A stretch of 64,000 nt of DNA, taken from positions 1,191,001-1,255,000 of the forward strand of contig NZ_CP060204.1 of NCBI RefSeq assembly GCF_014250475.1, in the 5' to 3' direction. The translations under genes and the position numbers were made by a program. This DNA is from Selenomonas timonae. Its GTDB lineage: Bacteria; Bacillota; Negativicutes; Selenomonadales; Selenomonadaceae. The notes under the pieces are model-generated. The model had not been told where the DNA came from. It worked only from the letters and a program-made list of their open reading frames with translations, and ran no database searches. Below are positions 1 to 64,000 of this stretch, in pieces (within the stretch, counting starts at the first letter, position 1; each line of letters opens with the position of its first letter).

Positions 1-92
1 TGACCTCCTACGAGGAGACGGAGCAGCGCCTGCTCTCCGCCGTGGGTAAGGCTGCGGCATCCGCAGCACCGAGCGCTGAGGCAGCATCATGA
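1..92 (+). CDS. fliI: FliI flagellar export ATPase, C-terminal end only (partial)
   Basis: This is the 3' end of a gene that begins before the window. The open frame starts at base 3 and stops with TGA at 90-92. The visible tail contains SYEETEQRLLSAV followed by an Ala/Ser-rich end. FliI proteins usually end in a similar acidic segment of the form F/Y-E-E-S/T. The stop overlaps the fliJ start as ATGA, which implies translational coupling, and fliI directly precedes fliJ in most flagellar operons. The call rests mainly on position and this short tail. Confidence 0.55.
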   Translation, partial: TSYEETEQRLLSAVGKAAASAAPSAEAAS

Positions 93-556
93 AAAAATTT
101 CGATTTCAGCTCGAGACCCTGCTCAAGGTGACGCGCATGAAGAAGGAGGAGGCGGAGGTTGCCTTCGCCGAGGCTGTGCGCCGTCTCGAGGATGCCCGCG
201 CCTATCAACGGCAGCTGCTTGAGGAGATGCATCAGGGGCAGCTCGACTACGAGAACCTCTCGAAAGAGGGCACGCGGATCAAGATCGGCACGCTCATGAG
301 CTTCAACCGCTTCTTTGGATGGAAGCGTCAGCAGATCGAGGATCAGCAGCAGGTGATCCTGCAGGCGAACGCCGAGCGGCAGAAGCGGCTCAAGATTCTC
401 ATGGAGCAGATGAGTGCCCTCAAGAGCATCGAAAAACTGAAGGAAAAGCGCCTTGCGGAATACAAGGCGGAGGTCTTGCAGGAGGAGCAGAAGATGCTCG
501 ACGAGATCGGCCTGCAGCTGACCATGCGAAATAGGGAATTGGAGGAAGCAGTATGA
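89..556 (+). CDS. fliJ: FliJ, flagellar export chaperone
   Basis: The product is 155 residues, close to the usual FliJ length of about 147. It is almost entirely charged and helical, starting MKKFRFQLETLLKVTRMKKE, the typical FliJ N-terminus, and predicts a long coiled coil throughout. In the flagellar type III export apparatus FliJ forms the stalk that links the FliI hexamer to the FlhA gate and recycles export chaperones in the cytoplasm. Its start overlaps the upstream stop by ATGA, and its own stop overlaps the next start in the same way, so the three genes are probably co-translated. Confidence 0.85.
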   Translation: MKKFRFQLETLLKVTRMKKEEAEVAFAEAVRRLEDARAYQRQLLEEMHQGQLDYENLSKEGTRIKIGTLMSFNRFFGWKRQQIEDQQQVILQANAERQKRLKILMEQMSALKSIEKLKEKRLAEYKAEVLQEEQKMLDEIGLQLTMRNRELEEAV

Positions 557-1152
557 TGGACCTTTCGGGCATCCAGCAGATACAGGCGCGCATTGCGGAG
601 ATTGAGGGGCAGTTCTCCCTTCAGAATCAGCAGCTTCCGGGCATGGATTTTGCATCAAAGCTGCAGCAGGAGATCGACAAGAATGTCACGACTGCGGCAG
701 GCAAGGCACATGCGGCGCAGCGCGTGCAGGAGAGCTCTGCCGCCCATCAGGCGACGACCTCCGCGCAGGAGAACTTTGCCAATCCCGACCTTGCACGCAT
801 GATTCACACGGCGGCGACGAAATATGCCGTCGATCCGAAGCTCATCTCTGCAGTCGCGGAGGTCGAGTCCGGCGGCGATCAGAATGCCGTTTCGCCTGCG
901 GGCGCGGTCGGCGTCATGCAGCTGATGCCAGAGACGGCTGCGGGGCTTGGCGTCAATCCCTACGATATGAAGAGCAATGTCGAGGGCGGTGCAAAGTATC
1001 TGCGCGAGATGCTCGACACCTTTGACGGCGACGTGAAGAAGGCAGTTGCCGCCTACAATGCGGGGCCAAATGCGGTGAAGGCCTACGGCGGCGTTCCGCC
1101 CTATGCAGAGACGCAGAACTACGTGTCGAGCGTTCTGGACATCTATCGCTGA
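553..1152 (+). CDS. Lytic transglycosylase with SLT domain, flagellum-linked
   Basis: The protein has 199 residues. Residues 1-75 form a Gln/Ala-rich N-terminal part without a clear signal peptide. An SLT (Slt70-type) domain fills residues 78-199. The catalytic Glu is E105 in AEVESGG, followed by GVMQLMP (120-126) and AYNAGP (167-172), all hallmarks of the family. Such enzymes cleave the MurNAc-GlcNAc bond and form 1,6-anhydro ends. In a fliJ operon the likely role is local peptidoglycan opening for the rod, as FlgJ or SltF does in other bacteria; this is inference. GGAGG lies just upstream of ATG 553; ATG 556 is an alternative start. Confidence 0.85.
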   Translation: MMDLSGIQQIQARIAEIEGQFSLQNQQLPGMDFASKLQQEIDKNVTTAAGKAHAAQRVQESSAAHQATTSAQENFANPDLARMIHTAATKYAVDPKLISAVAEVESGGDQNAVSPAGAVGVMQLMPETAAGLGVNPYDMKSNVEGGAKYLREMLDTFDGDVKKAVAAYNAGPNAVKAYGGVPPYAETQNYVSSVLDIYR

Positions 1153-1201
1153 GCGAATAAATCGTGTATAATAAGGGGAAGAGAAAGAGGGCAGGGATTC
1201 C

Positions 1202-1804
1202 ATGCGGAAGAAATTGAAGATCCTATTCATACTGATCTTACTCCTCGTACTGATCGCGGGCGGCTTCGCGCTCGGCGTCTATCTCCGGCTCTTTGATACG
1301 CAGGCGCTCAATGAGGAGTACGGCCTGCACGAACTGCCCATCATCGGCGAGTACTTTGTCCCGCCGGCAGGTAGGGATCATGCGGCTGCACCTGCGGAGA
1401 CCGCAGCACCTGCTCCTGCGGGAGCTGCCGCCGCTGCCGCGCCGAAAAAGGCTCCCCAGACTGTGAAGATCACGAAAGAGGAGATCGAAAAGCAGCAGAA
1501 GGAGCGCGAGGCGGCGGAGAAGAAGCGCGTGACGAAGCTTGCGCGTCTTTACAACGATATGAAGGCGGCGGATGCGGCAAAGGTCATGGAGAGTCTTGAC
1601 ATCGATCTCTGCATTGCGATCCTCCAGCGCATGGACGAGGGGAATGCAGCTAAGGTCATGGCGGCATTCGAGCCCGAGCGCGCCGCCCAGATCACGCAGA
1701 TCATCTATGAGGGTGTGCCGCAGCGTACAAAGAATGCGCGCAATGCAGCTGCCGCTGCCGTGCCCGGTGTGGAGCAGGGCGAGGAAGCAGAGCCACAGCA
1801 ATAG
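1202..1804 (+). CDS. YlxF/MotE-like flagellar-operon membrane protein
   Basis: The product has 200 residues with one N-terminal membrane segment (about 6-28), an Ala/Pro-rich linker (about 60-85), a Lys/Glu-rich coiled coil (about 90-125) and a C-terminal MgtE-N-like helical domain with AAKVMESLD and AAKVMAAFEP repeats (about 125-180). This architecture is that of YlxF in Bacillus, encoded between fliJ and fliK, and of MotE, a periplasmic chaperone of the MotC motility protein. A periplasmic role in motility is inferred from the family and the operon position. A terminator follows at 1836-1875. Confidence 0.7.
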   Translation: MRKKLKILFILILLLVLIAGGFALGVYLRLFDTQALNEEYGLHELPIIGEYFVPPAGRDHAAAPAETAAPAPAGAAAAAAPKKAPQTVKITKEEIEKQQKEREAAEKKRVTKLARLYNDMKAADAAKVMESLDIDLCIAILQRMDEGNAAKVMAAFEPERAAQITQIIYEGVPQRTKNARNAAAAAVPGVEQGEEAEPQQ

Positions 1805-1835
1805 GGAATTGGGAAATACAACATAGGATGGAGAG

Positions 1836-1875
1836 AACCTGCGAAGTTGCCTTTCAGCTGCTTCGCAGGTTTTTA
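1836..1875 (+). terminator. Rho-independent terminator after the flagellar genes
   Basis: An 11-bp perfect stem, AACCTGCGAAG at 1836-1846 paired with CTTCGCAGGTT at 1861-1871, encloses a 14-base loop and is followed by a T-rich run. It closes the fliI-fliJ operon. Confidence 0.85.
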
Positions 1876-1900
1876 TCCGTTTGATATTGGGGGGATACTC

Positions 1901-3037
1901 TTGCGCCGTATATTTTTACTGCTTACTGTCGTGCTTGTCGCTGTCCTTGGGGTCACCTTCGCTGCGCATCCTGCGGAGGCGGCGTTCAGTGACCGTGCGA
2001 AGGACCTGACGAAGATTGCGGGCGTTCGCATCGGAAAGACGGATGGGAATGTCCGCATCGTCATCGATGCCGACCGCCCCGTCTCCTACAAGCAGTCTGT
2101 GCTGTCGAATCCGACGCGCATTGTGCTGGACATCCAGAATGCGTGGATTGCGCCCGAGGCGAAGAAGAATATCTCCGTAGACTCCTCCCTCGTCTCCGCC
2201 GTGCGCGTAGCGCAGTTCGACGCGACAACAGTGCGCATTGTCGTGGAAACCTCAGTGGACAAGGGGGGGTGGAAAATCTTCTCCCTCAACGAGGGGAAAC
2301 CACGCATCGTCATGGACTTTGGCGCAGCGCCCTCCCCGAAGCCTACGAAAAAGCCCGAACAGGAGACGGAGAAGCCCATACCCGCACCGCCGTCACAGAC
2401 GGATGAGGACGAAGAGGACACGCGGGATCAGATTGACCGCGATCTGGATGCCATCACAGGGATGAAGGGGCGTAAGATCGCCATCGACCCAGGGCACGGC
2501 GGCAGTGACTCGGGCGCGATCGGCCCGACGGGCATCATGGAGAAGTCTGTAACCTTGCGTGTCAGCCGCGAGCTCAAGCGCCTCCTCGAAGCGGAGGGGG
2601 CGACGGTCATCCTTACGCGTACGGACGATACGGAGGTCTCGTCCAAGGGGGCGAATGCCACCTCTGTTGAGGAACTCGAGGCGCGCTGTGAGATTGCGAA
2701 CCGTGCAAATGCGGACATCTTCCTTTCGATTCATGCCGATGCCTTCACAAATCGCGAGGTGAAGGGGACGACGGCGTATTACTACACGAAGGGGACGAAG
2801 CAGTCAAAACAACTCGCCGACAGCGTGCGTACAGCACTGATCGATGCCATCGGTACCGTTGACCGAGGGACGCAGTCGTGTAATTTCTATGTGGTGAAAC
2901 ATACGGACATGCCCGCAATTCTTGTGGAGATCTCCTTTATCTCGAATCCGGATGAGGAGAAGATGATGAACAGCGAGACGGGCATCAAGAAGATTGCACA
3001 GGGCATTGCCGACGGGATTGCCGATTACTTTGGATGA
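1901..3037 (+). CDS. N-acetylmuramoyl-L-alanine amidase (AMIN + Amidase_3)
   Basis: From the TTG at 1901 the product has 378 residues: a signal peptide (about 1-27, ending AHPAEA), an AMIN domain (about 35-145), a Pro/Glu-rich linker, and a zinc amidase_3 domain from about 195. Zinc and catalytic residues are visible in DPGHGG, GIMEKSV, LSIHAD and VEISFISN. The enzyme splits the amide between MurNAc and L-Ala in the periplasm, for example during cell separation. I chose TTG because GGGGGGA lies 5-12 bases upstream and the signal peptide begins there. The in-frame ATG at 1847 sits in the loop of the preceding terminator. A MATE gene follows after 22 bases. Confidence 0.9.
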   Translation: MRRIFLLLTVVLVAVLGVTFAAHPAEAAFSDRAKDLTKIAGVRIGKTDGNVRIVIDADRPVSYKQSVLSNPTRIVLDIQNAWIAPEAKKNISVDSSLVSAVRVAQFDATTVRIVVETSVDKGGWKIFSLNEGKPRIVMDFGAAPSPKPTKKPEQETEKPIPAPPSQTDEDEEDTRDQIDRDLDAITGMKGRKIAIDPGHGGSDSGAIGPTGIMEKSVTLRVSRELKRLLEAEGATVILTRTDDTEVSSKGANATSVEELEARCEIANRANADIFLSIHADAFTNREVKGTTAYYYTKGTKQSKQLADSVRTALIDAIGTVDRGTQSCNFYVVKHTDMPAILVEISFISNPDEEKMMNSETGIKKIAQGIADGIADYFG

Positions 3038-3059
3038 TATTTAGGAGAGGAGGGAGCAT

Positions 3060-4424
3060 TTGCAGGAAGTTCACGGCTATCCGGCGCGTGCGCGCCAGTT
3101 CTTCATCGTGCTCCTTCCGATCCTCATCACGCAGATCTCCCTCATGGCGCCGGGCTTCTTCAACACGGTCATGGCGGGACATATCAGCAAGGAAGATCTT
3201 GCAGGGATTGCCGTCGGTGCGAGCATCTTCTTTCCCGTGTTCGGGGCTTTTATGGGACTCGTCTCGGGGCTGACCCCCGTCATTGCACAGCATTATGGTG
3301 CGCGGCAGACACGCAAGATTCGGCGCGTCGTCCAGCAGAGCTTCTACTGGGCGACGCTTCTTGCTGTGTTCCTGCTTGTGTGCGGTGTGCTGACGGTTCC
3401 AGCGCTCGTGCACGCGCTGCATCTTGAGCCCGTGGTCGAGCGTATTACGATGGAGTATCTGTCCTACATCGCCCTCGGACTTATTCCTGTTGCGCCCGCG
3501 ATCGTTCTGCGCAACTTCATCGATGCGCACGGGCGGACGCGTCTCACAATGTATATCACGATGACGACGATTCCGATCAACATCGTTCTCAACTATATCT
3601 TTATGTACGGCGCGTGCGGGATTGAGCCGCTCGGCGGACCCGGCGCGGGGCTTGGTGCGGCGCTGAGCTACGGCGTTTTTCTCGTGCTGAACAGCATTGT
3701 CGTCCTCCGGATCAAACAGTTTGCACGCTATCATGTATTTGCACGTCTGCCGCGTCCAATTCTCGGTGACTGGTGGGTGCTGCTCAAGATCTGCATCCCG
3801 ATTGGACTCACGGTGTTCTGCGAGCAGAGCATCTTTGGCGCAGTTGGTCTCCTCATGGCGGCATACGGGACGACTGTGGTTGCCGCACATCAGGCGGCGA
3901 TGAACTTTACGACCATCGTCTACATGCTGCCGCTCTCGGTCTCCATGGCAATCACGATCCTCGTGGGCTTCGAGGTCGGCGGCGGACGTGAGAACGGCGC
4001 GCGCGCCTACATCCGTCTCAGCCGCGTGCTCACACTCGTCTTCGTCGGCGTGATTGCCCTCGGGCTTGCAGCGATGCGCGACTCCGTGGCGGCGCTCTAT
4101 ACGACGAACCCGGAGGTGCAGGAACTCCTGCGCGTCTTCCTTCTCTATGCACTCGTCATGCAGTTCTGTGACTGCGTGAATGCACCTCTGCAGGGGGCGC
4201 TGCGCGGCTACAAGGATGTCACGGTCACGTTCTGGCTCGCCGTGCTCTCGTTCTGGGGCATCGGTCTGCCGAGCGGCTACGTGCTCGCGGGCTGGACGGA
4301 GCTCGGCCCCTTCGGCTACTGGGCGGGGCTGAACGGCGGCATCATCGTCGGCGCAGTCATGCTCATGATCCGCCTGCGCATCATCGAGGATCGCATGCGG
4401 CGCGCGAAGATGCAGTCTGCATGA
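3060..4424 (+). CDS. MATE family efflux transporter
   Basis: The product has 454 residues and about twelve hydrophobic segments, the standard MATE layout of two six-helix bundles. N-terminal features include LITQISLMAPGFFNTVMAG and GLTPVIAQHYGA; the second half carries LPLSVSMAITILVGFEVGGG, a typical NorM-type segment. These inner-membrane proteins export cationic drugs or metabolites using a Na+ or H+ gradient. The start is TTG at 3060, supported by AGGAGAGGAGGG just upstream; the substrate cannot be told. It lies 22 bases after the amidase gene and is probably co-transcribed with it. Confidence 0.88.
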   Translation: MQEVHGYPARARQFFIVLLPILITQISLMAPGFFNTVMAGHISKEDLAGIAVGASIFFPVFGAFMGLVSGLTPVIAQHYGARQTRKIRRVVQQSFYWATLLAVFLLVCGVLTVPALVHALHLEPVVERITMEYLSYIALGLIPVAPAIVLRNFIDAHGRTRLTMYITMTTIPINIVLNYIFMYGACGIEPLGGPGAGLGAALSYGVFLVLNSIVVLRIKQFARYHVFARLPRPILGDWWVLLKICIPIGLTVFCEQSIFGAVGLLMAAYGTTVVAAHQAAMNFTTIVYMLPLSVSMAITILVGFEVGGGRENGARAYIRLSRVLTLVFVGVIALGLAAMRDSVAALYTTNPEVQELLRVFLLYALVMQFCDCVNAPLQGALRGYKDVTVTFWLAVLSFWGIGLPSGYVLAGWTELGPFGYWAGLNGGIIVGAVMLMIRLRIIEDRMRRAKMQSA

Positions 4425-4485
4425 TGCGCTGTGACGTATGCAATGTATACAGTGCAAATGCCACCTGTCCGTGAAAAAAATCCTA

Positions 4486-4513
4486 TTGAATTTCCTGTAA
4501 AACGTGGTATGAT
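4486..4513 (+). promoter_or_regulatory. Sigma-70 promoter for ndh
   Basis: TTGAAT (4486-4491), 16-base spacer, TATGAT (4508-4513), about 100 bases upstream of the ndh start. The region from 4425 to 4614 is otherwise AT-rich and holds no gene. Confidence 0.6.
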
Positions 4514-4614
4514 GTACCCCATGAGGGGAAAATTACTCATATCACATTTCGAGCAGTGAAAAAATATTTAACTATGTGATTTTTTTCACTATTAAACGAA
4601 GGAGTGGGGTTAAT

Positions 4615-5901
4615 ATGGCAGATCAAAAACACATTGTCATCGTCGGCGCCGGGTTCGGAGGCGTGACTCTTGCCAAGGAACTCGCGAAGGAAAATGTGCG
4701 GGTCACACTCGTGGATCGGCACAACTATCATCTCTTTCAGCCGCTCCTCTATCAGGTGAGTACGGCTGTCCTCTCCGCGTCGGAGATTGCCTATCCCACG
4801 CGCCAGTTTTTCAAGAACAACAAGAATGTGAATTTCTATATGTCCAAGGCGCTCGATATCGATCAGGAGCGCCGCGTGCTTATCACGAAGCACGGCGAGA
4901 TTTCCTATGACTACCTCGTGCTTGCGGCGGGCGCGACAACGAATTTCTTCGGAAATGAGAGCGTTGCACGCAATTCCTATGCAATGAAGACGCTGCAGGA
5001 AGCGATTGCCCTGCGCGGGCACATCATCCATGAATTCGAGCGCGCTGCGCGCAAGTGCGGCCCCGATCAGTGGGAGGCGCGTCGGCGCCATCTGAACTTC
5101 GTCATCGTCGGCGGCGGCGCGACGGGCATCGAGATGGCGGGCGCGCTGATGGAGCTCATCGACATCTTCAAGAGGGAGTTCCATACGATTGACTTCAAGG
5201 AGGTTCACGTCACCCTCCTCGAGGCGATGGGCTCCGTCCTGCCGATGGTGCCGCCCGATCTGCAGCAGCATACAATCGACGTACTGCGCAAGAAGGGCGT
5301 CGACGTGCGCCTCAACACGGCGGTCACGGAGTACGACGGAAACGATCTGAAGCTGAACAACGGCGAAGTCATCCCGACGAAGACCGTCATCTGGGCGGCG
5401 GGCGTGCGCGCTCAGGACTTTATCAAGGATTGCGGCGCAGAGGTGGATCGCGCGGGGCGCGTCATCGTGGAGGAAAATCTGCTCGTAAAGGGCAGTGACC
5501 GCATCTTTGCGATCGGCGACTGTGCGAACTTTCAGCACGGCGGTCTCGAGCGTCCGCTCCCGACGGTCGCACCCGTAGCGACGCAGGAGGCAATGCAGGT
5601 CAAGAAGAACATTATGGCGCTGATCGCGGGTAAGACACCGGATCAGTTGGAGAAGTTCGTCTATCATGACCTCGGTGCCATGGCGACGATCGGCCGAGGC
5701 GAGGCGGTCATGAATGGCCCCATGCCCGGGCTCGGCTTCATGCTCAAGGCGAAGGGATTCTTTGCGTGGTTCGCGTGGATGCTCGTCCATCTCGTCCGTC
5801 TCGCGGGACGCTATGCGGACTTTACGGTCTCGATCAAGTGGATCTGGAATTTCTTCTTCGGCACGCGTCTCGCGCGTATCATCCACAGCAAGCTGGAGTA
5901 A
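4615..5901 (+). CDS. ndh: Type II NADH dehydrogenase (NDH-2)
   Basis: The product has 428 residues. A FAD-binding Rossmann motif (HIVIVGAGFGG) lies at the N-terminus, a second NADH-binding motif (VIVGGGATGIEMAG) near residue 165, and the FAD-closing IFAIGDCA near 300. The C-terminal 60 residues are rich in Trp and Phe and amphipathic, as in the membrane-anchoring part of NDH-2. The enzyme passes electrons from NADH to menaquinone without pumping protons. ATG 4615 is preferred because GAAGGAGTGGGG precedes it and the Rossmann fold starts directly after; an upstream in-frame ATG at 4576 would add 13 unrelated residues. Confidence 0.88.
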   Translation: MADQKHIVIVGAGFGGVTLAKELAKENVRVTLVDRHNYHLFQPLLYQVSTAVLSASEIAYPTRQFFKNNKNVNFYMSKALDIDQERRVLITKHGEISYDYLVLAAGATTNFFGNESVARNSYAMKTLQEAIALRGHIIHEFERAARKCGPDQWEARRRHLNFVIVGGGATGIEMAGALMELIDIFKREFHTIDFKEVHVTLLEAMGSVLPMVPPDLQQHTIDVLRKKGVDVRLNTAVTEYDGNDLKLNNGEVIPTKTVIWAAGVRAQDFIKDCGAEVDRAGRVIVEENLLVKGSDRIFAIGDCANFQHGGLERPLPTVAPVATQEAMQVKKNIMALIAGKTPDQLEKFVYHDLGAMATIGRGEAVMNGPMPGLGFMLKAKGFFAWFAWMLVHLVRLAGRYADFTVSIKWIWNFFFGTRLARIIHSKLE

Positions 5902-5905
5902 ATGC

Positions 5906-5934
5906 TTGCACGACGCGCTGTTTTATGCTATACT
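5906..5934 (+). promoter_or_regulatory. Promoter of rpmE
   Basis: TTGCAC (5906-5911), 17-base spacer, TATACT (5929-5934). It begins 5 bases after the ndh stop and gives an rpmE leader of about 115 bases. Confidence 0.7.
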
Positions 5935-5939
5935 TGCGC

Positions 5940-6054
5940 GGTAATGAACGCAGGGCGTTTGTTTCCATGACTCGTTCTCGGCAAGACATGCCGAGTTCAA
6001 CCAAGCGTGCACAAGCGCGCTTGTATCCGGCAAAAAGAAACGAGGTGTATTTAC
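5940..6054 (+). promoter_or_regulatory. rpmE 5' leader with hairpins
   Basis: The leader has a 7-bp hairpin, CTCGGCA (5977-5983) with TGCCGAG (5989-5995), then a weaker one near 6003-6022. Ribosomal-protein leaders in front of L31 genes often bind their own product. That role here is a guess; no known consensus was matched. Confidence 0.3.
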
Positions 6055-6255
6055 ATGAAAGAGGGCATTCATCCCGAGTTCTTCGAGGCGACGGTGACGT
6101 GCGGCTGCGGCAATACGTTCACGACGGGCTCGACGAAGCAGGATCTGCGCATCGATGTCTGCTCGAAGTGCCATCCGTTCTTCACGGGGCGTCAGCGTGA
6201 CGTTCAGGCGGGCGGGCGCATTGAGAAGTTCCAGAAGCGCTACGCACGGAAGTAG
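6055..6255 (+). CDS. rpmE: 50S ribosomal protein L31 (zinc-binding form)
   Basis: The product has 66 residues, the usual length. The CGCGN motif and the later [11 protein letters not shown] supply the zinc-binding cysteines of the C+ form of L31, as distinct from the zinc-free RpmE2. L31 sits at the central protuberance and bridges the subunits. ATG 6055 gives the canonical start MKEGIHPEF. It has its own promoter and leader and is followed by yqhQ and prfA, the conserved Firmicute order. Confidence 0.95.
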
Positions 6256-6367
6256 TGACCATGGTGAGGTGCTGTGCGCCTTGCCTGTTTACTGCACGAC
6301 AACAGGGAGGGGCTATTGCACGAGAGATCGTGTGATAGTCTCTTTTTTGATACTGTAAAGGAAAACT

Positions 6368-7282
6368 ATGCCAAAGAAAATTACCGACCTCGCAGTCGGC
6401 GGACAGGCGGTCATCGAGGGGGTCATGATGCGCGACGCGGCAAAGACCGCGACTGCTGTGCGACTTCCGAATGGTGAAATCGCCGTGGAGACGCACCCCG
6501 TCACCTCGATCCGTGACCGCTATCCGATCCTCAACCTGCCGCTCATTCGCGGCTCCGTCATCATGGTGGAATCCCTCGTCATCGGCATGCGCGCCCTCTC
6601 ATTCTCCGCACAGGCGGCCGGCGAGGAGGAGAAGAAGATGACGACGAAGGAGATCACCATGACCATCCTCTTCGCGCTCGTCCTCGCGAGCGTGCTCTTC
6701 ATCGTCATCCCGACGGGCGCGGCGCATCTCGCGGCGGCGTACACGGACGACCCTGTCGTATTCAACCTCATCGAGGGCGGTATTCGCCTGCTCGTATTCC
6801 TCCTCTACATCTGGGGCATCTCGTTTATGGACGGGATTCGTCGTGTGTTCCAGTACCACGGTGCGGAGCACAAGACCATCCACTGCTACGAGTCGGGCGA
6901 GGCGCTAACCGTGGAGAACGTGCAGAAGTTTCCGCGCCTGCATCCGCGCTGCGGCACAAACTTCCTCCTCATTGTCATGGTTGTTGCCATCGTCTTTCAC
7001 GTGTTCTTTGGCTGGCCTGACCTCTGGCTGCGCATCCTGAGCCGCCTCGCCGTCCTGCCCGTGGTCGCGGGCGCCTCCTACGAGATCATCCGCTTTGCGG
7101 GGCGCAGCGAAAACCGCATTGTCCACATTTTGATTACGCCCGGACTGTGGCTGCAATATCTGACGACGCGCCCGCCCGCCGATGAGATGGTCGAGGTCGC
7201 AATCGAGTCGCTGAAGGCAGTGCTGCCGCCCGAAGACATCCCCGAAGGCAGTGGGAACTACCGAAAGGAAGTAACGTGTTAA
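6368..7282 (+). CDS. yqhQ: DUF1385 membrane protein (YqhQ family)
   Basis: The product has 304 residues. The N-terminus carries the family signature [14 protein letters not shown]. Several membrane segments follow (about 90-115, 130-155, 195-220, 225-250), with a conserved [12 protein letters not shown] stretch between them. Members of DUF1385 lie between rpmE and prfA in many Firmicutes, as here; their biochemical role is unknown. The stop overlaps the prfA GTG start, so the two are likely translationally coupled. Confidence 0.85.
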
Positions 7283-8340
7283 GCAAACTGAACGCCGTTG
7301 CGGATAAATATCATGAACTCGAGGCGCTCCTGAGTGACCCCGCCGTGATGGCAGATATGGCAAAATGGCAGCGCTATACGCGCGAGCACGCGGCGCTCAC
7401 GCCGATTGTGGAGGCGTATGACGCCTATCGGGCAGCGCTCGCGACCATCGAAGAGGACAGGGAAATGCTCTCCGAAGCCGATGCCGAGATGAAGGAGATG
7501 CTCACAGAGGAGATTGCCGAGGCAGAAGCGGAACGTGACCGACTTGCCGAGCAGCTGCCGATCCTCCTTCTGCCGCGCGACCCGAACGACGACAAGAACG
7601 TCATCGTCGAGATTCGCGGCGGCGTCGGCGGGGAGGAGGCGGCACTCTTTGCGGCAAGCCTCTTCCGCATGTATGCGCGCTATGCCGAGCGGCAGGGCTG
7701 GCGGACGGAGATCCTCTCCAGCAATCCGACGGAGATCGGCGGATTTAAGGAAATCTCGTTTCTCGTCAATGGCGTAGGAGCGTACAGCCGTCTGAAATAC
7801 GAGAGCGGCACACACCGCGTGCAGCGCATCCCCGTCACGGAGTCGGGCGGGCGCATCCACACATCGGCGGTTACAGTCGCCGTCTTGCCCGAGGCGGAGG
7901 AGGTCGAGGTGACGATCGACGCAAACGATCTACGCATCGACACCTACTGCGCCTCAGGAGCGGGCGGACAGTACGTCAACCGCACGGAGACGGCAATTCG
8001 CATCACACACATCCCGACGGGCATCGTCGTGCAGTGTCAGGACGAGAAGTCGCAGCTCAAGAACCGCGAGAAGGCGATGAAGGTGCTGCGCGCGCGTCTC
8101 TACGACCGCGCACAGCAGGAGCAGGCAGACGCCGTTGCCGCAGATCGGCGCAGTCAGGTCGGCTCGGGCGATCGCAGCGAGCGCATCCGCACATATAACT
8201 TCCCGCAGGGGCGCGTGACCGATCATCGCATCGGGCTGACACTCTACAAGATCGATGCCGTGCTCGACGGTGAGCTGGATGAAATCCTTGCGGGGCTCAT
8301 CACGGCAGATCAGGCAGAGCGGCTGAAACAGGTGAACTGA
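7276..8340 (+). CDS. prfA: Peptide chain release factor 1
   Basis: The product has 354 residues. The GGQ motif that triggers peptidyl-tRNA hydrolysis lies at 230-232 in [11 protein letters not shown]. The stop-codon-reading tripeptide is PVT (186-188), the PxT form of RF1, which reads UAA and UAG, rather than SPF of RF2. The start is GTG 7276 inside the end of yqhQ, with GAAAGGAAG upstream. The stop TGA overlaps the ATG of prmC, whose product methylates the Gln of GGQ, so factor and modifying enzyme are coupled. Confidence 0.95.
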
Positions 8341-9218
8341 TGGCGGATTCTGTTTGGACGATTGCGCGGCTCCTCACGTGGACGACGGATTTCTTTCGCG
8401 AGCACGGCATCGAGAATCCGCGCCTTGATGCGGAGGTCTTGCTCGGCGCGGTGCTCGGCAAGGATCGGATGTACCTCTATGTGCATTTCGACGAGCCGCT
8501 CGAACCTGTGGAGCTTGCCGCCTTTCGCTCGCATGTGAAGGAGCGGGCGGCGCATGTGCCGCTCGCCTATGTGCTCGGCACGCGTGAGTTTATGGGGCTG
8601 GACTTTTGCGTGACGCGTGATACGCTCATCCCGCGTCCCGATACGGAACTGCTCGTGCAGTGTGCCGTGGACTTCCTGCGTGCGCGGACGGTAGCAGGGG
8701 GCGATGAACTCTCTATCGCGGACATTGGCACGGGGACGGGGGCGATTGCGCTTTCCGTCCTGCACTATACGGAGGGAACGCGCGCGGATGCTGTCGACGT
8801 CTCGCCCGCAGCGGCAGAGGTTGCGCGGGAGAATGCGGCGCGGCTCGGGCTTGCGGAGCGCATCGAGGTGTATGTGGGTGATCTCACTGCGCCGCTCGCG
8901 GGGCGCAGCTATGACGTGATTCTCTCGAATCCGCCGTATATCCCGACGGCGGATATTGCGACCCTCATGCCCGAGGTGCGTAGCTATGAGCCGCATCTCG
9001 CGCTCGACGGCGGGCGCGATGGGCTGACGATCTATCGCCGCCTCGCGGCGGATGCGCCCGCACTTCTGCGGGACGGCGGTATGCTTGCCGTCGAGGTCGG
9101 CATTGATGAGGCACGCGATGTGGCGCGCCTGCTCGAGAACAATGCGCGCATTGTGCGCACGGAGATTCAAAAGGATCTCGCGGGTATCGAGCGCGTGGTT
9201 GTGGGGTATACGACTTGA
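8340..9218 (+). CDS. prmC: Release factor glutamine methyltransferase PrmC
   Basis: The product has 292 residues: an N-terminal helical substrate-binding part (about 1-90), then a class I SAM-dependent Rossmann domain with ADIGTGTGAIALS and the catalytic SNPPYIP motif typical of glutamine or adenine N-methyltransferases. PrmC N5-methylates the glutamine of GGQ in release factors. It overlaps prfA by one base (TGATG) and is followed after 13 bases by ywlC. Confidence 0.93.
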   Translation: MADSVWTIARLLTWTTDFFREHGIENPRLDAEVLLGAVLGKDRMYLYVHFDEPLEPVELAAFRSHVKERAAHVPLAYVLGTREFMGLDFCVTRDTLIPRPDTELLVQCAVDFLRARTVAGGDELSIADIGTGTGAIALSVLHYTEGTRADAVDVSPAAAEVARENAARLGLAERIEVYVGDLTAPLAGRSYDVILSNPPYIPTADIATLMPEVRSYEPHLALDGGRDGLTIYRRLAADAPALLRDGGMLAVEVGIDEARDVARLLENNARIVRTEIQKDLAGIERVVVGYTT

Positions 9219-9231
9219 GAGGAGGGATTAC

Positions 9232-10284
9232 ATGGATACGGAGATTCTGCGTCCCATCTCGGACGCCGATCTCGAGCGTGTCGCCGCGCTGATTCGCAGC
9301 GGTGCGCTCGTTGCGTTTCCGACGGAGACGGTCTACGGACTCGGTGCGAACGGATTGGACGCGGCGGCGTGCGCACGGATCTATGAGGCGAAAGGGCGCC
9401 CCTCCGACAATCCGCTCATCCTCCATATCGCTGATCTCGCGATGGCACACGACGTTGCCTCTGAGGTTCCGCCGCTTGCGGCGCATCTCCTCACGGCGTT
9501 TGCACCGGGGCCTCTCACCGTCATCCTGCCGAAAGCGCCGCATATCCCCGATATCGTGACGGGCGGGCTCTCGACCGTCGGTGTGCGCTGTCCAGACCAC
9601 GATATAGCGCGACGCCTCATCCGCGCAGCGGGCGTGCCGATTGCCGCGCCGTCCGCGAATACCTCGGGGCGTCCGAGTCCCACGACGGCGGCGATGGTCT
9701 ATGCGGATATGGCGGGACGCATCCCGCTCATCCTCGACGGCGGAAGCTGCCGCTTGGGCGTGGAGTCCACGATTGTCGACTGTACGGAAGAGGGTGTCGT
9801 CACGATTCTGCGCCCCGGAGCCATCACGCGCGAGATGATGGTGGCAGAGCTGCCGCACGCAGATGTCCGCATGGATGCGGCGCTCACGGCAGAGGATGAA
9901 GCACCGCGTGCCCCCGGCATGAAGTACACGCACTACGCGCCGCGCGTCCCTCTCACTGTCTACGTGGGCGCGGGGACAGATGTCACTGCAGCGCTGCGCG
10001 AGGAATTCCTACGCCGCACGGCAGCGGGCGAGTGCCCCGCACTCATCGCCAGCAATGAGACCATTGCGGCACTCTCCGATCTTGTCCCCGCAGAGCGTAC
10101 CTATAACTGTGGGGCGCGCGGCAATCACAGCGCACTTGCATCCTGTCTCTACGACGCACTCCGCCATTTTGACGATATGCCTGTCACCTCCCTCCTCGCC
10201 GAGGGGGCGGCGGCGGTCGGGCTGGGGACTGCCATTATGAACCGCCTGCGCAAGGCAAGCGGCGGACGTATTATATCTATCTGA
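9232..10284 (+). CDS. ywlC: L-threonylcarbamoyladenylate synthase (Sua5/YwlC type)
   Basis: From ATG 9232, preceded by GGAGGG, the product has 350 residues. The YrdC-like catalytic domain (about 8-205) shows FPTETVYGLGANG, KGRPSDNPLI and APSANTSGRPSPT. A C-terminal Sua5 domain (about 235-345) distinguishes it from short TsaC. It makes threonylcarbamoyl-AMP from threonine, bicarbonate and ATP, the first step to t6A37 in tRNAs that read ANN codons. The prfA-prmC-ywlC order is common in Firmicutes. Reading upstream in the same frame only adds out-of-frame prmC sequence. Confidence 0.92.
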   Translation: MDTEILRPISDADLERVAALIRSGALVAFPTETVYGLGANGLDAAACARIYEAKGRPSDNPLILHIADLAMAHDVASEVPPLAAHLLTAFAPGPLTVILPKAPHIPDIVTGGLSTVGVRCPDHDIARRLIRAAGVPIAAPSANTSGRPSPTTAAMVYADMAGRIPLILDGGSCRLGVESTIVDCTEEGVVTILRPGAITREMMVAELPHADVRMDAALTAEDEAPRAPGMKYTHYAPRVPLTVYVGAGTDVTAALREEFLRRTAAGECPALIASNETIAALSDLVPAERTYNCGARGNHSALASCLYDALRHFDDMPVTSLLAEGAAAVGLGTAIMNRLRKASGGRIISI

Positions 10285-10510
10285 TCTTGGGTGACTCCGT
10301 GTTTGCTTCACGCAAACACTTAGTTACGCAAGTGGTCGTGCGCTTATCTGCCTAAATACCTGCGGACTTCTTAAACCGCTTCGCTTGAACGAAAGAAATC
10401 CGCAGGGGGCAGAACGCGCCCTTTTCTCCGCTTGCTCCACTAGGGGTTGCTTAGGAGCATCGCACGGAATTGTTTCCGACGTTCTGCAACTCACAAATAC
10501 CTATACACGC

Positions 10511-10549
10511 AAAAAACCGACAGCCGCTCTATTTCGAGCAAGCTGTCGG
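10511..10549 (-). terminator. Rho-independent terminator reading leftwards
   Basis: On the minus strand CCGACAGC pairs with GCTGTCGG and is followed directly by GGTTTTTTGCG. It ends a transcript coming from the right, yet no recognised minus-strand gene lies there. Confidence 0.75.
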
Positions 10550-10883
10550 CTACATAACAACGAACATAAAAGTTAAACACGTCCTTATTCAGTTGTTTGG
10601 CTCGCGTGAACCACGTGATCACGCGACTGTGTATTGTACGTTCAGCTGAAACCGTTTTGGAGATCTCAATATCATCCAAATTTGCGCGCTTGGTTTTCGA
10701 AAAACGAATCGTACAGGGAAATATGTCACACCCCAACCGTTGGGGCTGACTGCGCCGGAGCCATTCCTTGCTGACATAATGCCATATGAGGTCAACGACC
10801 TGCGTTGCCTCGCCTCTTCTTCAAAGATGCATTCCCATCAGGGGGCATGGTCACTGCGCTGAATGAAATGTGTCAATAGACAT

Positions 10884-10924
10884 TCTCCTTTCCTCATTAT
10901 ACACGTTTCTAGGAGATATATCTC
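10884..10924 (-). promoter_or_regulatory. Minus-strand promoter-like sequence with AAAGGAGA
   Basis: On the minus strand a perfect TATAAT (10896-10901) is followed by AAAGGAGA (10884-10891). The -35 position (10919-10924, GAGATA) is weak. Together with the terminator at 10511-10549 it outlines a unit of about 380 bases. Confidence 0.45.
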
Positions 10925-11023
10925 TTTCCTTGCATTTATCATATCATAAATCGGACTGCCATGCAATAGTTTTTTAGGGAGCATCATATCCCTGCTCCTG
11001 AGACTGCCATTGGAGAAATCAAA

Positions 11024-11674
11024 GTGCTTTCAATCATCATGGACTTCATCTTCCCGCCGCGCTGTCCGAACTGCTCCGCCTACGTCGAGCGCAGGGGGAC
11101 TTTTTGTGCGCCCTGCATGCGCCGCCTCAGCACGGTGCATGCACTCGCGCGCGCGGCGGAGATGATGGCGTATCTCGACGGAATCTGGGCGTTTGCCCAC
11201 TATCGCGAGGCGGTGCGCGACCTCCTGCGCGCGCTGAAATATCAGAAGCAGCGCTCCGCGCTCCCGGCACTCCATACGCTCCTCGTGGCGGGCGAGGACG
11301 TCCTTGATGATCTGCCGCGCCCGCTCGTTGCCGTGCCCGTGCCGCTTGCGCCAAAGCGGCAGCGCAAACGCGGCTTCAATCAGGCGGAGAAGATCTTCGC
11401 GCCGTGGCTCAGGATGCACGAGATCTCCGTCGCCCCACTCCTCGTTCGCACGCGCGAGACCGCGCCACTCTACGAGCACACGCGCACGGAGCGGCAGCGG
11501 GAACTCAGAGGGGCGTTTGCCCTTGCGGCGGATGCAGATGCTGCGGGCAGAGATATTCTGCTCGTAGATGATATCATGACATCGGGTGCAACGCTGACGG
11601 AATGCGCGCGCACGCTGAAACGTGCGGGGGCACGCCGCGTCTATGCCTTTGTTCTGGCGAGTGAGCATCTGTGA
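11024..11674 (+). CDS. comF: ComF family phosphoribosyltransferase-like protein
   Basis: The product has 216 residues. Four cysteines (C14, C17, C28, C31) form the N-terminal zinc ribbon, and the PRPP-binding loop ILLVDDIMTSGATLTEC lies near residues 180-197. ComF proteins are needed for DNA uptake during natural transformation in Bacillus and act in the cytoplasm; the presence of comF hints at competence but does not prove it. The start is GTG 11024 with GGAG 9 bases upstream; ATG 11039 is an alternative. It is monocistronic, with an ilvB promoter following. Confidence 0.88.
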   Translation: MLSIIMDFIFPPRCPNCSAYVERRGTFCAPCMRRLSTVHALARAAEMMAYLDGIWAFAHYREAVRDLLRALKYQKQRSALPALHTLLVAGEDVLDDLPRPLVAVPVPLAPKRQRKRGFNQAEKIFAPWLRMHEISVAPLLVRTRETAPLYEHTRTERQRELRGAFALAADADAAGRDILLVDDIMTSGATLTECARTLKRAGARRVYAFVLASEHL

Positions 11675-11703
11675 TGTATGTCATAAGAAGCGTGGCAATT
11701 TGC

Positions 11704-11732
11704 TTGTAAAAAATACGGAAAAGTCCTATAAT
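11704..11732 (+). promoter_or_regulatory. Promoter of ilvB-ilvN
   Basis: TTGTAA (11704-11709), 17-base spacer, perfect TATAAT (11727-11732). The transcript would start near 11740, leaving a leader of about 90 bases before ilvB. Confidence 0.7.
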
Positions 11733-11763
11733 GAAAGAGTGTTATTATAGGGGGATTCCATCG

Positions 11764-11817
11764 AAAGTACCGATATGAGTCCCTTATAGGGGCGGATGAT
11801 CGGTACTTTTGTTGTTT
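11764..11817 (+). terminator. Terminator-like hairpin in the ilvB leader (possible attenuator)
   Basis: AAAGTACCGAT (11764-11774) pairs perfectly with ATCGGTACTTT (11799-11809), followed by TTTTGTTGTTT. It lies between the ilvB promoter and the ilvB start, so it must be read through or regulated. No T-box consensus or long leader peptide was found. Confidence 0.65.
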
Positions 11818-11830
11818 AGGAGGGGTTCTA

Positions 11831-13519
11831 TTGCAGATGAATGGTGCACGCGCTCTCTTGGAGAGCTTGAAGGCGGAGGGCGTCGAGGTTGTGTTCGGCT
11901 ATCCGGGCGGGGCAGTCCTCACGCTCTACGATGAAGTATATAAGATGAATTTTCCGCATGTCCTGACGCGCCACGAGCAGGGGGCAGCACACGCGGCGGA
12001 CGGCTATGCCAGAGCGTCGGGCAAGGTCGGCGTCGCCTTTGCGACCTCGGGACCGGGCGCGACAAATCTCGTGACGGGCATCGCGACGGCGCATATGGAC
12101 TCCGTACCGATGGTCTGTATCACGGGACAGGTGGCGAATCCGTACATCGGCAAGGATTCCTTTCAGGAGGCGGATATTGTCGGCATCACGACGCCGATCA
12201 CGAAGCACAACTATCTCGTAAAAGATGTGAACGACATCCCGCGTGTCGTGAAGGAAGCGTTCTACATCGCGCGGACGGGGCGCCCCGGCGTGGTTGTCAT
12301 CGATGTGGCAAAGGATGTATTTGACACGCCGATCGACTATGAATATCCTGATGCCGCCATCCTGCACGGCTATACGGGGGATGTCCCCTTTGATATGGAG
12401 GCGGTGCATGCGGCTGTGGAGGCACTTGCCTCTGCTCGTCAGCCGCTGCTCTTCGTCGGCGGCGGCGTTGTGCTCTCGGATACGTCGGACTACGTGCGCG
12501 AGCTCATTGCGCTCACGGGGATGCCCTCCGTGGCGACACTCATGGGAATCGGCGGCGTTGCAGCTGAGACCGAGGGCTATACGGGCATGGCGGGCATGCA
12601 CGGTGCCTATGCCTCGAATATGGCGATTCAGGAGTGCGATCTCCTGCTTGCGCTCGGCACGCGCTTCAGCGACCGCGTGACGGGGAATACGGCGGCGTTT
12701 GCACCGAAGGCAAAAATTGTGCACTTCGACATCGACCCCGCAGAGCTGAACAAGAATGTGCGCGCGGACATCCCTGTCATTGGCGATTTGCGCGAGACGC
12801 TGCCCGCGTTTGTGGATGCCGTGCGCGCGGTGCAGGAGGAGCTCAGCGTTCGCTACCGTCCGTGGCGCGGCGAGGTGCTCTCGATGGAGCGCGCCCATCC
12901 GCTTGGGTGGAAGGCGTCGGAGGACATTCGCCCCGAGGAGCTCATCAGCCGCGTGCGTGAGCTTGTCGATGCGGATGCAATCTGTGTCACGGATGTGGGA
13001 CAGCATCAGATGTGGGCGGCACAGTTCTTTGGCTGTCACGACCCGCGTCGCTTTCTCACCTCGGGCGGACTCGGCACGATGGGCTACGGTCTGCCGGCAG
13101 CGATTGGTGCGAAACTCGCTTGTCCAGACAAGGAGGTTGTCCTCATTACGGGCGATGGCAGCATCATGATGAACTGTCAGGAACTTGCGACGATGGCGGA
13201 CAACGACATCGATGTGAAGATTGTCATTGTGCACAACTCCATCCTCGGCATGGTCGGACAGTGGCAGCGGCTCTTCTACAGTCACCACTACTCCGCCTCG
13301 GAGCTCAAGGGCAAGACCGATTTTGTAAAGCTCGCCGAGGCAATGGGGGTCGCGGGCTGCCGTATCGAAACGCGGGAAGAGTTCGCGGAGGTGCTGCCGC
13401 AGGTTCTCCGCGCCAAGGGTGCGCGTCTCATCGATGTGATCGTACCCGAGGAGGCGGATGTCGTACCGATGGTGCCGGGCGGCAAGCGACTCGATCAGAT
13501 GGTGCTCGGAGGGAGATAA
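11831..13519 (+). CDS. ilvB: Acetolactate synthase, large (catalytic) subunit
   Basis: The product has 562 residues in the three-domain ThDP-enzyme layout: N-terminal PYR domain with the catalytic Glu in RHEQGAAHAADGYA, a central FAD-binding domain, and a C-terminal PP domain with GDGSIMMNCQEL binding Mg-ThDP. It condenses two pyruvates to acetolactate (valine, leucine) or pyruvate with 2-oxobutyrate (isoleucine). The regulatory subunit follows after one base, which marks this as the biosynthetic rather than the catabolic enzyme. TTG 11831 has AGGAGGGG at good spacing; ATG 11837 is an alternative start. Confidence 0.95.
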   Translation: MQMNGARALLESLKAEGVEVVFGYPGGAVLTLYDEVYKMNFPHVLTRHEQGAAHAADGYARASGKVGVAFATSGPGATNLVTGIATAHMDSVPMVCITGQVANPYIGKDSFQEADIVGITTPITKHNYLVKDVNDIPRVVKEAFYIARTGRPGVVVIDVAKDVFDTPIDYEYPDAAILHGYTGDVPFDMEAVHAAVEALASARQPLLFVGGGVVLSDTSDYVRELIALTGMPSVATLMGIGGVAAETEGYTGMAGMHGAYASNMAIQECDLLLALGTRFSDRVTGNTAAFAPKAKIVHFDIDPAELNKNVRADIPVIGDLRETLPAFVDAVRAVQEELSVRYRPWRGEVLSMERAHPLGWKASEDIRPEELISRVRELVDADAICVTDVGQHQMWAAQFFGCHDPRRFLTSGGLGTMGYGLPAAIGAKLACPDKEVVLITGDGSIMMNCQELATMADNDIDVKIVIVHNSILGMVGQWQRLFYSHHYSASELKGKTDFVKLAEAMGVAGCRIETREEFAEVLPQVLRAKGARLIDVIVPEEADVVPMVPGGKRLDQMVLGGR

Positions 13520-13520
13520 G

Positions 13521-14021
13521 ATGGATAAGTATTTGCTCGCCGTGCTCGTCGATAACAAGCCCGGCGTCCTCACGCATATCGCGGGGCTCATCAGCCGCCG
13601 CGCGTTCAACATCGAGAGCATCTCCGCCGGCTATACGGAGGAGGCGGATGTCACGCGCATCAACATCGTCGTCTCCGTTGCGTCGGAGAACGAACTGCGG
13701 CAGGTCGTTACACAGCTCTCGAAGCTGATCGACGTGGTGAAGATCGTCAACCTCACGCAGTTCGAGTCCATCACGCGCGAACTTGTACTCATCAAGGTAC
13801 ACGCGACAAAGGAGAACCGTGCGGAGATCATCGACGTGGTGAACATCTTCCGCGCGCGCATCGTGGATGTCGGCGTGGAGAATGTCGTCATTGAGCTGAC
13901 AGGCGATGCAAAGAAGATCGATGCCCTCTCGGAATTGCTGTCCGACTACGGCATCATCGAGATCGCACGGACAGGGGCGATTGCGCTTTCGCGTGGCCCT
14001 GTGCCCGTCAAGCAGATGTAG
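13521..14021 (+). CDS. ilvN: Acetolactate synthase, small (regulatory) subunit
   Basis: From ATG 13521, preceded by GGAGGGAG, the product has 166 residues: an N-terminal ACT domain (YLLAVLVDNKPGVLTHIAGL, about 3-77) and the C-terminal small-subunit domain. The ACT domain binds valine and gives feedback inhibition of IlvB. It starts one base after the ilvB stop. A lipoprotein gene follows only 28 bases later with no terminator between. Confidence 0.95.
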   Translation: MDKYLLAVLVDNKPGVLTHIAGLISRRAFNIESISAGYTEEADVTRINIVVSVASENELRQVVTQLSKLIDVVKIVNLTQFESITRELVLIKVHATKENRAEIIDVVNIFRARIVDVGVENVVIELTGDAKKIDALSELLSDYGIIEIARTGAIALSRGPVPVKQM

Positions 14022-14049
14022 TTTTTCGGTAGAGAAGGAGCGGTTTGAC

Positions 14050-14970
14050 ATGAATCTCAGGAAATGGGGGCTTCTGCTCCTGCCTGTAGCGTGCCTTTCG
14101 CTGACAGGCTGCGGACTGACGGGGGCGAGTTCGGATCGCGTCGTCTATGCAAACTACGACGATGCGGATGGTTTCTGTGCACAGATCAAAGATGCATTTG
14201 CAAACAAGGCAAAGGCGGACGGCATCGAGGTCGAGTTCCTCGACGCGAAGAACGACGGAAATATGCAGATTGACCAGCTGAACGAGGCGATTGGCAGGGG
14301 TGCGGGGGCGATTGTCCTGCTTGCAGCGGACGGCTCTAGCATCGTCAAGACCATCGAAAAGGCGAACGATGCGGGCATCCCGATCATCACGGTCAACCGC
14401 AGCGTTGCGGGCGGCAAGGTGCTCCGTGCCTACTCCGACGATGTGGAGGCGGGGCGTATGCAGGGGGAGTACATGGCCTCACATCTGCCGCCGAACGCGA
14501 AGATCGTGTATTTGCAGGGCGATGGGACGCAGGGCAGTGCGGTCGGTCGCTGGGATGGGTTCAAGGCGGCGTGCCTTGACAAGCGCCCCGATATTCAGCT
14601 GCTCTCGTTCGTGGATGCAGGATGGAGCAAGGCAGAGGCACTCAAGACCATGACCCTCTGGATGAGCATGTTTCCTGAGATCAACGGCGTTGTCGCAGGC
14701 AATGATGAGATGGCGCTCGGTGCGATTGCAGCGCTGAAGGGGGCAAACCGCCTCAGTGGATGCCTTGTCTCTGCGGTCGATGCCACTCCTGCGGGTCTCG
14801 CAGCAGTCGAGGCGGGAGAGATGGCGCAGACCATCAAGCAGGATGCAAAGGCGCAGGGTGAGGGGGCACTCACACTCGTAGAGGGCTTCCTTAAGGGAAA
14901 TCCGCCCTCGGGTGACCTCGCCATTCCGTTTACATCCATAACAGCGGACAATCTCGCGCAGGCGAAGTGA
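14050..14970 (+). CDS. Periplasmic sugar-binding-type lipoprotein (Peripla_BP_4)
   Basis: From ATG 14050 (AAGGAGCGG upstream) the product has 306 residues. A lipoprotein signal ends in LSLTG-C with the lipidated Cys at 21. The rest is a type I periplasmic binding fold of the ribose/galactose-binding kind, with [20 protein letters not shown] and [16 protein letters not shown] visible. No ABC permease or ATPase gene is nearby. A chemoreceptor gene starts 13 bases downstream, so the lipoprotein may present a ligand to that receptor, as ribose-, galactose- or autoinducer-binding proteins do for Trg or Tsr. The ligand is unknown. Confidence 0.8.
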
Positions 14971-14983
14971 GGAGGGGAGTGCA

Positions 14984-16708
14984 ATGAATTTACCATTCAT
15001 CTCTGCGGAGGCAATGAAGGACTATGCCGTGCGGACAAAGGTGTTCATCCTGTCCGTATTCCTCTTGGCAGCCATCCTCGTTGTCGCGGTCGTCGGCATC
15101 TACTCGAACCATCAGGCTCAGCGGTCACTTGACGATATGTATCACCATAACCTCATGTCGACGCAGTATCTGAACGATGCAAATACGCGCTTGCGGAAAA
15201 TCAGCGTCAACGTTCCGTACATCCTGCAGGAGAACATCACAGCGGATAACCGTAAGATTCTCGTGGATGATGTACTCGGCAATCTTGCGGTGATCCGCCA
15301 CGATATGGAGGAACTGAAGGAGATCGATACGAGCGATCGTGCACAGGCGACGATCGCGGAACTGGAAAAGAATCTGAGCGTCGCGACGGACAAGGTCGGC
15401 GCGGTCAACAATATGGGGACGACACCCGAGGATCGTGTCGCGATCTTTGACAATCTCGCTTCGCTCACTGTCATCTCAAGCAATATGGCGGTGCTCACGC
15501 CTGACAACGTATTCCAGGGGAAGCAGCTCTTTGAGGCGAACAATGTACGCTATGAGCGTACGGTCTATAGCTTTGCCATCATCATCGTCATTGCAGTAGG
15601 TTTTGGCATCCTCGTGTCGCGGCGCATTGCAGATAATATCTCCGATCCGCTCGTTGCCTCCATCGGACATCTGAGTGCTGTCGCGTCCGGAGACCTTTCG
15701 CGTGAAATTCCGCGCGAACTCTCTGATCGTGCGGATGAAATCGGTACGGTCGTCAAGGCACTCGGAAAGATGCAGGGCTTTATGAAGCAGGTGCACGAGG
15801 AGGCGGAGCAGACCGATGCGATGGTTGCCGAGCTTGAGGAGATGCTGCAGGGGCTCAACAATGACACGCAGGACATGTCTGCCGTGACCGAGGAGATGTC
15901 TGCAGGCATGGAGGAGACAGCGGCGTCCACCTCCAGCGTCCAGCATCTCAGCGAGGGGCTCAGCGAAGGCATCAAGGGCGCAGCGGATGCAGCGCATGCC
16001 AGCGAGGCATATACGCGTGAGGTGGAGCAGCGCGCTGCCGACCTCCAGACGAGCATGGAGCAGTCGCGCCTGAACACACGGCAGATCTACGGTGGCACGA
16101 AGGCCTCAGTGGAAGAGGCGATCGAGTCCGCGAAGGTCGTCGAGCAGATCGACCAGCTCACACTTGAGATTTCCGAAATCGCCGAGCAGACGAACCTCCT
16201 CGCGCTCAACGCGAGCATTGAGGCGGCGCGTGCGGGCGAGCAGGGACGTGGCTTTGCCGTTGTTGCGGGCGAGGTCGGCAAGCTCGCCGAGCAGTCGCGC
16301 GGCACGGCAGAGAAGATCAAGGGGCTCACGGGGCAGGTCACGGGCTCCGTGCAGGCACTCTCAAGCGGAACTTACAAGCTGCTTAGCTTCATTGACGAGA
16401 ATGTTCGCAGCGACTACGACCTCATGGACAAGACGGCTGAGCAGTATAAGGGTGACGCAGAGTATTTCCGGAAGACAGCGGAGGTGACGACCTCGCGCTC
16501 GCGGAAGCTGCTCGACTCCGTCAGCGAGATGAACGCGGCGATGGAGGGCATCCGCAACGCGACCCACGAGGGCGCGGAGGGCAACACACGCATTGCGGAG
16601 AAGGTCGTCAGCATGGCGGCCGAGTACGAGAATATCCTTGCCAAGATTCAGAGCTTCAAGGAGGGGACGGCACGCCTCAAGAACCTTGTGGCGGCGTTCA
16701 AAGAATAA
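14984..16708 (+). CDS. Methyl-accepting chemotaxis protein
   Basis: The product has 574 residues: a first membrane helix (about 20-42), a mostly helical four-helix-bundle type sensor domain (43-190), a second helix (about 192-212), HAMP (about 213-268) and a cytoplasmic signalling domain with the conserved tip [20 protein letters not shown]. It signals through CheA/CheW to the flagellar motor. The gene starts 13 bases after the binding lipoprotein, suggesting a functional pair. A terminator follows. No C-terminal CheR-tethering pentapeptide is present. Confidence 0.93.
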
Positions 16709-16719
16709 GATTTCACGAC

Positions 16720-16758
16720 AAACAACAAAGAGTTTTTCGCGGCTCTTTGTTGTTTTTT
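16720..16758 (+). terminator. Terminator after the chemoreceptor gene
   Basis: AACAACAAAGAG pairs with CTCTTTGTTGTT, followed by a run of seven T. It separates the ilv-chemoreceptor genes from groES. Confidence 0.88.
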
Positions 16759-16779
16759 TGACTTTTTTGCAAAAACCTA

Positions 16780-16808
16780 TTGACTTTTTGACTTAAAACC
16801 TTTACTAT
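16780..16808 (+). promoter_or_regulatory. Promoter of groES-groEL
   Basis: TTGACT (16780-16785), 17-base spacer, TACTAT (16803-16808). The CIRCE operator lies just downstream of the -10 box. Confidence 0.65.
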
Positions 16809-16820
16809 AGACAACGTAAG

Positions 16821-16847
16821 TTAGCACTCAGCAAATGAGAGTGCTAA
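16821..16847 (+). promoter_or_regulatory. CIRCE element (HrcA operator)
   Basis: A perfect copy of the CIRCE inverted repeat, TTAGCACTC-N9-GAGTGCTAA. HrcA binds it and represses groESL until heat shock. The hrcA gene itself is outside the window. Confidence 0.97.
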
Positions 16848-16887
16848 CACAATGAAAAATTGTTATGAAAACTAGGAGGCAGATACT

Positions 16888-17169
16888 ATGATTAAGCCAC
16901 TGGGCGAACGTGTTGTCATTGAAGTCGCGGAGAGCGATGTCACGACGGCGAGCGGCATTGTGCTCCCCGACACGGCGAAGGAAAAGCCGCAGAAGGGCAA
17001 GGTCGTTGCCGTTGGCACAGGCAAGCTGCTCGATAACGGACAGCGTGCAGAGATGGAGGTCAAGGTCGGCGACGGCGTTGTCTTCTCAAAGTACTCGGGC
17101 TCCGAGATCAAGGTGGACGACAAGGATTACCTCATCGTTCGTGAGAGCGATATTCTGGCGATTCTGTAA
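16888..17169 (+). CDS. groES: Co-chaperonin GroES
   Basis: The product has 93 residues, the usual length. [11 protein letters not shown] at the N-terminus and [15 protein letters not shown], the mobile loop region that contacts GroEL, are both present. The heptameric lid closes the GroEL folding chamber in the cytoplasm. ATG 16888 follows AGGAGG. It is the first gene of the CIRCE-controlled groESL operon, with groEL starting 25 bases later. Confidence 0.98.
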
Positions 17170-17194
17170 TAGATAAATTTTGGAGGCAGTATAA

Positions 17195-18823
<1,629 letters not shown>

Positions 18824-18853
18824 GCCCTTCGCCAGCGGTCTGATGTAAATACG

Positions 18854-18895
18854 AAAAGGTACGTTTCTTTACAAATGGAAACGTGCCTTTTTTTT
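18854..18895 (+). terminator. Terminator after groEL
   Basis: AAAGGTACGTTTC pairs with GAAACGTGCCTTT (one G-T pair), followed by a run of eight or more T. Confidence 0.9.
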
Positions 18896-18930
18896 GCGAT
18901 AATGTTTACGCAAATTCAGTAAAAGTGATA

Positions 18931-18959
18931 TTGTATGAATAGAAATGCGGTGCTATACT
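18931..18959 (+). promoter_or_regulatory. Promoter of the SAF-domain oxidoreductase gene
   Basis: TTGTAT (18931-18936), 17-base spacer, TATACT (18954-18959), 57 bases before the start codon. Confidence 0.6.
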
Positions 18960-19016
18960 AAGTTCAGCACACAGATGTAGATGTTCCACCGATGGGTGGG
19001 CGAAAGGAGTTTCGCA

Positions 19017-20339
19017 ATGCTGAATATGGACAAGAAGCTCGCCAAACGCGAGGAAGAGGGCAAGATCATCCGTGCCGGTATCGTTGGTGCAGGTCAGATG
19101 GGGCGCGGCATGGTCACGCAGATGGCGCTCATGAAGGGGATCATGCCCGCCATTGTCTCGGATATCAAGTTTGAAAACGTCATCAACGCCTTCCACTATG
19201 CGGGCATCAGCGACGAGGATATTGCCGTTGCAAAGACGCTCGAAGAGGCGAACCTCTACATGGAGCAGGGCAAATACGTCGCCACGGAGAATTCGGATTT
19301 CATCTCGCATGCGAACCTTGTCGAGGTCGCCATCGATGTGACGGGTGTACCCGAGGTCGGCGTCAAGATCGCAATCGACGCGATGAACAACAAGAAACAC
19401 GTCGTCATGATGGATGTCGAGACGGACGTCGTCATCGGCAGCTACCTCAAGAAGCTCGGCGACAAGAACGGCGTCATCTACACGGGCTCGGCGGGCGATG
19501 AGCCGGGCGCCGTCATGGAGCTTTTCTCCTTTGCGCGTGCGATGGGGATGGAAGTCGTGGTCATGGGTAAAGGCAAGAACAACAAGCTCGACTACGATTG
19601 CAACCCCGACACCGTACTTGAGGAGGCAACGCGCCGCAAGATGAGCCCGCGTATGCTCACCTCATTCAAGGACGGCACAAAGACCATGGTCGAGATGACT
19701 GCGATGTCGAATGCGACCGGCTTCGTCCCCGACGTGATTGGCGGTCACGGCCCTGCGGCCTCGCCGAAGGATCGCTGCGCCGAACTCAACGAGATTTTCA
19801 AGCTCAAAAAGGACGGCGGTATTCTGAGTCGCCACGGCGTTGTGGAGTACGTCAACGGCATTGCGCCCGGCGTCTTTGTCACCGTGACCACGAAGAACGA
19901 AGAGATCGCGTATCAGATGGGCTATCACAGCATGGGCCCCGGCCCTCTTTGGACGCTCTATCGCCCCTATCACCTCTGCAACCTCGAGACGCCGCTCACC
20001 GTCGCGAGCATTGTCATCGACGGTGAGCCGACCATCATCCCGCTCGACGGCCCTGTCAGCGAGTGCATTACCGTCGCCAAGCGCGACCTCAAGGCGGGCG
20101 AGACCATCGACGGCATTGGCGGCTACACAACCTATGGCTCGATTGCAACCGCGCAGGAGACCTATGAAAAGGGGTATGTCGTCTATGCGCTCGTCAACAA
20201 GAACACGCGCATGAAATGCGATGTCAAGAAGGGCACCCTCCTCACCCTCGACATGGTCGATCTCGATACCTCGACGCAGCTCTATCAGGTACGCAAAGAG
20301 CAGGACAAGATGTATAACAACGGTTATGCGCTGAAGTAA
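19017..20339 (+). CDS. NAD(P)-dependent homoserine-dehydrogenase-like oxidoreductase with SAF domain
   Basis: From ATG 19017, preceded by AAAGGAG, the product has 440 residues. A Rossmann motif IRAGIVGAGQMGRG lies near residue 20. The middle resembles the catalytic part of homoserine dehydrogenase, and the last 100 residues form a SAF-like domain. This is the COG4091 type. Characterised relatives oxidise branched or unusual sugar acids, and true homoserine dehydrogenase activity is doubtful because the ACT domain and threonine context are missing. It stands alone with its own promoter and terminator, so the substrate cannot be inferred. Confidence 0.75.
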   Translation: MLNMDKKLAKREEEGKIIRAGIVGAGQMGRGMVTQMALMKGIMPAIVSDIKFENVINAFHYAGISDEDIAVAKTLEEANLYMEQGKYVATENSDFISHANLVEVAIDVTGVPEVGVKIAIDAMNNKKHVVMMDVETDVVIGSYLKKLGDKNGVIYTGSAGDEPGAVMELFSFARAMGMEVVVMGKGKNNKLDYDCNPDTVLEEATRRKMSPRMLTSFKDGTKTMVEMTAMSNATGFVPDVIGGHGPAASPKDRCAELNEIFKLKKDGGILSRHGVVEYVNGIAPGVFVTVTTKNEEIAYQMGYHSMGPGPLWTLYRPYHLCNLETPLTVASIVIDGEPTIIPLDGPVSECITVAKRDLKAGETIDGIGGYTTYGSIATAQETYEKGYVVYALVNKNTRMKCDVKKGTLLTLDMVDLDTSTQLYQVRKEQDKMYNNGYALK

Positions 20340-20357
20340 CTCATCGCCGGTATAACG

Positions 20358-20387
20358 AAAAATCCCCGCGGCATTCCGCGGGGATTT
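20358..20387. terminator. GC-rich terminator hairpin beside the IS3 element
   Basis: AAATCCCCGCGG pairs with CCGCGGGGATTT around a four-base loop. The T-run is better on the minus strand (GATTTTTCG), so it may serve the oxidoreductase on the plus strand and, before the insertion, the TonB-receptor operon on the minus strand. Confidence 0.75.
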
Positions 20388-20446
20388 GTAGTGACCCCGA
20401 AAAGTTAGACCTGAAAGCGTGGGAAAGCGATTTCCTGCGCTTTTTT

Positions 20447-21292
20447 CTATGCGGCGAGATGTTTGCGACGGAACTGAACAGGACTGAGCCAGCCGAGAGA
20501 CTCCTTGATGCGACACTCATTGTAGTAGATGATATACTCTTCGATCGCCGTCTTGAGTTCCTCGTAGCTATGGTAGACGCGCCCATAGTAAATCTCTTGC
20601 TTTAAGAGTCCAAAGAAGTTCTCCATCACACTGTTGTCCAGACAGTTCCCCTTGCGTGACATGCTCTGAAAGATTCTCTCCTCCTTGAGCCGCTTCGTGT
20701 ACGACTTCATCTGATATGCCCACCCCTGATCGGAGTGGAAGGTGCGCCGATAAGGACAATCTGCTGTCACACGAATTGCTTCCTCAAGTGCGGACTGAAT
20801 CCCCATCGCAGACGGTGTCTTTCCAATGTGGAAGCTGACAATTTCGTTGTTAAACAGATCCATATACGGATCAAAATACAGCTTATGTACGACGGACTTT
20901 CCATCCTCGCCCTGCAGCCAGTACTTGAACTCACTCGTGTCCGTTGTAATCTTTTGATGCGGTATGGAAGTTTTGAATCTGCGGTTCAGGAGATTGTCTG
21001 CTACCGTTCCGACAGACCCCCTGTAGGAGCTGTACTTGCGTGTTCTGTGCGTAAAGGAATGCACTTGAAGTCTGAGCTTTTGTACAATCCGCTGCACTGC
21101 CTTACGATTGATCTTGTGCCCAAGATTGCGCATCTGTGCCCATAGGCGGCGATAGCCATAATCTTTGTGCTCCTCACGAATGGCAAGGATGATCTGCTCC
21201 CGCTCGTCCGGCACTTCCGGTTGCGTAAATTTCTTCTGCCAGTACATATAGGTCGCTTTCGGAAAACCTGTGACGGCAAGGATGTCTTTCAA
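20447..21292 (-). CDS. IS3-family transposase OrfB (DDE integrase core)
   Basis: The product has 281 residues: an HTH_21-like region (EHKDYGYRRLWAQM, about 40-60) and an rve integrase core. The catalytic triad is visible as TTDTSEFKY, FHSDQGWAY and NSVMENFFGLLKQE. The frame opens with TTG inside the end of orfA (TTGA overlap), so it may be made separately or by frameshifting from orfA; I did not find an obvious A-rich slippery heptamer. All key residues are intact. Confidence 0.9.
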   Translation of the reverse strand: MKDILAVTGFPKATYMYWQKKFTQPEVPDEREQIILAIREEHKDYGYRRLWAQMRNLGHKINRKAVQRIVQKLRLQVHSFTHRTRKYSSYRGSVGTVADNLLNRRFKTSIPHQKITTDTSEFKYWLQGEDGKSVVHKLYFDPYMDLFNNEIVSFHIGKTPSAMGIQSALEEAIRVTADCPYRRTFHSDQGWAYQMKSYTKRLKEERIFQSMSRKGNCLDNSVMENFFGLLKQEIYYGRVYHSYEELKTAIEEYIIYYNECRIKESLGWLSPVQFRRKHLAA

Positions 21293-21849
21293 CTGAAACT
21301 CTCCTCGGAGGCTGCGGACGATCCTTGCCTTTTGCTCTGCATCTTTTCCTGCAGACGCAGCCTCCTGAGTTCTTTTAAATAGGCGACCTCGATGCGCAGT
21401 TTCAGATTCTCATCCTGCAGGGCTTTGAGTTGCTGCGCGGTCTCGTCTTGTGGGAGGTCTTTTGTTTGCTCTTTTTTCTTTCTTGGCATAGCGGGGGCTC
21501 TTCCTTTCGGTTTTGGTCTTAGGGCATCTACGCCGCCGTTGCGATATTCCTTTGTCCAACGCGCAAGGAGGGACGGATTGTTCAGACCAAACGCGATAGC
21601 TACCTCTTGATAGGATGCCTCTGTTGACAGATAACATTCTACCGCAGAACACTTAAATTCGAAAGTGTATGTTTGCTGTGCACGGGAGCGTCGGAGTCCA
21701 TCGTCACCGAATGCCTGATAAGCCTTTACCCATTCCTCAATGGATTTGCGCGAAACATGATAGAGCTTCGATAGTGTTTCATAGCCTCCGTGTCCTGCAA
21801 GATATTCCTGCACAACCTTCAGCTTACACTCTGTACTGTATTTTGCCAT
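21289..21849 (-). CDS. IS3-family OrfA, helix-turn-helix protein
   Basis: The product has 186 residues: two helix-turn-helix segments (about 10-55, with YHVSRKSIEEWVKAY, and 65-110, with FGLNNPSLLARWTKEY), a basic linker, and a Leu-rich coiled coil (about 135-170) that resembles the leucine zipper of IS3-family OrfA proteins. It binds the element ends and multimerises the OrfAB transposase. Its ribosome-binding site lies in one arm of a terminal hairpin (21856-21896). Confidence 0.88.
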   Translation of the reverse strand: MAKYSTECKLKVVQEYLAGHGGYETLSKLYHVSRKSIEEWVKAYQAFGDDGLRRSRAQQTYTFEFKCSAVECYLSTEASYQEVAIAFGLNNPSLLARWTKEYRNGGVDALRPKPKGRAPAMPRKKKEQTKDLPQDETAQQLKALQDENLKLRIEVAYLKELRRLRLQEKMQSKRQGSSAASEESFS

Positions 21850-21855
21850 TACAAT

Positions 21856-21896
21856 ACCCCCAAAAGTTAGATTCTCTAAGTCTAACTTTTGGGGGT
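21856..21896. repeat. IS-end palindrome that covers the orfA ribosome-binding site
   Basis: ACCCCCAAAAGTTAGA and its exact complement TCTAACTTTTGGGGGT flank nine bases at the outer end of the IS. A transcript entering from outside would fold this hairpin and hide the GGGGGT in front of orfA, a known way for IS elements to limit impinging expression. Confidence 0.7.
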
Positions 21897-21932
21897 CAGG
21901 TCAATTTTTACGCTGTCTGGTTTTGTGCCTGC

Positions 21933-23897
21933 TCAGAACGTCATGCGTACGCCGCCGCGCCAGATGCGGCCGTCGTAGGCGAGTGCGTCGCTTTCTTTGT
22001 TGAGAAGATTGTCGACGCCGAGATAGGCGCTGAACTGGTCGTTGAATTTCTTCGTGACGACAAAGTTCAGGAGGCTGATCGCTGCGTCATTATAAACTGT
22101 GCGCCTGTTGACTGTTTCTGCGTAGCGGTAGCCGGAGATCCAGTCGTTCCAGAGGGTTGCGTTCCAACCATGCCGCGGATTATCCCAGCTGAGCTGGAGG
22201 CTTGCCTTGTGGCGGGCGCGTCCCGTCAGACGTGCGCCTGTTCCATCATCCTGTGCATCAAGATAGGTGTAAAGCCCCCGCAGCGCAAAGCCGTTGCCGA
22301 GATCCTGCTTTGCCTCAAACTCAACGCCTTGGATTGTCGCATTATCGATATTTTGGTACGTGCCGGTTGCAAGTCTGCGCGGCGGAAATCCAGGGAGTAT
22401 AGTTACAACTGTATTGATGTTGATGAGATCTTCCACTTTGTTGTGGAAGTAGGTGAACTTGCCGGAGGTCTTGCCGCGTTCTCCCTCGATGCCAATGTCG
22501 AAGTTCAGCGCTTTTTCGGGCTTGAGGTCAGGATTTCCAACAATGTGAACATTCATCATGGCGTTCGGTGTATGCCGCCAGTCAAAGTACAGCTCGCTTG
22601 CCGTCGGCGCGCGGTAGGCTGTGCCGACGTTCGCCTTGAAGTGCAGCCCCTTGTTGATCTTGTAAGTTGTACCGAACTTGCCCGTGACCTCGCTGCCGAA
22701 GACATCGTTGTAGTCCCAGCGGACAGATGGGATCAACAGCCAGCGTGGGCTAGCCATCCACTCGTCCTGAACGTAGAGCGCAGCAAAATTCATCGAGCTG
22801 TCGCCGAGCTGGTCTGTTACCCCCTCGAGGGTTCTGGTGGCGGATCCCTTGATGCGCGTACTATCGTAGTCCTCCTTGCGGTACTCTCCGCCGACGGTCA
22901 GCAGATGGTTCGGTGCGATCTGCATGGAGCGTCTGCCGTCGAAGATCAGGGAGTTGTATTTCATATCGTCAAAGCTGTGGAGAGTACCGCTTGTACGATT
23001 CCGCGTCCGCTGATTCTTGTCGAAATAGGTATAGTATGTTTGTATCTCGTAGTCACCGCGGCTGTCACGCCCGGAATACTTGACGCCCGTGGAGATGCGG
23101 TCATGGTCGTAGCTCGTGCCCTGTGTGAGGGAGTCCTTCATGTAGAGATCTTCTTTCATATAGTCAAAGAAGACGTCGAGCCACTTGTTCGCTGCTACAT
23201 CCATACGGCCGTCAATGTTGAAGAAATACTTTTTGCCGTACATATTGCTGCTGGCATCCGTACCGCGCTCACGGACATCCATATGTTTGAAGCTCGTGCT
23301 GAACGCCCACTTGCCCACCTTGCCGGAGTCGAGGCGGATCCCCTGATCGCTCTGGCGGGTGGTCCAGTCGAGCGTGAGCGATGTCTGTGCGTTGGCAGGG
23401 CGCTTCCGAATGACGTTGATGACACCGCCGAGTGCCTCTGAGCCGTAAAGGGAGCTCACGGCGCCGCGTACGATCTCGATGCGCTCCACGTCGTCCATAT
23501 TGACGCGTTGTAGCTCGTAGTAGTTCATGGTCTCGCTCGTGTTCTCCGTGCGGACGCGGCGGCCGTCAATCAGAATCAGGGCCTGATTCGTATTCATGCC
23601 TCGTATCGCCGAGCGGTTGCCGACCATCGCATTTTCCTGGATGTCGATGCCGAGCGCAAGTTTCAGCGCCTGTGCAAGCGTCTCCGCTCCCATCTTGTCA
23701 ATATCCGCGCGCGTGATGACCTCAACGGCGCTCGGTGTCTCCTTGACCTCCTGCTCCGTACGGGATGCAGTAACGATAATCTCATCTGTTCGCACGTTCG
23801 TATTGGATGCACTTTCTGCAGCATAGGCGGGAACAGACATCGCGCCGAGGACGGCGGCAGTCAGAAGAAGCCTTTTCTTTGTGTGTCTGTGTAACAT
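21933..23897 (-). CDS. TonB-dependent outer-membrane receptor
   Basis: From the ATG at 23897 the product has 654 residues: a signal peptide ending AYA near residue 26, a TonB-box-like DEIIVTASR, a plug domain (about 45-155, with SAIRGMNTNQALILIDGRRV and SLYGSEALGGVINVI), and a 22-strand type beta-barrel ending in Phe. It resembles the colicin-I, heme or cobalamin receptor class. It would bring an iron chelate, heme or cobalamin into the periplasm, handing over to the binding protein and ABC permease encoded upstream. GTG 23915 is a possible earlier start, but GGAGA is better placed for 23897. Confidence 0.9.
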   Translation of the reverse strand: MLHRHTKKRLLLTAAVLGAMSVPAYAAESASNTNVRTDEIIVTASRTEQEVKETPSAVEVITRADIDKMGAETLAQALKLALGIDIQENAMVGNRSAIRGMNTNQALILIDGRRVRTENTSETMNYYELQRVNMDDVERIEIVRGAVSSLYGSEALGGVINVIRKRPANAQTSLTLDWTTRQSDQGIRLDSGKVGKWAFSTSFKHMDVRERGTDASSNMYGKKYFFNIDGRMDVAANKWLDVFFDYMKEDLYMKDSLTQGTSYDHDRISTGVKYSGRDSRGDYEIQTYYTYFDKNQRTRNRTSGTLHSFDDMKYNSLIFDGRRSMQIAPNHLLTVGGEYRKEDYDSTRIKGSATRTLEGVTDQLGDSSMNFAALYVQDEWMASPRWLLIPSVRWDYNDVFGSEVTGKFGTTYKINKGLHFKANVGTAYRAPTASELYFDWRHTPNAMMNVHIVGNPDLKPEKALNFDIGIEGERGKTSGKFTYFHNKVEDLININTVVTILPGFPPRRLATGTYQNIDNATIQGVEFEAKQDLGNGFALRGLYTYLDAQDDGTGARLTGRARHKASLQLSWDNPRHGWNATLWNDWISGYRYAETVNRRTVYNDAAISLLNFVVTKKFNDQFSAYLGVDNLLNKESDALAYDGRIWRGGVRMTF

Positions 23898-24026
23898 CTT
23901 TCCATCTCCAATCACTGTATATCAAAACTGTCTGCACCGAGCTCGATGTGCGAAACAGCGGCGCAGACCCTGCCTCTCGTTCTGCTCTCCTATGAGTGTG
24001 TGCTGTTGTCCTGTGGATTCCTCCTT

Positions 24027-24977
24027 TCACTGTGATGCAGGATACATGATGTCTGCGAGCGTTTGGAGTGCATCCGCAGCGCGGATACCCGGGTTCACCG
24101 CAAAGAGATCATACGGCAGTACGTAGACGCGGCCGTTCTTCACTGCATCGACATCGGCCCATGCCTCGCTTTCCTGCAGGTCGCGTCGCATCTTCGGTTC
24201 GAGGGTCTCTGCAGGACCATGTACGATAACGAAGATGACGGCTGGATTCTCGCGTGCGACGAACTCCATGGAGAGCGGCAGGTAGGCGCCGTCTCCGTCC
24301 GCATGATCGGCAATATTGCCGCCGCCTAGCATCTCGATCAGACCGCCGGTAAAGCACTTTGACGTGCCCATGTTAAAACTGTCGGGCGCCCCGAAGACGA
24401 GGAGATTCTTCGGCGGCATACGCCCTTCGGTTTTTTTCTTTACGGAATCGAGCTTTTGCTGAATCGCTGCAATTTGTGTCTGGGCATCCTCTTCGTGTCC
24501 TGAGAGCTTGCCATATAGCTCGAGTGCGCCGAACAGTGAGGGGACGTCATCGAGCGCTCGAATGTAGAGCGGTACGCCTGCATTGCTAAGTGTTTCGACG
24601 AGTCCTGTGTGAAATGGTACATTCGTACCAATGACAAGATCCGGATGCAGCGCGAGGATCTTTTCGATATCGGGCTGATGTATGATGCCGACCTCTTCTG
24701 CGTCAGCTGTCTTTTCCTTTACCGTTTCGGAGAATACCTGTGAGGTCGGCTTCCCAACAATGTTTTCGGCACCGCCTGCTGCGACGTAGAGGTCGAGGTT
24801 TGAGGGATTGAGGATGACGACGCGTTGAGGATGCGCCGGGAGTGTGACTGAGCGTCCTGTACTGTCGGTTACCGTGAGCTCCGTTTCTTCCGGTGGCGCC
24901 TGCCCGTGCGGCCAGAGAAGGAAGAGGGCTGCCGACGCAAGACAGAGAATCGCTGCAATGATACCGAATTTTCGCAT
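24027..24977 (-). CDS. Periplasmic metal-chelate binding protein (BtuF/FepB class)
   Basis: From ATG 24977 (GGAGG upstream) the product has 316 residues with an N-terminal hydrophobic signal or anchor (about 4-23) and the helical-backbone class III binding fold: HPQRVVILNPSNLDLYVAAG near 50 and ALHPDLVIGTN near 105. No clear lipobox Cys is present, so it may be a membrane-anchored or secreted protein. It delivers an iron-siderophore, heme or cobalamin to the permease and ATPase encoded just upstream. It lies 25 bases after the ATPase gene and before the TonB receptor. Confidence 0.85.
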   Translation of the reverse strand: MRKFGIIAAILCLASAALFLLWPHGQAPPEETELTVTDSTGRSVTLPAHPQRVVILNPSNLDLYVAAGGAENIVGKPTSQVFSETVKEKTADAEEVGIIHQPDIEKILALHPDLVIGTNVPFHTGLVETLSNAGVPLYIRALDDVPSLFGALELYGKLSGHEEDAQTQIAAIQQKLDSVKKKTEGRMPPKNLLVFGAPDSFNMGTSKCFTGGLIEMLGGGNIADHADGDGAYLPLSMEFVARENPAVIFVIVHGPAETLEPKMRRDLQESEAWADVDAVKNGRVYVLPYDLFAVNPGIRAADALQTLADIMYPASQ

Positions 24978-25002
24978 AGGAACCTCCGTGATGTATAGGT
25001 GA

Positions 25003-25833
25003 TTATGTGTGTGAGGGAGCGCTTTGCTCATGCGCAAGATCCTTTGCAACACGCTCCGGCAGGCAGAGTTTCGTGTGCCGCCCAGCGATCTCAACATCGC
25101 TGACGCGGCTCTCGACACCGTAGAGATCACGCACGAGTTCGCGCGTGAAGACGTCATTTGGAGATCCGTCCGCAATGATCTTGCCCGCACGAACGGCAAT
25201 GAGGCGTTCACCATAGCGCACGGCTTGGTTGAGGTCGTGCAGCACCATGACAACGGTGAGGCCGAGCGCATCGTGAAGCTCTTCCACGAGCTCCATGAGA
25301 GCGAGCTGGTGACGGATGTCGAGATACGTCGTCGGCTCGTCGAGGAGCAGTGCCTCCGGCTGTTGGGCAAGCGCCATCGCAAGGCGTGCCCGCTGACGCT
25401 CACCGCCGGAGAGGGCGCGGATCGGGCGCATGGCAAAGGACTCCATTCCAGTTCGCATCAGTGCCTCACGACAGATATCTCCGTCCTCTTTTGAAAACGT
25501 ATCCCAGAACTTTCGATGCGGCAGCCGTCCCATGTGAACGAGTTCGAGCACCGTGATGTCGCCCGGGGGATCTGCACTTTGTGGAAGAAAGGCAATCCTC
25601 TGTGCGACCTCCCGCTCCGTTCTGCTCCAGATATCCGTGCCGAGGAATTCGACCACTCCACTGCGCGGTTTCAAGAGCCGGGCAAGTGCCTTGAGGAGCG
25701 TCGATTTGCCTGAGCCGTTCGGCCCGATGATGGCGGCGATCTCCGCGCGCCGAATGGAAATGTCGACGGCGTGAATGATCTCAGTACTGCCGTAGCTAAC
25801 GGAAAGATCGTGTGTGCGCAGCAGTTCCTCCAT
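25003..25833 (-). CDS. ABC transporter ATPase (FecE/BtuD class)
   Basis: The product has 276 residues. Walker A GPNGSGKST (about 38-46), the signature LSGGERQRA (about 143-151), Walker B LLLDEPT and the switch His in VLHDLNQA are all present. This is the nucleotide-binding subunit of a type II importer. The order is permease, ATPase, binding protein, receptor, with only four bases between the permease stop and this start. Confidence 0.93.
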   Translation of the reverse strand: MEELLRTHDLSVSYGSTEIIHAVDISIRRAEIAAIIGPNGSGKSTLLKALARLLKPRSGVVEFLGTDIWSRTEREVAQRIAFLPQSADPPGDITVLELVHMGRLPHRKFWDTFSKEDGDICREALMRTGMESFAMRPIRALSGGERQRARLAMALAQQPEALLLDEPTTYLDIRHQLALMELVEELHDALGLTVVMVLHDLNQAVRYGERLIAVRAGKIIADGSPNDVFTRELVRDLYGVESRVSDVEIAGRHTKLCLPERVAKDLAHEQSAPSHT

Positions 25834-25837
25834 GTCG

Positions 25838-26863
25838 TCACTCCCTTCTCATGCCCTTCTTGAGCAGGTAGAGAAAGAAGGGGGCACCCAAAAAGGACAT
25901 GAATACGCCGACGGGTACTTCGATCGGAGCAAATGCGACGCGCGCTGCAGCGTCTGCACCTGTCACCAGCGCCGCGCCCCAGACCGCTGAGGCGGGGAGC
26001 AGCCAGTCGAAATCAGAGCCGGTCAGCAGACGTACCATATGCGGTACGACGAGACCGACAAAGCCAAGCATACCGGCGGCGCTCACGGCAGACGCGGCAA
26101 GCAGCGCAGCGAGTAGGAGGAGGATGAGTCGGGCACGCGCGACATTTACACCGAGGCTGCGCGCCGTCTCTTCTCCGAGCTGCAGGGCATTCAGCCAGCG
26201 GCTGCCGAGCAGCGCTCCTGCGATTCCTACGAGTGTGTAGGGGAGCACCATTTCGGCATGGCTCCAGCTGCGTCCGGCAAAGCCTCCCGCCATCCAGTTC
26301 ACGGTACCCTGTACGCGGTCGGAGTAGAACACCATCAGTGCCGTCATCGCCCCACCAAAAAATGCGGCAATGGCAACCCCTGCGAGTACCATGCGTATCG
26401 GATGTACGCCGTTCTCCCAGGAGAGGGCAAAGACGAACGCTACAGCGATCATTGCACCAACGAATGCGCCGAGCGGAACGAACTTCGTCTCAGCCGGGAG
26501 CAAAATCATGATGCACATGGCAGCAAGTCCTGCGCCTGCTGAGACCCCAATGATACCAGGGTCAGCGAGCGGATTTTTCAGAATACCCTGTAGGATGCAG
26601 CCCGCCAGTGCAAGATTGATGCCCGTTAAAGCACCCGTGATGATGCGTGGCAGGCGAATATGCCAGAGAATACGGTAATCCTCAGGCGTTCCGTTTCCCA
26701 GCAGCGTCGGCAGAATATCATGAGGCGCAACCCTGACCGCACCCGATGAGGCGCTCGCAATCAGGGCAAGTATGAGTATGAAAAGGCCGATCCCGAGAGC
26801 CAGTCGCCGGCGAAACGCACGCGGGTGCGTGTCCGTGCAGGAGTTTCGTTCCAACACTTCCAT
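25838..26863 (-). CDS. ABC transporter permease (FecCD/BtuC family)
   Basis: From ATG 26863 the product has 341 residues with about ten membrane helices. Family landmarks are LADPGIIGVSAGAGL, LPRIITGALTG and GMLGFVGLVVPHMVR, the last preceding the coupling helix. It forms the homodimeric channel for a siderophore, heme or cobalamin. ATG 26863 has GGAG at the right spacing; an ATG four codons earlier (26875) has none. It is the first gene of the operon, behind a Fur-like box. Confidence 0.92.
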   Translation of the reverse strand: MEVLERNSCTDTHPRAFRRRLALGIGLFILILALIASASSGAVRVAPHDILPTLLGNGTPEDYRILWHIRLPRIITGALTGINLALAGCILQGILKNPLADPGIIGVSAGAGLAAMCIMILLPAETKFVPLGAFVGAMIAVAFVFALSWENGVHPIRMVLAGVAIAAFFGGAMTALMVFYSDRVQGTVNWMAGGFAGRSWSHAEMVLPYTLVGIAGALLGSRWLNALQLGEETARSLGVNVARARLILLLLAALLAASAVSAAGMLGFVGLVVPHMVRLLTGSDFDWLLPASAVWGAALVTGADAAARVAFAPIEVPVGVFMSFLGAPFFLYLLKKGMRRE

Positions 26864-26887
26864 AAAACACTCCATTCAAATATGATA

Positions 26888-26904
26888 TAGATAACTGTTA
26901 TCAA
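26888..26904 (-). promoter_or_regulatory. Fur-box-like operator of the uptake operon
   Basis: GATAAC-A-GTTATC is a perfect inverted repeat lying 26 bases upstream of the permease start, close to the 7-1-7 Fur consensus TGATAATNATTATCA. It overlaps the probable promoter. It makes iron or heme the likelier cargo than cobalamin; no cobalamin riboswitch was seen. Confidence 0.7.
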
Positions 26905-27054
26905 TAATGAGGTAAAATAAAAAGGGAATACATCCCTCTATGATTATGCAGCAATGCGTTTATTGGAGAAATTTCCTTCTGTAATGATTCCATCATTTTC
27001 TCGTTGGTAGAATACATTATTGTGTGAATCTTGTTAACTTAAAAATCAGATAAA

Positions 27055-27105
27055 AAAGGGATTACCGTATGAGGATGTAAAATTTCCTCGTACGGTAATC
27101 CCTTT
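27055..27105. terminator. Terminator of the isomerase-yjbQ operon, bidirectional hairpin
   Basis: AAGGGATTACCGTATGAGGA pairs with TCCTCGTACGGTAATCCCTT (one G-T pair). A run of T follows on the minus strand. It lies 9 bases past the yjbQ stop. The 150 bases between it and the Fur box hold nothing else I can identify. Confidence 0.88.
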
Positions 27106-27113
27106 GAATGAGT

Positions 27114-27635
27114 TTATTCGCCCATCACGACAATCGTGCATTTGCGCGTGCGTGCGCGCGTGCGGTCGAAGTCGACGAAGTAGCAGTAGCCTGTTGTGCC
27201 GACGGCGAGCTTGCCGTCCGCAACCTCGAATGTCTCCGAGGAACCGATGAGGGTCGCCTTGAGATGCGCATCGCAGTTCCAGAGCGCCGTGCGGTCACCG
27301 CCGGGGAGGTATGCTTCGGCATCCGGCCAGCTCTCGACGGCGCGGTAGTGCTCTTCGCCCGGGTACTGGTACTGGTTCCAGCCCGTCTGGTTCGGGATGA
27401 GCTTCTCGAGGACGGCGTTCAGATCGTTCTGCAGGAACTCCGTGCCCGTCTCGTCCACATCGTGTACGAATTCCTCAAAGAAGACGGCACAGGTGGTGTG
27501 CGGTGAAATGACGGTTGCAATGCCCTCCTGTATGCCACTCTCGGCGATGGCGGAACACAGCTTCTCCGTGATGTTGATAAAGGTCGGCGTATTTCCGTGA
27601 GATGTGAGCGACAGTTTTTTCTTGAATACGGTCAT
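27114..27635 (-). CDS. yjbQ: YjbQ/UPF0047 family protein
   Basis: The product has 173 residues. Conserved family motifs SPHTTCAVF, CDAHLKATLIGSSE and GTTGYCYFVDFD are present. The family is known as secondary thiamine-phosphate synthase because one member complements a thiE mutant, but its natural role is unsettled. It is the second gene of a minus-strand operon with a triosephosphate-isomerase-like gene (18-base gap) and ends at a strong terminator. The pairing with an isomerase and an aldolase under one operator suggests a role in sugar-phosphate metabolism or damage control; that is inference. Confidence 0.82.
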   Translation of the reverse strand: MTVFKKKLSLTSHGNTPTFINITEKLCSAIAESGIQEGIATVISPHTTCAVFFEEFVHDVDETGTEFLQNDLNAVLEKLIPNQTGWNQYQYPGEEHYRAVESWPDAEAYLPGGDRTALWNCDAHLKATLIGSSETFEVADGKLAVGTTGYCYFVDFDRTRARTRKCTIVVMGE

Positions 27636-27653
27636 CTTTCGTCTCCTCCGCGC

Positions 27654-28361
27654 CTATGCCGCACTGTCCTGTGACTCACGCACCTCGGCGGCGCGTACAA
27701 TGGCCTCTGCCATCTCAAGAATCCGCTTTGCCGGATCGGGGGCGCTGAGGATGCCGCTCGTTGCACCGCTGCCGTCTGCACCGAGGCGTACGACACGATA
27801 GACATCGTCCGCCGTCGTGATGCCCGAGGCGATCATGATGCCGATGCCGGGGTCGATCGTGCGGATCTTCGCAACGATGGCGGTCGTGTAGCTGTCGTCT
27901 GCTGTCTTGCCCGTACCGATGAGGTCGGTCGGCTCACAGAGCAGGATGTCGGGGCGGAATGCGGCGATTGCCGTGCCCTCGGCGAGGGAATCCGCGCAGG
28001 CAATCGTCTCGATGCCGAGCTCGCGCGCACGCGCAATCGTCTTGGCGAGCTCTGCCATCGTCATCGGGTTCTCCGCGTGGTTGAGGAAGGTCGCACGTGC
28101 GCCTGCCTCATAGATCGCCTCGGGGAGAAGATGTCCCATGCCGCGGCCGGGTCGCAGGCTCTCCATCGCCTGTGCCGTGACGATGATCGCCTCCGTGTTC
28201 TCACGAATGTAGCGGATGTCGGAGAACGGGCAGGTGAAGTAGATCTTCAGACCCGTCTCTTTGGCGGCATGATCGGCAGCGTGCGCGAGTGCGAGCGACT
28301 CCTTGCCGTAGAGATAGGACTTCGGGTTGACAACGAGGAATGGGGCAAGACTGCTCTTCAT
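27654..28361 (-). CDS. Triosephosphate-isomerase-like protein (archaeal type)
   Basis: From ATG 28361 (GGAGG upstream) the product has 235 residues. The Asn-Lys of VVNPKSYLYG, the His of FLNHAEN and the Glu of LLCEPTDLIGTGK match the catalytic residues of triosephosphate isomerase; GSGATSGIL is the phosphate-binding end. The short form resembles archaeal TpiA and the isomerases of tetrulose or other sugar phosphates rather than the bacterial housekeeping enzyme. It is first in an operon with yjbQ and is divergent from a GntR regulator, with an operator over its -10 box. Confidence 0.8.
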   Translation of the reverse strand: MKSSLAPFLVVNPKSYLYGKESLALAHAADHAAKETGLKIYFTCPFSDIRYIRENTEAIIVTAQAMESLRPGRGMGHLLPEAIYEAGARATFLNHAENPMTMAELAKTIARARELGIETIACADSLAEGTAIAAFRPDILLCEPTDLIGTGKTADDSYTTAIVAKIRTIDPGIGIMIASGITTADDVYRVVRLGADGSGATSGILSAPDPAKRILEMAEAIVRAAEVRESQDSAA

Positions 28362-28390
28362 GATGCTGACCTCCTGTATGAGATAAATGA

Positions 28391-28404
28391 TTACCATTGG
28401 TTAA
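28391..28404. promoter_or_regulatory. GntR/HutC operator, copy 1
   Basis: TTACC-ATT-GGTTAA, an inverted repeat of the form TTACC-N3-GGT(T)AA, in the leader of the isomerase gene. Confidence 0.65.
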
Positions 28405-28408
28405 TAAA

Positions 28409-28437
28409 ATGTTACCACAGGTAAAATACACTTGCAA
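28409..28437 (-). promoter_or_regulatory. Promoter of the isomerase-yjbQ operon
   Basis: On the minus strand TTGCAA (28432-28437), 17-base spacer, TAACAT (28409-28414). The second operator copy overlaps the -10 box, the expected place for repression. Confidence 0.6.
28412..28424. promoter_or_regulatory. GntR/HutC operator, copy 2
   Basis: TTACC-ACA-GGTAA, a perfect 5-3-5 inverted repeat that overlaps the -10 box of the leftward isomerase promoter. Confidence 0.7.
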
Positions 28438-28448
28438 GGGAATTTTTG

Positions 28449-28476
28449 TTGACAAAAGGACAAGTAATTCTATACT
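28449..28476 (+). promoter_or_regulatory. Promoter of the GntR regulator gene
   Basis: Perfect TTGACA (28449-28454), 16-base spacer, TATACT (28471-28476), 30 bases before the start codon. Confidence 0.7.
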
Positions 28477-28505
28477 ATAACAAAGGTAAAAGAGGAGGGC
28501 TGTTC

Positions 28506-29234
28506 ATGACGGGCAAAAAACGCGAGCGTCTGCACGAGAAGATTCGCGATGCGATGGAGCGGCAGTTTGCCGACCTTGCGTATTTCTCTCCGATTCCGGG
28601 CGAGCGGGAGCTGTGTCAGATGCTCGGTGTGAGCCGTCCGACCGTGCGCAAGGCGCTCGAGCTGCTCGAGGCGGAGAACAAGATTGTGCGCATGCAGGGG
28701 CGCGGCTCGTTCTACACGGGGGAGAAGATCCCCGTGGATTACTCCGAGGCGGCAGAGCGCGGCTTCGGGTTGGCGCAGATGTTCTCGGCGGAGGGGCGCG
28801 TGACACGCAGCACAGTTCTGCAGCAGGTGGTCGAGCCCGCGCGCGGAAACCTCGCGGCGATGCTCAGCCTCACCGAGGGGACGCTCGTCTTTCATCTCAA
28901 GCGTCTGCGCTATGTGGACGAGAAGATCTATGCGGTCACAGACGACTATATCCCGCTTGCGCTCTGCCCTGAACTCGTGCACACGGATTTCACGGCGCAT
29001 GGGCTGCTGCGTACACTTGCGGCACATGATGTCCACCCCTTTGCGGAGGACAAAACAATCGAGGTGATCCGCGCGACGCCCGAAATCGCGCTCTACCTAG
29101 AGGTGGAGGAGCAGGCGCCGATCTTCGTCACGCGCATATTGACAACAGATCGCGAGGGGCAAATCATCCAGTATGCAACCTCGAAGGCGGATGCGTTCCG
29201 CAGCCGATTCCGTGTGCGTTCGACAAAGAATTAA
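28506..29234 (+). CDS. GntR-family regulator, HutC subfamily (UTRA domain)
   Basis: From ATG 28506, preceded by GAGGAGGGC, the product has 242 residues: a winged helix (about 5-70, with PIPGERELCQMLGVSRPTVR) and a UTRA effector domain (about 90-235). HutC-type repressors release DNA when a sugar phosphate or amino acid derivative binds UTRA. Three copies of TTACC-N3-GGTAA lie at the divergent isomerase promoter and in front of the aldolase gene, so this protein probably controls the isomerase-yjbQ operon and the aldolase. The third copy overlaps its own stop codon. Confidence 0.88.
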   Translation: MTGKKRERLHEKIRDAMERQFADLAYFSPIPGERELCQMLGVSRPTVRKALELLEAENKIVRMQGRGSFYTGEKIPVDYSEAAERGFGLAQMFSAEGRVTRSTVLQQVVEPARGNLAAMLSLTEGTLVFHLKRLRYVDEKIYAVTDDYIPLALCPELVHTDFTAHGLLRTLAAHDVHPFAEDKTIEVIRATPEIALYLEVEEQAPIFVTRILTTDREGQIIQYATSKADAFRSRFRVRSTKN

Positions 29235-29244
29235 CCACTGGTAA
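29231..29244. promoter_or_regulatory. GntR/HutC operator, copy 3
   Basis: TTAACC-ACT-GGTAA overlaps the stop codon of the regulator gene and ends 9 bases before the -35 box of the aldolase promoter. Confidence 0.65.
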
Positions 29245-29253
29245 ATAAAACGA

Positions 29254-29282
29254 TTGACAAATGGACTCCTCTGAAATATGAT
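29254..29282 (+). promoter_or_regulatory. Promoter of the class II aldolase gene
   Basis: Perfect TTGACA (29254-29259), 17-base spacer, TATGAT (29277-29282), 41 bases before the start codon. Confidence 0.75.
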
Positions 29283-29323
29283 AAGCACGAAATCAATGTG
29301 TTTTCAGAAAAGGAGGAGTCATT

Positions 29324-30160
29324 ATGTTGGTCGATGGAAAATCCGTGCTTGATGCGGCAAAGGTAGGGCACTACGGTATTGTTGCGCCCGATTTTCTCAC
29401 GCTGAACGCGGCGCGCGTCTTTGCGCAGACGGCGGACGCGCTCAGGACGCCGATCCTCCTCTCCTTTGCGCAGGGGCATGCGGGGCTGATCTCCCTCGAG
29501 GAGGCGGCTCTCGTCGGCAAGTACTGGGCGGAGAAGGTGGCAACCCCGATCGTTCTGCATCTCGATCACGGGCAGGATTTTGACTTCCTGCACCGCGCGA
29601 TCGAGCTTGGGTTCACCTCCGTTATGCTCGATGCCTCGATGAAGGATATGGATGAGAACATCCGCCTGACGAAGGAGGTTGTCGCGTACGCGCATACGCA
29701 GGGCGTCAGTGTCGAGGCGGAGATCGGCCATGTCGGCGGCGCATCCGAGGGCGTTGAGGGCGAGACCTCCGAGAGCGTCTATACGACGGTGGAGGAGGCG
29801 GTGGCCTTTGTCGAGGCGACGGGTGTGGACTCGCTCGCCGTCTCGGTCGGCACATCGCACGGCGTCTACAAGAGCAATAAAACGCCGGAGCTGAACTTCG
29901 AGCGCTTGCGCGCACTTTCTGCCGCCGTACCCGTGCCGCTCGTTCTGCATGGCGGATCGGGCACGGGGGATGAGAATCTGCGGCGCGCCGTGCGCGACGG
30001 CATCACGAAGCTGAACGTCTATACGGACTTCCTCGTAGGTGCAATGGCGGAGATCAAGGCGGCGCATACGGATTCTCTCATCGAGACGCAGAAGGCGGCG
30101 GACGAGGGGATGCGCAAGGTGCTCACGCACTACATCAACCTCATTTCAAAAATAGTATAA
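29324..30160 (+). CDS. Class II ketose-bisphosphate aldolase (Fba/GatY/KbaY family)
   Basis: The product has 278 residues. The catalytic Asp and a zinc His lie in VLHLDHGQDF; further zinc ligands lie in EIGHVGG and LHGGSG, and the phosphate-binding end in TKLNVYTDF. Members cleave fructose- or tagatose-1,6-bisphosphate, or related ketose phosphates, into dihydroxyacetone phosphate and an aldehyde. The separate promoter and the GntR operator shared with an isomerase point to an inducible sugar pathway rather than central glycolysis. The exact substrate cannot be read from the sequence. Confidence 0.88.
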   Translation: MLVDGKSVLDAAKVGHYGIVAPDFLTLNAARVFAQTADALRTPILLSFAQGHAGLISLEEAALVGKYWAEKVATPIVLHLDHGQDFDFLHRAIELGFTSVMLDASMKDMDENIRLTKEVVAYAHTQGVSVEAEIGHVGGASEGVEGETSESVYTTVEEAVAFVEATGVDSLAVSVGTSHGVYKSNKTPELNFERLRALSAAVPVPLVLHGGSGTGDENLRRAVRDGITKLNVYTDFLVGAMAEIKAAHTDSLIETQKAADEGMRKVLTHYINLISKIV

Positions 30161-30171
30161 ACGGATACACG

Positions 30172-30200
30172 GAGCTGTCGCAATGCGGCAGCTTCTTTAT
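30172..30200 (+). terminator. Terminator after the aldolase gene
   Basis: AGCTGTCGC pairs with GCGGCAGCT (one G-T pair) around a three-base loop, followed by TCTTTAT. Confidence 0.65.
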
Positions 30201-30242
30201 ATGCTGAACAAATGACAAATGATGGCGGCACAGCAAGATACA

Positions 30243-30275
30243 TTTACAAAAATTCAACCAAGAATTTATTGTAAA
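30243..30275. promoter_or_regulatory. Long palindrome over the gutM promoter, likely SorC-regulator operator
   Basis: TTTACAAAAATTC (30243-30255) and GAATTTATTGTAAA (30262-30275) form an inverted repeat with one extra base in the right arm, separated by six bases. The right arm overlaps the -35 box. SorC-type regulators bind long palindromes, and one is encoded at the end of this operon. Confidence 0.6.
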
Positions 30276-30297
30276 AATATGTTTTATATGGTATAAT
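30269..30297 (+). promoter_or_regulatory. Promoter of the gutM-srl operon
   Basis: TTGTAA (30269-30274), 17-base spacer, perfect TATAAT (30292-30297), 40 bases before the gutM start. Confidence 0.75.
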
Positions 30298-30337
30298 TCA
30301 AATCGTTTCCATAGCAGAGTAGAGAGGAGGTAATTCC

Positions 30338-30739
30338 TTGCAGACAGAGATGCTCCTCGGCGGATTGTTTCTGCTCTTCGTCATTCAGGTTGTCGGCACA
30401 CATCTGCAGGTCAAGGAGTATAAACGCGCCGTGCGCGAGATGCACAAGCTCGGCAATGTCGGTATCGGTGCGCGCAGACGCAAACTCGGCCCGTCGAACA
30501 TTGTCGTGATTGCGTGCAATTCCGACGGCGTGATTCTGGACGGGCGGATCATGCAGGGGATGACCATCCTCAGCCGCTTTCGTCCGATGGCGGACATCGT
30601 CGGGCGGACGATCTACGACCTGCATGCGGAGTATGCGGCGCTGCCCGAGAAGCGGCGTGCGCACTACAAGGGGCATATGCAGGCGCTCGATGCCCTGATG
30701 ATACGGCTGCACAATGAAGGAAAGCATGCGCCCGTATAG
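30338..30739 (+). CDS. gutM: GutM-like glucitol operon activator
   Basis: The product has 133 residues: a short N-terminal hydrophobic segment (about 5-22) and a conserved GutM domain with DGRIMQGMTILSRF. In Escherichia coli GutM acts with SrlR on the glucitol operon. The TTG start at 30338 follows GAGAGGAGG. It is the first gene of a PTS operon (gutM-srlE-srlA-srlB). Confidence 0.85.
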   Translation: MQTEMLLGGLFLLFVIQVVGTHLQVKEYKRAVREMHKLGNVGIGARRRKLGPSNIVVIACNSDGVILDGRIMQGMTILSRFRPMADIVGRTIYDLHAEYAALPEKRRAHYKGHMQALDALMIRLHNEGKHAPV

Positions 30740-30811
30740 TTTTGTGTTTTGTTTTTGTGTTTTGTAAGACCCCGCATGAAGAGGGGATTTTATCACATAG
30801 GAGGAAAACGA

Positions 30812-31804
30812 ATGTATCAATCAGTCAAGATTGTCGCCGGAAAGGGCGGATGGGGCGGACCTCTCGTACTCGTTCCGACGGAGGCGCGCAGCAAGATCGT
30901 CAGCGTGACGGGCGGCGGCATTCACCCGCTCGCGGCAAAGATTGCAGAGATGACGGGCTGCACGGCGGTCGACGGGTTCTCGACGGGGGTGCCGGATGAG
31001 GAGATCCTGCTCGCTGTTGTGGACTGCGGCGGTACGGCACGCTGCGGTGTCTATCCGAAGAAGGGCATCCTGACGGCGAATGTGCTGCCCGTCGGCAAGA
31101 CAGGGCCGCTTGCGCAGTTCATCACGAAGGAGCTCTACGTGTCGGCGGTCGATCTCTCCTGCCTCTCCTATGCGGATGAGGCGGAGAGTGCAGCAGCAGC
31201 GGAAGCTGCGCCCGCACATGCACCGAAGAGTAAGGATCAGGCAAAGGCGGAGATCGCTGCAATGCAGGCGGGGCGTGAAAAGAATTTCGTCACGCGCCTC
31301 GGTATTGCGATCGGCGGCGTCGTCAACAAGTTCTACGCCGCAGGGCGTGAGACGATCGACATCACGGTCAAGAGTATCCTGCCGTTCATGGCGTTCGTCT
31401 CCATGATCCTCGGCATCATCTCTGTGTCGGGGCTCGGCAATGTCATTGCGAATACGATCTCGCCGCTTGCGAGTTCGCTGCCGGGCATGCTCGTCATCTC
31501 GCTCATCTGTGCGATTCCGTTCATCTCTCCTGTGCTCGGCCCCGGCGCCGTCATTGCACAGGTTGTCGGTACGCTGCTCGGCGCGCAGATCGGCATGGGG
31601 AACATACCGCCGCAGTATGCGCTGCCCGCGCTCTTTGCGATCAACGCACAGGTCGGCGCAGACTTCGTTCCCGTCGGTCTCAGTCTCGGTGAGGCAGACC
31701 CCGAGACGATTGAGCTCGGCGTTCCCGCCGTCCTCTACTCGCGCGTCATTACAGGCCCCTTGGCAGTGCTGATCGCCTACGCAGCAAGCATTGGGCTTTA
31801 CTAA
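30812..31804 (+). CDS. srlE: PTS glucitol/sorbitol-type EIIB-C component
   Basis: From ATG 30812 (AGGAGGAAA) the product has 330 residues: an N-terminal EIIB domain (about 1-125) with its phosphorylatable Cys probably in VVDCGGTARCG, a charged Ala-rich linker, and a membrane EIIC part (about 190-330). In the glucitol PTS the C domain is split over two proteins; this one pairs with srlA, next in the operon. It transports and phosphorylates a hexitol-like sugar at the inner membrane. Confidence 0.92.
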   Translation: MYQSVKIVAGKGGWGGPLVLVPTEARSKIVSVTGGGIHPLAAKIAEMTGCTAVDGFSTGVPDEEILLAVVDCGGTARCGVYPKKGILTANVLPVGKTGPLAQFITKELYVSAVDLSCLSYADEAESAAAAEAAPAHAPKSKDQAKAEIAAMQAGREKNFVTRLGIAIGGVVNKFYAAGRETIDITVKSILPFMAFVSMILGIISVSGLGNVIANTISPLASSLPGMLVISLICAIPFISPVLGPGAVIAQVVGTLLGAQIGMGNIPPQYALPALFAINAQVGADFVPVGLSLGEADPETIELGVPAVLYSRVITGPLAVLIAYAASIGLY

Positions 31805-31823
31805 TCGGGAGGGATATAGTATT

Positions 31824-32351
31824 ATGGAACTGATAGCAGCAGCGGCAAACGGCTTTATGGATCTCTTCCGCGCAGGTGCGGCGACATTTACCTCGTGGGT
31901 CACGGGGATCATCCCCCTGCTCGTCATCATGATGACGGCAGTCAACTCGCTCATCAAACTCATCGGAGAGGATCGCGTGAACGGCGTGGCACAGCGTGCA
32001 ACGCAGAACATCATCACGCGCTATACCGTCCTCCCCGTGCTCGCCGTCCTCTTCCTCGGCAATCCGATGTGCTACACGTTCGGCAATTTTGTCGATCAGA
32101 AGTATAAGCCCGCCTACTATGACGCAGCGGTCAGCTTCGTCCATCCCGTGACGGGACTCTTCCCCCATGCGAACGGCGGAGAGCTCTTCGTCTACATGGG
32201 CATTGCAGCGGGCATTACGACGCTCGGGCTGCCGCTCGGCGATCTCGCCGTCCGCTACTTCCTCGTCGGCATTGTCGTCATCCTGATTCGCGGCATTGTC
32301 ACGGAGAAGATCTATCTCTACATGAAGAGCCGCGAGGCAAAACAGGCATAG
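31824..32351 (+). CDS. srlA: PTS glucitol/sorbitol-type EIIC2 component
   Basis: From ATG 31824 (GGGAGGG) the product has 175 residues with about four membrane segments. It aligns by eye with Escherichia coli SrlA through VTGIIPLLVIMM, NPMCYTFGNF, KYKPAYYDAA and GLFPHANGGELFVY. It forms the other half of the membrane channel. The order srlE-srlA is the reverse of the enteric operon. Confidence 0.92.
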   Translation: MELIAAAANGFMDLFRAGAATFTSWVTGIIPLLVIMMTAVNSLIKLIGEDRVNGVAQRATQNIITRYTVLPVLAVLFLGNPMCYTFGNFVDQKYKPAYYDAAVSFVHPVTGLFPHANGGELFVYMGIAAGITTLGLPLGDLAVRYFLVGIVVILIRGIVTEKIYLYMKSREAKQA

Positions 32352-32414
32352 GAAACGCAGCCCCTCGCTCCATATCCCGGAGCAGCGCGTTTTCGTGAGA
32401 CAGGAGGATGCAGC

Positions 32415-32786
32415 ATGAAGTATTATTGCGAAATCACAAGCTGGGGCGAGGAGTCCCTTCTCTTTCTCGATGATCCAAACGCCAATTTTATCATTATCTT
32501 CAACAACAATGCCCCGGCGGAGCTCGCCGAGTTCTCTGTTCTGCACACGCCTGCAAACTACAACGAGGATCCCGCCGTCGGTGATACGATGATCGTCTGC
32601 GACAAGGCATTTACGATCACGGCGATCGGTGACGAGGCGCTCCACACGCTGAAGGAACTCGGGCACTGCACGCTCTCGTTCAACGGCGGTACAACACCGG
32701 AGCGCCCGGGCTGCATCATGCTGGAAGGCGATGTGCCGCTCACGAAGGATGATGTCAAGATGGGGGCAAGCATCGAAGTACATTGA
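32415..32786 (+). CDS. srlB: PTS glucitol/sorbitol-type EIIA component
   Basis: The product has 123 residues, the usual size of glucitol EIIA. The phospho-accepting His is probably H44 in EFSVLHT. It relays phosphate from HPr to the EIIB domain of SrlE. A terminator follows, so the operon lacks a sorbitol-6-phosphate dehydrogenase (srlD), which normally comes next. Confidence 0.92.
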   Translation: MKYYCEITSWGEESLLFLDDPNANFIIIFNNNAPAELAEFSVLHTPANYNEDPAVGDTMIVCDKAFTITAIGDEALHTLKELGHCTLSFNGGTTPERPGCIMLEGDVPLTKDDVKMGASIEVH

Positions 32787-32797
32787 GTGTAATTTAT

Positions 32798-32831
32798 GGG
32801 GAGCTGTCGCAGCAGCGGTAGCTCCCTTTTT
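32798..32831 (+). terminator. Terminator of the gutM-srl operon
   Basis: GGGAGCTGTCGC pairs with GCGGTAGCTCCC (two G-T pairs), followed by a T-run. Confidence 0.8.
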
Positions 32832-32909
32832 CGGCAAAGTTATAGAAAATATGTCAATAAAGAATACAAAAGATAGAATGTGTTCCGAAGGTCATGAGAG
32901 GTTTTCCCG

Positions 32910-33869
32910 ATGAAGAAAATTGTTGACGATGTGCGCCTCATCTTCAAATGCTGCAGTCTCTACTATCAGGACGGGCTGGGGCAGAAGGAGATCTGCGAGG
33001 CGCTCGGCATCTCGCGTCCGACGGTCTCGCGCATGCTCACCATCGGTAAGGAGCGCGGCATTGTCCGCATCGAGATCCAGAATCCGGACAATATCGCATA
33101 TGGGAAGATGGAGCGCGCGCTGGAGAAAAAATACAACCTCCAGGAGGTCATTATCGTTCCGTCCAGTCCGATCTCGGACGGGCAGTACCCCATCAACTCC
33201 GAGATCGGCAGCGCGACGCTCGAGTATCTCTCCCGCGTCCTCATGGACGGCTACCTCGTCGGCATTACGATGGGGCTCGCGATCCAGAATGTCGTGCGCT
33301 CGGATTATTTCATCCGCAGCCCGATCAAGGCGACGTTTGTCCCGCTTGTTGGCGGTGTGGCGGAGAGCCGGCTCGACATCCACTCGAACTACCTTGCGCA
33401 GGAGTTCGCCGACCGCTTCGTCGGGGACTGCGTGCAGTTCTTCGCGCCTGCAGTGTTCTCGCGGCGGGAGGTGCTCGAGGGATTTCTGGAGGAGAAGACG
33501 ATCCGCAATGTGATCCGCCTCTATTCGCGTCTCGATCTCGTGCTTATGGGCATTGGGATTCCCTCGACGGAGCACTCGACGATCCTGCAGACAGGCTATG
33601 TCGACCGCGCAATCCTCGATGAGTTCACGGCACGCGGGGCGGTAGGGGACATTGCGCTGCGTTATTTTGATGCCGATGGCGACACTACGCCGTTTACGGA
33701 TTTCAACGAGCGCGTGGCGGGCATCCCTCTCGATACGCTGAAGAAGATTCCGCGCCGCGTTGGTGTGGCAGGCGGGCGCGCAAAGAAAGACGCCGTGCTC
33801 GGCGCAATTCGCGGCGGCTTCATCAACGTGCTCATCACGGACATCGACTGCGCGGAGAACCTTGTTTAA
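32910..33869 (+). CDS. SorC-family transcriptional regulator
   Basis: The product has 319 residues: an N-terminal HTH (about 15-55, with QKEICEALGISRPTVSRML) and a SorC sugar-binding domain (about 60-315, related to DeoR/NagB-type isomerase folds, with FVPLVGGVAESRLDIHSN). Such regulators sense the phosphorylated sugar. It follows the PTS operon after a terminator and is the best candidate to bind the long palindrome at the gutM promoter, taking the place of SrlR. Confidence 0.88.
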   Translation: MKKIVDDVRLIFKCCSLYYQDGLGQKEICEALGISRPTVSRMLTIGKERGIVRIEIQNPDNIAYGKMERALEKKYNLQEVIIVPSSPISDGQYPINSEIGSATLEYLSRVLMDGYLVGITMGLAIQNVVRSDYFIRSPIKATFVPLVGGVAESRLDIHSNYLAQEFADRFVGDCVQFFAPAVFSRREVLEGFLEEKTIRNVIRLYSRLDLVLMGIGIPSTEHSTILQTGYVDRAILDEFTARGAVGDIALRYFDADGDTTPFTDFNERVAGIPLDTLKKIPRRVGVAGGRAKKDAVLGAIRGGFINVLITDIDCAENLV

Positions 33870-33874
33870 TGCAG

Positions 33875-33902
33875 TTGTAAAAAGTAAAATATATGGTACA
33901 AT
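33875..33902 (+). promoter_or_regulatory. Promoter of the lipid-linked glycosyltransferase pair
   Basis: TTGTAA (33875-33880), 16-base spacer, TACAAT (33897-33902), 40 bases before the start codon. Confidence 0.6.
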
Positions 33903-33941
33903 GCAGATGATTTCTTTCGGATGGGTGAGGTGCATATCTGC

Positions 33942-35528
33942 ATGAACGATGAGAAAAATCTTGCGTGGCCGGTCTATCTCGTGCTGCTCGGCCTCATATC
34001 CTTTCAGATCCTCTTCGGGATCGGCGGGACGGCACTGCTCGATCCCGATGAGCCTGTCTATGCGGAGACGGCAAAGGAGATGATCCGCTTCGGCGACTAC
34101 CTCTCGCCGCGGATCTACAATGAGTTCTGGTATGATAAGCCGCCGATCTTCTACTGGCTCGTCGTGGCGTCTCTGAAGATCTTCGGCGGATTCAGCGAGC
34201 TCGCGGCGCGCATCCCTGCCGCGCTCATGGCGATCGGCTCCATCCTCATGACGGCGCTCGCATCTGCACGGCTCTTTGGTGCGCGCACGGGCTTCTGGTC
34301 GGGGATCGTCATGGGGACGAGCATCATCCTCATGTATATGGGCAAGGCATCCGTGACGGACTCTACGCTCCTCTTCTTCATGACGGCGGCGCTCTTCTCG
34401 TTCATCCATCGACAGTACTGGCTCATGTACCTCGCCTGCGGGCTTGCGGTGATGACGAAGGGCCCCATCGGCGTGGTTTTCCCTGCGGGGATTGTCTTCT
34501 TCTATCTGCTCGTTACACGTCAGCTCGAGCAGATCTTTCGCATGCATGTCCTGCGTGGCCTGCTGCTCGTCGTTGCTGTGGGACTGCCGTGGTATCTCTA
34601 TATGTACGAGGTGCACGGCATGGCGTTCATCTACGAGTTCATTGGCTTTCACAACGTCACTCGCTTCACTGCGCCGCTCCATCCCGTGCGCGCGCATTGG
34701 TGGTTCTACCTGCCCGTTCTCATTCTCGGGTTCTTCCCTTGGACAGGGCTGCTGATCCAGTCGGTCAAAAATGCCTTCCGCCGAAGTTTCGGTGAGGAGG
34801 CGCAGATGCTCGCCTTCTTTCAGGTCTGGTGGATCTTTGTGCTTGTGTTCTTCTCGATCGCCCAGACGAAACAGGTCTCCTATATGCTGCTGTTGACGCC
34901 TGCGCTCTCGACTATCATTGCATGGAATCTTGCACGCATGCTCGAGGACTGGAGGCAGACGCATTTCGCATGGGCGGGCGGGAGCGCTGTCATGTTTCTC
35001 CTGCTCGGGCTCGGCTGGCTCATGAGCGGGGACAGCCTCGCGCCGCTTGCAGAGGGCGGGCTCTGGCTCGGGGCGATTACGCTCATTCTCGGTGCGGCGA
35101 TTGTCTACAGCATCACGGCATCACATAACCTCATCTTCGCTGCGTGGCTGCATGTCCTCGCGGGTGTTGTGACGATGGTCATTGCGTTCGCCTTTATGAT
35201 GCCTGCAATCGAGGGGCATTTCAGTGTCAAGCAGGTCGCACTCAATTATGCAGCGAACTACCACGCAGCAGCTGAGGCGGAGGGGAGAGCCCTCTACATT
35301 GACAAGCAGCTGCGCCCCGGTGTCATGCTCTACACGGATATCCCTGGCATCGAGGTGGACACGAACCACGCGGAGTCGCTTGCTGCTCTGCGCACGGATG
35401 CACGCCCGAAATACATCATCATGCGTGACTCCATGTACCGCAAGATGATGGCTCAGCTCGGCGCGGAGAAATGGCAGCTCGTCGAGGAGCGTGACGGACT
35501 CTGTATCTTTAAGGATGATAAAGAATGA
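33942..35528 (+). CDS. ArnT/PMT-like membrane glycosyltransferase (GT-C fold)
   Basis: From ATG 33942 the product has 528 residues. The catalytic first periplasmic loop shows LLDPDEPVYAETAKEM with the acidic Asp-Glu pair, followed by WYDKPPIFYW; about eleven membrane helices and a C-terminal soluble domain follow. PMT_2-family enzymes move a sugar from a polyprenyl-phosphate donor to lipid A, protein or glycan at the periplasmic face. The next gene, overlapping by ATGA, probably makes the donor. GAGGTG precedes ATG 33942; ATG 33921 is an alternative. Confidence 0.85.
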   Translation: MNDEKNLAWPVYLVLLGLISFQILFGIGGTALLDPDEPVYAETAKEMIRFGDYLSPRIYNEFWYDKPPIFYWLVVASLKIFGGFSELAARIPAALMAIGSILMTALASARLFGARTGFWSGIVMGTSIILMYMGKASVTDSTLLFFMTAALFSFIHRQYWLMYLACGLAVMTKGPIGVVFPAGIVFFYLLVTRQLEQIFRMHVLRGLLLVVAVGLPWYLYMYEVHGMAFIYEFIGFHNVTRFTAPLHPVRAHWWFYLPVLILGFFPWTGLLIQSVKNAFRRSFGEEAQMLAFFQVWWIFVLVFFSIAQTKQVSYMLLLTPALSTIIAWNLARMLEDWRQTHFAWAGGSAVMFLLLGLGWLMSGDSLAPLAEGGLWLGAITLILGAAIVYSITASHNLIFAAWLHVLAGVVTMVIAFAFMMPAIEGHFSVKQVALNYAANYHAAAEAEGRALYIDKQLRPGVMLYTDIPGIEVDTNHAESLAALRTDARPKYIIMRDSMYRKMMAQLGAEKWQLVEERDGLCIFKDDKE

Positions 35529-36493
35529 GCGTACCTGTCCTCTATCTCGTCGTGCCCTGCTACAACGAGCAGGAAGTGCTCCGCGATACGGCAGAAAAAC
35601 TGGAGCAAAAGCTGACACGGTTGATCGATGTGGGGGGTGTCGATGCAAAGAGCCGCATCGCCTTCGTCAACGACGGCAGCCGTGACAATACGTGGGAACT
35701 GATCCGTCAGTGCACGGAACGCAGCCCACTTTTCTCAGGGATCAATCTCGCGCACAACGAGGGGCATCAGAATGCCCTGCTCGCGGGGCTGATGACCGTG
35801 CTGCCGCACGCAGACGTGACCATCAGCATGGATGCCGACCTGCAGGACGACATCCATGCGATTGACCTCATGCTCGAGAAGCACGCTGCCGGGGCGAACA
35901 TCGTCTACGGCGTGCGCGAGAATCGCGCCTCGGACACCTTTCTCAAGCGCTTTACGGCGGAGAGTTTCTACCGTGCCATGCGTGCCCTCGGTGCAGACAT
36001 CGTGTTCAACCACGCGGATTTTCGCCTGATGGATCGGCGTGCACTCACGGCGCTTGCGGAGTACCCTGAGGTCAATCTCTTCTTGCGCGGCATTGTGCCG
36101 ATGATCGGACTCTCGCATGAGATCGTCTACTACACGCGCAAACAGCGCCTCGCGGGCGACTCGAAATATCCGTGGCGGCGCATGGCGTCATTCGCTTGGG
36201 AGGGCGTGACCTCTCTCTCGGCGCGCCCCATCCGCATGATCTCGCAGATGGGCATGTTCATCTCATTCATCAGCGGACTGATGCTCATCTGGTCGATCGC
36301 CCGTCACTTCGTGGGCGAGACCATCGTCGGCTGGACGAGTCTCGTTGTCTCGCTCTGGTTCCTCGGCGGGCTCATCCTCCTTTCCATCGGTGTGATCGGC
36401 GAATACGTCGCGAAGATCTACCTCGAGGTCAAGCGCCGCCCGCGCTATCTCGTGCAGGAATTCATCGACGGAAACGCGCGTGGAAAAAAATAA
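35525..36493 (+). CDS. Polyprenyl-phosphate glycosyltransferase (GtrB/ArnC-like, GT2)
   Basis: The product has 322 residues: a GT2 domain (about 1-235) with VVPCYNEQEVL, FVNDGSRDNTW and the metal-binding MDADLQDD, then two C-terminal membrane helices (about 240-265 and 275-300). It transfers a sugar from a nucleotide donor to undecaprenyl phosphate on the cytoplasmic side. It overlaps the ArnT-like gene by ATGA, so donor synthesis and transfer are coupled. The sugar is unknown. Confidence 0.9.
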   Translation: MSVPVLYLVVPCYNEQEVLRDTAEKLEQKLTRLIDVGGVDAKSRIAFVNDGSRDNTWELIRQCTERSPLFSGINLAHNEGHQNALLAGLMTVLPHADVTISMDADLQDDIHAIDLMLEKHAAGANIVYGVRENRASDTFLKRFTAESFYRAMRALGADIVFNHADFRLMDRRALTALAEYPEVNLFLRGIVPMIGLSHEIVYYTRKQRLAGDSKYPWRRMASFAWEGVTSLSARPIRMISQMGMFISFISGLMLIWSIARHFVGETIVGWTSLVVSLWFLGGLILLSIGVIGEYVAKIYLEVKRRPRYLVQEFIDGNARGKK

Positions 36494-36606
36494 ATTTTTA
36501 TTGAAAAATTTTTGGGAGAAAAGAAGGAGAATACTATTTTGTGGAGAATTATTATTTGTGAAAGGCAAAATAGATAACGACTATGGCGTCTTCACACTCC
36601 ACATTT

Positions 36607-36623
36607 GAAGGAATACTTCCTTC
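36607..36623. promoter_or_regulatory. Perfect 7-3-7 palindrome upstream of the superoxide reductase gene
   Basis: GAAGGAA-TAC-TTCCTTC lies 64 bases before the start codon in an AT-rich gap of 193 bases. It could be an operator; it does not match the PerR box consensus. A hairpin GGAAGC/GCTTCC follows at about 36650-36670. Confidence 0.4.
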
Positions 36624-36686
36624 CATTTACTTTGCTGTGTATTTACGAAGAGGAAGCTCCAGGCTTCCACAATAGGAGGGTTATTT

Positions 36687-37067
36687 ATGTCAGTTTTTTA
36701 CGTTGCAGACAAGAAGCATATGATTGAGGTCTACGGGGATGAGGTTCTGGATCTCACGTGCGCAGGTGCTCCGCTGAAGGCGATTGTGCCGAACACGGTG
36801 GATGCGGCGAAGGAGAAGCACGTTCCCGTTGCGACCTATGATGCTGCGAAGAACGAGGTGCACGTGAGCGTCGGCTCCGTCGCGCATCCGATGACCGAGG
36901 AGCATCTCATCGAGTATATCATCCTCGTGACGAAGAAGGGCGTTCAGCGCGTTGATCTGACCGCGACGGATGCACCCGAGGTCACATTCCGTCTCATGGA
37001 CGGCGATACCCCGGTCAAGGTGCTCGAGTACTGCAACCTGCACGGACTCTGGCAGGCAGAGATCTAA
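36687..37067 (+). CDS. Superoxide reductase lacking the desulforedoxin iron centre
   Basis: The product has 126 residues and matches class I desulfoferrodoxin along its full length. The active site is intact: E43-K44-H45, H67, H73, and C116 with H119 in YCNLHGLW bind the Fe(His)4Cys centre that reduces superoxide to peroxide. The N-terminal desulforedoxin part keeps its length but has lost three of its four iron-binding cysteines; only C25 remains. This resembles the Treponema pallidum type. The start has AGGAGGG upstream. Confidence 0.88.
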   Translation: MSVFYVADKKHMIEVYGDEVLDLTCAGAPLKAIVPNTVDAAKEKHVPVATYDAAKNEVHVSVGSVAHPMTEEHLIEYIILVTKKGVQRVDLTATDAPEVTFRLMDGDTPVKVLEYCNLHGLWQAEI

Positions 37068-37083
37068 GAAATCTGTATAGAGA

Positions 37084-37119
37084 GAAAGCTGCTGCGCATT
37101 CGTGCGGTGGCTTTTTTAC
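37084..37119 (+). terminator. Terminator after the superoxide reductase gene
   Basis: AAAGCTGCTGCGC pairs with GTGCGGTGGCTTT (several G-T pairs), followed by six T. Confidence 0.75.
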
Positions 37120-37155
37120 TGCATGGGCTTTGCACGCTGAAAGGAAGGTCATATA

Positions 37156-37824
37156 ATGTTAGAGGCTCTGAAAAAACAGGTCGTTGCCTATGCGCTTCAG
37201 GCAGATCGAATGGGGCTGTGCAGGCATCGCTCCGGAAATTTCAGCATACGGGATGAGGAGACGCAGCTGGTCTGCATCACACCGACCGGCATGGATCGCG
37301 AGGAGATGTCCTATCATGACATTGTCGTCATGACAATGGATGCCAAAGTTGTCGAAGCAGAGACCGGGCAGCGTCCGACCAGCGAATCTCTGATGCATCT
37401 CATGGTGTATCAGACACGCCCGGATGTGCATGCGATTGCGCATACGCATTCGAAGATTGCGACGGCATTTGCAGTGCTCAACAAGCCGATTCCTGCAGTT
37501 GTCTATGAGATTATGGCGCTTGGCTGCAAGGAGGGCTACATTCCTGTGGCACCGTACGGCAGACCTGGCACACCCGCACTTGCGGAGTCCATCGTTGAGC
37601 CGCTGAAGATTTCAGATGTTGCTCTGATGGAGAAGCACGGCGTCATTGCCGTTGACAGCAAGGAACTCAAGGAGGCGCTGCTCAAGGCGTCCTACGTCGA
37701 AGAGATGGCAGAGATCTATCTCACGACGCTGACAATCCTTGGAGGCAAGGAGCCGCAGGCGGTACCGAAGAGCGAACTGCAGAAGTGGGAGTATCCGAAG
37801 GAGATCAAACTCCTTCCAAAGTAA
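37156..37824 (+). CDS. Class II aldolase/adducin family protein (FucA-like)
   Basis: The product has 222 residues. Zinc-binding H96 and H98 lie in AHTHSK and H161 in EKHGVI; the catalytic acid is probably E77 in TSESLMH. The fold is that of L-fuculose-1-phosphate aldolase and L-ribulose-5-phosphate 4-epimerase. A monocistronic gene like this is often a DHAP-forming aldolase acting on a deoxy-sugar phosphate or in methionine salvage; the context does not decide. Confidence 0.82.
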   Translation: MLEALKKQVVAYALQADRMGLCRHRSGNFSIRDEETQLVCITPTGMDREEMSYHDIVVMTMDAKVVEAETGQRPTSESLMHLMVYQTRPDVHAIAHTHSKIATAFAVLNKPIPAVVYEIMALGCKEGYIPVAPYGRPGTPALAESIVEPLKISDVALMEKHGVIAVDSKELKEALLKASYVEEMAEIYLTTLTILGGKEPQAVPKSELQKWEYPKEIKLLPK

Positions 37825-37908
37825 ATTTCTATCGCATTTCCAATATTTTTCCTGTATAATAACTCTCAGCGAGAGAGAAAACTTGGGTAAAAAGTAGGGG
37901 GCGATGGC

Positions 37909-38859
37909 ATGCGATGGGCACAGGTGAGTGTTGTCACAACGCATGAGGGCGCGGACCTCATCGGGAATATTCTGATGGAACTCGGTGCTGCGGGCACGGA
38001 GATCGACGATCCGTCTCTCGTCAATGAGTACATTGACGCAGGGCTCTGGGACTATACCGATCTGCCGCGCGCCGAGGATACGGATACGGTGACCGTGCGC
38101 GCCTATCTGCCCGAAGATGCGCGTCTGGAGGGGAGTCTTCTTTCGCTCGCGGAGCGCATTGAGGGGCTGCGCCGTGTGGATGCGCCCATCGGTGCGGGCA
38201 CGGTCTCACATACGTTCGTCGCGGATGAGGACTGGGCGGAGACGTGGAAAGCCTACATTCACACGGAGAAGATCGGACAGCGCATTGTCGTCCGTCCGAC
38301 GTGGGAGGAGTATACGCCGACGGGTGACGAGATCGTCATCGACCTAGACCCTGGTGCGGCCTTCGGCACGGGGGCACATGCAACGACTGCGATGTGTCTG
38401 CGCTGGCTGGAACGTCTCGTATGTCCGCAGATGCGCATCTATGATGTGGGCTGTGGCTCGGGCATCCTCGCCATCGCCGCGTCGAAGCTCGGCGCAGGCG
38501 AAATCATTGCAATGGACTACGATCCCGTGGCGGTCTCGGTAGCGGAGGAGAATATCCGTGCGAACCATGTCACAAATGTCGCTGCCATTGAGAGTGATCT
38601 CCTTGCCGTCTGCACAGGTCTCGAACCCGCCCAACTCATCACGGCGAATATCATTGCGGACATCATCATCCGCCTGTTCGACCAACTGGATGCGTATCTT
38701 GCTCCCGGCGGCGTTCTCCTCGCCTCGGGCATCATCGACGACCGCATTGCGGATGTAGAACGCGCGGCGCGCGAGCACGGCTATACCGTCCTCGATATGA
38801 CCTGTGAAAAGGAATGGGCGGCGATGATTATTCGCCGCAGTGAGGAGTTGGAACTCTGA
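37909..38859 (+). CDS. prmA: Ribosomal protein L11 methyltransferase
   Basis: The product has 316 residues: an N-terminal L11-recognition domain (about 1-95), then a class I SAM domain with DPGAAFGTGAHATT, VGCGSGILAIAA and TANIIADII. PrmA trimethylates ribosomal protein L11. A perfect TATAAT lies near 37855. The stop overlaps the ATG of rsmE by one base, the common Firmicute pair. Confidence 0.92.
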   Translation: MRWAQVSVVTTHEGADLIGNILMELGAAGTEIDDPSLVNEYIDAGLWDYTDLPRAEDTDTVTVRAYLPEDARLEGSLLSLAERIEGLRRVDAPIGAGTVSHTFVADEDWAETWKAYIHTEKIGQRIVVRPTWEEYTPTGDEIVIDLDPGAAFGTGAHATTAMCLRWLERLVCPQMRIYDVGCGSGILAIAASKLGAGEIIAMDYDPVAVSVAEENIRANHVTNVAAIESDLLAVCTGLEPAQLITANIIADIIIRLFDQLDAYLAPGGVLLASGIIDDRIADVERAAREHGYTVLDMTCEKEWAAMIIRRSEELEL

Positions 38860-39605
38860 TGCGGCGTCTCTTCTATGCGGGAACGCTTGCGGAGGAAATC
38901 ATGATCACGGGCGACGACGCTCACCATCTCGCACGCGTTATGCGTGCGCAGATCGGGGATGAAGTCATGGTTGCGGATGCGGACGGTAGGGTCGCCCGTA
39001 TGGCGGTGGCATCCATTGCCTCGGATTCCGTATGTCTCAACCTTGTGGAATATCTGCCGCAGGAGGAGGGGAGTCCCGCTGAGGTTATCCTTGTGCAGGC
39101 GCTCCTCAAGGGCGAGAAGATGGACTTCGTCGTCCAAAAGGCGGTGGAACTCGGTGCTACGGCATTCTATCCCGTTATAACAGAGCATGTTGTTGTGCGC
39201 TATGATGCGAAAAAGGCGGCGGCAAAGGCTGCGCGCTGGCAGAAGATCGCGGACGAGGCAGCAAAGCAGTGCGGGCGGCGGGTGCTCATGTCCGTTGCAG
39301 AGGTTGCGCCGCTCTCCTCACTTTTGCAGAATGCTGATCTGTTTGCGGCCTCCGATGCGGCAGTTATCTTTTGCTATGAAGGAGAAGAGGAGCAGTCTAT
39401 GAGGACGGCACTGCGTGCGCTCACGGCACGGCGCATTGTACTCATTATCGGCGCGGAGGGCGGATTCTCTCCTGCCGAGTCAGAGGCAATCCGTGCATCG
39501 GGCGCTGTGTCCGTTTCCCTCGGACGACTGATCCTGCGTGCGGAGACGGCGGCACTTACAGCACTCTCCGTGACGCAGTACGAACTTGGTAACTTTGATC
39601 TTTAG
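38859..39605 (+). CDS. rsmE: 16S rRNA m3U1498 methyltransferase RsmE
   Basis: The product has 248 residues: an N-terminal PUA-like domain (about 1-70, with HHLARVMR) and a SPOUT domain with the trefoil-knot motif IGAEGGFSPAE and LGRLILRAETAA. It methylates U1498 of 16S rRNA. It is coupled to prmA by the TGATG overlap. Confidence 0.93.
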   Translation: MRRLFYAGTLAEEIMITGDDAHHLARVMRAQIGDEVMVADADGRVARMAVASIASDSVCLNLVEYLPQEEGSPAEVILVQALLKGEKMDFVVQKAVELGATAFYPVITEHVVVRYDAKKAAAKAARWQKIADEAAKQCGRRVLMSVAEVAPLSSLLQNADLFAASDAAVIFCYEGEEEQSMRTALRALTARRIVLIIGAEGGFSPAESEAIRASGAVSVSLGRLILRAETAALTALSVTQYELGNFDL

Positions 39606-39616
39606 GAAGGAAATTT

Positions 39617-40159
39617 ATGAAGAAGAGATATACAGCACTGTTTGCAGCAGCATTCGCACTCAGCATGATCGCGGGCTGCGGCGGCAATGAGACTGCAGAC
39701 AAGGGGACGACGGCGAGCGCACAGCCTGCCGCAGAGCAAGGTAAGGGCTCCGGTCTGCGTGGTGAGGCTGCGCCGACGTTTACGCTCAAGAACCTCGCGG
39801 GCGAGGATGTCGCCGTCGAGGCGAAGGGGAAACCCTACATCATCAACTTCTGGGCGACGTGGTGCCCGCCCTGTCAGGCGGAGATTCCCGACCTTGCGGC
39901 ATTCCATGCGGCGCATAAGGATGCAGTTGACTTCTATGCCGTCAACCTGCAGGAAGACGCTGCGCCCGTCGAGAAATTCATGGCAGAGCGCAAGGCGGAT
40001 CTGCCCGTCGTGCTCGACACGAAGGGAACGGCGGCGACGCTTTACGGCGTACGTGCGATCCCAACAACTGTCGTCGTGGACAAGGATGGCAAGGTCGCCT
40101 ACCGAAAGACAGGCGGCGTGACGAAAGAGGAACTCGAAGATGTCATTGGCAAACTCTAA
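39617..40159 (+). CDS. TlpA/ResA-like thioredoxin lipoprotein
   Basis: The product has 180 residues: a lipoprotein signal ending MIAG-C with Cys at 21, a Gly/Ala-rich spacer, and a thioredoxin fold with the redox motif WATWCPPC and the cis-Pro IPTT. It would reduce or isomerise disulfides in the periplasm while anchored to a membrane. ccdA follows after 27 bases and would supply electrons from cytoplasmic thioredoxin. Confidence 0.9.
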   Translation: MKKRYTALFAAAFALSMIAGCGGNETADKGTTASAQPAAEQGKGSGLRGEAAPTFTLKNLAGEDVAVEAKGKPYIINFWATWCPPCQAEIPDLAAFHAAHKDAVDFYAVNLQEDAAPVEKFMAERKADLPVVLDTKGTAATLYGVRAIPTTVVVDKDGKVAYRKTGGVTKEELEDVIGKL

Positions 40160-40186
40160 GCGCTTCGTGCGGGGAGGCTGCGGCAC

Positions 40187-40870
40187 ATGGAACTGACCCT
40201 GCTCGGCGGCGCGTTCCTTGCGGGCTTCCTCTCCTTTATCTCGCCCTGCGTTCTGCCGCTCCTCCCGACGTTCTCGCTCATTCTCGCGAAGAGCAGTCAG
40301 CAGGATGGCGGTGAATCGCGGCGACTCTATGTGAATACGACGGCGTTCCTCGCGGGCTTTACCCTCGTCTTCGTCCTGCTCGGTGCAACGGCATCGCTTA
40401 TCGGTGCGTGGCTCTTCTCCTATCAGGAGATCCTACGGCAGGGCGCGGCAGTCCTCATCATCGTCATGGGACTCTTCATGACGGGATGGATCAAGATCCC
40501 CCTGCTTCTACGTGAGTATCGCCCCTTCCAGCGGCGCGGCTTCGGCGGCATCGGGGGAGCCTTCCTCCTCGGCTGCGGGTTCACCCTCGGGTGGACGCCG
40601 TGCACGGGTCCCATGCTTGCGACCATCCTCCTCTATGCGGGAGATACAGCAACCGTCGCAGAGGGGGCGCTTCTGCTTCTCGTCTACAGCCTCGGCTTTG
40701 CCGTGCCGTTCTTCCTACTCGCCGTCATCTGGCGGCGGCACATCATGAAGCTGCGCGCATTCTACCAGTACCTGCCGCGCATTCAGCAGGTCGCGGGCGT
40801 CGTCCTCGTCCTCCTCGGCATCCTGCTCTGGTCGGACTCTCTCAGCTATCTCGTGCGTATCTTGTCGTAA
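40187..40870 (+). CDS. ccdA: CcdA-type thiol electron transporter
   Basis: The product has 227 residues and six membrane helices. The two redox cysteines lie in SPCVLPLLP (C21) and TPCTGP (about 145), the symmetric pair of CcdA/DsbD. It carries electrons from cytoplasmic thioredoxin across the membrane to the thioredoxin-like lipoprotein encoded just before it. A strong terminator follows. Confidence 0.93.
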   Translation: MELTLLGGAFLAGFLSFISPCVLPLLPTFSLILAKSSQQDGGESRRLYVNTTAFLAGFTLVFVLLGATASLIGAWLFSYQEILRQGAAVLIIVMGLFMTGWIKIPLLLREYRPFQRRGFGGIGGAFLLGCGFTLGWTPCTGPMLATILLYAGDTATVAEGALLLLVYSLGFAVPFFLLAVIWRRHIMKLRAFYQYLPRIQQVAGVVLVLLGILLWSDSLSYLVRILS

Positions 40871-40873
40871 ACA

Positions 40874-40935
40874 AAACGAAAACGACCTCCCTTCATCGCG
40901 TTGTTGCGGTGGGGCGGTCGTTTTCGTTTGTGCAG
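40874..40935 (+). terminator. Terminator after ccdA
   Basis: AAACGAAAACGACC (40874-40887) pairs perfectly with GGTCGTTTTCGTTT (40916-40929). Confidence 0.85.
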
Positions 40936-40986
40936 ATTGAATTTTGGCACGCTGTGTGCTAGGATATAGAAGACATTAGGAAAAGT

Positions 40987-41520
40987 TTGGAAAGGATCAT
41001 GGAACATCAGCACATGAAAAAAACATCATTCACCACACAGGAACTCGTCTTTACCGCGCTTATGACGGCCCTCGTCTTTGTTGCAACCTATCTGCCGCAC
41101 ATCCCGATCCCGCTCGGCTATGCGCATCTCGGCGACGCCGTGATCTTCCTGCTTGCGCTGCTCACACCGCGCCGCAGTGCACTCGTTGCCGCGTGCATTG
41201 GCTCGGCACTCGCCGATCTTCTCGGCGGCTTTGCCATTTGGATCGTGCCGACGCTCGTCATCAAATTTGTCATGGCGGAGATCGTCTATCGCATCGGCCG
41301 CAGGGGAGATGCAATCGCACCGCGTGCAAGTATCATCGCCGCGCTCCTCCTCTCAAGTCTCTGGATGGCGGCGGCATATACTCTTGCGGGGGCGGTGCTC
41401 TACGCTAGTATGTCCGCCGCGCTCGCGTCCTCTCCGGGACTTGTCATGGAGGGGATTGTCAACAGCATCATCGCCTTTTTCCTCCTGCCGCTTTTGCGGG
41501 GGAGATTCCCGCAGTTTTAA
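40987..41520 (+). CDS. ECF transporter S component
   Basis: The product has up to 177 residues with five or six membrane helices and the N-terminal FTTQELVFTALMTALVFVAT followed by GYAHLGDAVIFLLA, as in vitamin-specific S components. It would bind a vitamin or precursor and dock on a shared EcfAAT energy module encoded elsewhere. The start is uncertain: TTG 40987 has AGGA at good spacing, ATG 40999 and ATG 41014 are alternatives. Related S components serve pyridoxine, thiamine precursors or queuosine precursors; the vitamin is not decided. Confidence 0.8.
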   Translation: MERIMEHQHMKKTSFTTQELVFTALMTALVFVATYLPHIPIPLGYAHLGDAVIFLLALLTPRRSALVAACIGSALADLLGGFAIWIVPTLVIKFVMAEIVYRIGRRGDAIAPRASIIAALLLSSLWMAAAYTLAGAVLYASMSAALASSPGLVMEGIVNSIIAFFLLPLLRGRFPQF

Positions 41521-41566
41521 CGGGCAAGGAATGCTTTAGCAAACAAGCAGATTCTTTCGATATAAA

Positions 41567-41736
41567 TATAGGAAGCACTGATAAATTCAGCTGCGCCATC
41601 TTAGCGCATCTTTTTTGCCCGCTTTTCGTTAGCAAATCCTCCACATAGCTTTGGCTATGCGTCCGGTTTGCTGCCTCAATCGGACGAAAAAATCTACGCC
41701 AATCTGACGGACTTCATTTTATCAGCGATTCCTATA
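41567..41736. mobile_element. 170-bp fold-back (MITE-like) element without a gene
   Basis: The two halves are imperfect inverted copies of each other over about 80 bases. The ends read TATAGGAAGCACTGATAAA and, from the other side, TATAGGAATCGCTGATAAA; the centre CATAGC...GCTATG closes the hairpin near 41651. It has no coding capacity. It lies between the ECF gene and a glycosyltransferase pseudogene whose 5' part is missing. Confidence 0.7.
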
Positions 41737-41767
41737 TGGGCGTTTGTATGCGGAGAAAGAGTGGAGT

Positions 41768-43128
41768 ATGAGGGAACAAGAAGCCGCACACAGTGGTTCA
41801 CAGAGAGAAGAAGCCGTTCGTCGGATTGTAGAACTTCGCTCACAGGGCTGCCGCCTTTATTATTTTGTGCCCGATTTTACTTCGGATGAAGGGCTGTGGC
41901 GCAGTGTATTCCGTTCCTACCTCCGTGCTTACTCCGCCGCAGATCAGACCGCTCTGATACTGATGTTGCCGGAGGGCGATGCCTCCGCAGAATTGGGCGA
42001 GATGCTTGAACTCCTTGCGGCACCCGGCGAAGATGCTCCGCTTGTGCTCGCACATCTATATTCGGATGCCTTTTTTATGCGGCCCTGCGGCAGGAGGACT
42101 GCCTGATTGCGGCAGCGGACGAGTTTTCTTCGCACTGCGCCCGTATTGCCGTTGGGATGGGCGCATCGGTCGTGCACGCAGCCGACTGGATGACGATTCA
42201 AAAGACGTATGATATCAGCGTATGTGTTGCGACATATCATCCTGATGATGAAATGCTTTTTGCGACGCTTACCTCGATCGTTCAGCAGCGGGGATGCAGC
42301 TTCGAGATTCTGGTAGGGGATGACGGTTCGGAGCATTTTGATGCGAAGCGTGTGGAACTGTGGTTTCTGCAGCATCGGTTTAAGAACTATACGATTTTCC
42401 ACAGTGCAGAGAATCAGGGGACTGTCCGAAATTATATGAATATGTACATCCATGCCGGTAGACACTATATTAAGAACCTATCTCCGGGAGACTTCCTCTA
42501 CGGCGATCATGTTCTGGCAGATATGATGCAGTTCATGAAGAAGAACGGCTATCAATTTGCATTCGGACGTTCTTGTAATTATCGTAAGGAAAATAATAGA
42601 TATGTCATTGTGGATCGCATGAACGCCCATTATTTGCGCCCGTACCAAGAGGGGACTTTTTCTGCGGTCAAGGAGGCGTATCTCGTCTGTCAGGATTATG
42701 CGGTTGGTGCGGCCTTCCTTGTTGAGCGAGAATTGATGATCTCCTATACAAGGGATATCGTCGGTCATGTGACCTACATGGAAGACTGTGTTCATATTAT
42801 GATGGTCGCAGATGATATTCCACTCGGATTCTGGGATCATAATTTTATCTGGTATGAGTGTGAGACCGGGATTTCCGGCGGTCCGTCACAGGAGTGGATC
42901 GAGCGTCTGGGACGGGATCATTGTACTGTCCTCATGATGATCGCGCAGCGGCATCCCGAACCGCGGGAATTGTGCACGTAGCATGTCGGTGGACGAAAGC
43001 CGTCGGATTTACCCTATATGAAGATTATGGAGGCATACTATGCTGAGATGGGACGCGCGAGAGAAAGAGTGTCCTACCTGCAAAATGTCGATCCGAACTA
43101 GTTGAAAAAACTAGTGTATGGGGAAGTT
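41768..43128 (+). pseudogene. Decayed glycosyltransferase gene (middle module + GT2), paralogue of the gene at 55146
   Basis: The reading starts at ATG 41768 with the middle module (GCRLYYFVPDFTSDEGLWRS), shifts frame at a six-T run (42071-42076), and resumes with the GT2 domain (YDISVCVATYHPDDEM, VGDDGSEHF, FWDHNFIWYECETGISGG). An in-frame TAG at 42979-42981 replaces a codon inside the conserved tail, and a second TAG lies at 43099-43101; homology to the intact paralogue continues past both. The N-terminal acetyltransferase part present in that paralogue is absent. One added T in the run would join the first two pieces, so phase variation was possible once, but the two stops argue for decay. 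Confidence 0.85.
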
Positions 43129-43166
43129 TCATTTGCATTGGGTGGGAATCCCATAGAAGGTAATTC

Positions 43167-44470
43167 GGCTCTACTCCCGAAGTAGTGGAAATGGTATAAT
43201 CGTCTAGGGTGATGACAAATGGTCGAGAATTTTGACAAGATGCTCGCAGGATCACTGCGTCTAGAGGCTCCATGGTATATCATAGGCGCAGAATTTAACG
43301 AGGAAGAGCCGGCAATCCATATACATGTGGGCGTAGACAAGACGGCTGCATTGTGCTGTCTTGTCTGCGGTGCACCGATCAAACGGTACGGCTACGAGCC
43401 GAAGGAACGTATCTGGCGTCATGCGGACTGCCTGTTATGTCCACTGCAAGCGTCCCCGTGTTCTGTGCGACAAATGCGGCACAGTGCAGGTCAATGCGCC
43501 GTTTGAGCGCAAGAACAGTCGCTTTACCCTGCTGTTCGAAGGCTACGCCATGCTACTCTTGCAAGACATTCCTCGTGCCGGAGCCTCCCATCTGCTTCGC
43601 TGTGACGAAAAGTCGCTCGCCGCTATCCTTACGTATTGGGTGCATGACGCGGTAAATCGTATGGATCTTTCCGATACCTGCTCCATCGCCATGGATGAGA
43701 CAACCTTTCGGCGTGGGCACAAATACGTCACCGTCGCAGTAAGGCGCCGTGTCTTCGATGTCGAACCTGGTCGCGACAAAACGGCGGCCAAAAACGTGGG
43801 CGAAAAACTGGAGAGGAACGGTGGCAACACGAAGAGCGTCAATTCTCTCACCAGCGACATGTCCGCAAGCTACCTGTCCGCCGTCCGAGAAGTGTTTCCG
43901 AACGCCAAACAGACCATCGACAAATTTCACGTCAAACAGGTGCCACTCAAAGCCTTGGATACGGTGCGTAAGGATGAGCAAAAAGAGTCCGGTCGGAAAA
44001 AGGAGCTGTTCCTGTGCCGCAAACTGTTCATGGTGCCGCAAGGACGCATGACCGACAAGCAACGGACAATGGCAACGGAACTTTCCAAGCAGTACAAGAA
44101 GACGGGACGTGCCTTTCGGATTGTCCAGTCTCTGGATGACTTCTATGCCTCGACCTCCATGGATGAGGCGCAGACGCGACTGGACAAGTTGTGTTCATGG
44201 ATGCGACGATGCCGACTGAAACCGATGAAGGATGCCGCCTTGACGCTCAGGAATCACAGCAAAGAAATACGGAACTATTTTCATACGCGTCTGACGAACG
44301 CGATTTGCGAAGGAATCAACGCGATGATTCAAGCAGCGAAGCGCAAGGCAAGAGGTTTTCATGCCTTTGAAGGCTATGCCGCAATGATCTACTTGGTTGC
44401 AGGAAAGTTGGAATTAGATACACCTGTTCTATTGTGGAAATAGCTTTTCCACTGGTTTTGGAGTAGAGCC
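43167..44470 (+). mobile_element. ISL3-family insertion sequence, about 1304 bp, disabled
   Basis: The ends match as inverted repeats: GGCTCTACTCC at 43167 and the same sequence inward from 44470, each followed about eight bases later by TGGAAA. Only one transposase gene is present and it is frameshifted. No 8-bp target duplication was found, which suggests that the left flank has been rearranged. Confidence 0.82.
43219..44443 (+). pseudogene. ISL3-family transposase, frameshifted
   Basis: The first piece (43219-43506) holds the start and the first zinc-finger half, CCLVCGAPIKRYGYEPKERI. The second piece (in frame from about 43430 to 44443) continues with CKRPRVLCDKCGTVQVNAP, the DDE domain (SIAMDETTFRRGHKY, TSDMSASYLSAV, AICEGINAMIQAAKRKARGF) and the end. 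The frame changes near 43425-43440 within RHADC; one extra base would restore a single protein of about 410 residues. ISL3 transposases are normally one open frame, so this is a broken copy. Confidence 0.85.
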
Positions 44471-44642
44471 AAAAAAACTCGTTATCACAAAGGACGAGTT
44501 TGCGGAGAATTTGGCGAAGATCCTGCGCGAGAATCGATCGGACTATCCCATCCGGGTATTCGATGTCGATCTGCGTGTTCAGGAGGTTCTGTACGCGCAG
44601 CTCTGGGAACAGGCAAAGTGGGAAGAAGCAGATCACGAGTAG
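44471..44642 (+). pseudogene. Gene fragment downstream of the ISL3 element
   Basis: An open stretch of about 55 codons without a start begins right at the IS end (KKLVITKDEFAENL) and stops at TAG 44640-44642. The sequence before the IS also encodes LKKLV, so this may be the displaced 3' end of the same glycosyltransferase gene. I recognise no domain in it. The remaining 50 bases up to the next gene hold only its ribosome-binding site. Confidence 0.5.
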
Positions 44643-44691
44643 CTTTATCGGAGGAAGTTATCATACCTTTTAGAACGGATGGGAGTGCAGT

Positions 44692-45105
44692 ATGCAGATT
44701 GTAAAATATATGTTTCAGCCGCATGGCGACGAGCGCGGCATGCTTGTCGCACTGGAGGAGTTCAACGACATTCCCTTCCGCATCAAGCGCGTCTACTATA
44801 TGTATGATACGGTGGAGGGCGTTGTACGCGGACATCATGCCCACAAGGCACTCGAGCAGATTCTGATTTGCATTCACGGGAGCTGTAAGGTTCGTCTTGA
44901 TAACGGACGAGAGAAGAAAGTTATTCCTCTCGAAAAACCCTATGAAGGGCTTTATATCTCTCATGCCATGTGGCGGGAGATGTACGACTTCTCGCCCGAT
45001 GCTGTCCTCATGGTGCTTGCCTCTGAGGTCTATGACGAGTCTGACTATATACGCGATTACGATGAGTTTCTGCGGATGGTGCGCGTGGGGGAGGCGCAGG
45101 CATGA
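44692..45105 (+). CDS. fdtA: dTDP-4-keto-6-deoxyglucose 3,4-ketoisomerase (FdtA/QdtA-like)
   Basis: The product has 137 residues, a single cupin of the WxcM family. [11 protein letters not shown] carries the catalytic histidines and [22 protein letters not shown] is typical of the C-terminal half. It moves the keto group of a dTDP-sugar from C4 to C3. The next gene, overlapping by ATGA, is the matching aminotransferase, giving a 3-amino-3,6-dideoxyhexose. FdtA and QdtA differ in C4 stereochemistry; I cannot tell which applies. It is the first intact gene of the glycan cluster. Confidence 0.85.
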
Positions 45106-46199
45106 ATATTAACCTTGCTGTGCTTGGCCGTCAGTATGACCTTCATGCCACAGAATACGAGGAGGCAGCGCTGCGTTCCCTGCGCTCCGGCTGGTATATT
45201 ATGGGGCCTGAGCTGGAGGCATTTGAGCAGGAATTTGCTGCCTATACAGGGGCGTGCTATGCCGTCGGACTGAACTCGGGGCTTGACGCGCTCACACTCT
45301 CTGCTGCTGCGCTTGGCATCGGTGTAGGGGATGAGGTTATCGTTCCCGCGAATACCTATATCGCGACAGTGCTTGCCGTCACGGCAAATGGGGCGATGCC
45401 TGTCTTTGTTGAGCCGGATGCGTATTATAACATTGATGCCGAACGGCTCGAAGATGCTGTCACAGTGCACACGCGCGCGATTATGCCTGTTCACCTTTAT
45501 GGACAGGCGGTCAATATGAAGCCCGTCATGGAGATCGCACGGCGGCATCATCTCGCCGTGATCGAGGACTGTGCCCAGTCCCACGGCGCACATTTCGGCG
45601 GAACGATGACGGGACGATTTGGCGATATTGGCTGTTTCAGCTTCTACCCGACGAAGAATCTCGGCGCATTCGGTGATGCGGGGGCAATCGTGACCGACGA
45701 TGCCGCGCTCGTGGAGAAGATTCGCATGCTCCGTAACTACGGCAGCAAGGAAAAATATCACAACGAAATATGCGGCGTCAATTCCCGCCTGGATGAGATA
45801 CACGCGGCTCTTTTGCGTGTCAAACTGGGGCATTTGCCGGAGCTGATTGAGGAGCGAAAGAAAATCGCCTCGCAGTACATGGTGGGTATTTGCAATCCAC
45901 ACATTGTGCTGCCTGAGACGCGGAACGGGGCTGAGCATGTCTACCACCAGTTCGTTGTGCGTACGGCAGCACGGGATCATTTCAAGGACTACCTTGCGGA
46001 AAACGGCATCGAGACGGTCATACACTATCCGATTCCGCCGCATCTGGCGGAGTGCTATGTGAACCTCGGGTACGGGCACGGCAGTTTCCCCGTGGCGGAG
46101 CGCTATGCGGATGAGGTGGTGAGCCTGCCGATGTTCAATGGAATGCGGGCAGATGAGATCGCCTATGTGATTGATACAGTCAACAGTTATTGTCCATGA
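45102..46199 (+). CDS. fdtB: Sugar-nucleotide 3-aminotransferase (FdtB/QdtB-like, DegT family)
   Basis: The product has 365 residues, full length for the DegT/DnrJ/EryC1 family. The PLP Lys is in [21 protein letters not shown] and EDCAQSHGA bind the cofactor and phosphate. It transfers an amino group from glutamate to the C3 keto-sugar made by the preceding isomerase. The ATGA overlap with fdtA supports a joint function. Confidence 0.88.
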
Positions 46200-46217
46200 C
46201 CCTTGAAAGGTGAAGCT

Positions 46218-46793
46218 ATGCGAGATCTTCGACTCGAAGGACAAAATGTGTATTTGGCGGAAGTGGAGGAGCAATACTTTCCGTATATTATTGCGTGGCG
46301 TAACGATCCTTTGAACAATCGCTATCTGAATCAGCCTTTTCTTCTTGATATGGAAAAACAGCGGGCATGGTATGAACGCTACCTGTCTGATTCTGCACAG
46401 GGGCTTCTCGTTGTCGTGGACAAGCAGATGGATACCCCGTTCGCTACGATGGGGTGGACAGATCACGATATCGAGGAAAGAGTCTGTATTACGGGGCGCC
46501 TCCTTGTCGGTGATCGTCGCTATCGCGGCAGTACGCTCTTTGCGGAGGCAACAGTTCTCTTTGCGGACTATATGTACGGGTCATTTGGTGTTGACGCCTG
46601 CTATGCGCATATTGTATGTGAAAATTTGCCCTCCATTCGCTATCATGAGAAGTATGGGTTTTGTCGGAATGATGGCATTCCCCGATTCCCAAATGAACTT
46701 ATCGTTAATGGTATGCGGCAAGAGGAGTATGTTCGGTTACAAGAGAATTGGCAGGCGGTGCGTCCAAGTTTGCTGGAGCGGCTTGGTTTCTGA
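46218..46793 (+). CDS. GNAT acetyltransferase, likely for an amino-sugar nucleotide
   Basis: From ATG 46218 (GAAAGGTGAAG upstream) the product has 191 residues in the GNAT fold. WRNDPLNNRYLNQ near 25 and CENLPSIRYHEKYGF near 140 resemble PseH/RimJ-like sugar N-acetyltransferases. It lies directly after the 3-aminotransferase, so N-acetylation of the new amino group is plausible, although the classical FdtC enzyme has a different beta-helix fold. Its C-terminal segment EEYVRLQENWQAVRPSLLERL recurs in a 34-residue reading frame at 53968. Confidence 0.8.
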   Translation: MRDLRLEGQNVYLAEVEEQYFPYIIAWRNDPLNNRYLNQPFLLDMEKQRAWYERYLSDSAQGLLVVVDKQMDTPFATMGWTDHDIEERVCITGRLLVGDRRYRGSTLFAEATVLFADYMYGSFGVDACYAHIVCENLPSIRYHEKYGFCRNDGIPRFPNELIVNGMRQEEYVRLQENWQAVRPSLLERLGF

Positions 46794-46837
46794 TTGTTGC
46801 CGGATGGTTATATTCTTATTTGGAAAGAGGTATTCCC

Positions 46838-48055
46838 ATGGGAGAATTGAAGAATCCATCGAAGTATCTGGGGAATGAGCTGAAATATCTCAGCAAGGTG
46901 TTGGAAGGGACAGCATGGTCTGCCACGACGGGCAGTTTGGTGCATGGCTTGGAGGCTGCATTTGCAGAGAAGATCGGCGTGCGTTATGGTGTTGCGGCCA
47001 ATTCGGGTACATCGACGCTGCATATGGCACTTGAGGCAGTTGGTGTGGAGCCGGGGGATGAAGTGATCTCGCCTGCACTCACTGTCATTATGGATACGAC
47101 GGCGACCATTCATGCGAACGCAGTGCCTGTATACTGTGATGTGGATGAACACACCTTCCTTATGGATCCCGCTGATTTCGAGCGAAAGATTACGCCGAAG
47201 ACAAAGGCGGTCATTGTGGTATCGCTTTATGGGGCGTCGCCGGACTATGACCGCATTCTTTCGATTGCAAGGAAGCACAATATTGCCGTGATTGAGGATA
47301 ATGCACAGGCGGTTCTCAGCACATATCACGGGAAAACGCTCGGCACCTTCGGCGATCTTGCGAGCTTCAGCTTCGAAAACTCCAAGCATATCTCCTGTGG
47401 TGAGGGCGGTATGATCATCACAGATTCTGAGATCTATGCAAAGATTGCGCGAAAATTGGGTGGGCATGGCTTCAAGAATTTGGAAGCCGATGAGGGGCGC
47501 GTTCGCTATACGAATAAGGAGATGTTCCAAAATCCTATGTATAAGCGGCATGATGCGCTCGGATGGAACTATCGTATGCCAGAGTTTACCGCAGCGGTTG
47601 CGCTCGCTCAGCTCGAGCGGGTAGAGGAGCTCGTCACTCTTCGGCAGAAGACAGCGGAAATCTTTATGGATGTGATGTCCGAATGCGACTACATGATCCC
47701 ACAGGGGAATCTGCCGGATACTGTGAACTCCTACTATGCGCTTGGCGTTCTCTATGAGGGCGAGGATGCGATCGGTATTCCTTGGGCAGAGCTCCGTAAG
47801 ACCTATGTGGAGATGGGCGGCGATGGTTTCTATGGCGCTTGGAGTGTGCCCTATCTCGAACCAGTCATGGCAGAACGTACCTTTGTGAAGCGGATGCCGC
47901 AGATCTACGGGGGAATCTCCTATGAGCAGGGTCTTTGCCCCGTGGCAGAGCGCATTCAGCCGAAGATCATGCAGTTCAAGACGAACTATCGTGATCTCGA
48001 ATTGGCGAAGGAGAAGGCAGAGGTTCTGCGCCGACTGATCCGAAAGTATCGTTGA
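46838..48055 (+). CDS. DegT/DnrJ/EryC1 aminotransferase, second copy (SpsC-like)
   Basis: From ATG 46838 the product has 405 residues. GVAANSGTSTLHMALEAVG, VIEDNAQAV and the PLP Lys in FENSKHISCGEGG define the family. It is clearly different from the aminotransferase just before it: longer, with an extra C-terminal segment. In the Bacillus spore-coat polysaccharide operon a DegT protein (SpsC) accompanies the NeuB-like SpsE and the cytidylyltransferase-like SpsF; homologues of both occur further down here. Confidence 0.85.
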   Translation: MGELKNPSKYLGNELKYLSKVLEGTAWSATTGSLVHGLEAAFAEKIGVRYGVAANSGTSTLHMALEAVGVEPGDEVISPALTVIMDTTATIHANAVPVYCDVDEHTFLMDPADFERKITPKTKAVIVVSLYGASPDYDRILSIARKHNIAVIEDNAQAVLSTYHGKTLGTFGDLASFSFENSKHISCGEGGMIITDSEIYAKIARKLGGHGFKNLEADEGRVRYTNKEMFQNPMYKRHDALGWNYRMPEFTAAVALAQLERVEELVTLRQKTAEIFMDVMSECDYMIPQGNLPDTVNSYYALGVLYEGEDAIGIPWAELRKTYVEMGGDGFYGAWSVPYLEPVMAERTFVKRMPQIYGGISYEQGLCPVAERIQPKIMQFKTNYRDLELAKEKAEVLRRLIRKYR

Positions 48056-48074
48056 GCATATTGAGGGAGAGCAA

Positions 48075-49160
48075 ATGCTGGATATTGATTTTTACATGAA
48101 GTTTGACACTGTGTATGAGCAGCTGCAGCAAGGGCAGTTTACAGATCGTCAGCAGCTGTTCGATGCGTTGGAGGCGATTCGCAGTCGAACACCGATTGTC
48201 TACAACATTGAGACAACGAACAAATGCAATATGCGCTGCGAGATGTGCCCTCGTACGACTATGATGACGCGACGCATCGAGGATATTGACCACGACACTT
48301 TTATTTCTGCCGTTCGTCAGCTTCGCCCGCATACACCGGAACTCTGGACGCGATGGAAAAGATTCTGCGAGGAGAAGTATCATATCGCAGAGGATGACCT
48401 GCCAAGTGAAAACCATTTCTTCCTGTATATCATATCCAAGGTAATCCAGCTGCATGGTTATGGTGATCCTCTGCTGGATAAGCATATGGCGGAGTATGTT
48501 CAGATCCTCACGGATCATGGGTTCCCGACCTATTTCAGCTGCAATCCGGCGAATATCGATATGGAGGCTACCTATCGGATGCTCAATGCGGGTCTCAGCT
48601 ATATCAAGTATTCGATCGAGAGCGTGGATGATGCTGTCTACAAAAAAGTTCGCGGCAGTGCGGCAAATTTCTCATCAAGTTACAAAAATATATTGAAGAT
48701 CCTTGACTATAAGCATGTACACGGGCTTTCGACGGTGATTGTCATTACAATGCTCGATCTCAACCGTAGGGATCAGGCGGAGGAGTATGAAAAACTCCGT
48801 CAGGCGTTTGACGGATTGGATGTCTATCTTTATCTAAAGAGTGAGGACTGCCAGTGGTATCGTCAGGATTATCATGGGACAAAATCCATTCATTGGAGTG
48901 AACCCTGCAAGCATCCATGGATGACGATGACGATCAAGTCCAATGGAGAAGCAACCATGTGCATGGAGGATTTCAACAATGAGATTATCTTTGGGGATGT
49001 GAATCAAGAGTCTCTGTATGACATCTGGAACGGTGAGCGCTATCGGGCATTCCGCTTACAGCATATCGATGTGGCAGAGGGAATCAAGTGCAAACATGAA
49101 TGCGATATGAAGCTCGTTGGGGAATTCCTGTGCAGTAATGAGATAAGAATGAGCTCATAA
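48075..49160 (+). CDS. Radical SAM/SPASM protein of the glycan cluster
   Basis: The product has 361 residues. The 4Fe-4S-SAM motif is CNMRCEMC in ETTNKCNMRCEMCPRT near 48-60. C-terminal cysteines in EPCKHPW, TMCMEDF and IKCKHECDM form an auxiliary SPASM-type cluster. Such proteins in sugar clusters catalyse radical dehydration, epimerisation or C-C chemistry on a nucleotide sugar. The substrate is unknown. An insertion of about 40 residues (TPELWTRWKRFCEEKYH onwards) follows the first strand. Confidence 0.82.
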   Translation: MLDIDFYMKFDTVYEQLQQGQFTDRQQLFDALEAIRSRTPIVYNIETTNKCNMRCEMCPRTTMMTRRIEDIDHDTFISAVRQLRPHTPELWTRWKRFCEEKYHIAEDDLPSENHFFLYIISKVIQLHGYGDPLLDKHMAEYVQILTDHGFPTYFSCNPANIDMEATYRMLNAGLSYIKYSIESVDDAVYKKVRGSAANFSSSYKNILKILDYKHVHGLSTVIVITMLDLNRRDQAEEYEKLRQAFDGLDVYLYLKSEDCQWYRQDYHGTKSIHWSEPCKHPWMTMTIKSNGEATMCMEDFNNEIIFGDVNQESLYDIWNGERYRAFRLQHIDVAEGIKCKHECDMKLVGEFLCSNEIRMSS

Positions 49161-49171
49161 GGGAAAGCAGT

Positions 49172-49648
49172 ATGAATGTAGAAAAAATCAGGCTGTTCAT
49201 CTCGGATGTGGACGGTACGCTGACCGACGCGGGCATGTACTACGATGAACGCGGAAACGAATGGAAGAAATTCAATACGCGCGACGGGAAGGGGCTTTCC
49301 TTCCTTCGTGCCAAGGGCATCAAGACCATGTTTCTGACGGCAGAGGATACGCCGATTGTTGCGCGGCGGGCAGAAAAGCTGAAGGTAGACTTCGTATATA
49401 TGGGCATCACGGATAAGCTGGCTTTTCTGGAAGCTTTTTTCGCACAGCATCCGGCATTCAGCTTTGCGACAACGGCCTATATCGGTGATGATGTCAACGA
49501 TGTTCCTGCAATGAAGCGCGTGGGAATATCGGCTGCACCTGCCGACGCTATGCCGGAGAATACACAGGTGGCTGACTATGTCTGCCATCTGCCGGGCGGC
49601 AGGGGCTGTGTGCGGGAGTTCTGTGACTATCTGCTGCATAGTGACTGA
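49172..49648 (+). CDS. KdsC-like HAD phosphatase
   Basis: The product has 158 residues, the size of KdsC. The HAD motifs are FISDVDGTLTDAGMYY, LTAEDT and YIGDDVNDVPAM. KdsC-type enzymes remove the phosphate from 3-deoxy-ulosonate phosphates. A NeuB-like synthase follows after 29 bases, so the pair could make and dephosphorylate a ulosonic acid. The active-site residues are intact. Confidence 0.85.
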   Translation: MNVEKIRLFISDVDGTLTDAGMYYDERGNEWKKFNTRDGKGLSFLRAKGIKTMFLTAEDTPIVARRAEKLKVDFVYMGITDKLAFLEAFFAQHPAFSFATTAYIGDDVNDVPAMKRVGISAAPADAMPENTQVADYVCHLPGGRGCVREFCDYLLHSD

Positions 49649-49677
49649 GGGATACTGAATATAGGGAGGTTTTGCTT

Positions 49678-50550
49678 ATGATGGAGATTTGTCTCGGAGA
49701 CTACATTCTCAATGAGGAGTCTGAGCCCTATTTTATTGCGGAGATCGGGATCAACCACAACGGTGATTTGCAGATTGCAAAGAAGCTGGTGGATGGCGCA
49801 TATGCGGCAGGATGGAATGCGGTGAAGTTCCAAAAGCGTGAGCCGGATATCGCCGTTCCGGAGCATCAGAAAGGTGTGATGCGTGATACACCGTGGGGGC
49901 GCATGACGTATCTGGAGTATAAAAAGCGTGTCGAGTTTGGCAAGACAGAGTATGACTATATCGACCACTACTGTAGGGAGAAGCCTCTGGATTGGTCGGC
50001 ATCGCCGTGGGATATGCCGAGCCTCGAGTTTTTGCTCACATATGATATTCCGTTCATCAAAATAGCATCGGCGAGCATCACACAGGATGGACTCTTGAAG
50101 GCGGTGGCCAAGTCCGGCAAACCTGTCATCATGTCAACGGGCATGAGTACGTGGGAAGAGCTGGATCATGCCGTGAACATTTTGGAGCAGCACTGCCAGA
50201 ACGGCTATGTCCTGATGCATACGAACTCCACCTATCCTGCTCCAGAAAATGAACTTAATCTGAGCATGATTCAGACACTCAAGGATCGCTATCACTGCAT
50301 CGTGGGGTACAGCGGGCATGAGCGTGCGCTCGAACCGACCGTTGTTGCCTTGGTGTTGGGCGCGCAGGTCATCGAGCGGCACATTACTCTGGATCATGAG
50401 ATGTGGGGCACTGACCAGGCGGCGAGCTTGACGCTCCATGCGATGGATATGCTTCGCCGCAGAGCAAAGGGGCTGCGCGCCATGATCGGAAATGGAGAGC
50501 GGATGCTGAGCGAATCTGAGCTGAATGTGCGTAAGAAGCTGCGCGGGTAA
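49678..50550 (+). CDS. NeuB/SpsE-like ulosonic acid synthase without SAF domain
   Basis: From ATG 49678 (GGGAGG upstream) the product has 290 residues. YFIAEIGINHNGDLQIAKKL, WNAVKFQKREP, IKIASASI and IERHITLDHEMWGTDQAAS are the barrel motifs of sialic, legionaminic and pseudaminic acid synthases, which condense phosphoenolpyruvate with a hexosamine. Family members usually have about 340-370 residues and end in a SAF (antifreeze-like) domain that helps close the partner active site; here the protein stops at the point where that domain should begin. Confidence 0.85.
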   Translation: MMEICLGDYILNEESEPYFIAEIGINHNGDLQIAKKLVDGAYAAGWNAVKFQKREPDIAVPEHQKGVMRDTPWGRMTYLEYKKRVEFGKTEYDYIDHYCREKPLDWSASPWDMPSLEFLLTYDIPFIKIASASITQDGLLKAVAKSGKPVIMSTGMSTWEELDHAVNILEQHCQNGYVLMHTNSTYPAPENELNLSMIQTLKDRYHCIVGYSGHERALEPTVVALVLGAQVIERHITLDHEMWGTDQAASLTLHAMDMLRRRAKGLRAMIGNGERMLSESELNVRKKLRG

Positions 50551-50591
50551 ATTCTGTTTCATGCGCAGGCGAGCAGAAGGGGGCATATCTG

Positions 50592-51461
50592 TTGAAGTTG
50601 GAACGATGTTTCTTATGCGGTGCACAGGAAGCTCAAAAAATCCACCATGGCGTTCGTGGGAGTGCGACGACGGATGTGCTGAAATGCGCTGAATGTGGGC
50701 TGGTACGTCTCAGCGAAACAGTGGATGATGTAGAGGCATTCTATGCTTCCTCGGGGATGCGCGTGGATGAAACCAATGATTTGGAAAAGATTCGTCTTGC
50801 CTCGAGAGCAGATGATGAACGCCGCTTTCGCTATACAGAGCGGATGATTGAGGGAAAAAACGTCATTGATTTCGGCTGTGGAGACGGAGGCTATTTGACG
50901 CATGCAGCGCGTGTTGCAGCCTCTGTCACTGGTGTGGAGCTTGAGGAGGCGATGCGCAAGGCTCTGACAGTAGAGGGGCTGTGTTGTTTTGCCTCAATTC
51001 AGGAGGTTGGAACGGCGGATGTTATCACCTTGTTCCATGTATTGGAGCATTTGGAAGATCCTATTTCCTATCTTGAGGAATTCCGCAGTCACTTGAGTCC
51101 CGAGGGTATGATTATCATCGAGGTGCCAAATGCGGATGATGCACTACTGAGCTTATATCAATGTGAGGCATTTGCCGATTTCACCTATTGGATCTGTCAC
51201 ATCTATCTGTATACACTTTCGACCCTCCGACTGCTTGTGGAAAAGGCGGATTATGAGGTCGTGTTTATGCGGCAGATTCAGCGCTACTCCTTGGCAAATC
51301 ATCTGCATTGGCTGTCAAAAGGGCAGCCGGGCGGGCATTACAAATGGGCGTTTCTGGAGGATTCTGAAACAGACAACACATACGGCAATATGTTGACGCG
51401 GTTGGGGATTGCCGACACAATCATTGCGGGGATTCGTCCTCGTTCAGGGAGTTTTGTGTGA
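50592..51461 (+). CDS. SAM-dependent methyltransferase with N-terminal zinc ribbon
   Basis: The product has 289 residues: an N-terminal ribbon with CFLCG and CAECG cysteine pairs (about 6-37), then a Methyltransf_23 domain with VIDFGCGDGGYL and TLFHVLEHLEDP. Such proteins are frequent in surface-glycan clusters and often methylate sugars, or act as C-methyltransferases when they carry the zinc ribbon. TTG 50592 is chosen as the start because AAGGGGG precedes it and the first Cys pair begins at residue 6. Confidence 0.82.
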   Translation: MKLERCFLCGAQEAQKIHHGVRGSATTDVLKCAECGLVRLSETVDDVEAFYASSGMRVDETNDLEKIRLASRADDERRFRYTERMIEGKNVIDFGCGDGGYLTHAARVAASVTGVELEEAMRKALTVEGLCCFASIQEVGTADVITLFHVLEHLEDPISYLEEFRSHLSPEGMIIIEVPNADDALLSLYQCEAFADFTYWICHIYLYTLSTLRLLVEKADYEVVFMRQIQRYSLANHLHWLSKGQPGGHYKWAFLEDSETDNTYGNMLTRLGIADTIIAGIRPRSGSFV

Positions 51462-51476
51462 AGGACGGAAGAGAAT

Positions 51477-53168
51477 ATGAATATTGCTGATTTGGTCGAG
51501 GAAGGCAGACTATATGATGCCTTGATCCTCACGGCCGGATTGATTGATAAATCAGAGCGTGAAGAAATGGATATAGGGGCTCTGATTGACGCTTACCGTC
51601 TTTGTCATACCAAGGAAGCGGATCCTTATTTGCTGGATATGATCAAAGTCGGCGTTCTCAAGATCCTCTGTAATGTCATGCAGAAAAACATGAAAGTGGC
51701 CGACCTGATGAAACTTGTCGAGGTCATCTCTGCATCTGACAATCATAGGACAGCGGCATCAACTTTTGAGGAATATCTGTCTACACTCCTGTACCATGCA
51801 GCAGATTCTATGCATAGGAGTGGAAATGCAGAGATCGCCTATCATTGCCTGAGTGCAATCGCGTCGCTTCAGGTTCCTGTTCGCAGCGCGTATATTTTGC
51901 TTGAAAATGAGTTGAAAGGGAATCTGCAAATACAGACGCCTTTTTCTGCCTTTACGAGTGGAGCGAGACGGACGCAGAATCTTGAGCAGCCCATTATCCC
52001 GACATCTGCTCGTCCGTATGACTATCTGGGCATGAAGGAACGGCGCCTCCGCGTTGATGTTCTGCTTGAATTTTCGGTGGTTTGGTGTAAGGTCAAAAGC
52101 CTTTATGAAGCGATGGCAAAGGACGCATCCTTTGATTGCCGCATTGTGGCGATCGATATGCAGGAGCCTGCATGGGACAGTACGACAGAGTATCCCGCAT
52201 TTCTTCAGTTCCTCAATGCGCGTGATATTCCATTCGTGCCGGAGGCTTCTTATGATTTCGCAGAACGCAGGCCAGATGTGCTCATCTATACGAACCCTTA
52301 CGACTGGCACCATCCCAGGTTTGCGATAGAGCGTGTTCGGCAGCAGGGAATCCTGGTCGTATATCTGCCGTACTCTATTCCTTTCTTTGTTGATGTCAAT
52401 AACCAGGCCTCTCTTTATGATCGACCAATCCATCGGCAGGCATGGCGGATCTATGTGCGCTCACAGCGTGAACGACGTAAATACGGTATGTATTGTCAGG
52501 CGGGGAATGCACATGTTGAGATTACAGGTGCTCCTGTCGTTGACTATCTAGCAGAGCAGCGGACACTTATCAAGCCAAATTCCGATTTCAAAAAGACCTT
52601 TCTTTGGGGCGTTGACTATGGCTTTCAAAATCGCACGGCAACGTTTGGTGAATACGGTGAGGATCTTCTTAAATATTTTATAGAGCATCCTCAGTTTGCT
52701 TTGATTGTCCGTCCACACCCTTTATTTTATGGTATGGTTACTAAACTTGGAGTCATGAGCGAAGCTGCTGTTCGGGCTTTTTATGAGCAATGTAAGACTG
52801 CGCCGAATATATTCTTGGATCTCGATGGGGAGCTGACAGAGGCTTTTTGCAAATCGGATGCATTGATTTCGGATATTTCCTCGATTCTAGTGGAGTATTT
52901 GACAATGGGACGGCCTGTTTTATATCTGAACACGGAAAATACGCCGAATTACAAAGAGTATCATGAGGATGATTCCGATGTGCTGGCACATTATTATTCG
53001 GGGGACTCGTTTGACCATATCGTGCAGTTTATAGAAATGGTGGTTGCCGACAAAGATCCCCTGCGCGAGGAGCGCGAAGAGATTCTTGAGAAGTATTTTT
53101 ATCGGCATCAGGAGAATGCAGGTGAGCGGATTAAGGATATGCTGAAGGATTCTCTCAAGAATCTATGA
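51477..53168 (+). CDS. CDP-glycerol glycerophosphotransferase-like protein (TagB/TagF class)
   Basis: The product has 563 residues. The C-terminal 370 residues match the GT-B fold of teichoic acid glycerophosphotransferases, with LIVRPHPLFYG and SDALISDISSILVEYLTMGRPVLYL as landmarks. The first 175 residues are helical, look like tetratricopeptide-type repeats and are not part of the usual family. It may transfer a polyol phosphate or sugar to the surface glycan, but in a diderm the acceptor is unclear. Confidence 0.78.
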   Translation: MNIADLVEEGRLYDALILTAGLIDKSEREEMDIGALIDAYRLCHTKEADPYLLDMIKVGVLKILCNVMQKNMKVADLMKLVEVISASDNHRTAASTFEEYLSTLLYHAADSMHRSGNAEIAYHCLSAIASLQVPVRSAYILLENELKGNLQIQTPFSAFTSGARRTQNLEQPIIPTSARPYDYLGMKERRLRVDVLLEFSVVWCKVKSLYEAMAKDASFDCRIVAIDMQEPAWDSTTEYPAFLQFLNARDIPFVPEASYDFAERRPDVLIYTNPYDWHHPRFAIERVRQQGILVVYLPYSIPFFVDVNNQASLYDRPIHRQAWRIYVRSQRERRKYGMYCQAGNAHVEITGAPVVDYLAEQRTLIKPNSDFKKTFLWGVDYGFQNRTATFGEYGEDLLKYFIEHPQFALIVRPHPLFYGMVTKLGVMSEAAVRAFYEQCKTAPNIFLDLDGELTEAFCKSDALISDISSILVEYLTMGRPVLYLNTENTPNYKEYHEDDSDVLAHYYSGDSFDHIVQFIEMVVADKDPLREEREEILEKYFYRHQENAGERIKDMLKDSLKNL

Positions 53169-53197
53169 AAAAGGCTTGGATTGAGGAGATGGCTTAG

Positions 53198-53956
53198 ATG
53201 AAAAAAGCATTGTTCATTACCGTAAGAAAGGATTCCAGCAGACTGCCCAATAAGACCATTCGTCGGATACTGGGTCGTACCGTACTGGAGTTGGTTGTTA
53301 AACGGGCGCAGCAGGCAAAAAATTTCGACTATGTTGTCGTATGCACAACAACGCGCCCCATTGATGACGAGGTTGCGGTGGTTGCCCATGAAAACGGTGC
53401 GGACGTATTCCGCGGCGACTTCAAGGATAAACTCGTGCGTTGGCGGGACGCGGCACGTCAGTTCTCAATCGACTACGTCGTTACTTTCGATGGGGACGAT
53501 CTGTTCTGTGAGCCGCACCTTCTTGATATGGGCGCAGAGCAGATTGCAGCGCGTGGACTTGACTTCATCGAGGCACCGGAAGGGCTGATCTGCGGAGCAT
53601 TTACCTATGCATTTACGGTGAAGGCGCTCGAAAAGGTGTGCGAGATCAAGGCATCGGACGATACGGAGATGATGTGGACCTATTTCAAGGATACGGGACT
53701 TTTCAAGGTGGGTATCCTAGAAAATGTAGCGCCCGTGTATTTCAACAATGAAATCCGTATGACATTGGACTATCCCGAGGATTTTGAATTCTTTACGAGG
53801 ATATTTGAGCACTTCGACTGCGTGGAGAATGATGTTCCACTCGAGAAAATCGTCGCATACCTAAACGAACATCCGGAAATCCCGCAGATCAACATTCATC
53901 GTCAGCAGGAGTTCTTGGATAATCAGAAGAAGAAAACACATTTAATTCTGCGTTGA
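53198..53956 (+). CDS. SpsF-like cytidylyltransferase (CMP-sugar synthetase family)
   Basis: The product has 252 residues. The N-terminal ALFITVRKDSSRLPNKTIR is the CTP-binding signature of CMP-Kdo and CMP-sialate synthetases; VTFDGDDLFCEP carries the metal-binding Asp residues. With the NeuB-like synthase and KdsC-like phosphatase in the same cluster, it probably activates the product as a CMP-sugar. Together with the SpsC- and SpsE-like genes it recalls the Bacillus sps operon. Confidence 0.85.
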   Translation: MKKALFITVRKDSSRLPNKTIRRILGRTVLELVVKRAQQAKNFDYVVVCTTTRPIDDEVAVVAHENGADVFRGDFKDKLVRWRDAARQFSIDYVVTFDGDDLFCEPHLLDMGAEQIAARGLDFIEAPEGLICGAFTYAFTVKALEKVCEIKASDDTEMMWTYFKDTGLFKVGILENVAPVYFNNEIRMTLDYPEDFEFFTRIFEHFDCVENDVPLEKIVAYLNEHPEIPQINIHRQQEFLDNQKKKTHLILR

Positions 53957-53967
53957 GCGGGAGGAAT

Positions 53968-54072
53968 ATGGCAACAAACAAGCAGTATGATCAGGAGTAT
54001 ATGTACATAAAGGCAGATTGGAACGCTGTGCGTCCTGTTGTAGAGGAACGACTGAGGCGAGCGTTGTCCTAG
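53968..54072 (+). CDS. 34-residue ORF resembling the C-terminus of the GNAT at 46218
   Basis: ATG 53968 follows GGGAGGAAT, and the frame stops at TAG 54072. The product contains YDQEYMYIKADWNAVRPVVEERL, whose second half (KADWNAVRPVVEERL) parallels QENWQAVRPSLLERL at the end of the GNAT encoded at 46218. It is either the trace of a second GNAT gene removed by recombination or a short functional peptide. It sits in the 125-base gap between two cluster genes. Confidence 0.5.
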   Translation: MATNKQYDQEYMYIKADWNAVRPVVEERLRRALS

Positions 54073-54081
54073 GAGTGAATC

Positions 54082-55122
54082 ATGGATATTAAAGTGAGGC
54101 TTGATGGCAGAGAAGCATCTGTTCGCAAGATATTCACAGAGAACGGGACGACCTTGTTAACGGCAGGATATCGCTCCTACTTGGTAGACGGGACTATTAG
54201 AGGAGTGGGCGATGCAGCACATGTTCTGATTGGTTCTTACTCATCTCTAGGGCCACGTATGACATTCCTCTTCCAGGAATCATTCGGATCATCCTATGCA
54301 AGCGGCTTTGCAGGCACTGAGACGGAAAACAATCCAATGGCAGCTCCTGTACGAAGCTGTGGCTCTCAGGTGATTATCGGCAGTGATGTCTGGATCGGCT
54401 GTGATGTGACCATTCATGGAGGAGTATATATCGGAAATGGGGCTGTGGTTGGTGCAGGGGCGGTTGTCACAGAGAATGTTCCGCCGTATACTGTTGTCGT
54501 CGGCAACCCTGTGCGCGTCATTAAGAAGCGATTCGATGCGGAGACAATAGCACGGCTTCAGCACATCAAGTGGTGGTATTGGCCTGCAGAGCAAATCCAG
54601 CAGCATATTTCACTATTGTTGGGTGATGTTGGTACATTTATTGCACGGTTTTCTGCATCGGAGGAGCAGATCCCTTCGGAGCCCTTTTTAGAGAGTCTTA
54701 TTGAGTTTAAGAAAAGGGGGTATATACTTTATTATTTCATACCTGATTTTGAATCCGAGGAGGCAATCTGGCGTAACGTCTTCCGAGACTACTTAGGAGC
54801 CTATACGGTGACAGATCATACTGCGCTGCTCCTCGCGCTGCCTGATGATACGCCGGAGGCTTTTCTTACAGAACTCAGCAGCATGCTTGCAGAGGCAGGA
54901 GAAGATGCCCCTCTTGTTATGACATGTTGCGCAAATACAGTGGGAATAGCATCTATATGGTCTCATATGGATTCTTTTATTACAACGAAAGAGCCTATAT
55001 CTTCCGTGTATGCGGACTATGCGGCAGACAGCGGCGTAAATATTGTCTATGGGCTTGCGCCAAGGGAGCGTATCTTTCCGGCACTGCGGGAGAATGCGGC
55101 ATCCCAAATGCAGATTGTGTGA
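54082..55122 (+). CDS. Left-handed beta-helix acetyltransferase fused to an unnamed module
   Basis: The product has 346 residues. Residues about 1-170 form a hexapeptide-repeat acetyltransferase of the CatB/Vat type ([44 protein letters not shown]). Residues about 205-335 form a separate module ([49 protein letters not shown]) that also occurs in the next gene and in the pseudogene at 41768. The protein lacks the GT2 domain that follows this module in the next gene. It probably O- or N-acetylates a sugar of the glycan; the second module is unexplained but looks like part of a GT-B glycosyltransferase. Confidence 0.75.
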
Positions 55123-55145
55123 TGTTTTGATCGGGGGAGTAGGTC

Positions 55146-57077
55146 GTGTTTATTCAGGTCAGTCTTGAGCGAGCTGCAGAGACTCGTATGCTGCATCAGG
55201 ACGGCAGGGGCTTCATGACCGTAGGCGCCGGTTCCTATGTGGCGGACGGGATCATTGAGCATGGCAGTCAGCGGCTGCACGTACTTGTTGGACGATACTC
55301 TTCTTTGACGGGGCATGTCCTGTTTGAGATCGGGATGAACCATGACTATCATCGGACTGCAGCCTATCCATTTGAGGAGTTTTTTTATACCGATGGGATA
55401 TCGAATCATGCCTTCCATGTCAATAACAATCAGATCATTATCGGGCATGATGTAAAAATCGGCGAGGATGTCATCATTCTTGGGGGCGTTCATATTGGCA
55501 GCGGAGCAATTGTCCGTTCGGGCGCTGTTGTTGCAAAGGACATTCCGCCCTATGCCATCGTTGAGGGGAATCCCGCTCAGGTTACAGGATACCGGTATGA
55601 TGAAGAAACGATTGAGCGGCTTTTGAATATTCAATGGTGGAACTGGCCAGAGGAAAAGATACAAGAGTGTGAGCAGTCTCTGCAAAACAATGCGAAAGCG
55701 TTTGCAGAACAATTCTCTGCAGCAGATAATGTTGCACAGCCCGATGAGATCGGACAGGCGCTTGCATCGTTGAGAGAGCAGGGATACGTTATTTATTACT
55801 TGGTAGCGGATTTTACAGCGCATGAAAGTATATGGCGAAAGGTGCTCCTGGATTATTTGTCGGCGTATACTGCTGATCGTCCGTCCGACCTCCTCGTTGA
55901 AATTTCCAAGGAAGGTTTTTCGACAGAGCGTCAAGAGCTTCTCTCATTGCTCTCCATGTGTCATACGGATGCGCCACTGGTGCAGATATACACATCTGAG
56001 AATTCTTCATTCCACATGCTTGAGATGGTAGATTTCCTCATCACGACGAGGGAAGAAATCTCTGCTGCATATGCGGATTATGCTCTTCGTTCCGGCGTGA
56101 AGATGGTCTACGGGGGGGATGTGAGGGAGCGTCTCTTTCATCCACCAAGAGAATACGATATAAGCGTTGGCGTTATGACCTACCGGTCGGATTATGACCA
56201 GCTGTATACGACACTGTACTCCATCATTTGCCAGCAGGGTTGCTCCTATGAAATTGTCATCGGAGATGATGGAACACAGGACTTCCGGCAGGAGGAGATT
56301 GAACTCTGGATGCTGCGCCATGGCTTTCGTAACTATATGATTGTGCGCAGCCCGGAGAATAAGGGGATAGTGCAGAATGCAATGAGCATCCTTCATTCGA
56401 TGCGCGGGCGCTATGTGAAGATGATCTCGCCGGGGGACTACTTATATGATGATCGTGTTCTCTCTCGTATGATGGACTTCATGAAAACGGAAGGGTGGCA
56501 AATTGCCTTTGGGCGCAGTTGTTTCTATGCTAAGGAGGAGGACACATATCGCATCTTTGACCGCATGCAGCCTTTTCAGCTAAAATCCTATAAAGAGCGA
56601 GACTATGATGCGGTAAAGCAGGCCTATCTTGTTTGTCAGGACTATGTAGTTGGTGCCGCATTTATGGGGGAGCGTGGCCTTGTAACAGCCTACACAGAGC
56701 TGATCTATGGTCGGGTGGTATATGCAGAGGATTCGGCATACGTCATTATGGCTGCCGATGACATTCGCTTCGGGTTTTGGGATCACAACCTTATATGGTA
56801 TGAGTGCGGGACGGGGATATCGGGCGGAAAATCTGAGCAGTGGAAGGCGCGTCTTTGGCATGACAATCTGGCAACGCTCGCTATTATTGCAGAGCGTCAT
56901 ACAGAACTAAGAGACCTCTGCCACTGGCACGCAGAGGGACGACCTTCTAATTCTCCGTACGCTGAGATTGTCACGAGCTACTATGCGGAGGTGGATCGGA
57001 TACTCGAGACCGAGACCTATTTGCAGGATGTTGACCCTCGTGAACTGCAAAAACTGATGGAACGTAATATACTATGA
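55146..57077 (+). CDS. Trimodular protein: beta-helix acetyltransferase + unnamed module + GT2
   Basis: From GTG 55146 the product has 643 residues. Residues 1-190 form a hexapeptide acetyltransferase (IIIGHDVKIGEDVIILGG, PPYAIVEGNPAQV). Residues about 205-345 form the same middle module as in the preceding gene (GYVIYYLVADFTAHESIWRK, FLITTREEISAAYADYALRSG). Residues about 350-600 form a GT2 domain (YDISVGVMTYRSDY, VIGDDGTQDF, KMISPGDYLYDDRV). The chain would acetylate and transfer sugars in one protein. It is the last gene of the cluster and ends before convergent terminators. The GTG start follows GGGGGAG. Confidence 0.82.
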   Translation: MFIQVSLERAAETRMLHQDGRGFMTVGAGSYVADGIIEHGSQRLHVLVGRYSSLTGHVLFEIGMNHDYHRTAAYPFEEFFYTDGISNHAFHVNNNQIIIGHDVKIGEDVIILGGVHIGSGAIVRSGAVVAKDIPPYAIVEGNPAQVTGYRYDEETIERLLNIQWWNWPEEKIQECEQSLQNNAKAFAEQFSAADNVAQPDEIGQALASLREQGYVIYYLVADFTAHESIWRKVLLDYLSAYTADRPSDLLVEISKEGFSTERQELLSLLSMCHTDAPLVQIYTSENSSFHMLEMVDFLITTREEISAAYADYALRSGVKMVYGGDVRERLFHPPREYDISVGVMTYRSDYDQLYTTLYSIICQQGCSYEIVIGDDGTQDFRQEEIELWMLRHGFRNYMIVRSPENKGIVQNAMSILHSMRGRYVKMISPGDYLYDDRVLSRMMDFMKTEGWQIAFGRSCFYAKEEDTYRIFDRMQPFQLKSYKERDYDAVKQAYLVCQDYVVGAAFMGERGLVTAYTELIYGRVVYAEDSAYVIMAADDIRFGFWDHNLIWYECGTGISGGKSEQWKARLWHDNLATLAIIAERHTELRDLCHWHAEGRPSNSPYAEIVTSYYAEVDRILETETYLQDVDPRELQKLMERNIL

Positions 57078-57144
57078 TGGCGATATGGTGAGTCCGAGAG
57101 GAATTGTTCATTCCTTTATAGGTATCGGGAATGAAAAAGGACAA

Positions 57145-57169
57145 TAAAAAAGCCCCCTCATAGGGGGCT
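57145..57169 (-). terminator. Terminator of rpsT (minus strand)
   Basis: On the minus strand AGCCCCCT pairs with AGGGGGCT around a three-base loop, followed by TTTTTTATTG. Confidence 0.85.
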
Positions 57170-57187
57170 ATACGCTACATGTTCAAA

Positions 57188-57215
57188 CCACCAACTCACA
57201 TTGGTGGCTTTTTTA
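57188..57215 (+). terminator. Terminator of the glycan cluster (plus strand)
   Basis: CCACCAA pairs with TTGGTGG, followed by CTTTTTTA. It abuts the rpsT stop codon; the two terminators face each other. Confidence 0.82.
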
Positions 57216-57482
57216 TTACTGTGCCAGTGCGTTGACCTTCTTGGCAAGACGCGACTTCTTGCGTGCTGCAGCGTTCTTGTGATAGACGTTGTTTGCAGCC
57301 GCCTGATCGATGGACTTGTATGCCGCAACGAGGAGGTTTTTCGCCTCGTCTGCGTTGCCTGCTGCAACAGCGTCATTGACGCTGCGGATGGCGCGGCGGA
57401 CGCGTGTCTTCTCCGCAACATTACGTGCACGGCGCTTGGCGTCAGACTTAACACTCAGAATGGATGCCTTGATATTCGGCAA
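57216..57482 (-). CDS. rpsT: 30S ribosomal protein S20
   Basis: From TTG 57482 the product has 88 residues, the standard length, starting with the canonical (M)PNIKASILSVKSDAKR and continuing with the basic helical S20 sequence (NVYHKNAAARKKSRLAKKV). GAGGGGG is optimally placed for the TTG. A GTG three codons upstream (57491) lies inside that ribosome-binding site and is less likely. S20 binds 16S rRNA early in 30S assembly. In Escherichia coli rpsT also starts with UUG and is autoregulated through it. Confidence 0.92.
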   Translation of the reverse strand: MPNIKASILSVKSDAKRRARNVAEKTRVRRAIRSVNDAVAAGNADEAKNLLVAAYKSIDQAAANNVYHKNAAARKKSRLAKKVNALAQ

Positions 57483-57517
57483 ATCGTTCACCCCCTCAAC
57501 GAAAAATGTACTGCGTT

Positions 57518-57546
57518 ATTCTATCACACGGCTTTTGAAAATGCAA
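57518..57546 (-). promoter_or_regulatory. Promoter of rpsT inside the end of the ATPase-like gene
   Basis: On the minus strand TTGCAT (57541-57546), 17-base spacer, TAGAAT (57518-57523). The upstream gene ends within the spacer. Confidence 0.65.
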
Positions 57547-58336
57547 ATTTTTTTTCGTACACCTGCGCAAGGTGAAGACTCTCGGTATTGAGCAGGATGA
57601 GGGCGGTGGAGGCTGCGTGCCAGAGTGCGCCCCCGAAAGGGCTTAGGATGCCCACTGCGGCAAGTCCGATGCCGATGAAGTTCATTGTATATCCAAAGAT
57701 TGCATTTTGCTCGATTTTCTGCCGCAGCTGGTGTGCCGTACGCAGAAGGAGCGGGAGCTGAGAGAGATCGTCGCTCGCGCATATGATGTCTGCATCTGAG
57801 GCGGCGGAGCTGCCTAATACGATGTGCAGGCAGGCTTTCTCGGACGCACTGCGATTGTCCGTGCTTCCTTGAATGTACGCTGTGGAGACGGCAAAGGGAT
57901 CGTTGGACGGGGGAAGCGCTGTCCGTATGTCACGGATGCCCGCCTGTGCTGCAAGTTGCGCAGCATCGCTTGTCCCGATGGGGGGGAGGAGTACGGGATG
58001 CATCCCCATGCGGCGGAGTTTGTCCATGAGCTGCGGCGCATCTGTCTGCATCGTGCCTGTAGGGGCAATGGCGCCTGTTGTAAAGGCGATGTTCTCCATA
58101 TGTGAGAGCTGCTCCAGTGTCGCACTCGTCCTTATGCGGATGCCGTGCGCTGTGAGCCAGCCGGCAGCCGCAGATACAGCCATCGGCTTAGCGTGGACAA
58201 AGGCGTAGGGGCTGAATGCGAGGAGCGCGGTAAAGGCGCGTATCAAATCGCCCGTGCCACAGTAGATCAGCACAGCAAAGACGAGGGCGACGGCGTAAAG
58301 TTTTAGAAGTGCTTTATTGTTTGATATGCTGTGCAT
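57524..58336 (-). CDS. Compact P1B-type ATPase homologue lacking catalytic motifs
   Basis: The product has 270 residues and follows the order of a heavy-metal P-type ATPase in shrunken form. The CPC metal site is SPY (LLAFSPYAFVHAKPMAVSAA). The phosphorylation motif DKTGT is replaced by FTTGAIAPTG with no Asp. The hinge GDGxNDxP is absent. The C-terminal pair of membrane helices (QKIEQNAIFGYTMNFIGIGLA) is well kept. It cannot pump by the known mechanism. It may be a regulatory or structural relative, or a decaying gene that still has an intact frame. AAAGGAGG precedes the ATG, and a TetR gene diverges. Confidence 0.65.
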   Translation of the reverse strand: MHSISNNKALLKLYAVALVFAVLIYCGTGDLIRAFTALLAFSPYAFVHAKPMAVSAAAGWLTAHGIRIRTSATLEQLSHMENIAFTTGAIAPTGTMQTDAPQLMDKLRRMGMHPVLLPPIGTSDAAQLAAQAGIRDIRTALPPSNDPFAVSTAYIQGSTDNRSASEKACLHIVLGSSAASDADIICASDDLSQLPLLLRTAHQLRQKIEQNAIFGYTMNFIGIGLAAVGILSPFGGALWHAASTALILLNTESLHLAQVYEKKFAFSKAV

Positions 58337-58393
58337 TGGGTAATCCTCCTTTTATCACACTGTGTGAGCAGTGCACTCGTGCAAAAGACGAAC

Positions 58394-58422
58394 TTGTTTC
58401 AGTTTTGAACATATAGTACAAT
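58394..58422 (+). promoter_or_regulatory. Promoter of the TetR regulator gene
   Basis: TTGTTT (58394-58399), 17-base spacer, TACAAT (58417-58422). The 184-base gap between the two divergent genes holds it; the leftward promoter of the ATPase-like gene was not clear. Confidence 0.55.
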
Positions 58423-58520
58423 AGAAGCAGAGAAAACGTAAGAAACAGTTCGATGGAAATGTCCGTTATCGGACAAAACACGTAATATGTTCATGTGAGT
58501 GAAATAGAAAGAGAAAGTTT

Positions 58521-59081
58521 ATGGAGCGACGCCGCAAAAAGACGAGACAGGCAATCCTTGCCGCATTTCAAGAACTCCTCGCGCACAAGCGCTATGAAAA
58601 TATCATCGTGCAGGAGATCATCGAGGCTGCCGATGTCGGGCGCAGCACGTTCTACGCGCATTTCGAGACGAAGGATATGCTCCTGCGCGCCATGTGCGAG
58701 GATATGTTTGCCCATGTGCTCGAGGATGTGACAGACGAGGGCAGTCACGATTTCTCGCATGACCCCGACAATCCGGCGATGATCGTCTCGCACATGCTCT
58801 ATCATATGCAGGATCAGCAGCGGAATATCCGAGGGCTGCTGACCTGTGAGAGCAGGGACATCTTTCTCCAATACTTTCGCGACAAGCTGCGCGAGACACT
58901 CACTGCGCGTGGGCATTCACTCCTGCGCGAGCACGCACTCCCAGAGGGCTTCCTCATCAACCACATCACGGGCAGCTTCGTGCTGATGGTGGAGTGGTGG
59001 ATGCAGAACGGCTGCCGTGAGTCTCCCGAGGAAATGTCGGAGATGTACGCCGCACTGATCACGCCAATTTTTCATATATAA
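58521..59081 (+). CDS. TetR/AcrR-family regulator
   Basis: The product has 186 residues: an N-terminal HTH (about 6-52, with IIVQEIIEAADVGRSTFYAHF) and a C-terminal ligand domain of the TetR_C_8 kind (about 75-180). It diverges from the P1B-like gene, so it may control that gene and itself; the ligand is not known. It starts with ATG 58521 about 100 bases after its promoter, with AGAAAG upstream. Confidence 0.88.
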   Translation: MERRRKKTRQAILAAFQELLAHKRYENIIVQEIIEAADVGRSTFYAHFETKDMLLRAMCEDMFAHVLEDVTDEGSHDFSHDPDNPAMIVSHMLYHMQDQQRNIRGLLTCESRDIFLQYFRDKLRETLTARGHSLLREHALPEGFLINHITGSFVLMVEWWMQNGCRESPEEMSEMYAALITPIFHI

Positions 59082-59153
59082 ATGAAGCACGATGAATGGA
59101 AAAATTTGAACATATGACAAATGTCTTGTCAGAAATTTTTCTTTGTAAACTTC

Positions 59154-59182
59154 TTGATTCGGAGGCAAACATAGGGTACAAT
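59154..59182 (+). promoter_or_regulatory. Promoter of the glg operon
   Basis: TTGATT (59154-59159), 17-base spacer, TACAAT (59177-59182), leaving a leader of almost 290 bases before glgC. Confidence 0.7.
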
Positions 59183-59227
59183 AATAGTATGATAAATATG
59201 AGGAATGGAAGGTACGAAAGTCCCTCG

Positions 59228-59323
59228 TCGTTTTATGATTAATTTGAAAAAAGACTGAAAGCACGGCAAGAACTTGCAGGAAATTCGGCTTATTTATCGA
59301 ATTAGGTAAGTATCATAAAACGA
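59228..59323 (+). promoter_or_regulatory. Possible multi-stem structure in the glgC leader
   Basis: TCGTTTTATGAT (59228-59239) pairs perfectly with ATCATAAAACGA (59312-59323). Inside lie two smaller stems, GCAAG-AA-CTTGC and AATTCG...CGAATT. A ribosome-binding sequence AAGGAGG follows right after the outer stem. The layout resembles a riboswitch or protein-binding leader; it matches no family I recall. Confidence 0.4.
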
Positions 59324-59475
59324 ATCAAGGAGGATCAATACGACAGAAATGAGCGAAATCTCATTGAAATCGGCAGGAATACGGCGAAACGGATGGGTGT
59401 ACGGCAAGCCCGACCGATTTGCCATTGCATATATGTTGGGGATACCACCCGGTATCCGTGAGGGGAGAAATACCT

Positions 59476-60630
59476 ATGAGAAAAACAGAGTGCTTGGCAA
59501 TGATTCTGGCAGGCGGACAAGGCAGCCGCCTTGGTGCGCTCACGAAGCGCGTCGCAAAGCCGGCGGTTCCGTTTGGGGGGAAATACCGCATCATTGACTT
59601 CCCGCTGAGCAACTGTGTCAACTCCGGCATCGAAAAGGTCGGCGTGCTGACACAGTATCGTCCTCTGGAGCTGAACCAGTACCTTGGCTCGGGAAGTGCA
59701 TGGGATCTCGATAAGCGCGACGGCGGGCTCTTCGTTCTGCCGCCCTACGCACGCGAGAAGGGGGCGGAGTGGTATCGCGGCACGGCAGATGCGATCTACC
59801 AGAACCTCAACTTCATCGACATGGCGGATCCCGACTATGTGCTGATCCTCTCGGGTGACCATATCTATACGATGGACTATGCGTGGATGCTTGAAACGCA
59901 CAAGAAGAACAAGGCGCAGGCGACGATCGGCGTCTTCGAGGTGCCGTGGGATGAGGCGCCGCGCTTTGGCATTATGAATACGGACGAGAGCGGACGGATT
60001 GTCGAGTTTGAGGAAAAGCCGGCGAAGCCGAAGAGCAATCTCGCTTCCATGGGTATTTATATTTTCAATCGGGACTACCTTGCCGAGTATCTCACAGCAG
60101 ACGCCAAGAGCGAGACCTCGAGCCATGACTTCGGCAAGGACATCATCCCGAAGATGCTCGCCGATGAGGGGCGCCTCTACTCCTATGCCTTCAACGGCTA
60201 CTGGAAGGACGTGGGCACGATCGAGAGCCTCTGGCAGGCGAACATGGATCTCCTGCAGGATGAGCCGCCGTTCGAGCTCTCGGGCAAGTGGCGCATCTAC
60301 TCGTTCAACCCGTCCATGCCGCCGCAGTTCGTTGGCAAAGAGGCGAAGATCACGCGCTCGATGATCAGCGAGGGCTCCATGATCCTCGGCACGGTTGAGA
60401 ACTCCGTAATCTTCCCCGGTGTGCGCGTCGGCAAGGGCGCTGTTGTGCGCAACTCGGTTCTCCTTCCGTCTGCGGTCGTTGCGGACGGCGCGCTCGTCGA
60501 CTATGCGATCCTCGCACAGCGCGCAGTGATCGAGGAGGGCGCGCAGGTCACCGGTCAGGAGTCGCAGATCACGGTCATCCCCGAGGGGGAGACGGTGTCG
60601 GCTGCCTCGACTGAGCAGCGTGTCGGCTGA
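59476..60630 (+). CDS. glgC: Glucose-1-phosphate adenylyltransferase
   Basis: From ATG 59476 (GAGGGGAG upstream) the product has 384 residues. [16 protein letters not shown] binds the nucleotide, [11 protein letters not shown] and [10 protein letters not shown] the sugar phosphate, and the C-terminal beta-helix lies at about 285-375. It makes ADP-glucose, the donor for glycogen synthesis and the usual control point. glgD follows after 30 bases. The Firmicute-type GlgC/GlgD pair forms a heterotetramer. Confidence 0.93.
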
Positions 60631-60660
60631 TTCGCACACAGAGAATGGAGTGAACATACA

Positions 60661-61767
60661 ATGAACAGCGTGATGGGTCTCATCAACCTGCAGGAGGACG
60701 GCAGTCTCATTCGGGAACTCGCCGACCGGCGTGCGGTTGAATCCATTCCCTTCGCCGGACGTTACCGCCTCATCGACTTTGCTCTCTCGAGCATGGTCAA
60801 CTCCGGCGTCAACAAGGTGGGCATCATGCTCCCCGATGAACCGCGCTCCGTGCTCGACCATCTACGCTCCGGCAAAGACTGGGATCTGGCGCGTCGCCAC
60901 GACGGACTCTTCTACCTGCCGGCAGCAGCGGATGATGCCCAACGCCACAAGGGCGATCTCAAGAATTTCTATCACAACCTGGACTTCATCGAGCACGCCT
61001 CCTCGCGCTACATCCTGCTGACGAACGGCAGCTTTGTCTACAACATCGACTTTGGCAAGGTGCTGCGCTTCCATCAGAATACGGGCGCGGACATCACGCT
61101 CGTCTCGCATACGACGATTGACGAGAATACGGGCAACAACATCGTGCTCGACACGGCGGAGAACGGTCTCGTTCTCGACATTGCAGAGAAACCGGTCGCC
61201 TATCAGGGTATGAAGGTGTCCATGGGCATCTACCTCATGGACAAGCGCGCGTTCGTCGAGATTGTCCGCCATGCCTATGAGCGCGGGGGGCTCGACTTCA
61301 TGCTCGATGGCATCATCCGTCGCGCAGATGACTATACGATGTTCGCCTACGAGCATGGTGGCTACATGGCACATGTGGACTCTATGTCGACCTACTATCG
61401 GGCGAATATGGAAATCCTCGATCCCGAGGTTTGGCAGGATCTCTTCATGGGCGAGCGTCCCGTCTACACGAAGATCAAGGACGGTGTGCCCGTGCAGTAC
61501 AAAGAGACCGCCAAGGTCACGAATTCTCTCATCGCGAACGGCTGCATCGTGCGCGGTGAGGTGGAGAACAGCATCCTGTTCCGCGGGGTAAAGGTGGGCA
61601 AGGATGTGAAGATCCGCAATTCGATCATCATGCAGAAATGTGACATTCAGGATGGCGCGCTCGTAGAGAATGTCATCTGCGACAAGAACGTCACCATCAC
61701 GGCGGAGAAGTGGCTGAAGGGCGCTGCGGAGTATCCGCTGGTGATCAAGAAGAATGTCACAATCTAA
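60661..61767 (+). CDS. glgD: GlgD, regulatory-type subunit of ADP-glucose pyrophosphorylase
   Basis: The product has 368 residues and aligns with GlgC, but the nucleotide-binding motif GGxGxRL is lost (MGLINLQEDGSLIRELADRR). Such GlgD proteins are inactive alone and tune GlgC in Firmicutes. The C-terminal beta-helix repeats (VENSILFRGVKVGKDVKIRN) are kept. It lies between glgC and glgP. Confidence 0.93.
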   Translation: MNSVMGLINLQEDGSLIRELADRRAVESIPFAGRYRLIDFALSSMVNSGVNKVGIMLPDEPRSVLDHLRSGKDWDLARRHDGLFYLPAAADDAQRHKGDLKNFYHNLDFIEHASSRYILLTNGSFVYNIDFGKVLRFHQNTGADITLVSHTTIDENTGNNIVLDTAENGLVLDIAEKPVAYQGMKVSMGIYLMDKRAFVEIVRHAYERGGLDFMLDGIIRRADDYTMFAYEHGGYMAHVDSMSTYYRANMEILDPEVWQDLFMGERPVYTKIKDGVPVQYKETAKVTNSLIANGCIVRGEVENSILFRGVKVGKDVKIRNSIIMQKCDIQDGALVENVICDKNVTITAEKWLKGAAEYPLVIKKNVTI

Positions 61768-61780
61768 ACGTTGTTTGTTT

Positions 61781-61846
61781 GCCGTTAGCGGTTCCTTCCC
61801 CGCTCCGACGTTCGGAGCGGGAGGGACTATAACGGCTTCTTGTTTC
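61781..61846 (+). terminator. Nested hairpin after glgD
   Basis: An outer stem GCCGTTA/TAACGGC encloses an inner stem CCGCTCCGA/TCGGAGCGG, followed by TTCTTGTTT. It may partly terminate before glgP or protect the upstream message. Confidence 0.6.
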
Positions 61847-61930
61847 TGATACTTCTTATGGGGATTGCCGTCGTATGCGACAAGAGAAGGTCGGGGAGAG
61901 CAAGAGAAGTTTGGAAAAGGAGTGGACGAT

Positions 61931-64000
61931 TTGGCACAGAAGGATCAGGTCAACCGACCGACGGGGAAGGCTCTCGAGACGATGAAGAAAATCTTGAAGA
62001 GTCGCTTCATCACAACCGCGCATGTTATGTTTGGCCGCGAGGTAGAAGAACTGACGGAGGTCGAGATCTACAAGACGATCGCGGCAACCGCCAAACAGTC
62101 CATCTCGGATAATTGGATCAAGACGAATAAGCAGTACGGGGAGCGCAAGGAGAAGCAGATCTACTATTTCTCCATCGAATTCCTGCTTGGGCGTCTGCTG
62201 AAATCCAACCTTATCAACCTCGGCATCGAGGAGGCGCTGAAGGATGTCCTCAAGGATTTCAAGCTGAACCTCTCGGATGCCTATGAGGCGGAGCCGGATG
62301 CAGGCCTCGGCAACGGCGGCCTCGGCCGCCTTGCGGCGTGCTTCATCGACTCGCTCGCAGCGCATCGTCTGCCGGGGCACGGCTGTACGATTCGTTACCA
62401 GTACGGACTCTTCGAGCAGAAGATTGTCGGCGGCAACCAGGTCGAGATTCCCGACAACTGGCTGCGTGATGGCTTTGCATGGGAGTATCGTAAGCCGGAT
62501 AAGTCTGTCGATGTCAAATTCGGCGGCAACGCCTATATGCGTGACATGGGTGACGGCAAGCTCGAGCTTGTCCACGAGAACCCTATGATCGTCATGGCAG
62601 TGCCGTACGATATGCCGATTGTCGGCTACCACAACGCGACGGTCAACACGTTGCGCATGTGGAATGCGGAGGTTAACCGCGACTTCTCCGACTATGGCAT
62701 GCTGACACAGGAGCAGATTCAGCAGCGCAACGACTACCGCAGCTTTGTCGAGTCCATCACGCGCTATCTCTATCCCGATGACAGTACATTCGAGGGGCGC
62801 CGCATGCGCCTCATTCAGGAGTACTTCTTCGTCTCCGCCGGCGTGCAGAGTATCGTCCGTCACTACAAGAAGACGGGGATGAGCATCTACGATTTCGGCA
62901 AGAAGATCGGCATCCACATCAACGACACCCATCCTGCGCTCTGCGTGGCAGAACTCATGCGTGTTCTCGTTGATGATGAGGGGCTGACGTGGGAGGATGC
63001 GTGGGCGATCACGCGCGACACGATTGCATATACGAACCACACAATCATGCCCGAGGCGCTTGAGACATGGGGCGTGGATATGTTCCGCCCACTGCTCCCG
63101 CGCATCTACATGATTATCGACGAGATCAACCGCCGTCATGTCGAGGAGGTGCGCCGTCGCTATCCGAACAACGAGGACAAGGTGCGTGCACTCTCCATCA
63201 TTCAGGACGGCGTGATCCACATGGCGCGTCTCTCCATCGTCGGCGGGCACAGTGTCAACGGTGTCGCAAAGATCCACACGGGCATTCTGAAATCCACGAC
63301 GCTCAAGGATTTCTACGACTATACGCCGCGCAAGTTCAACAACAAGACGAACGGCATCACGCATCGCCGTTGGCTCATGGGGGCGAATCCCGAGCTTGCC
63401 GCACTGATCGACGATACACTCGGCAGCCATGAGTGGCATCGCCATCCCGAGAAGATGGACGGACTGCACGACCATGTTGCGGATAAGAACTTCCGCGAGC
63501 AGCTCATGAAGATCAAGCATCTGCGTCGTGAGGGGCTTGCACGCTACATCGAGCAGCACAACGGGGTGAAGCTGAACCCGGACTCCATGTTCGACATCCA
63601 GGTCAAGCGCATTCACTCCTATAAGCGGCAGCTGATGAACATTCTGCACATCATGTACCGCTACCACCGTGCACTCAGCGAGCCGGGCTTCCTGACGCAG
63701 CCCGTGACCTATTTCTTCGGCGGTAAGGCAGCGCCTGGTTACTATATTGCAAAGGAGACGATCCGCCTCATCAACGTGGTTGCAGATTGCATCAACAAGG
63801 ACAAGCGTGTCAACGATTTCATGAAGGTCATCTTCATCGAGAACTTCGGCGTATCGATCGGCGAGCTGGTCTATCCCGCAGCGGATGTCAGCGAACAGAT
63901 CTCCACGGCGTCGAAGGAGGCATCGGGCACGGGCAACATGAAGTTCATGATGAACGGCGCGATTACGCTCGGCACGCTTGACGGCGCGAACGTCGAGATC
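61931..64000 (+). CDS. glgP: Glycogen/maltodextrin phosphorylase, partial (3' end beyond the window)
   Basis: The frame opens with TTG 61931, preceded by AAAAGGAG, and is still open at 64000, giving 690 codons of about 800-840. EPDAGLGNGGLGRLAACF, NDTHPALCVAELMR and FDIQVKRIHSYKRQ are family landmarks; the PLP Lys lies in EASGTGNMKFMMNGA. It cleaves alpha-1,4-glucan with phosphate to glucose-1-phosphate, the reverse of the storage route set up by glgC-glgD. ATG 61982 is a less likely start. Confidence 0.95.
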   Translation, partial: MAQKDQVNRPTGKALETMKKILKSRFITTAHVMFGREVEELTEVEIYKTIAATAKQSISDNWIKTNKQYGERKEKQIYYFSIEFLLGRLLKSNLINLGIEEALKDVLKDFKLNLSDAYEAEPDAGLGNGGLGRLAACFIDSLAAHRLPGHGCTIRYQYGLFEQKIVGGNQVEIPDNWLRDGFAWEYRKPDKSVDVKFGGNAYMRDMGDGKLELVHENPMIVMAVPYDMPIVGYHNATVNTLRMWNAEVNRDFSDYGMLTQEQIQQRNDYRSFVESITRYLYPDDSTFEGRRMRLIQEYFFVSAGVQSIVRHYKKTGMSIYDFGKKIGIHINDTHPALCVAELMRVLVDDEGLTWEDAWAITRDTIAYTNHTIMPEALETWGVDMFRPLLPRIYMIIDEINRRHVEEVRRRYPNNEDKVRALSIIQDGVIHMARLSIVGGHSVNGVAKIHTGILKSTTLKDFYDYTPRKFNNKTNGITHRRWLMGANPELAALIDDTLGSHEWHRHPEKMDGLHDHVADKNFREQLMKIKHLRREGLARYIEQHNGVKLNPDSMFDIQVKRIHSYKRQLMNILHIMYRYHRALSEPGFLTQPVTYFFGGKAAPGYYIAKETIRLINVVADCINKDKRVNDFMKVIFIENFGVSIGELVYPAADVSEQISTASKEASGTGNMKFMMNGAITLGTLDGANVEI

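Follow-up and report, generated by a model that had tools for sequence, protein, structure and literature searches.

Genes and features of the locus

The window, as the whole 64,000-nt stretch of the Selenomonas timonae chromosome analysed here is called, contains two adjacent genes, A and B, and a related pseudogene near 41.7 kb (Table 1). Open reading frames and Pfam domains agreed with the builds given in an earlier note on this DNA: an acetyltransferase domain (AT), an unnamed module (M) and a family 2 glycosyltransferase domain (GT2) in the gene starting at 55146, and AT and M only in the preceding gene. Pfam detected Hexapep in both A and B and Glycos_transf_2 in B, and left the M regions blank. 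The GT2 domain of B scored 38.2 bits against PF00535 (cut-off 23.3), which places it in GT2; no solved relative of this domain was found by sequence search at E 0.01.

Table 1. Features of the window related to module M
Feature	Position	Strand	Description	Basis
M of pseudogene	41831..42186	+	in two frames	profile matches 41831-42073 and 42076-42186
GT2 part of pseudogene	42208..42975	+	in-frame stop after it	PF00535 E 2.8e-9
ISL3-family transposase	43361..44443	+	inside former M-GT2-GT4-like gene	PF01610 E 1.1e-59
Leftover tail of former M-GT2-GT4-like gene	44470..44676	+		90% identical to L129 8675-8873
Sugar-nucleotide/glycan genes	44692..53956	+	between both M places	Pfam
Gene A	54082..55122	+	346 aa, AT-M, no GT2	open reading frame; Pfam
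AT domain of A	54154..54651	+	XAT-type left-handed beta-helix	profile match; 1khr E 1.6e-26
Module M of A	54703..55056	+		profile match; alignment; fold in whole-A model
Gene B	55146..57077	+	643 aa, AT-M-GT2	open reading frame; Pfam
AT domain of B	55212..55715	+	NH motif kept	profile match; residue table
Module M of B	55761..56120	+		profile match; AlphaFold model; GT-B C-domain structural matches
GT2 domain of B	56151..57062	+		PF00535 E 1.8e-9; profile match

Across AT and M, 337 aa of A and B were aligned with 38% identity (E 2e-70), and at this identity the two genes are old paralogs. The pair is matched in FOBRC6, where the DNA is 95% identical across the 2,045 bp compared; the counterpart of A (L124) is 91% identical, and that of B is split over two contigs, its M part being 94% and its GT2 part (L068) 99% identical. 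A fourth copy, AT-M in a 351-aa frame, is located beyond the window, around chromosome position 538.4-539.4 kb.

In the pseudogene, M changes frame near 42075, inside or adjoining a T run. Its M was 49% identical to that of A over 82 aa, and the pseudogene was 50% identical to B over 349 aa; with the 38% between A and B, these values relate all three copies. The region 41733-43166 showed 88.9% DNA identity to the start of a 965-aa gene of S. infelix, which consists of M, GT2 and a GT4-like part (E 7.2e-4, under the Pfam cut-off), and in the GT2 tree the pseudogene domain was the sister of S. infelix L059. The tail of the former gene survives past the ISL3 element, and about 1.3 kb have been lost. 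The pseudogene is, judged by sequence, a broken counterpart of the S. infelix gene, once with a further, weakly GT4-like module; the M and GT2 parts attributed to it earlier were both found, but they were not its only modules. The genes between the two M places encode FdtA, DegT, GNAT, DegT, radical SAM/SPASM, HAD, NeuB, methyltransferase, Glyphos_transf and CTP_transf_3 proteins.

Family status and conserved residues of module M

No Pfam or NCBIfam family was found for M. Over 47 members, Pfam gave nothing beyond single weak matches and no GT family (18 families at E 0.1, PF13692 and PF00534 not among them). Searching PDB sequences with a profile of M returned nothing credible (best E 0.11), the sole match in PHROGs was to M of B (E 0.025), and a plasmid search gave no matches. 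No published description was found in titles and abstract openings, a scope outside which most of the subscription literature lies. M was present in 69 of 189 Selenomonadaceae genomes, in six architectures: AT-M, AT-M-GT2, AT-M-GTB, M-GT2, M-GTB and M alone. With a two-row profile, M was detected in 3 of 299 genomes of the phylum, all within the family, and a 47-row profile run over 398 genomes additionally revealed AT-M in two genomes outside the family (G564 and G232). The family of A and B is centred on Selenomonadaceae. As its sequence indicates, M is a real shared module, hitherto undescribed; it belongs to no named family, as had been proposed, and its partners vary rather than forming a constant fusion.

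Conservation was counted over up to 103 M copies, with residues numbered as in B. D222 was kept in 98/101 and W230 in 95/103; T300, T301 and R or K302 were kept in 83, 80 and 93 of 102, E303 in 68/102, D311 in 85/102 and D325 in 86/100. The earlier claim that three motifs persist in all copies therefore held for the most part for D222, W230 and the T-T-R/K element, and failed for the E and R of E-x-x-W-R (25 and 26 of 103), for the LYY motif of B, in which I replaces the first L, and for the pseudogene, which has IAAAD at the position of ITT(K/R)E in A and B.

M could serve chiefly as a structural spacer or in oligomerisation, fixing the distance between AT and GT and binding no sugar. In fused rows it indeed follows AT and precedes GT, and it diverges faster than AT (in the 12 most extreme pairs, AT was 51-68% and M 13-29% identical); moreover, the hydrophobic strand residues L249 (99/103) and I299 (88/102) are as conserved as the polar ones. 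We consider the spacer role unlikely, since the conserved polar residues lie at one edge of the sheet and the commonest form is AT-M (68/111 ORFs), which has no GT, so that M often has nothing to space.

Predicted fold of module M

The AlphaFold model of M from B had a pLDDT of 77.9 and a pTM of 0.77. After realignment, GT-B C-terminal domains dominated the 50 entries listed, with Z scores of 8.9-10.8 over 114-138 residues. Foldseek alone ranked pantothenate synthetases and Usp proteins (E ~1e-3) at the top, not GT-B proteins. Alignment of M with 30 GT4 C-domains by hhalign was in register over 81 columns (P 0.0012, at a probability of just 19%), and the controls gave P 0.15 for M against Usp and, as high a score as an unrelated pair reached, P 0.037 for Usp against GT4 over 18 columns; a relation to universal stress proteins was therefore rejected. 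Six weak distant matches were found, and in three of the five scanned the match falls within PF13692.

In the alignment with GT4, TT(R/K)E-x7-D of M stands opposite the EX7E region, with E303 and D311 at the right spacing, and the global alignment places Asp at the GT4 Arg position. The EX7E motif and a donor-phosphate Arg/Lys are functional marks of GT4 enzymes, and this Arg is the presumed binder of the donor phosphate. Residue counts and model together place the conserved polar residues of M at one sheet edge. Only AT or a short stretch lies upstream of M, so it is not a complete two-half GT-B. M is thus predicted to be a lone GT-B C-terminal (donor-side) half without the acceptor half, on weak but in-register sequence similarity, and the model and superposition bear out the earlier suggestion that it resembles half of a GT-B fold. 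It shares with GT4/GT-B C-terminal domains (PF13692, PF00534) the predicted fold and the weak profile match, but differs in having no N-terminal half, in Asp replacing Arg and in the missing Pfam GT match.

M also matched structurally the C-terminal region of accessory secretion protein Asp1 (5vaf, Z 10.1; 6lnw, Z 9.3). Asp1 is GT-B-like with no known transferase activity, and acts beside an acetyltransferase in adhesin export. It has a whole GT-B body, whereas M amounts to half of one and is fused to AT or GT.

The acids D222, D311 and D325, conserved together with T-T-R/K at one edge, could be read as a new active site that replaces the GT4 donor site; M would then itself be an enzyme, AT-M bifunctional and AT-M-GT2 trifunctional. 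GT-B enzymes, however, normally need both halves, the other half is absent here and the 47 members fall into no Pfam family, single weak matches aside, which makes an enzymatic M rather improbable.

Acetyltransferase domain

The AT domains matched VatD (1khr), which acetylates streptogramin A, at E 1.6e-26 (A) and 1.2e-25 (B), and CatB structures as well; hexapeptide repeats and Vat/CatB homology assign both to the XAT type. This homology and the NH motif of B are the likeness to XAT-type enzymes such as VatD, CatB and ApmA. The differences from the resistance enzymes are the M that follows AT, the frequent loss of His in GT-fused copies, and scores far under the NCBIfam cut-offs (Vat 108.6 and 100.8 bits against 300; CatB 101.6 and 95.4 against 350), on which a role in streptogramin or chloramphenicol resistance was rejected.

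The His of the NH motif is catalytic in XAT-type acetyltransferases, and trimers are known for the fold. B keeps this His, and A has Phe where most relatives carry it. The putative catalytic His was kept in 60/64 AT-M but 9/18 GT-fused copies, counts that ignore relatedness and from which 4 AT-M gap rows and 1 GT-fused gap row were dropped. Because the other 9 of the 18 have no such His, for many fused forms there is doubt about the earlier proposal that recombination yields new acetyltransferases. Caution in annotation is advisable, as many GT-fused ATs of the family may be inactive as acetyltransferases. In the AlphaFold model of whole A the AT part was poor (mean pLDDT 63), and no interface between AT and M is therefore claimed.

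PglD/NeuD-type sugar acetyltransferases combine a small N-terminal Rossmann-like domain, which binds the sugar nucleotide, with a left-handed beta-helix AT. Compared with this usual description, the Rossmann part represented by M is C-terminal to AT, GT-B-like and common to GTs too.

Changes of module partners

In the GT2 tree of 17 rows, single clades of AT-M-GT2, of M-GT2, of GT2 without M and of any M were each rejected (p-AU 1.1e-4 to 3.2e-4), and GT2 copies that lack M, whose frames are open over 330-361 aa, were interspersed among the fused ones. On an M tree of 90 rows there were 10 changes of GT presence, with gain and loss indistinguishable from the counts. Resolution of the M phylogeny was poor: 37 of 99 inner branches stayed open. 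At a single chromosomal site, 6 of 14 genomes of the genus have differing M genes, and open genes of different build occupy it in different species. Among 79 one-frame AT-M proteins, a set without split genes, no strong discordance between AT and M was found by the threshold used, and nearest neighbours agreed in 38; a mosaic was later seen among the split genes, in pairs picked after looking. At the DNA level, part of AT differs and M is unchanged in three related genomes of another genus, a mosaic that could also come from strong diversifying selection.

Shuffling across species is real, and module combinations change repeatedly; recombination is the probable cause. Old fusions might instead have split, lost domains and decayed with no real exchange, the combinations being stages of decay. 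The window's pseudogene as a decayed larger gene, M-only ORFs of which several are split-gene halves or truncated by contig ends, the old paralogy of A and B, and change counts that cannot separate gain from loss would all fit such decay. It is nevertheless improbable given the scattered GT2 domains of each architecture, the M-less GT2 copies in open frames, the differently built open genes at one site and, subject to the selection just mentioned, the mosaic AT. The earlier note had envisaged exchange by recombination among the three window copies. Partner change between species upholds the general idea, but no exchange between A, B and the pseudogene was seen; local gene conversion was dropped, as A and B are old paralogs, the pair is matched in FOBRC6 and the pseudogene in S. 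infelix.

Poly-G tracts at the AT-M junction

A tract of G8-G13 lies at the AT-M junction of 14 of the 47 M copies in a sister genus, and in 8 of these 14 AT and M are in different frames. The tracts differ in length across genomes: L114 has G10 and is in frame, and L118 has G12 and is out of frame, the pair having a dN/dS of 0.26 (AT) and 0.18 (M). A coding homopolymer, length variation among relatives and an effect on the frame, as expected of a phase-variable gene, were found together in the sister genus only; elsewhere no junction poly-G occurred in 51 copies of other genera, the window's included, from mostly draft genomes. The tract may act as a live switch.

It is quite improbable that the tracts arose by assembly error or by passive decay of dispensable genes, with no role in switching. 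The sister-genus genomes are mostly draft (60-100% complete among M carriers), G tracts are common throughout that genus, and the cases are not independent because related copies inherit tracts by descent. Nevertheless, 262 kb contained 24 distinct G8+ tracts, of which 14 lie at the junction (P 5e-22 against uniform placement, descent ignored), where they occupy two different positions; dN/dS was 0.09-0.46 in both parts among the pairs listed, as an average over time, and the His is present in the AT half of each of the 8 split genes, none of these halves being among the non-His rows listed.

NeuO, which O-acetylates the E. coli K1 capsule, is phase-variable through slippage of heptanucleotide repeats in the 5' part of its coding sequence (PMC13001214), so that full-length protein depends on the repeats. 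Repeat slippage switching a glycan acetyltransferase is the likeness; unlike in NeuO, the G tract at the domain junction would switch the C-terminal M, with AT staying in frame.

Proposed role of module M

We give about even chances to the following reading: the A/B family comprises glycan proteins of interchangeable modules, in which M is a donor-side GT-B half serving as a docking part, with sets that are recombined and, in one sister genus, can be switched by tracts. The proteins would combine an XAT-type acetyltransferase with M and, optionally, GT2 or a GT-B/GT4-like part. In the model, D222, W230, T300, T301, R/K302, D311 and D325 follow strands 1, 4 and 5, an edge that would correspond to the nucleotide-sugar site of GT-B enzymes; from this conserved polar edge, M most likely binds a sugar nucleotide or glycan. 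Docking is the favoured role: M may hold its ligand beside the attached enzyme as a docking or specificity part, and would be no complete transferase. In AT-M the acetyltransferase would normally be intact; in GT-fused forms, AT, often without the putative catalytic His, may act as a trimeric scaffold. Recombination at the variable glycan site would change the module sets, and in the sister genus slippage in the junction poly-G could switch the attachment of M.

More tentatively, the half-GT may be an exchangeable, slippage-switched recognition module. Recombination would pick the enzyme, and the junction G tract would set cell by cell whether M is attached to an intact AT, altering the site or target of acetylation while the enzyme is kept.

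Removal of M is then predicted to alter the choice of acetyl acceptor, and tract length to predict the surface glycan. If true, an undescribed accessory module would be added to glycan biology, and bacteria would recombine, and maybe switch, the specificity part of a glycan-modifying enzyme instead of the whole enzyme.

Genes carrying the middle module in the window

Genes A and B proved to be real ORFs, side by side and co-directional (see table). Pfam detected hexapeptide repeats in both products (the acetyltransferase domain, AT) and a GT2 glycosyltransferase domain in that of B, and had no match in A or B for the stretch between the repeats and GT2, the shared middle module (M). With NCBIfam, distant hexapeptide families were found, Vat and CatB at the top, far under the cut-offs. 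The AT and M parts of A and B were 38% identical (E = 2e-70). A fourth copy of M, in an AT-M gene, was located at 538.4 kb of the 2.35-Mb chromosome; a scan of 10 ORFs around and including it recognised no further glycan gene, and the recognised neighbours were PALP, AAA, RpiR/SIS and ROK genes.

Between the two places with M in the window, Pfam identified FdtA, two DegT aminotransferases, GNAT, radical SAM/SPASM, HAD, NeuB, methyltransferase, Glyphos_transf and CTP_transf_3 genes, which suit pathways of the amino-sugar and nonulosonic-acid type; the setting of A and B suits a surface glycan. The radical SAM/SPASM gene lay within the sugar-nucleotide cluster, with DegT on one side and HAD/NeuB on the other.

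In the pseudogene, M was split over two frames and followed by GT2 with an in-frame stop. At the DNA level, this region shared 88.9% identity with the beginning of a Selenomonas infelix gene whose 965-aa product comprised M, GT2 and a GT4-like part (E = 7.2e-4, under the Pfam cut-off). Since a surviving tail of the counterpart of that gene was also found, the pseudogene was originally three-module; about 1.3 kb of it was gone, and an ISL3 transposase gene lay between start and tail. An ISL3 copy in Selenomonas sp. FOBRC6 showed 82–85% DNA identity to that of the window. There, the A-B pair came immediately after the ISL3 copy and a 116-bp fragment that corresponds to the last part of GNAT in the window; none of the 7 window genes between GNAT and A was present, with gene order seen up to the contig ends.

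Features of the genes carrying M in the window and in related genomes
Feature	Position	Description
Gene A	54082-55122	same direction as B; 346 aa, AT-M
Gene B	55146-57077	same direction as A; 643 aa, AT-M-GT2
Start of pseudogene	41733-43166	matches S. infelix gene
ISL3 transposase gene	43361-44443	inside former M-GT2-GT4-like gene
Tail of pseudogene	44470-44676	end of counterpart of S. infelix gene
Radical SAM/SPASM gene	48075-49160	
ISL3 copy, FOBRC6	L124:3227-4176	
Fourth copy of M	L012:8350-9366	AT-M
G10 tract after M	L180:2668-2677	borders C-terminal part
G9–G10 tracts	L093:5987; L116:5292	similar sequence context
G8–G13 at AT-M junction, sister genus		L087, L090, L093, L095, L096, L099, L104, L109, L114, L115, L118, L121, L122, L178
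Site after four-gene run, window		broken M-GT2 gene
Same site, FOBRC6		M-GT2
Same site, infelix		M-GT2-GT4-like
Same site, massiliensis		M-GT2 and AT-M-GT2, separate AT and GT2 genes
Same site, noxia		two AT-M-GT2
Same site, G325		AT-M-GT2

Distribution of M and change of its partners

M was present in 63 of 189 Selenomonadaceae genomes with a two-row profile and in 69, from 10 of 30 genera, with a 47-row profile. Phylum-wide, 12 of 398 genomes were matched, 4 of them Selenomonadaceae; outside the family, two AT-M proteins were convincing (G564, E = 1.8e-20; G232, E = 6.6e-14) and the remaining six matches were weak (E = 2.6e-5 to 8.3e-4). A narrow pattern scanned against named genomes gave 8 loci, all Selenomonas (sp. 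FOBRC6, noxia, massiliensis, sp. F0473, infelix and artemidis).

As the earlier note had described for the window, the same modules recurred in differing combinations, in six architectures among 111 M-bearing ORFs: AT-M (68), M without recognised partner (14), AT-M-GT2 (12), M-GT2 (8), AT-M-GTB (7) and M-GTB (2), these being ORFs rather than genes in the loci examined, of which some ended at a contig edge, several M-only ones were split-gene halves and the window pseudogene was counted twice. GTB denotes an extended C-terminal part lacking GT2; five such parts were scanned, those of L013 and L044 being weakly GT1/GT4-like and those of L033, L041 and L180 unrecognised.

On an M tree, the presence of a GT partner changed 10 times in 90 rows versus a mean of 22.6 (18–26) with shuffled labels, the tree being built by a quick method from few columns with 37 of 99 inner branches open. 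Partners of M are inherited yet often changed, though errors in the tree may account for some of the changes. In a GT2 tree of 17 rows, a single clade was rejected for AT-M-GT2 (p-AU 2.7e-4), M-GT2 (1.1e-4), GT2 without M (3.2e-4) and all M-bearing rows (3.0e-4). The site following a four-gene run, which we take to be RsmE-TlpA-CcdA-QueT, was inspected on the sense strand in all 14 genus genomes over 18 kb per genome (FOBRC6: 9.4 kb); M-bearing genes followed the run in six, and none was found in the other eight within up to 18 kb each. Exchange among the three window copies, which the earlier note had suggested, was not shown by the trees, the site or FOBRC6, and that part of its reading did not hold.

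Possible replacement in the AT domain

In three related genomes (loci L094, L096 and L109), the flanks and M were mostly 79–98% identical in DNA, with a dip to 61–74% at the AT-M linker, and a stretch of about 350 bp within the AT domain was only 42–68% identical. Synonymous divergence was 0.27–0.37 in M and 0.87–1.39 in AT, in agreement with the drop in identity; in a control pair (L114/L118) it was equal in both parts (0.19 and 0.18). On these comparisons, the simplest reading would be that the AT stretch was swapped by recombination, and diversifying selection might also have made it divergent.

The closest solved relatives of AT were VatD and CatB-type enzymes. The histidine of the NH motif, taken as catalytic, was kept in 60 of 64 AT-M copies versus 9 of 18 copies fused to a GT (Fisher p = 7e-5 after removal of gap rows, relatedness ignored), the latter comprising 5 of 11 AT-M-GT2 and 4 of 7 AT-M-GTB. 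It was present in B and replaced by Phe in A and the FOBRC6 counterpart of A; therefore, A may lack acetyltransferase activity altogether, and B may have it.

Predicted fold of M

When 47 M members were compared with Pfam, single weak matches were obtained and no family claimed M, in keeping with its description as an unnamed module; among solved structures, no credible sequence relative was found. AlphaFold predicted a strand-helix Rossmann order for M alone (pLDDT 77.9, pTM 0.77), and the M part reached 80–93 in several blocks in the model of whole A. Foldseek ranked pantothenate synthetases and Usp proteins first (E about 1e-3); SPY and the C domain of glycogen synthase appeared lower in its list. 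After realignment, C-terminal halves of GT-B proteins predominated among the 50 entries shown (Z 8.9–10.8, 114–138 residues; by the tool's own caution, best Z of 7–8 is frequent without true kinship), including Cps3D, trehalose-phosphate synthases, MGD1, Asp1, SpnG, WaaG and UDP-GlcNAc 2-epimerases. The C-terminal domain is the donor-binding domain of GT-B enzymes (PMC12809243).

In profile comparison, M and 30 GT4 C-domains of relatives were in register over 81 columns (P = 0.0012, probability 19%); control pairs gave P = 0.15 for M and Usp and P = 0.037 over 18 columns for Usp and GT4. The earlier guess of a GT-B half accordingly agreed with the predicted fold and drew weak support from sequence. 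Five of six distant weak matches to M were scanned, and the matched stretch lay inside PF13692 in three and outside the listed domains of GT2-bearing proteins in two.

Polar residues kept in M (numbered as in B) were D222 (98/101), W230 (95/103), T300 (83/102), T301 (80/102), R or K302 (93/102), D311 (85/102) and D325 (86/100), placed in the predicted structure after strands 1, 4 and 5 or in the helices following; some hydrophobic strand residues were equally kept (L249, 99/103; I299, 88/102). E303 and D311 matched the EX7E spacing, and Asp occupied the position of the GT4 Arg taken to bind the donor phosphate. We read M as a GT-B C-terminal half with a kept but altered putative ligand site.

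G tracts at the AT-M junction of a sister genus

A run of 8–13 G was found at the AT-M junction in 14 of the 47 M copies printed from the sister genus g220, and no run of at least 6 G at that of 51 copies from other genera, the window included. AT and M differed in frame at 8 tract junctions and shared it at 5; L178 was in frame at the tract, with AT interrupted upstream. The g220 loci, 262 kb in all, contained 24 distinct G8+ tracts, 14 of them at the AT-M junction (P = 5e-22 versus uniform placement, shared descent ignored). One more of the 24, the G10 tract of L180, lay directly after M and bordered a C-terminal part of unrecognised family (473-aa ORF), so that tracts occur at another type of module border as well. 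G tracts were abundant in g220 overall: overlapping nine-G windows numbered 22–370 in 10 chosen genomes, compared with 6–13 in four from the genus of the window and 4 each in another two. Tracts of G9–G10 in similar sequence context also occurred in L093 and L116. The L093 tract coincided with the open start of a GT2-like ORF, though on the other strand; perhaps these tracts mark further switchable g220 genes.

Between the close relatives L114 and L118, a G10 in frame was opposed to a G12 out of frame, with pairwise dN/dS of 0.18–0.26 for both domains. Judged from the sequences, the junction tracts would fit putative slippage attaching and detaching M, with tract length possibly misjudged in draft assemblies. 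A slippage-switched glycan acetyltransferase, NeuO, is already known; its repeat lies in the 5′ region, different from the g220 tract at the AT-M junction (PMC13001214).

M is a real, undescribed module with repeated change of partner. Docking is the best guess for its putative role, with about an even chance of being right, and of all the results, the G tract at the AT-M junction in the sister genus stands out most.
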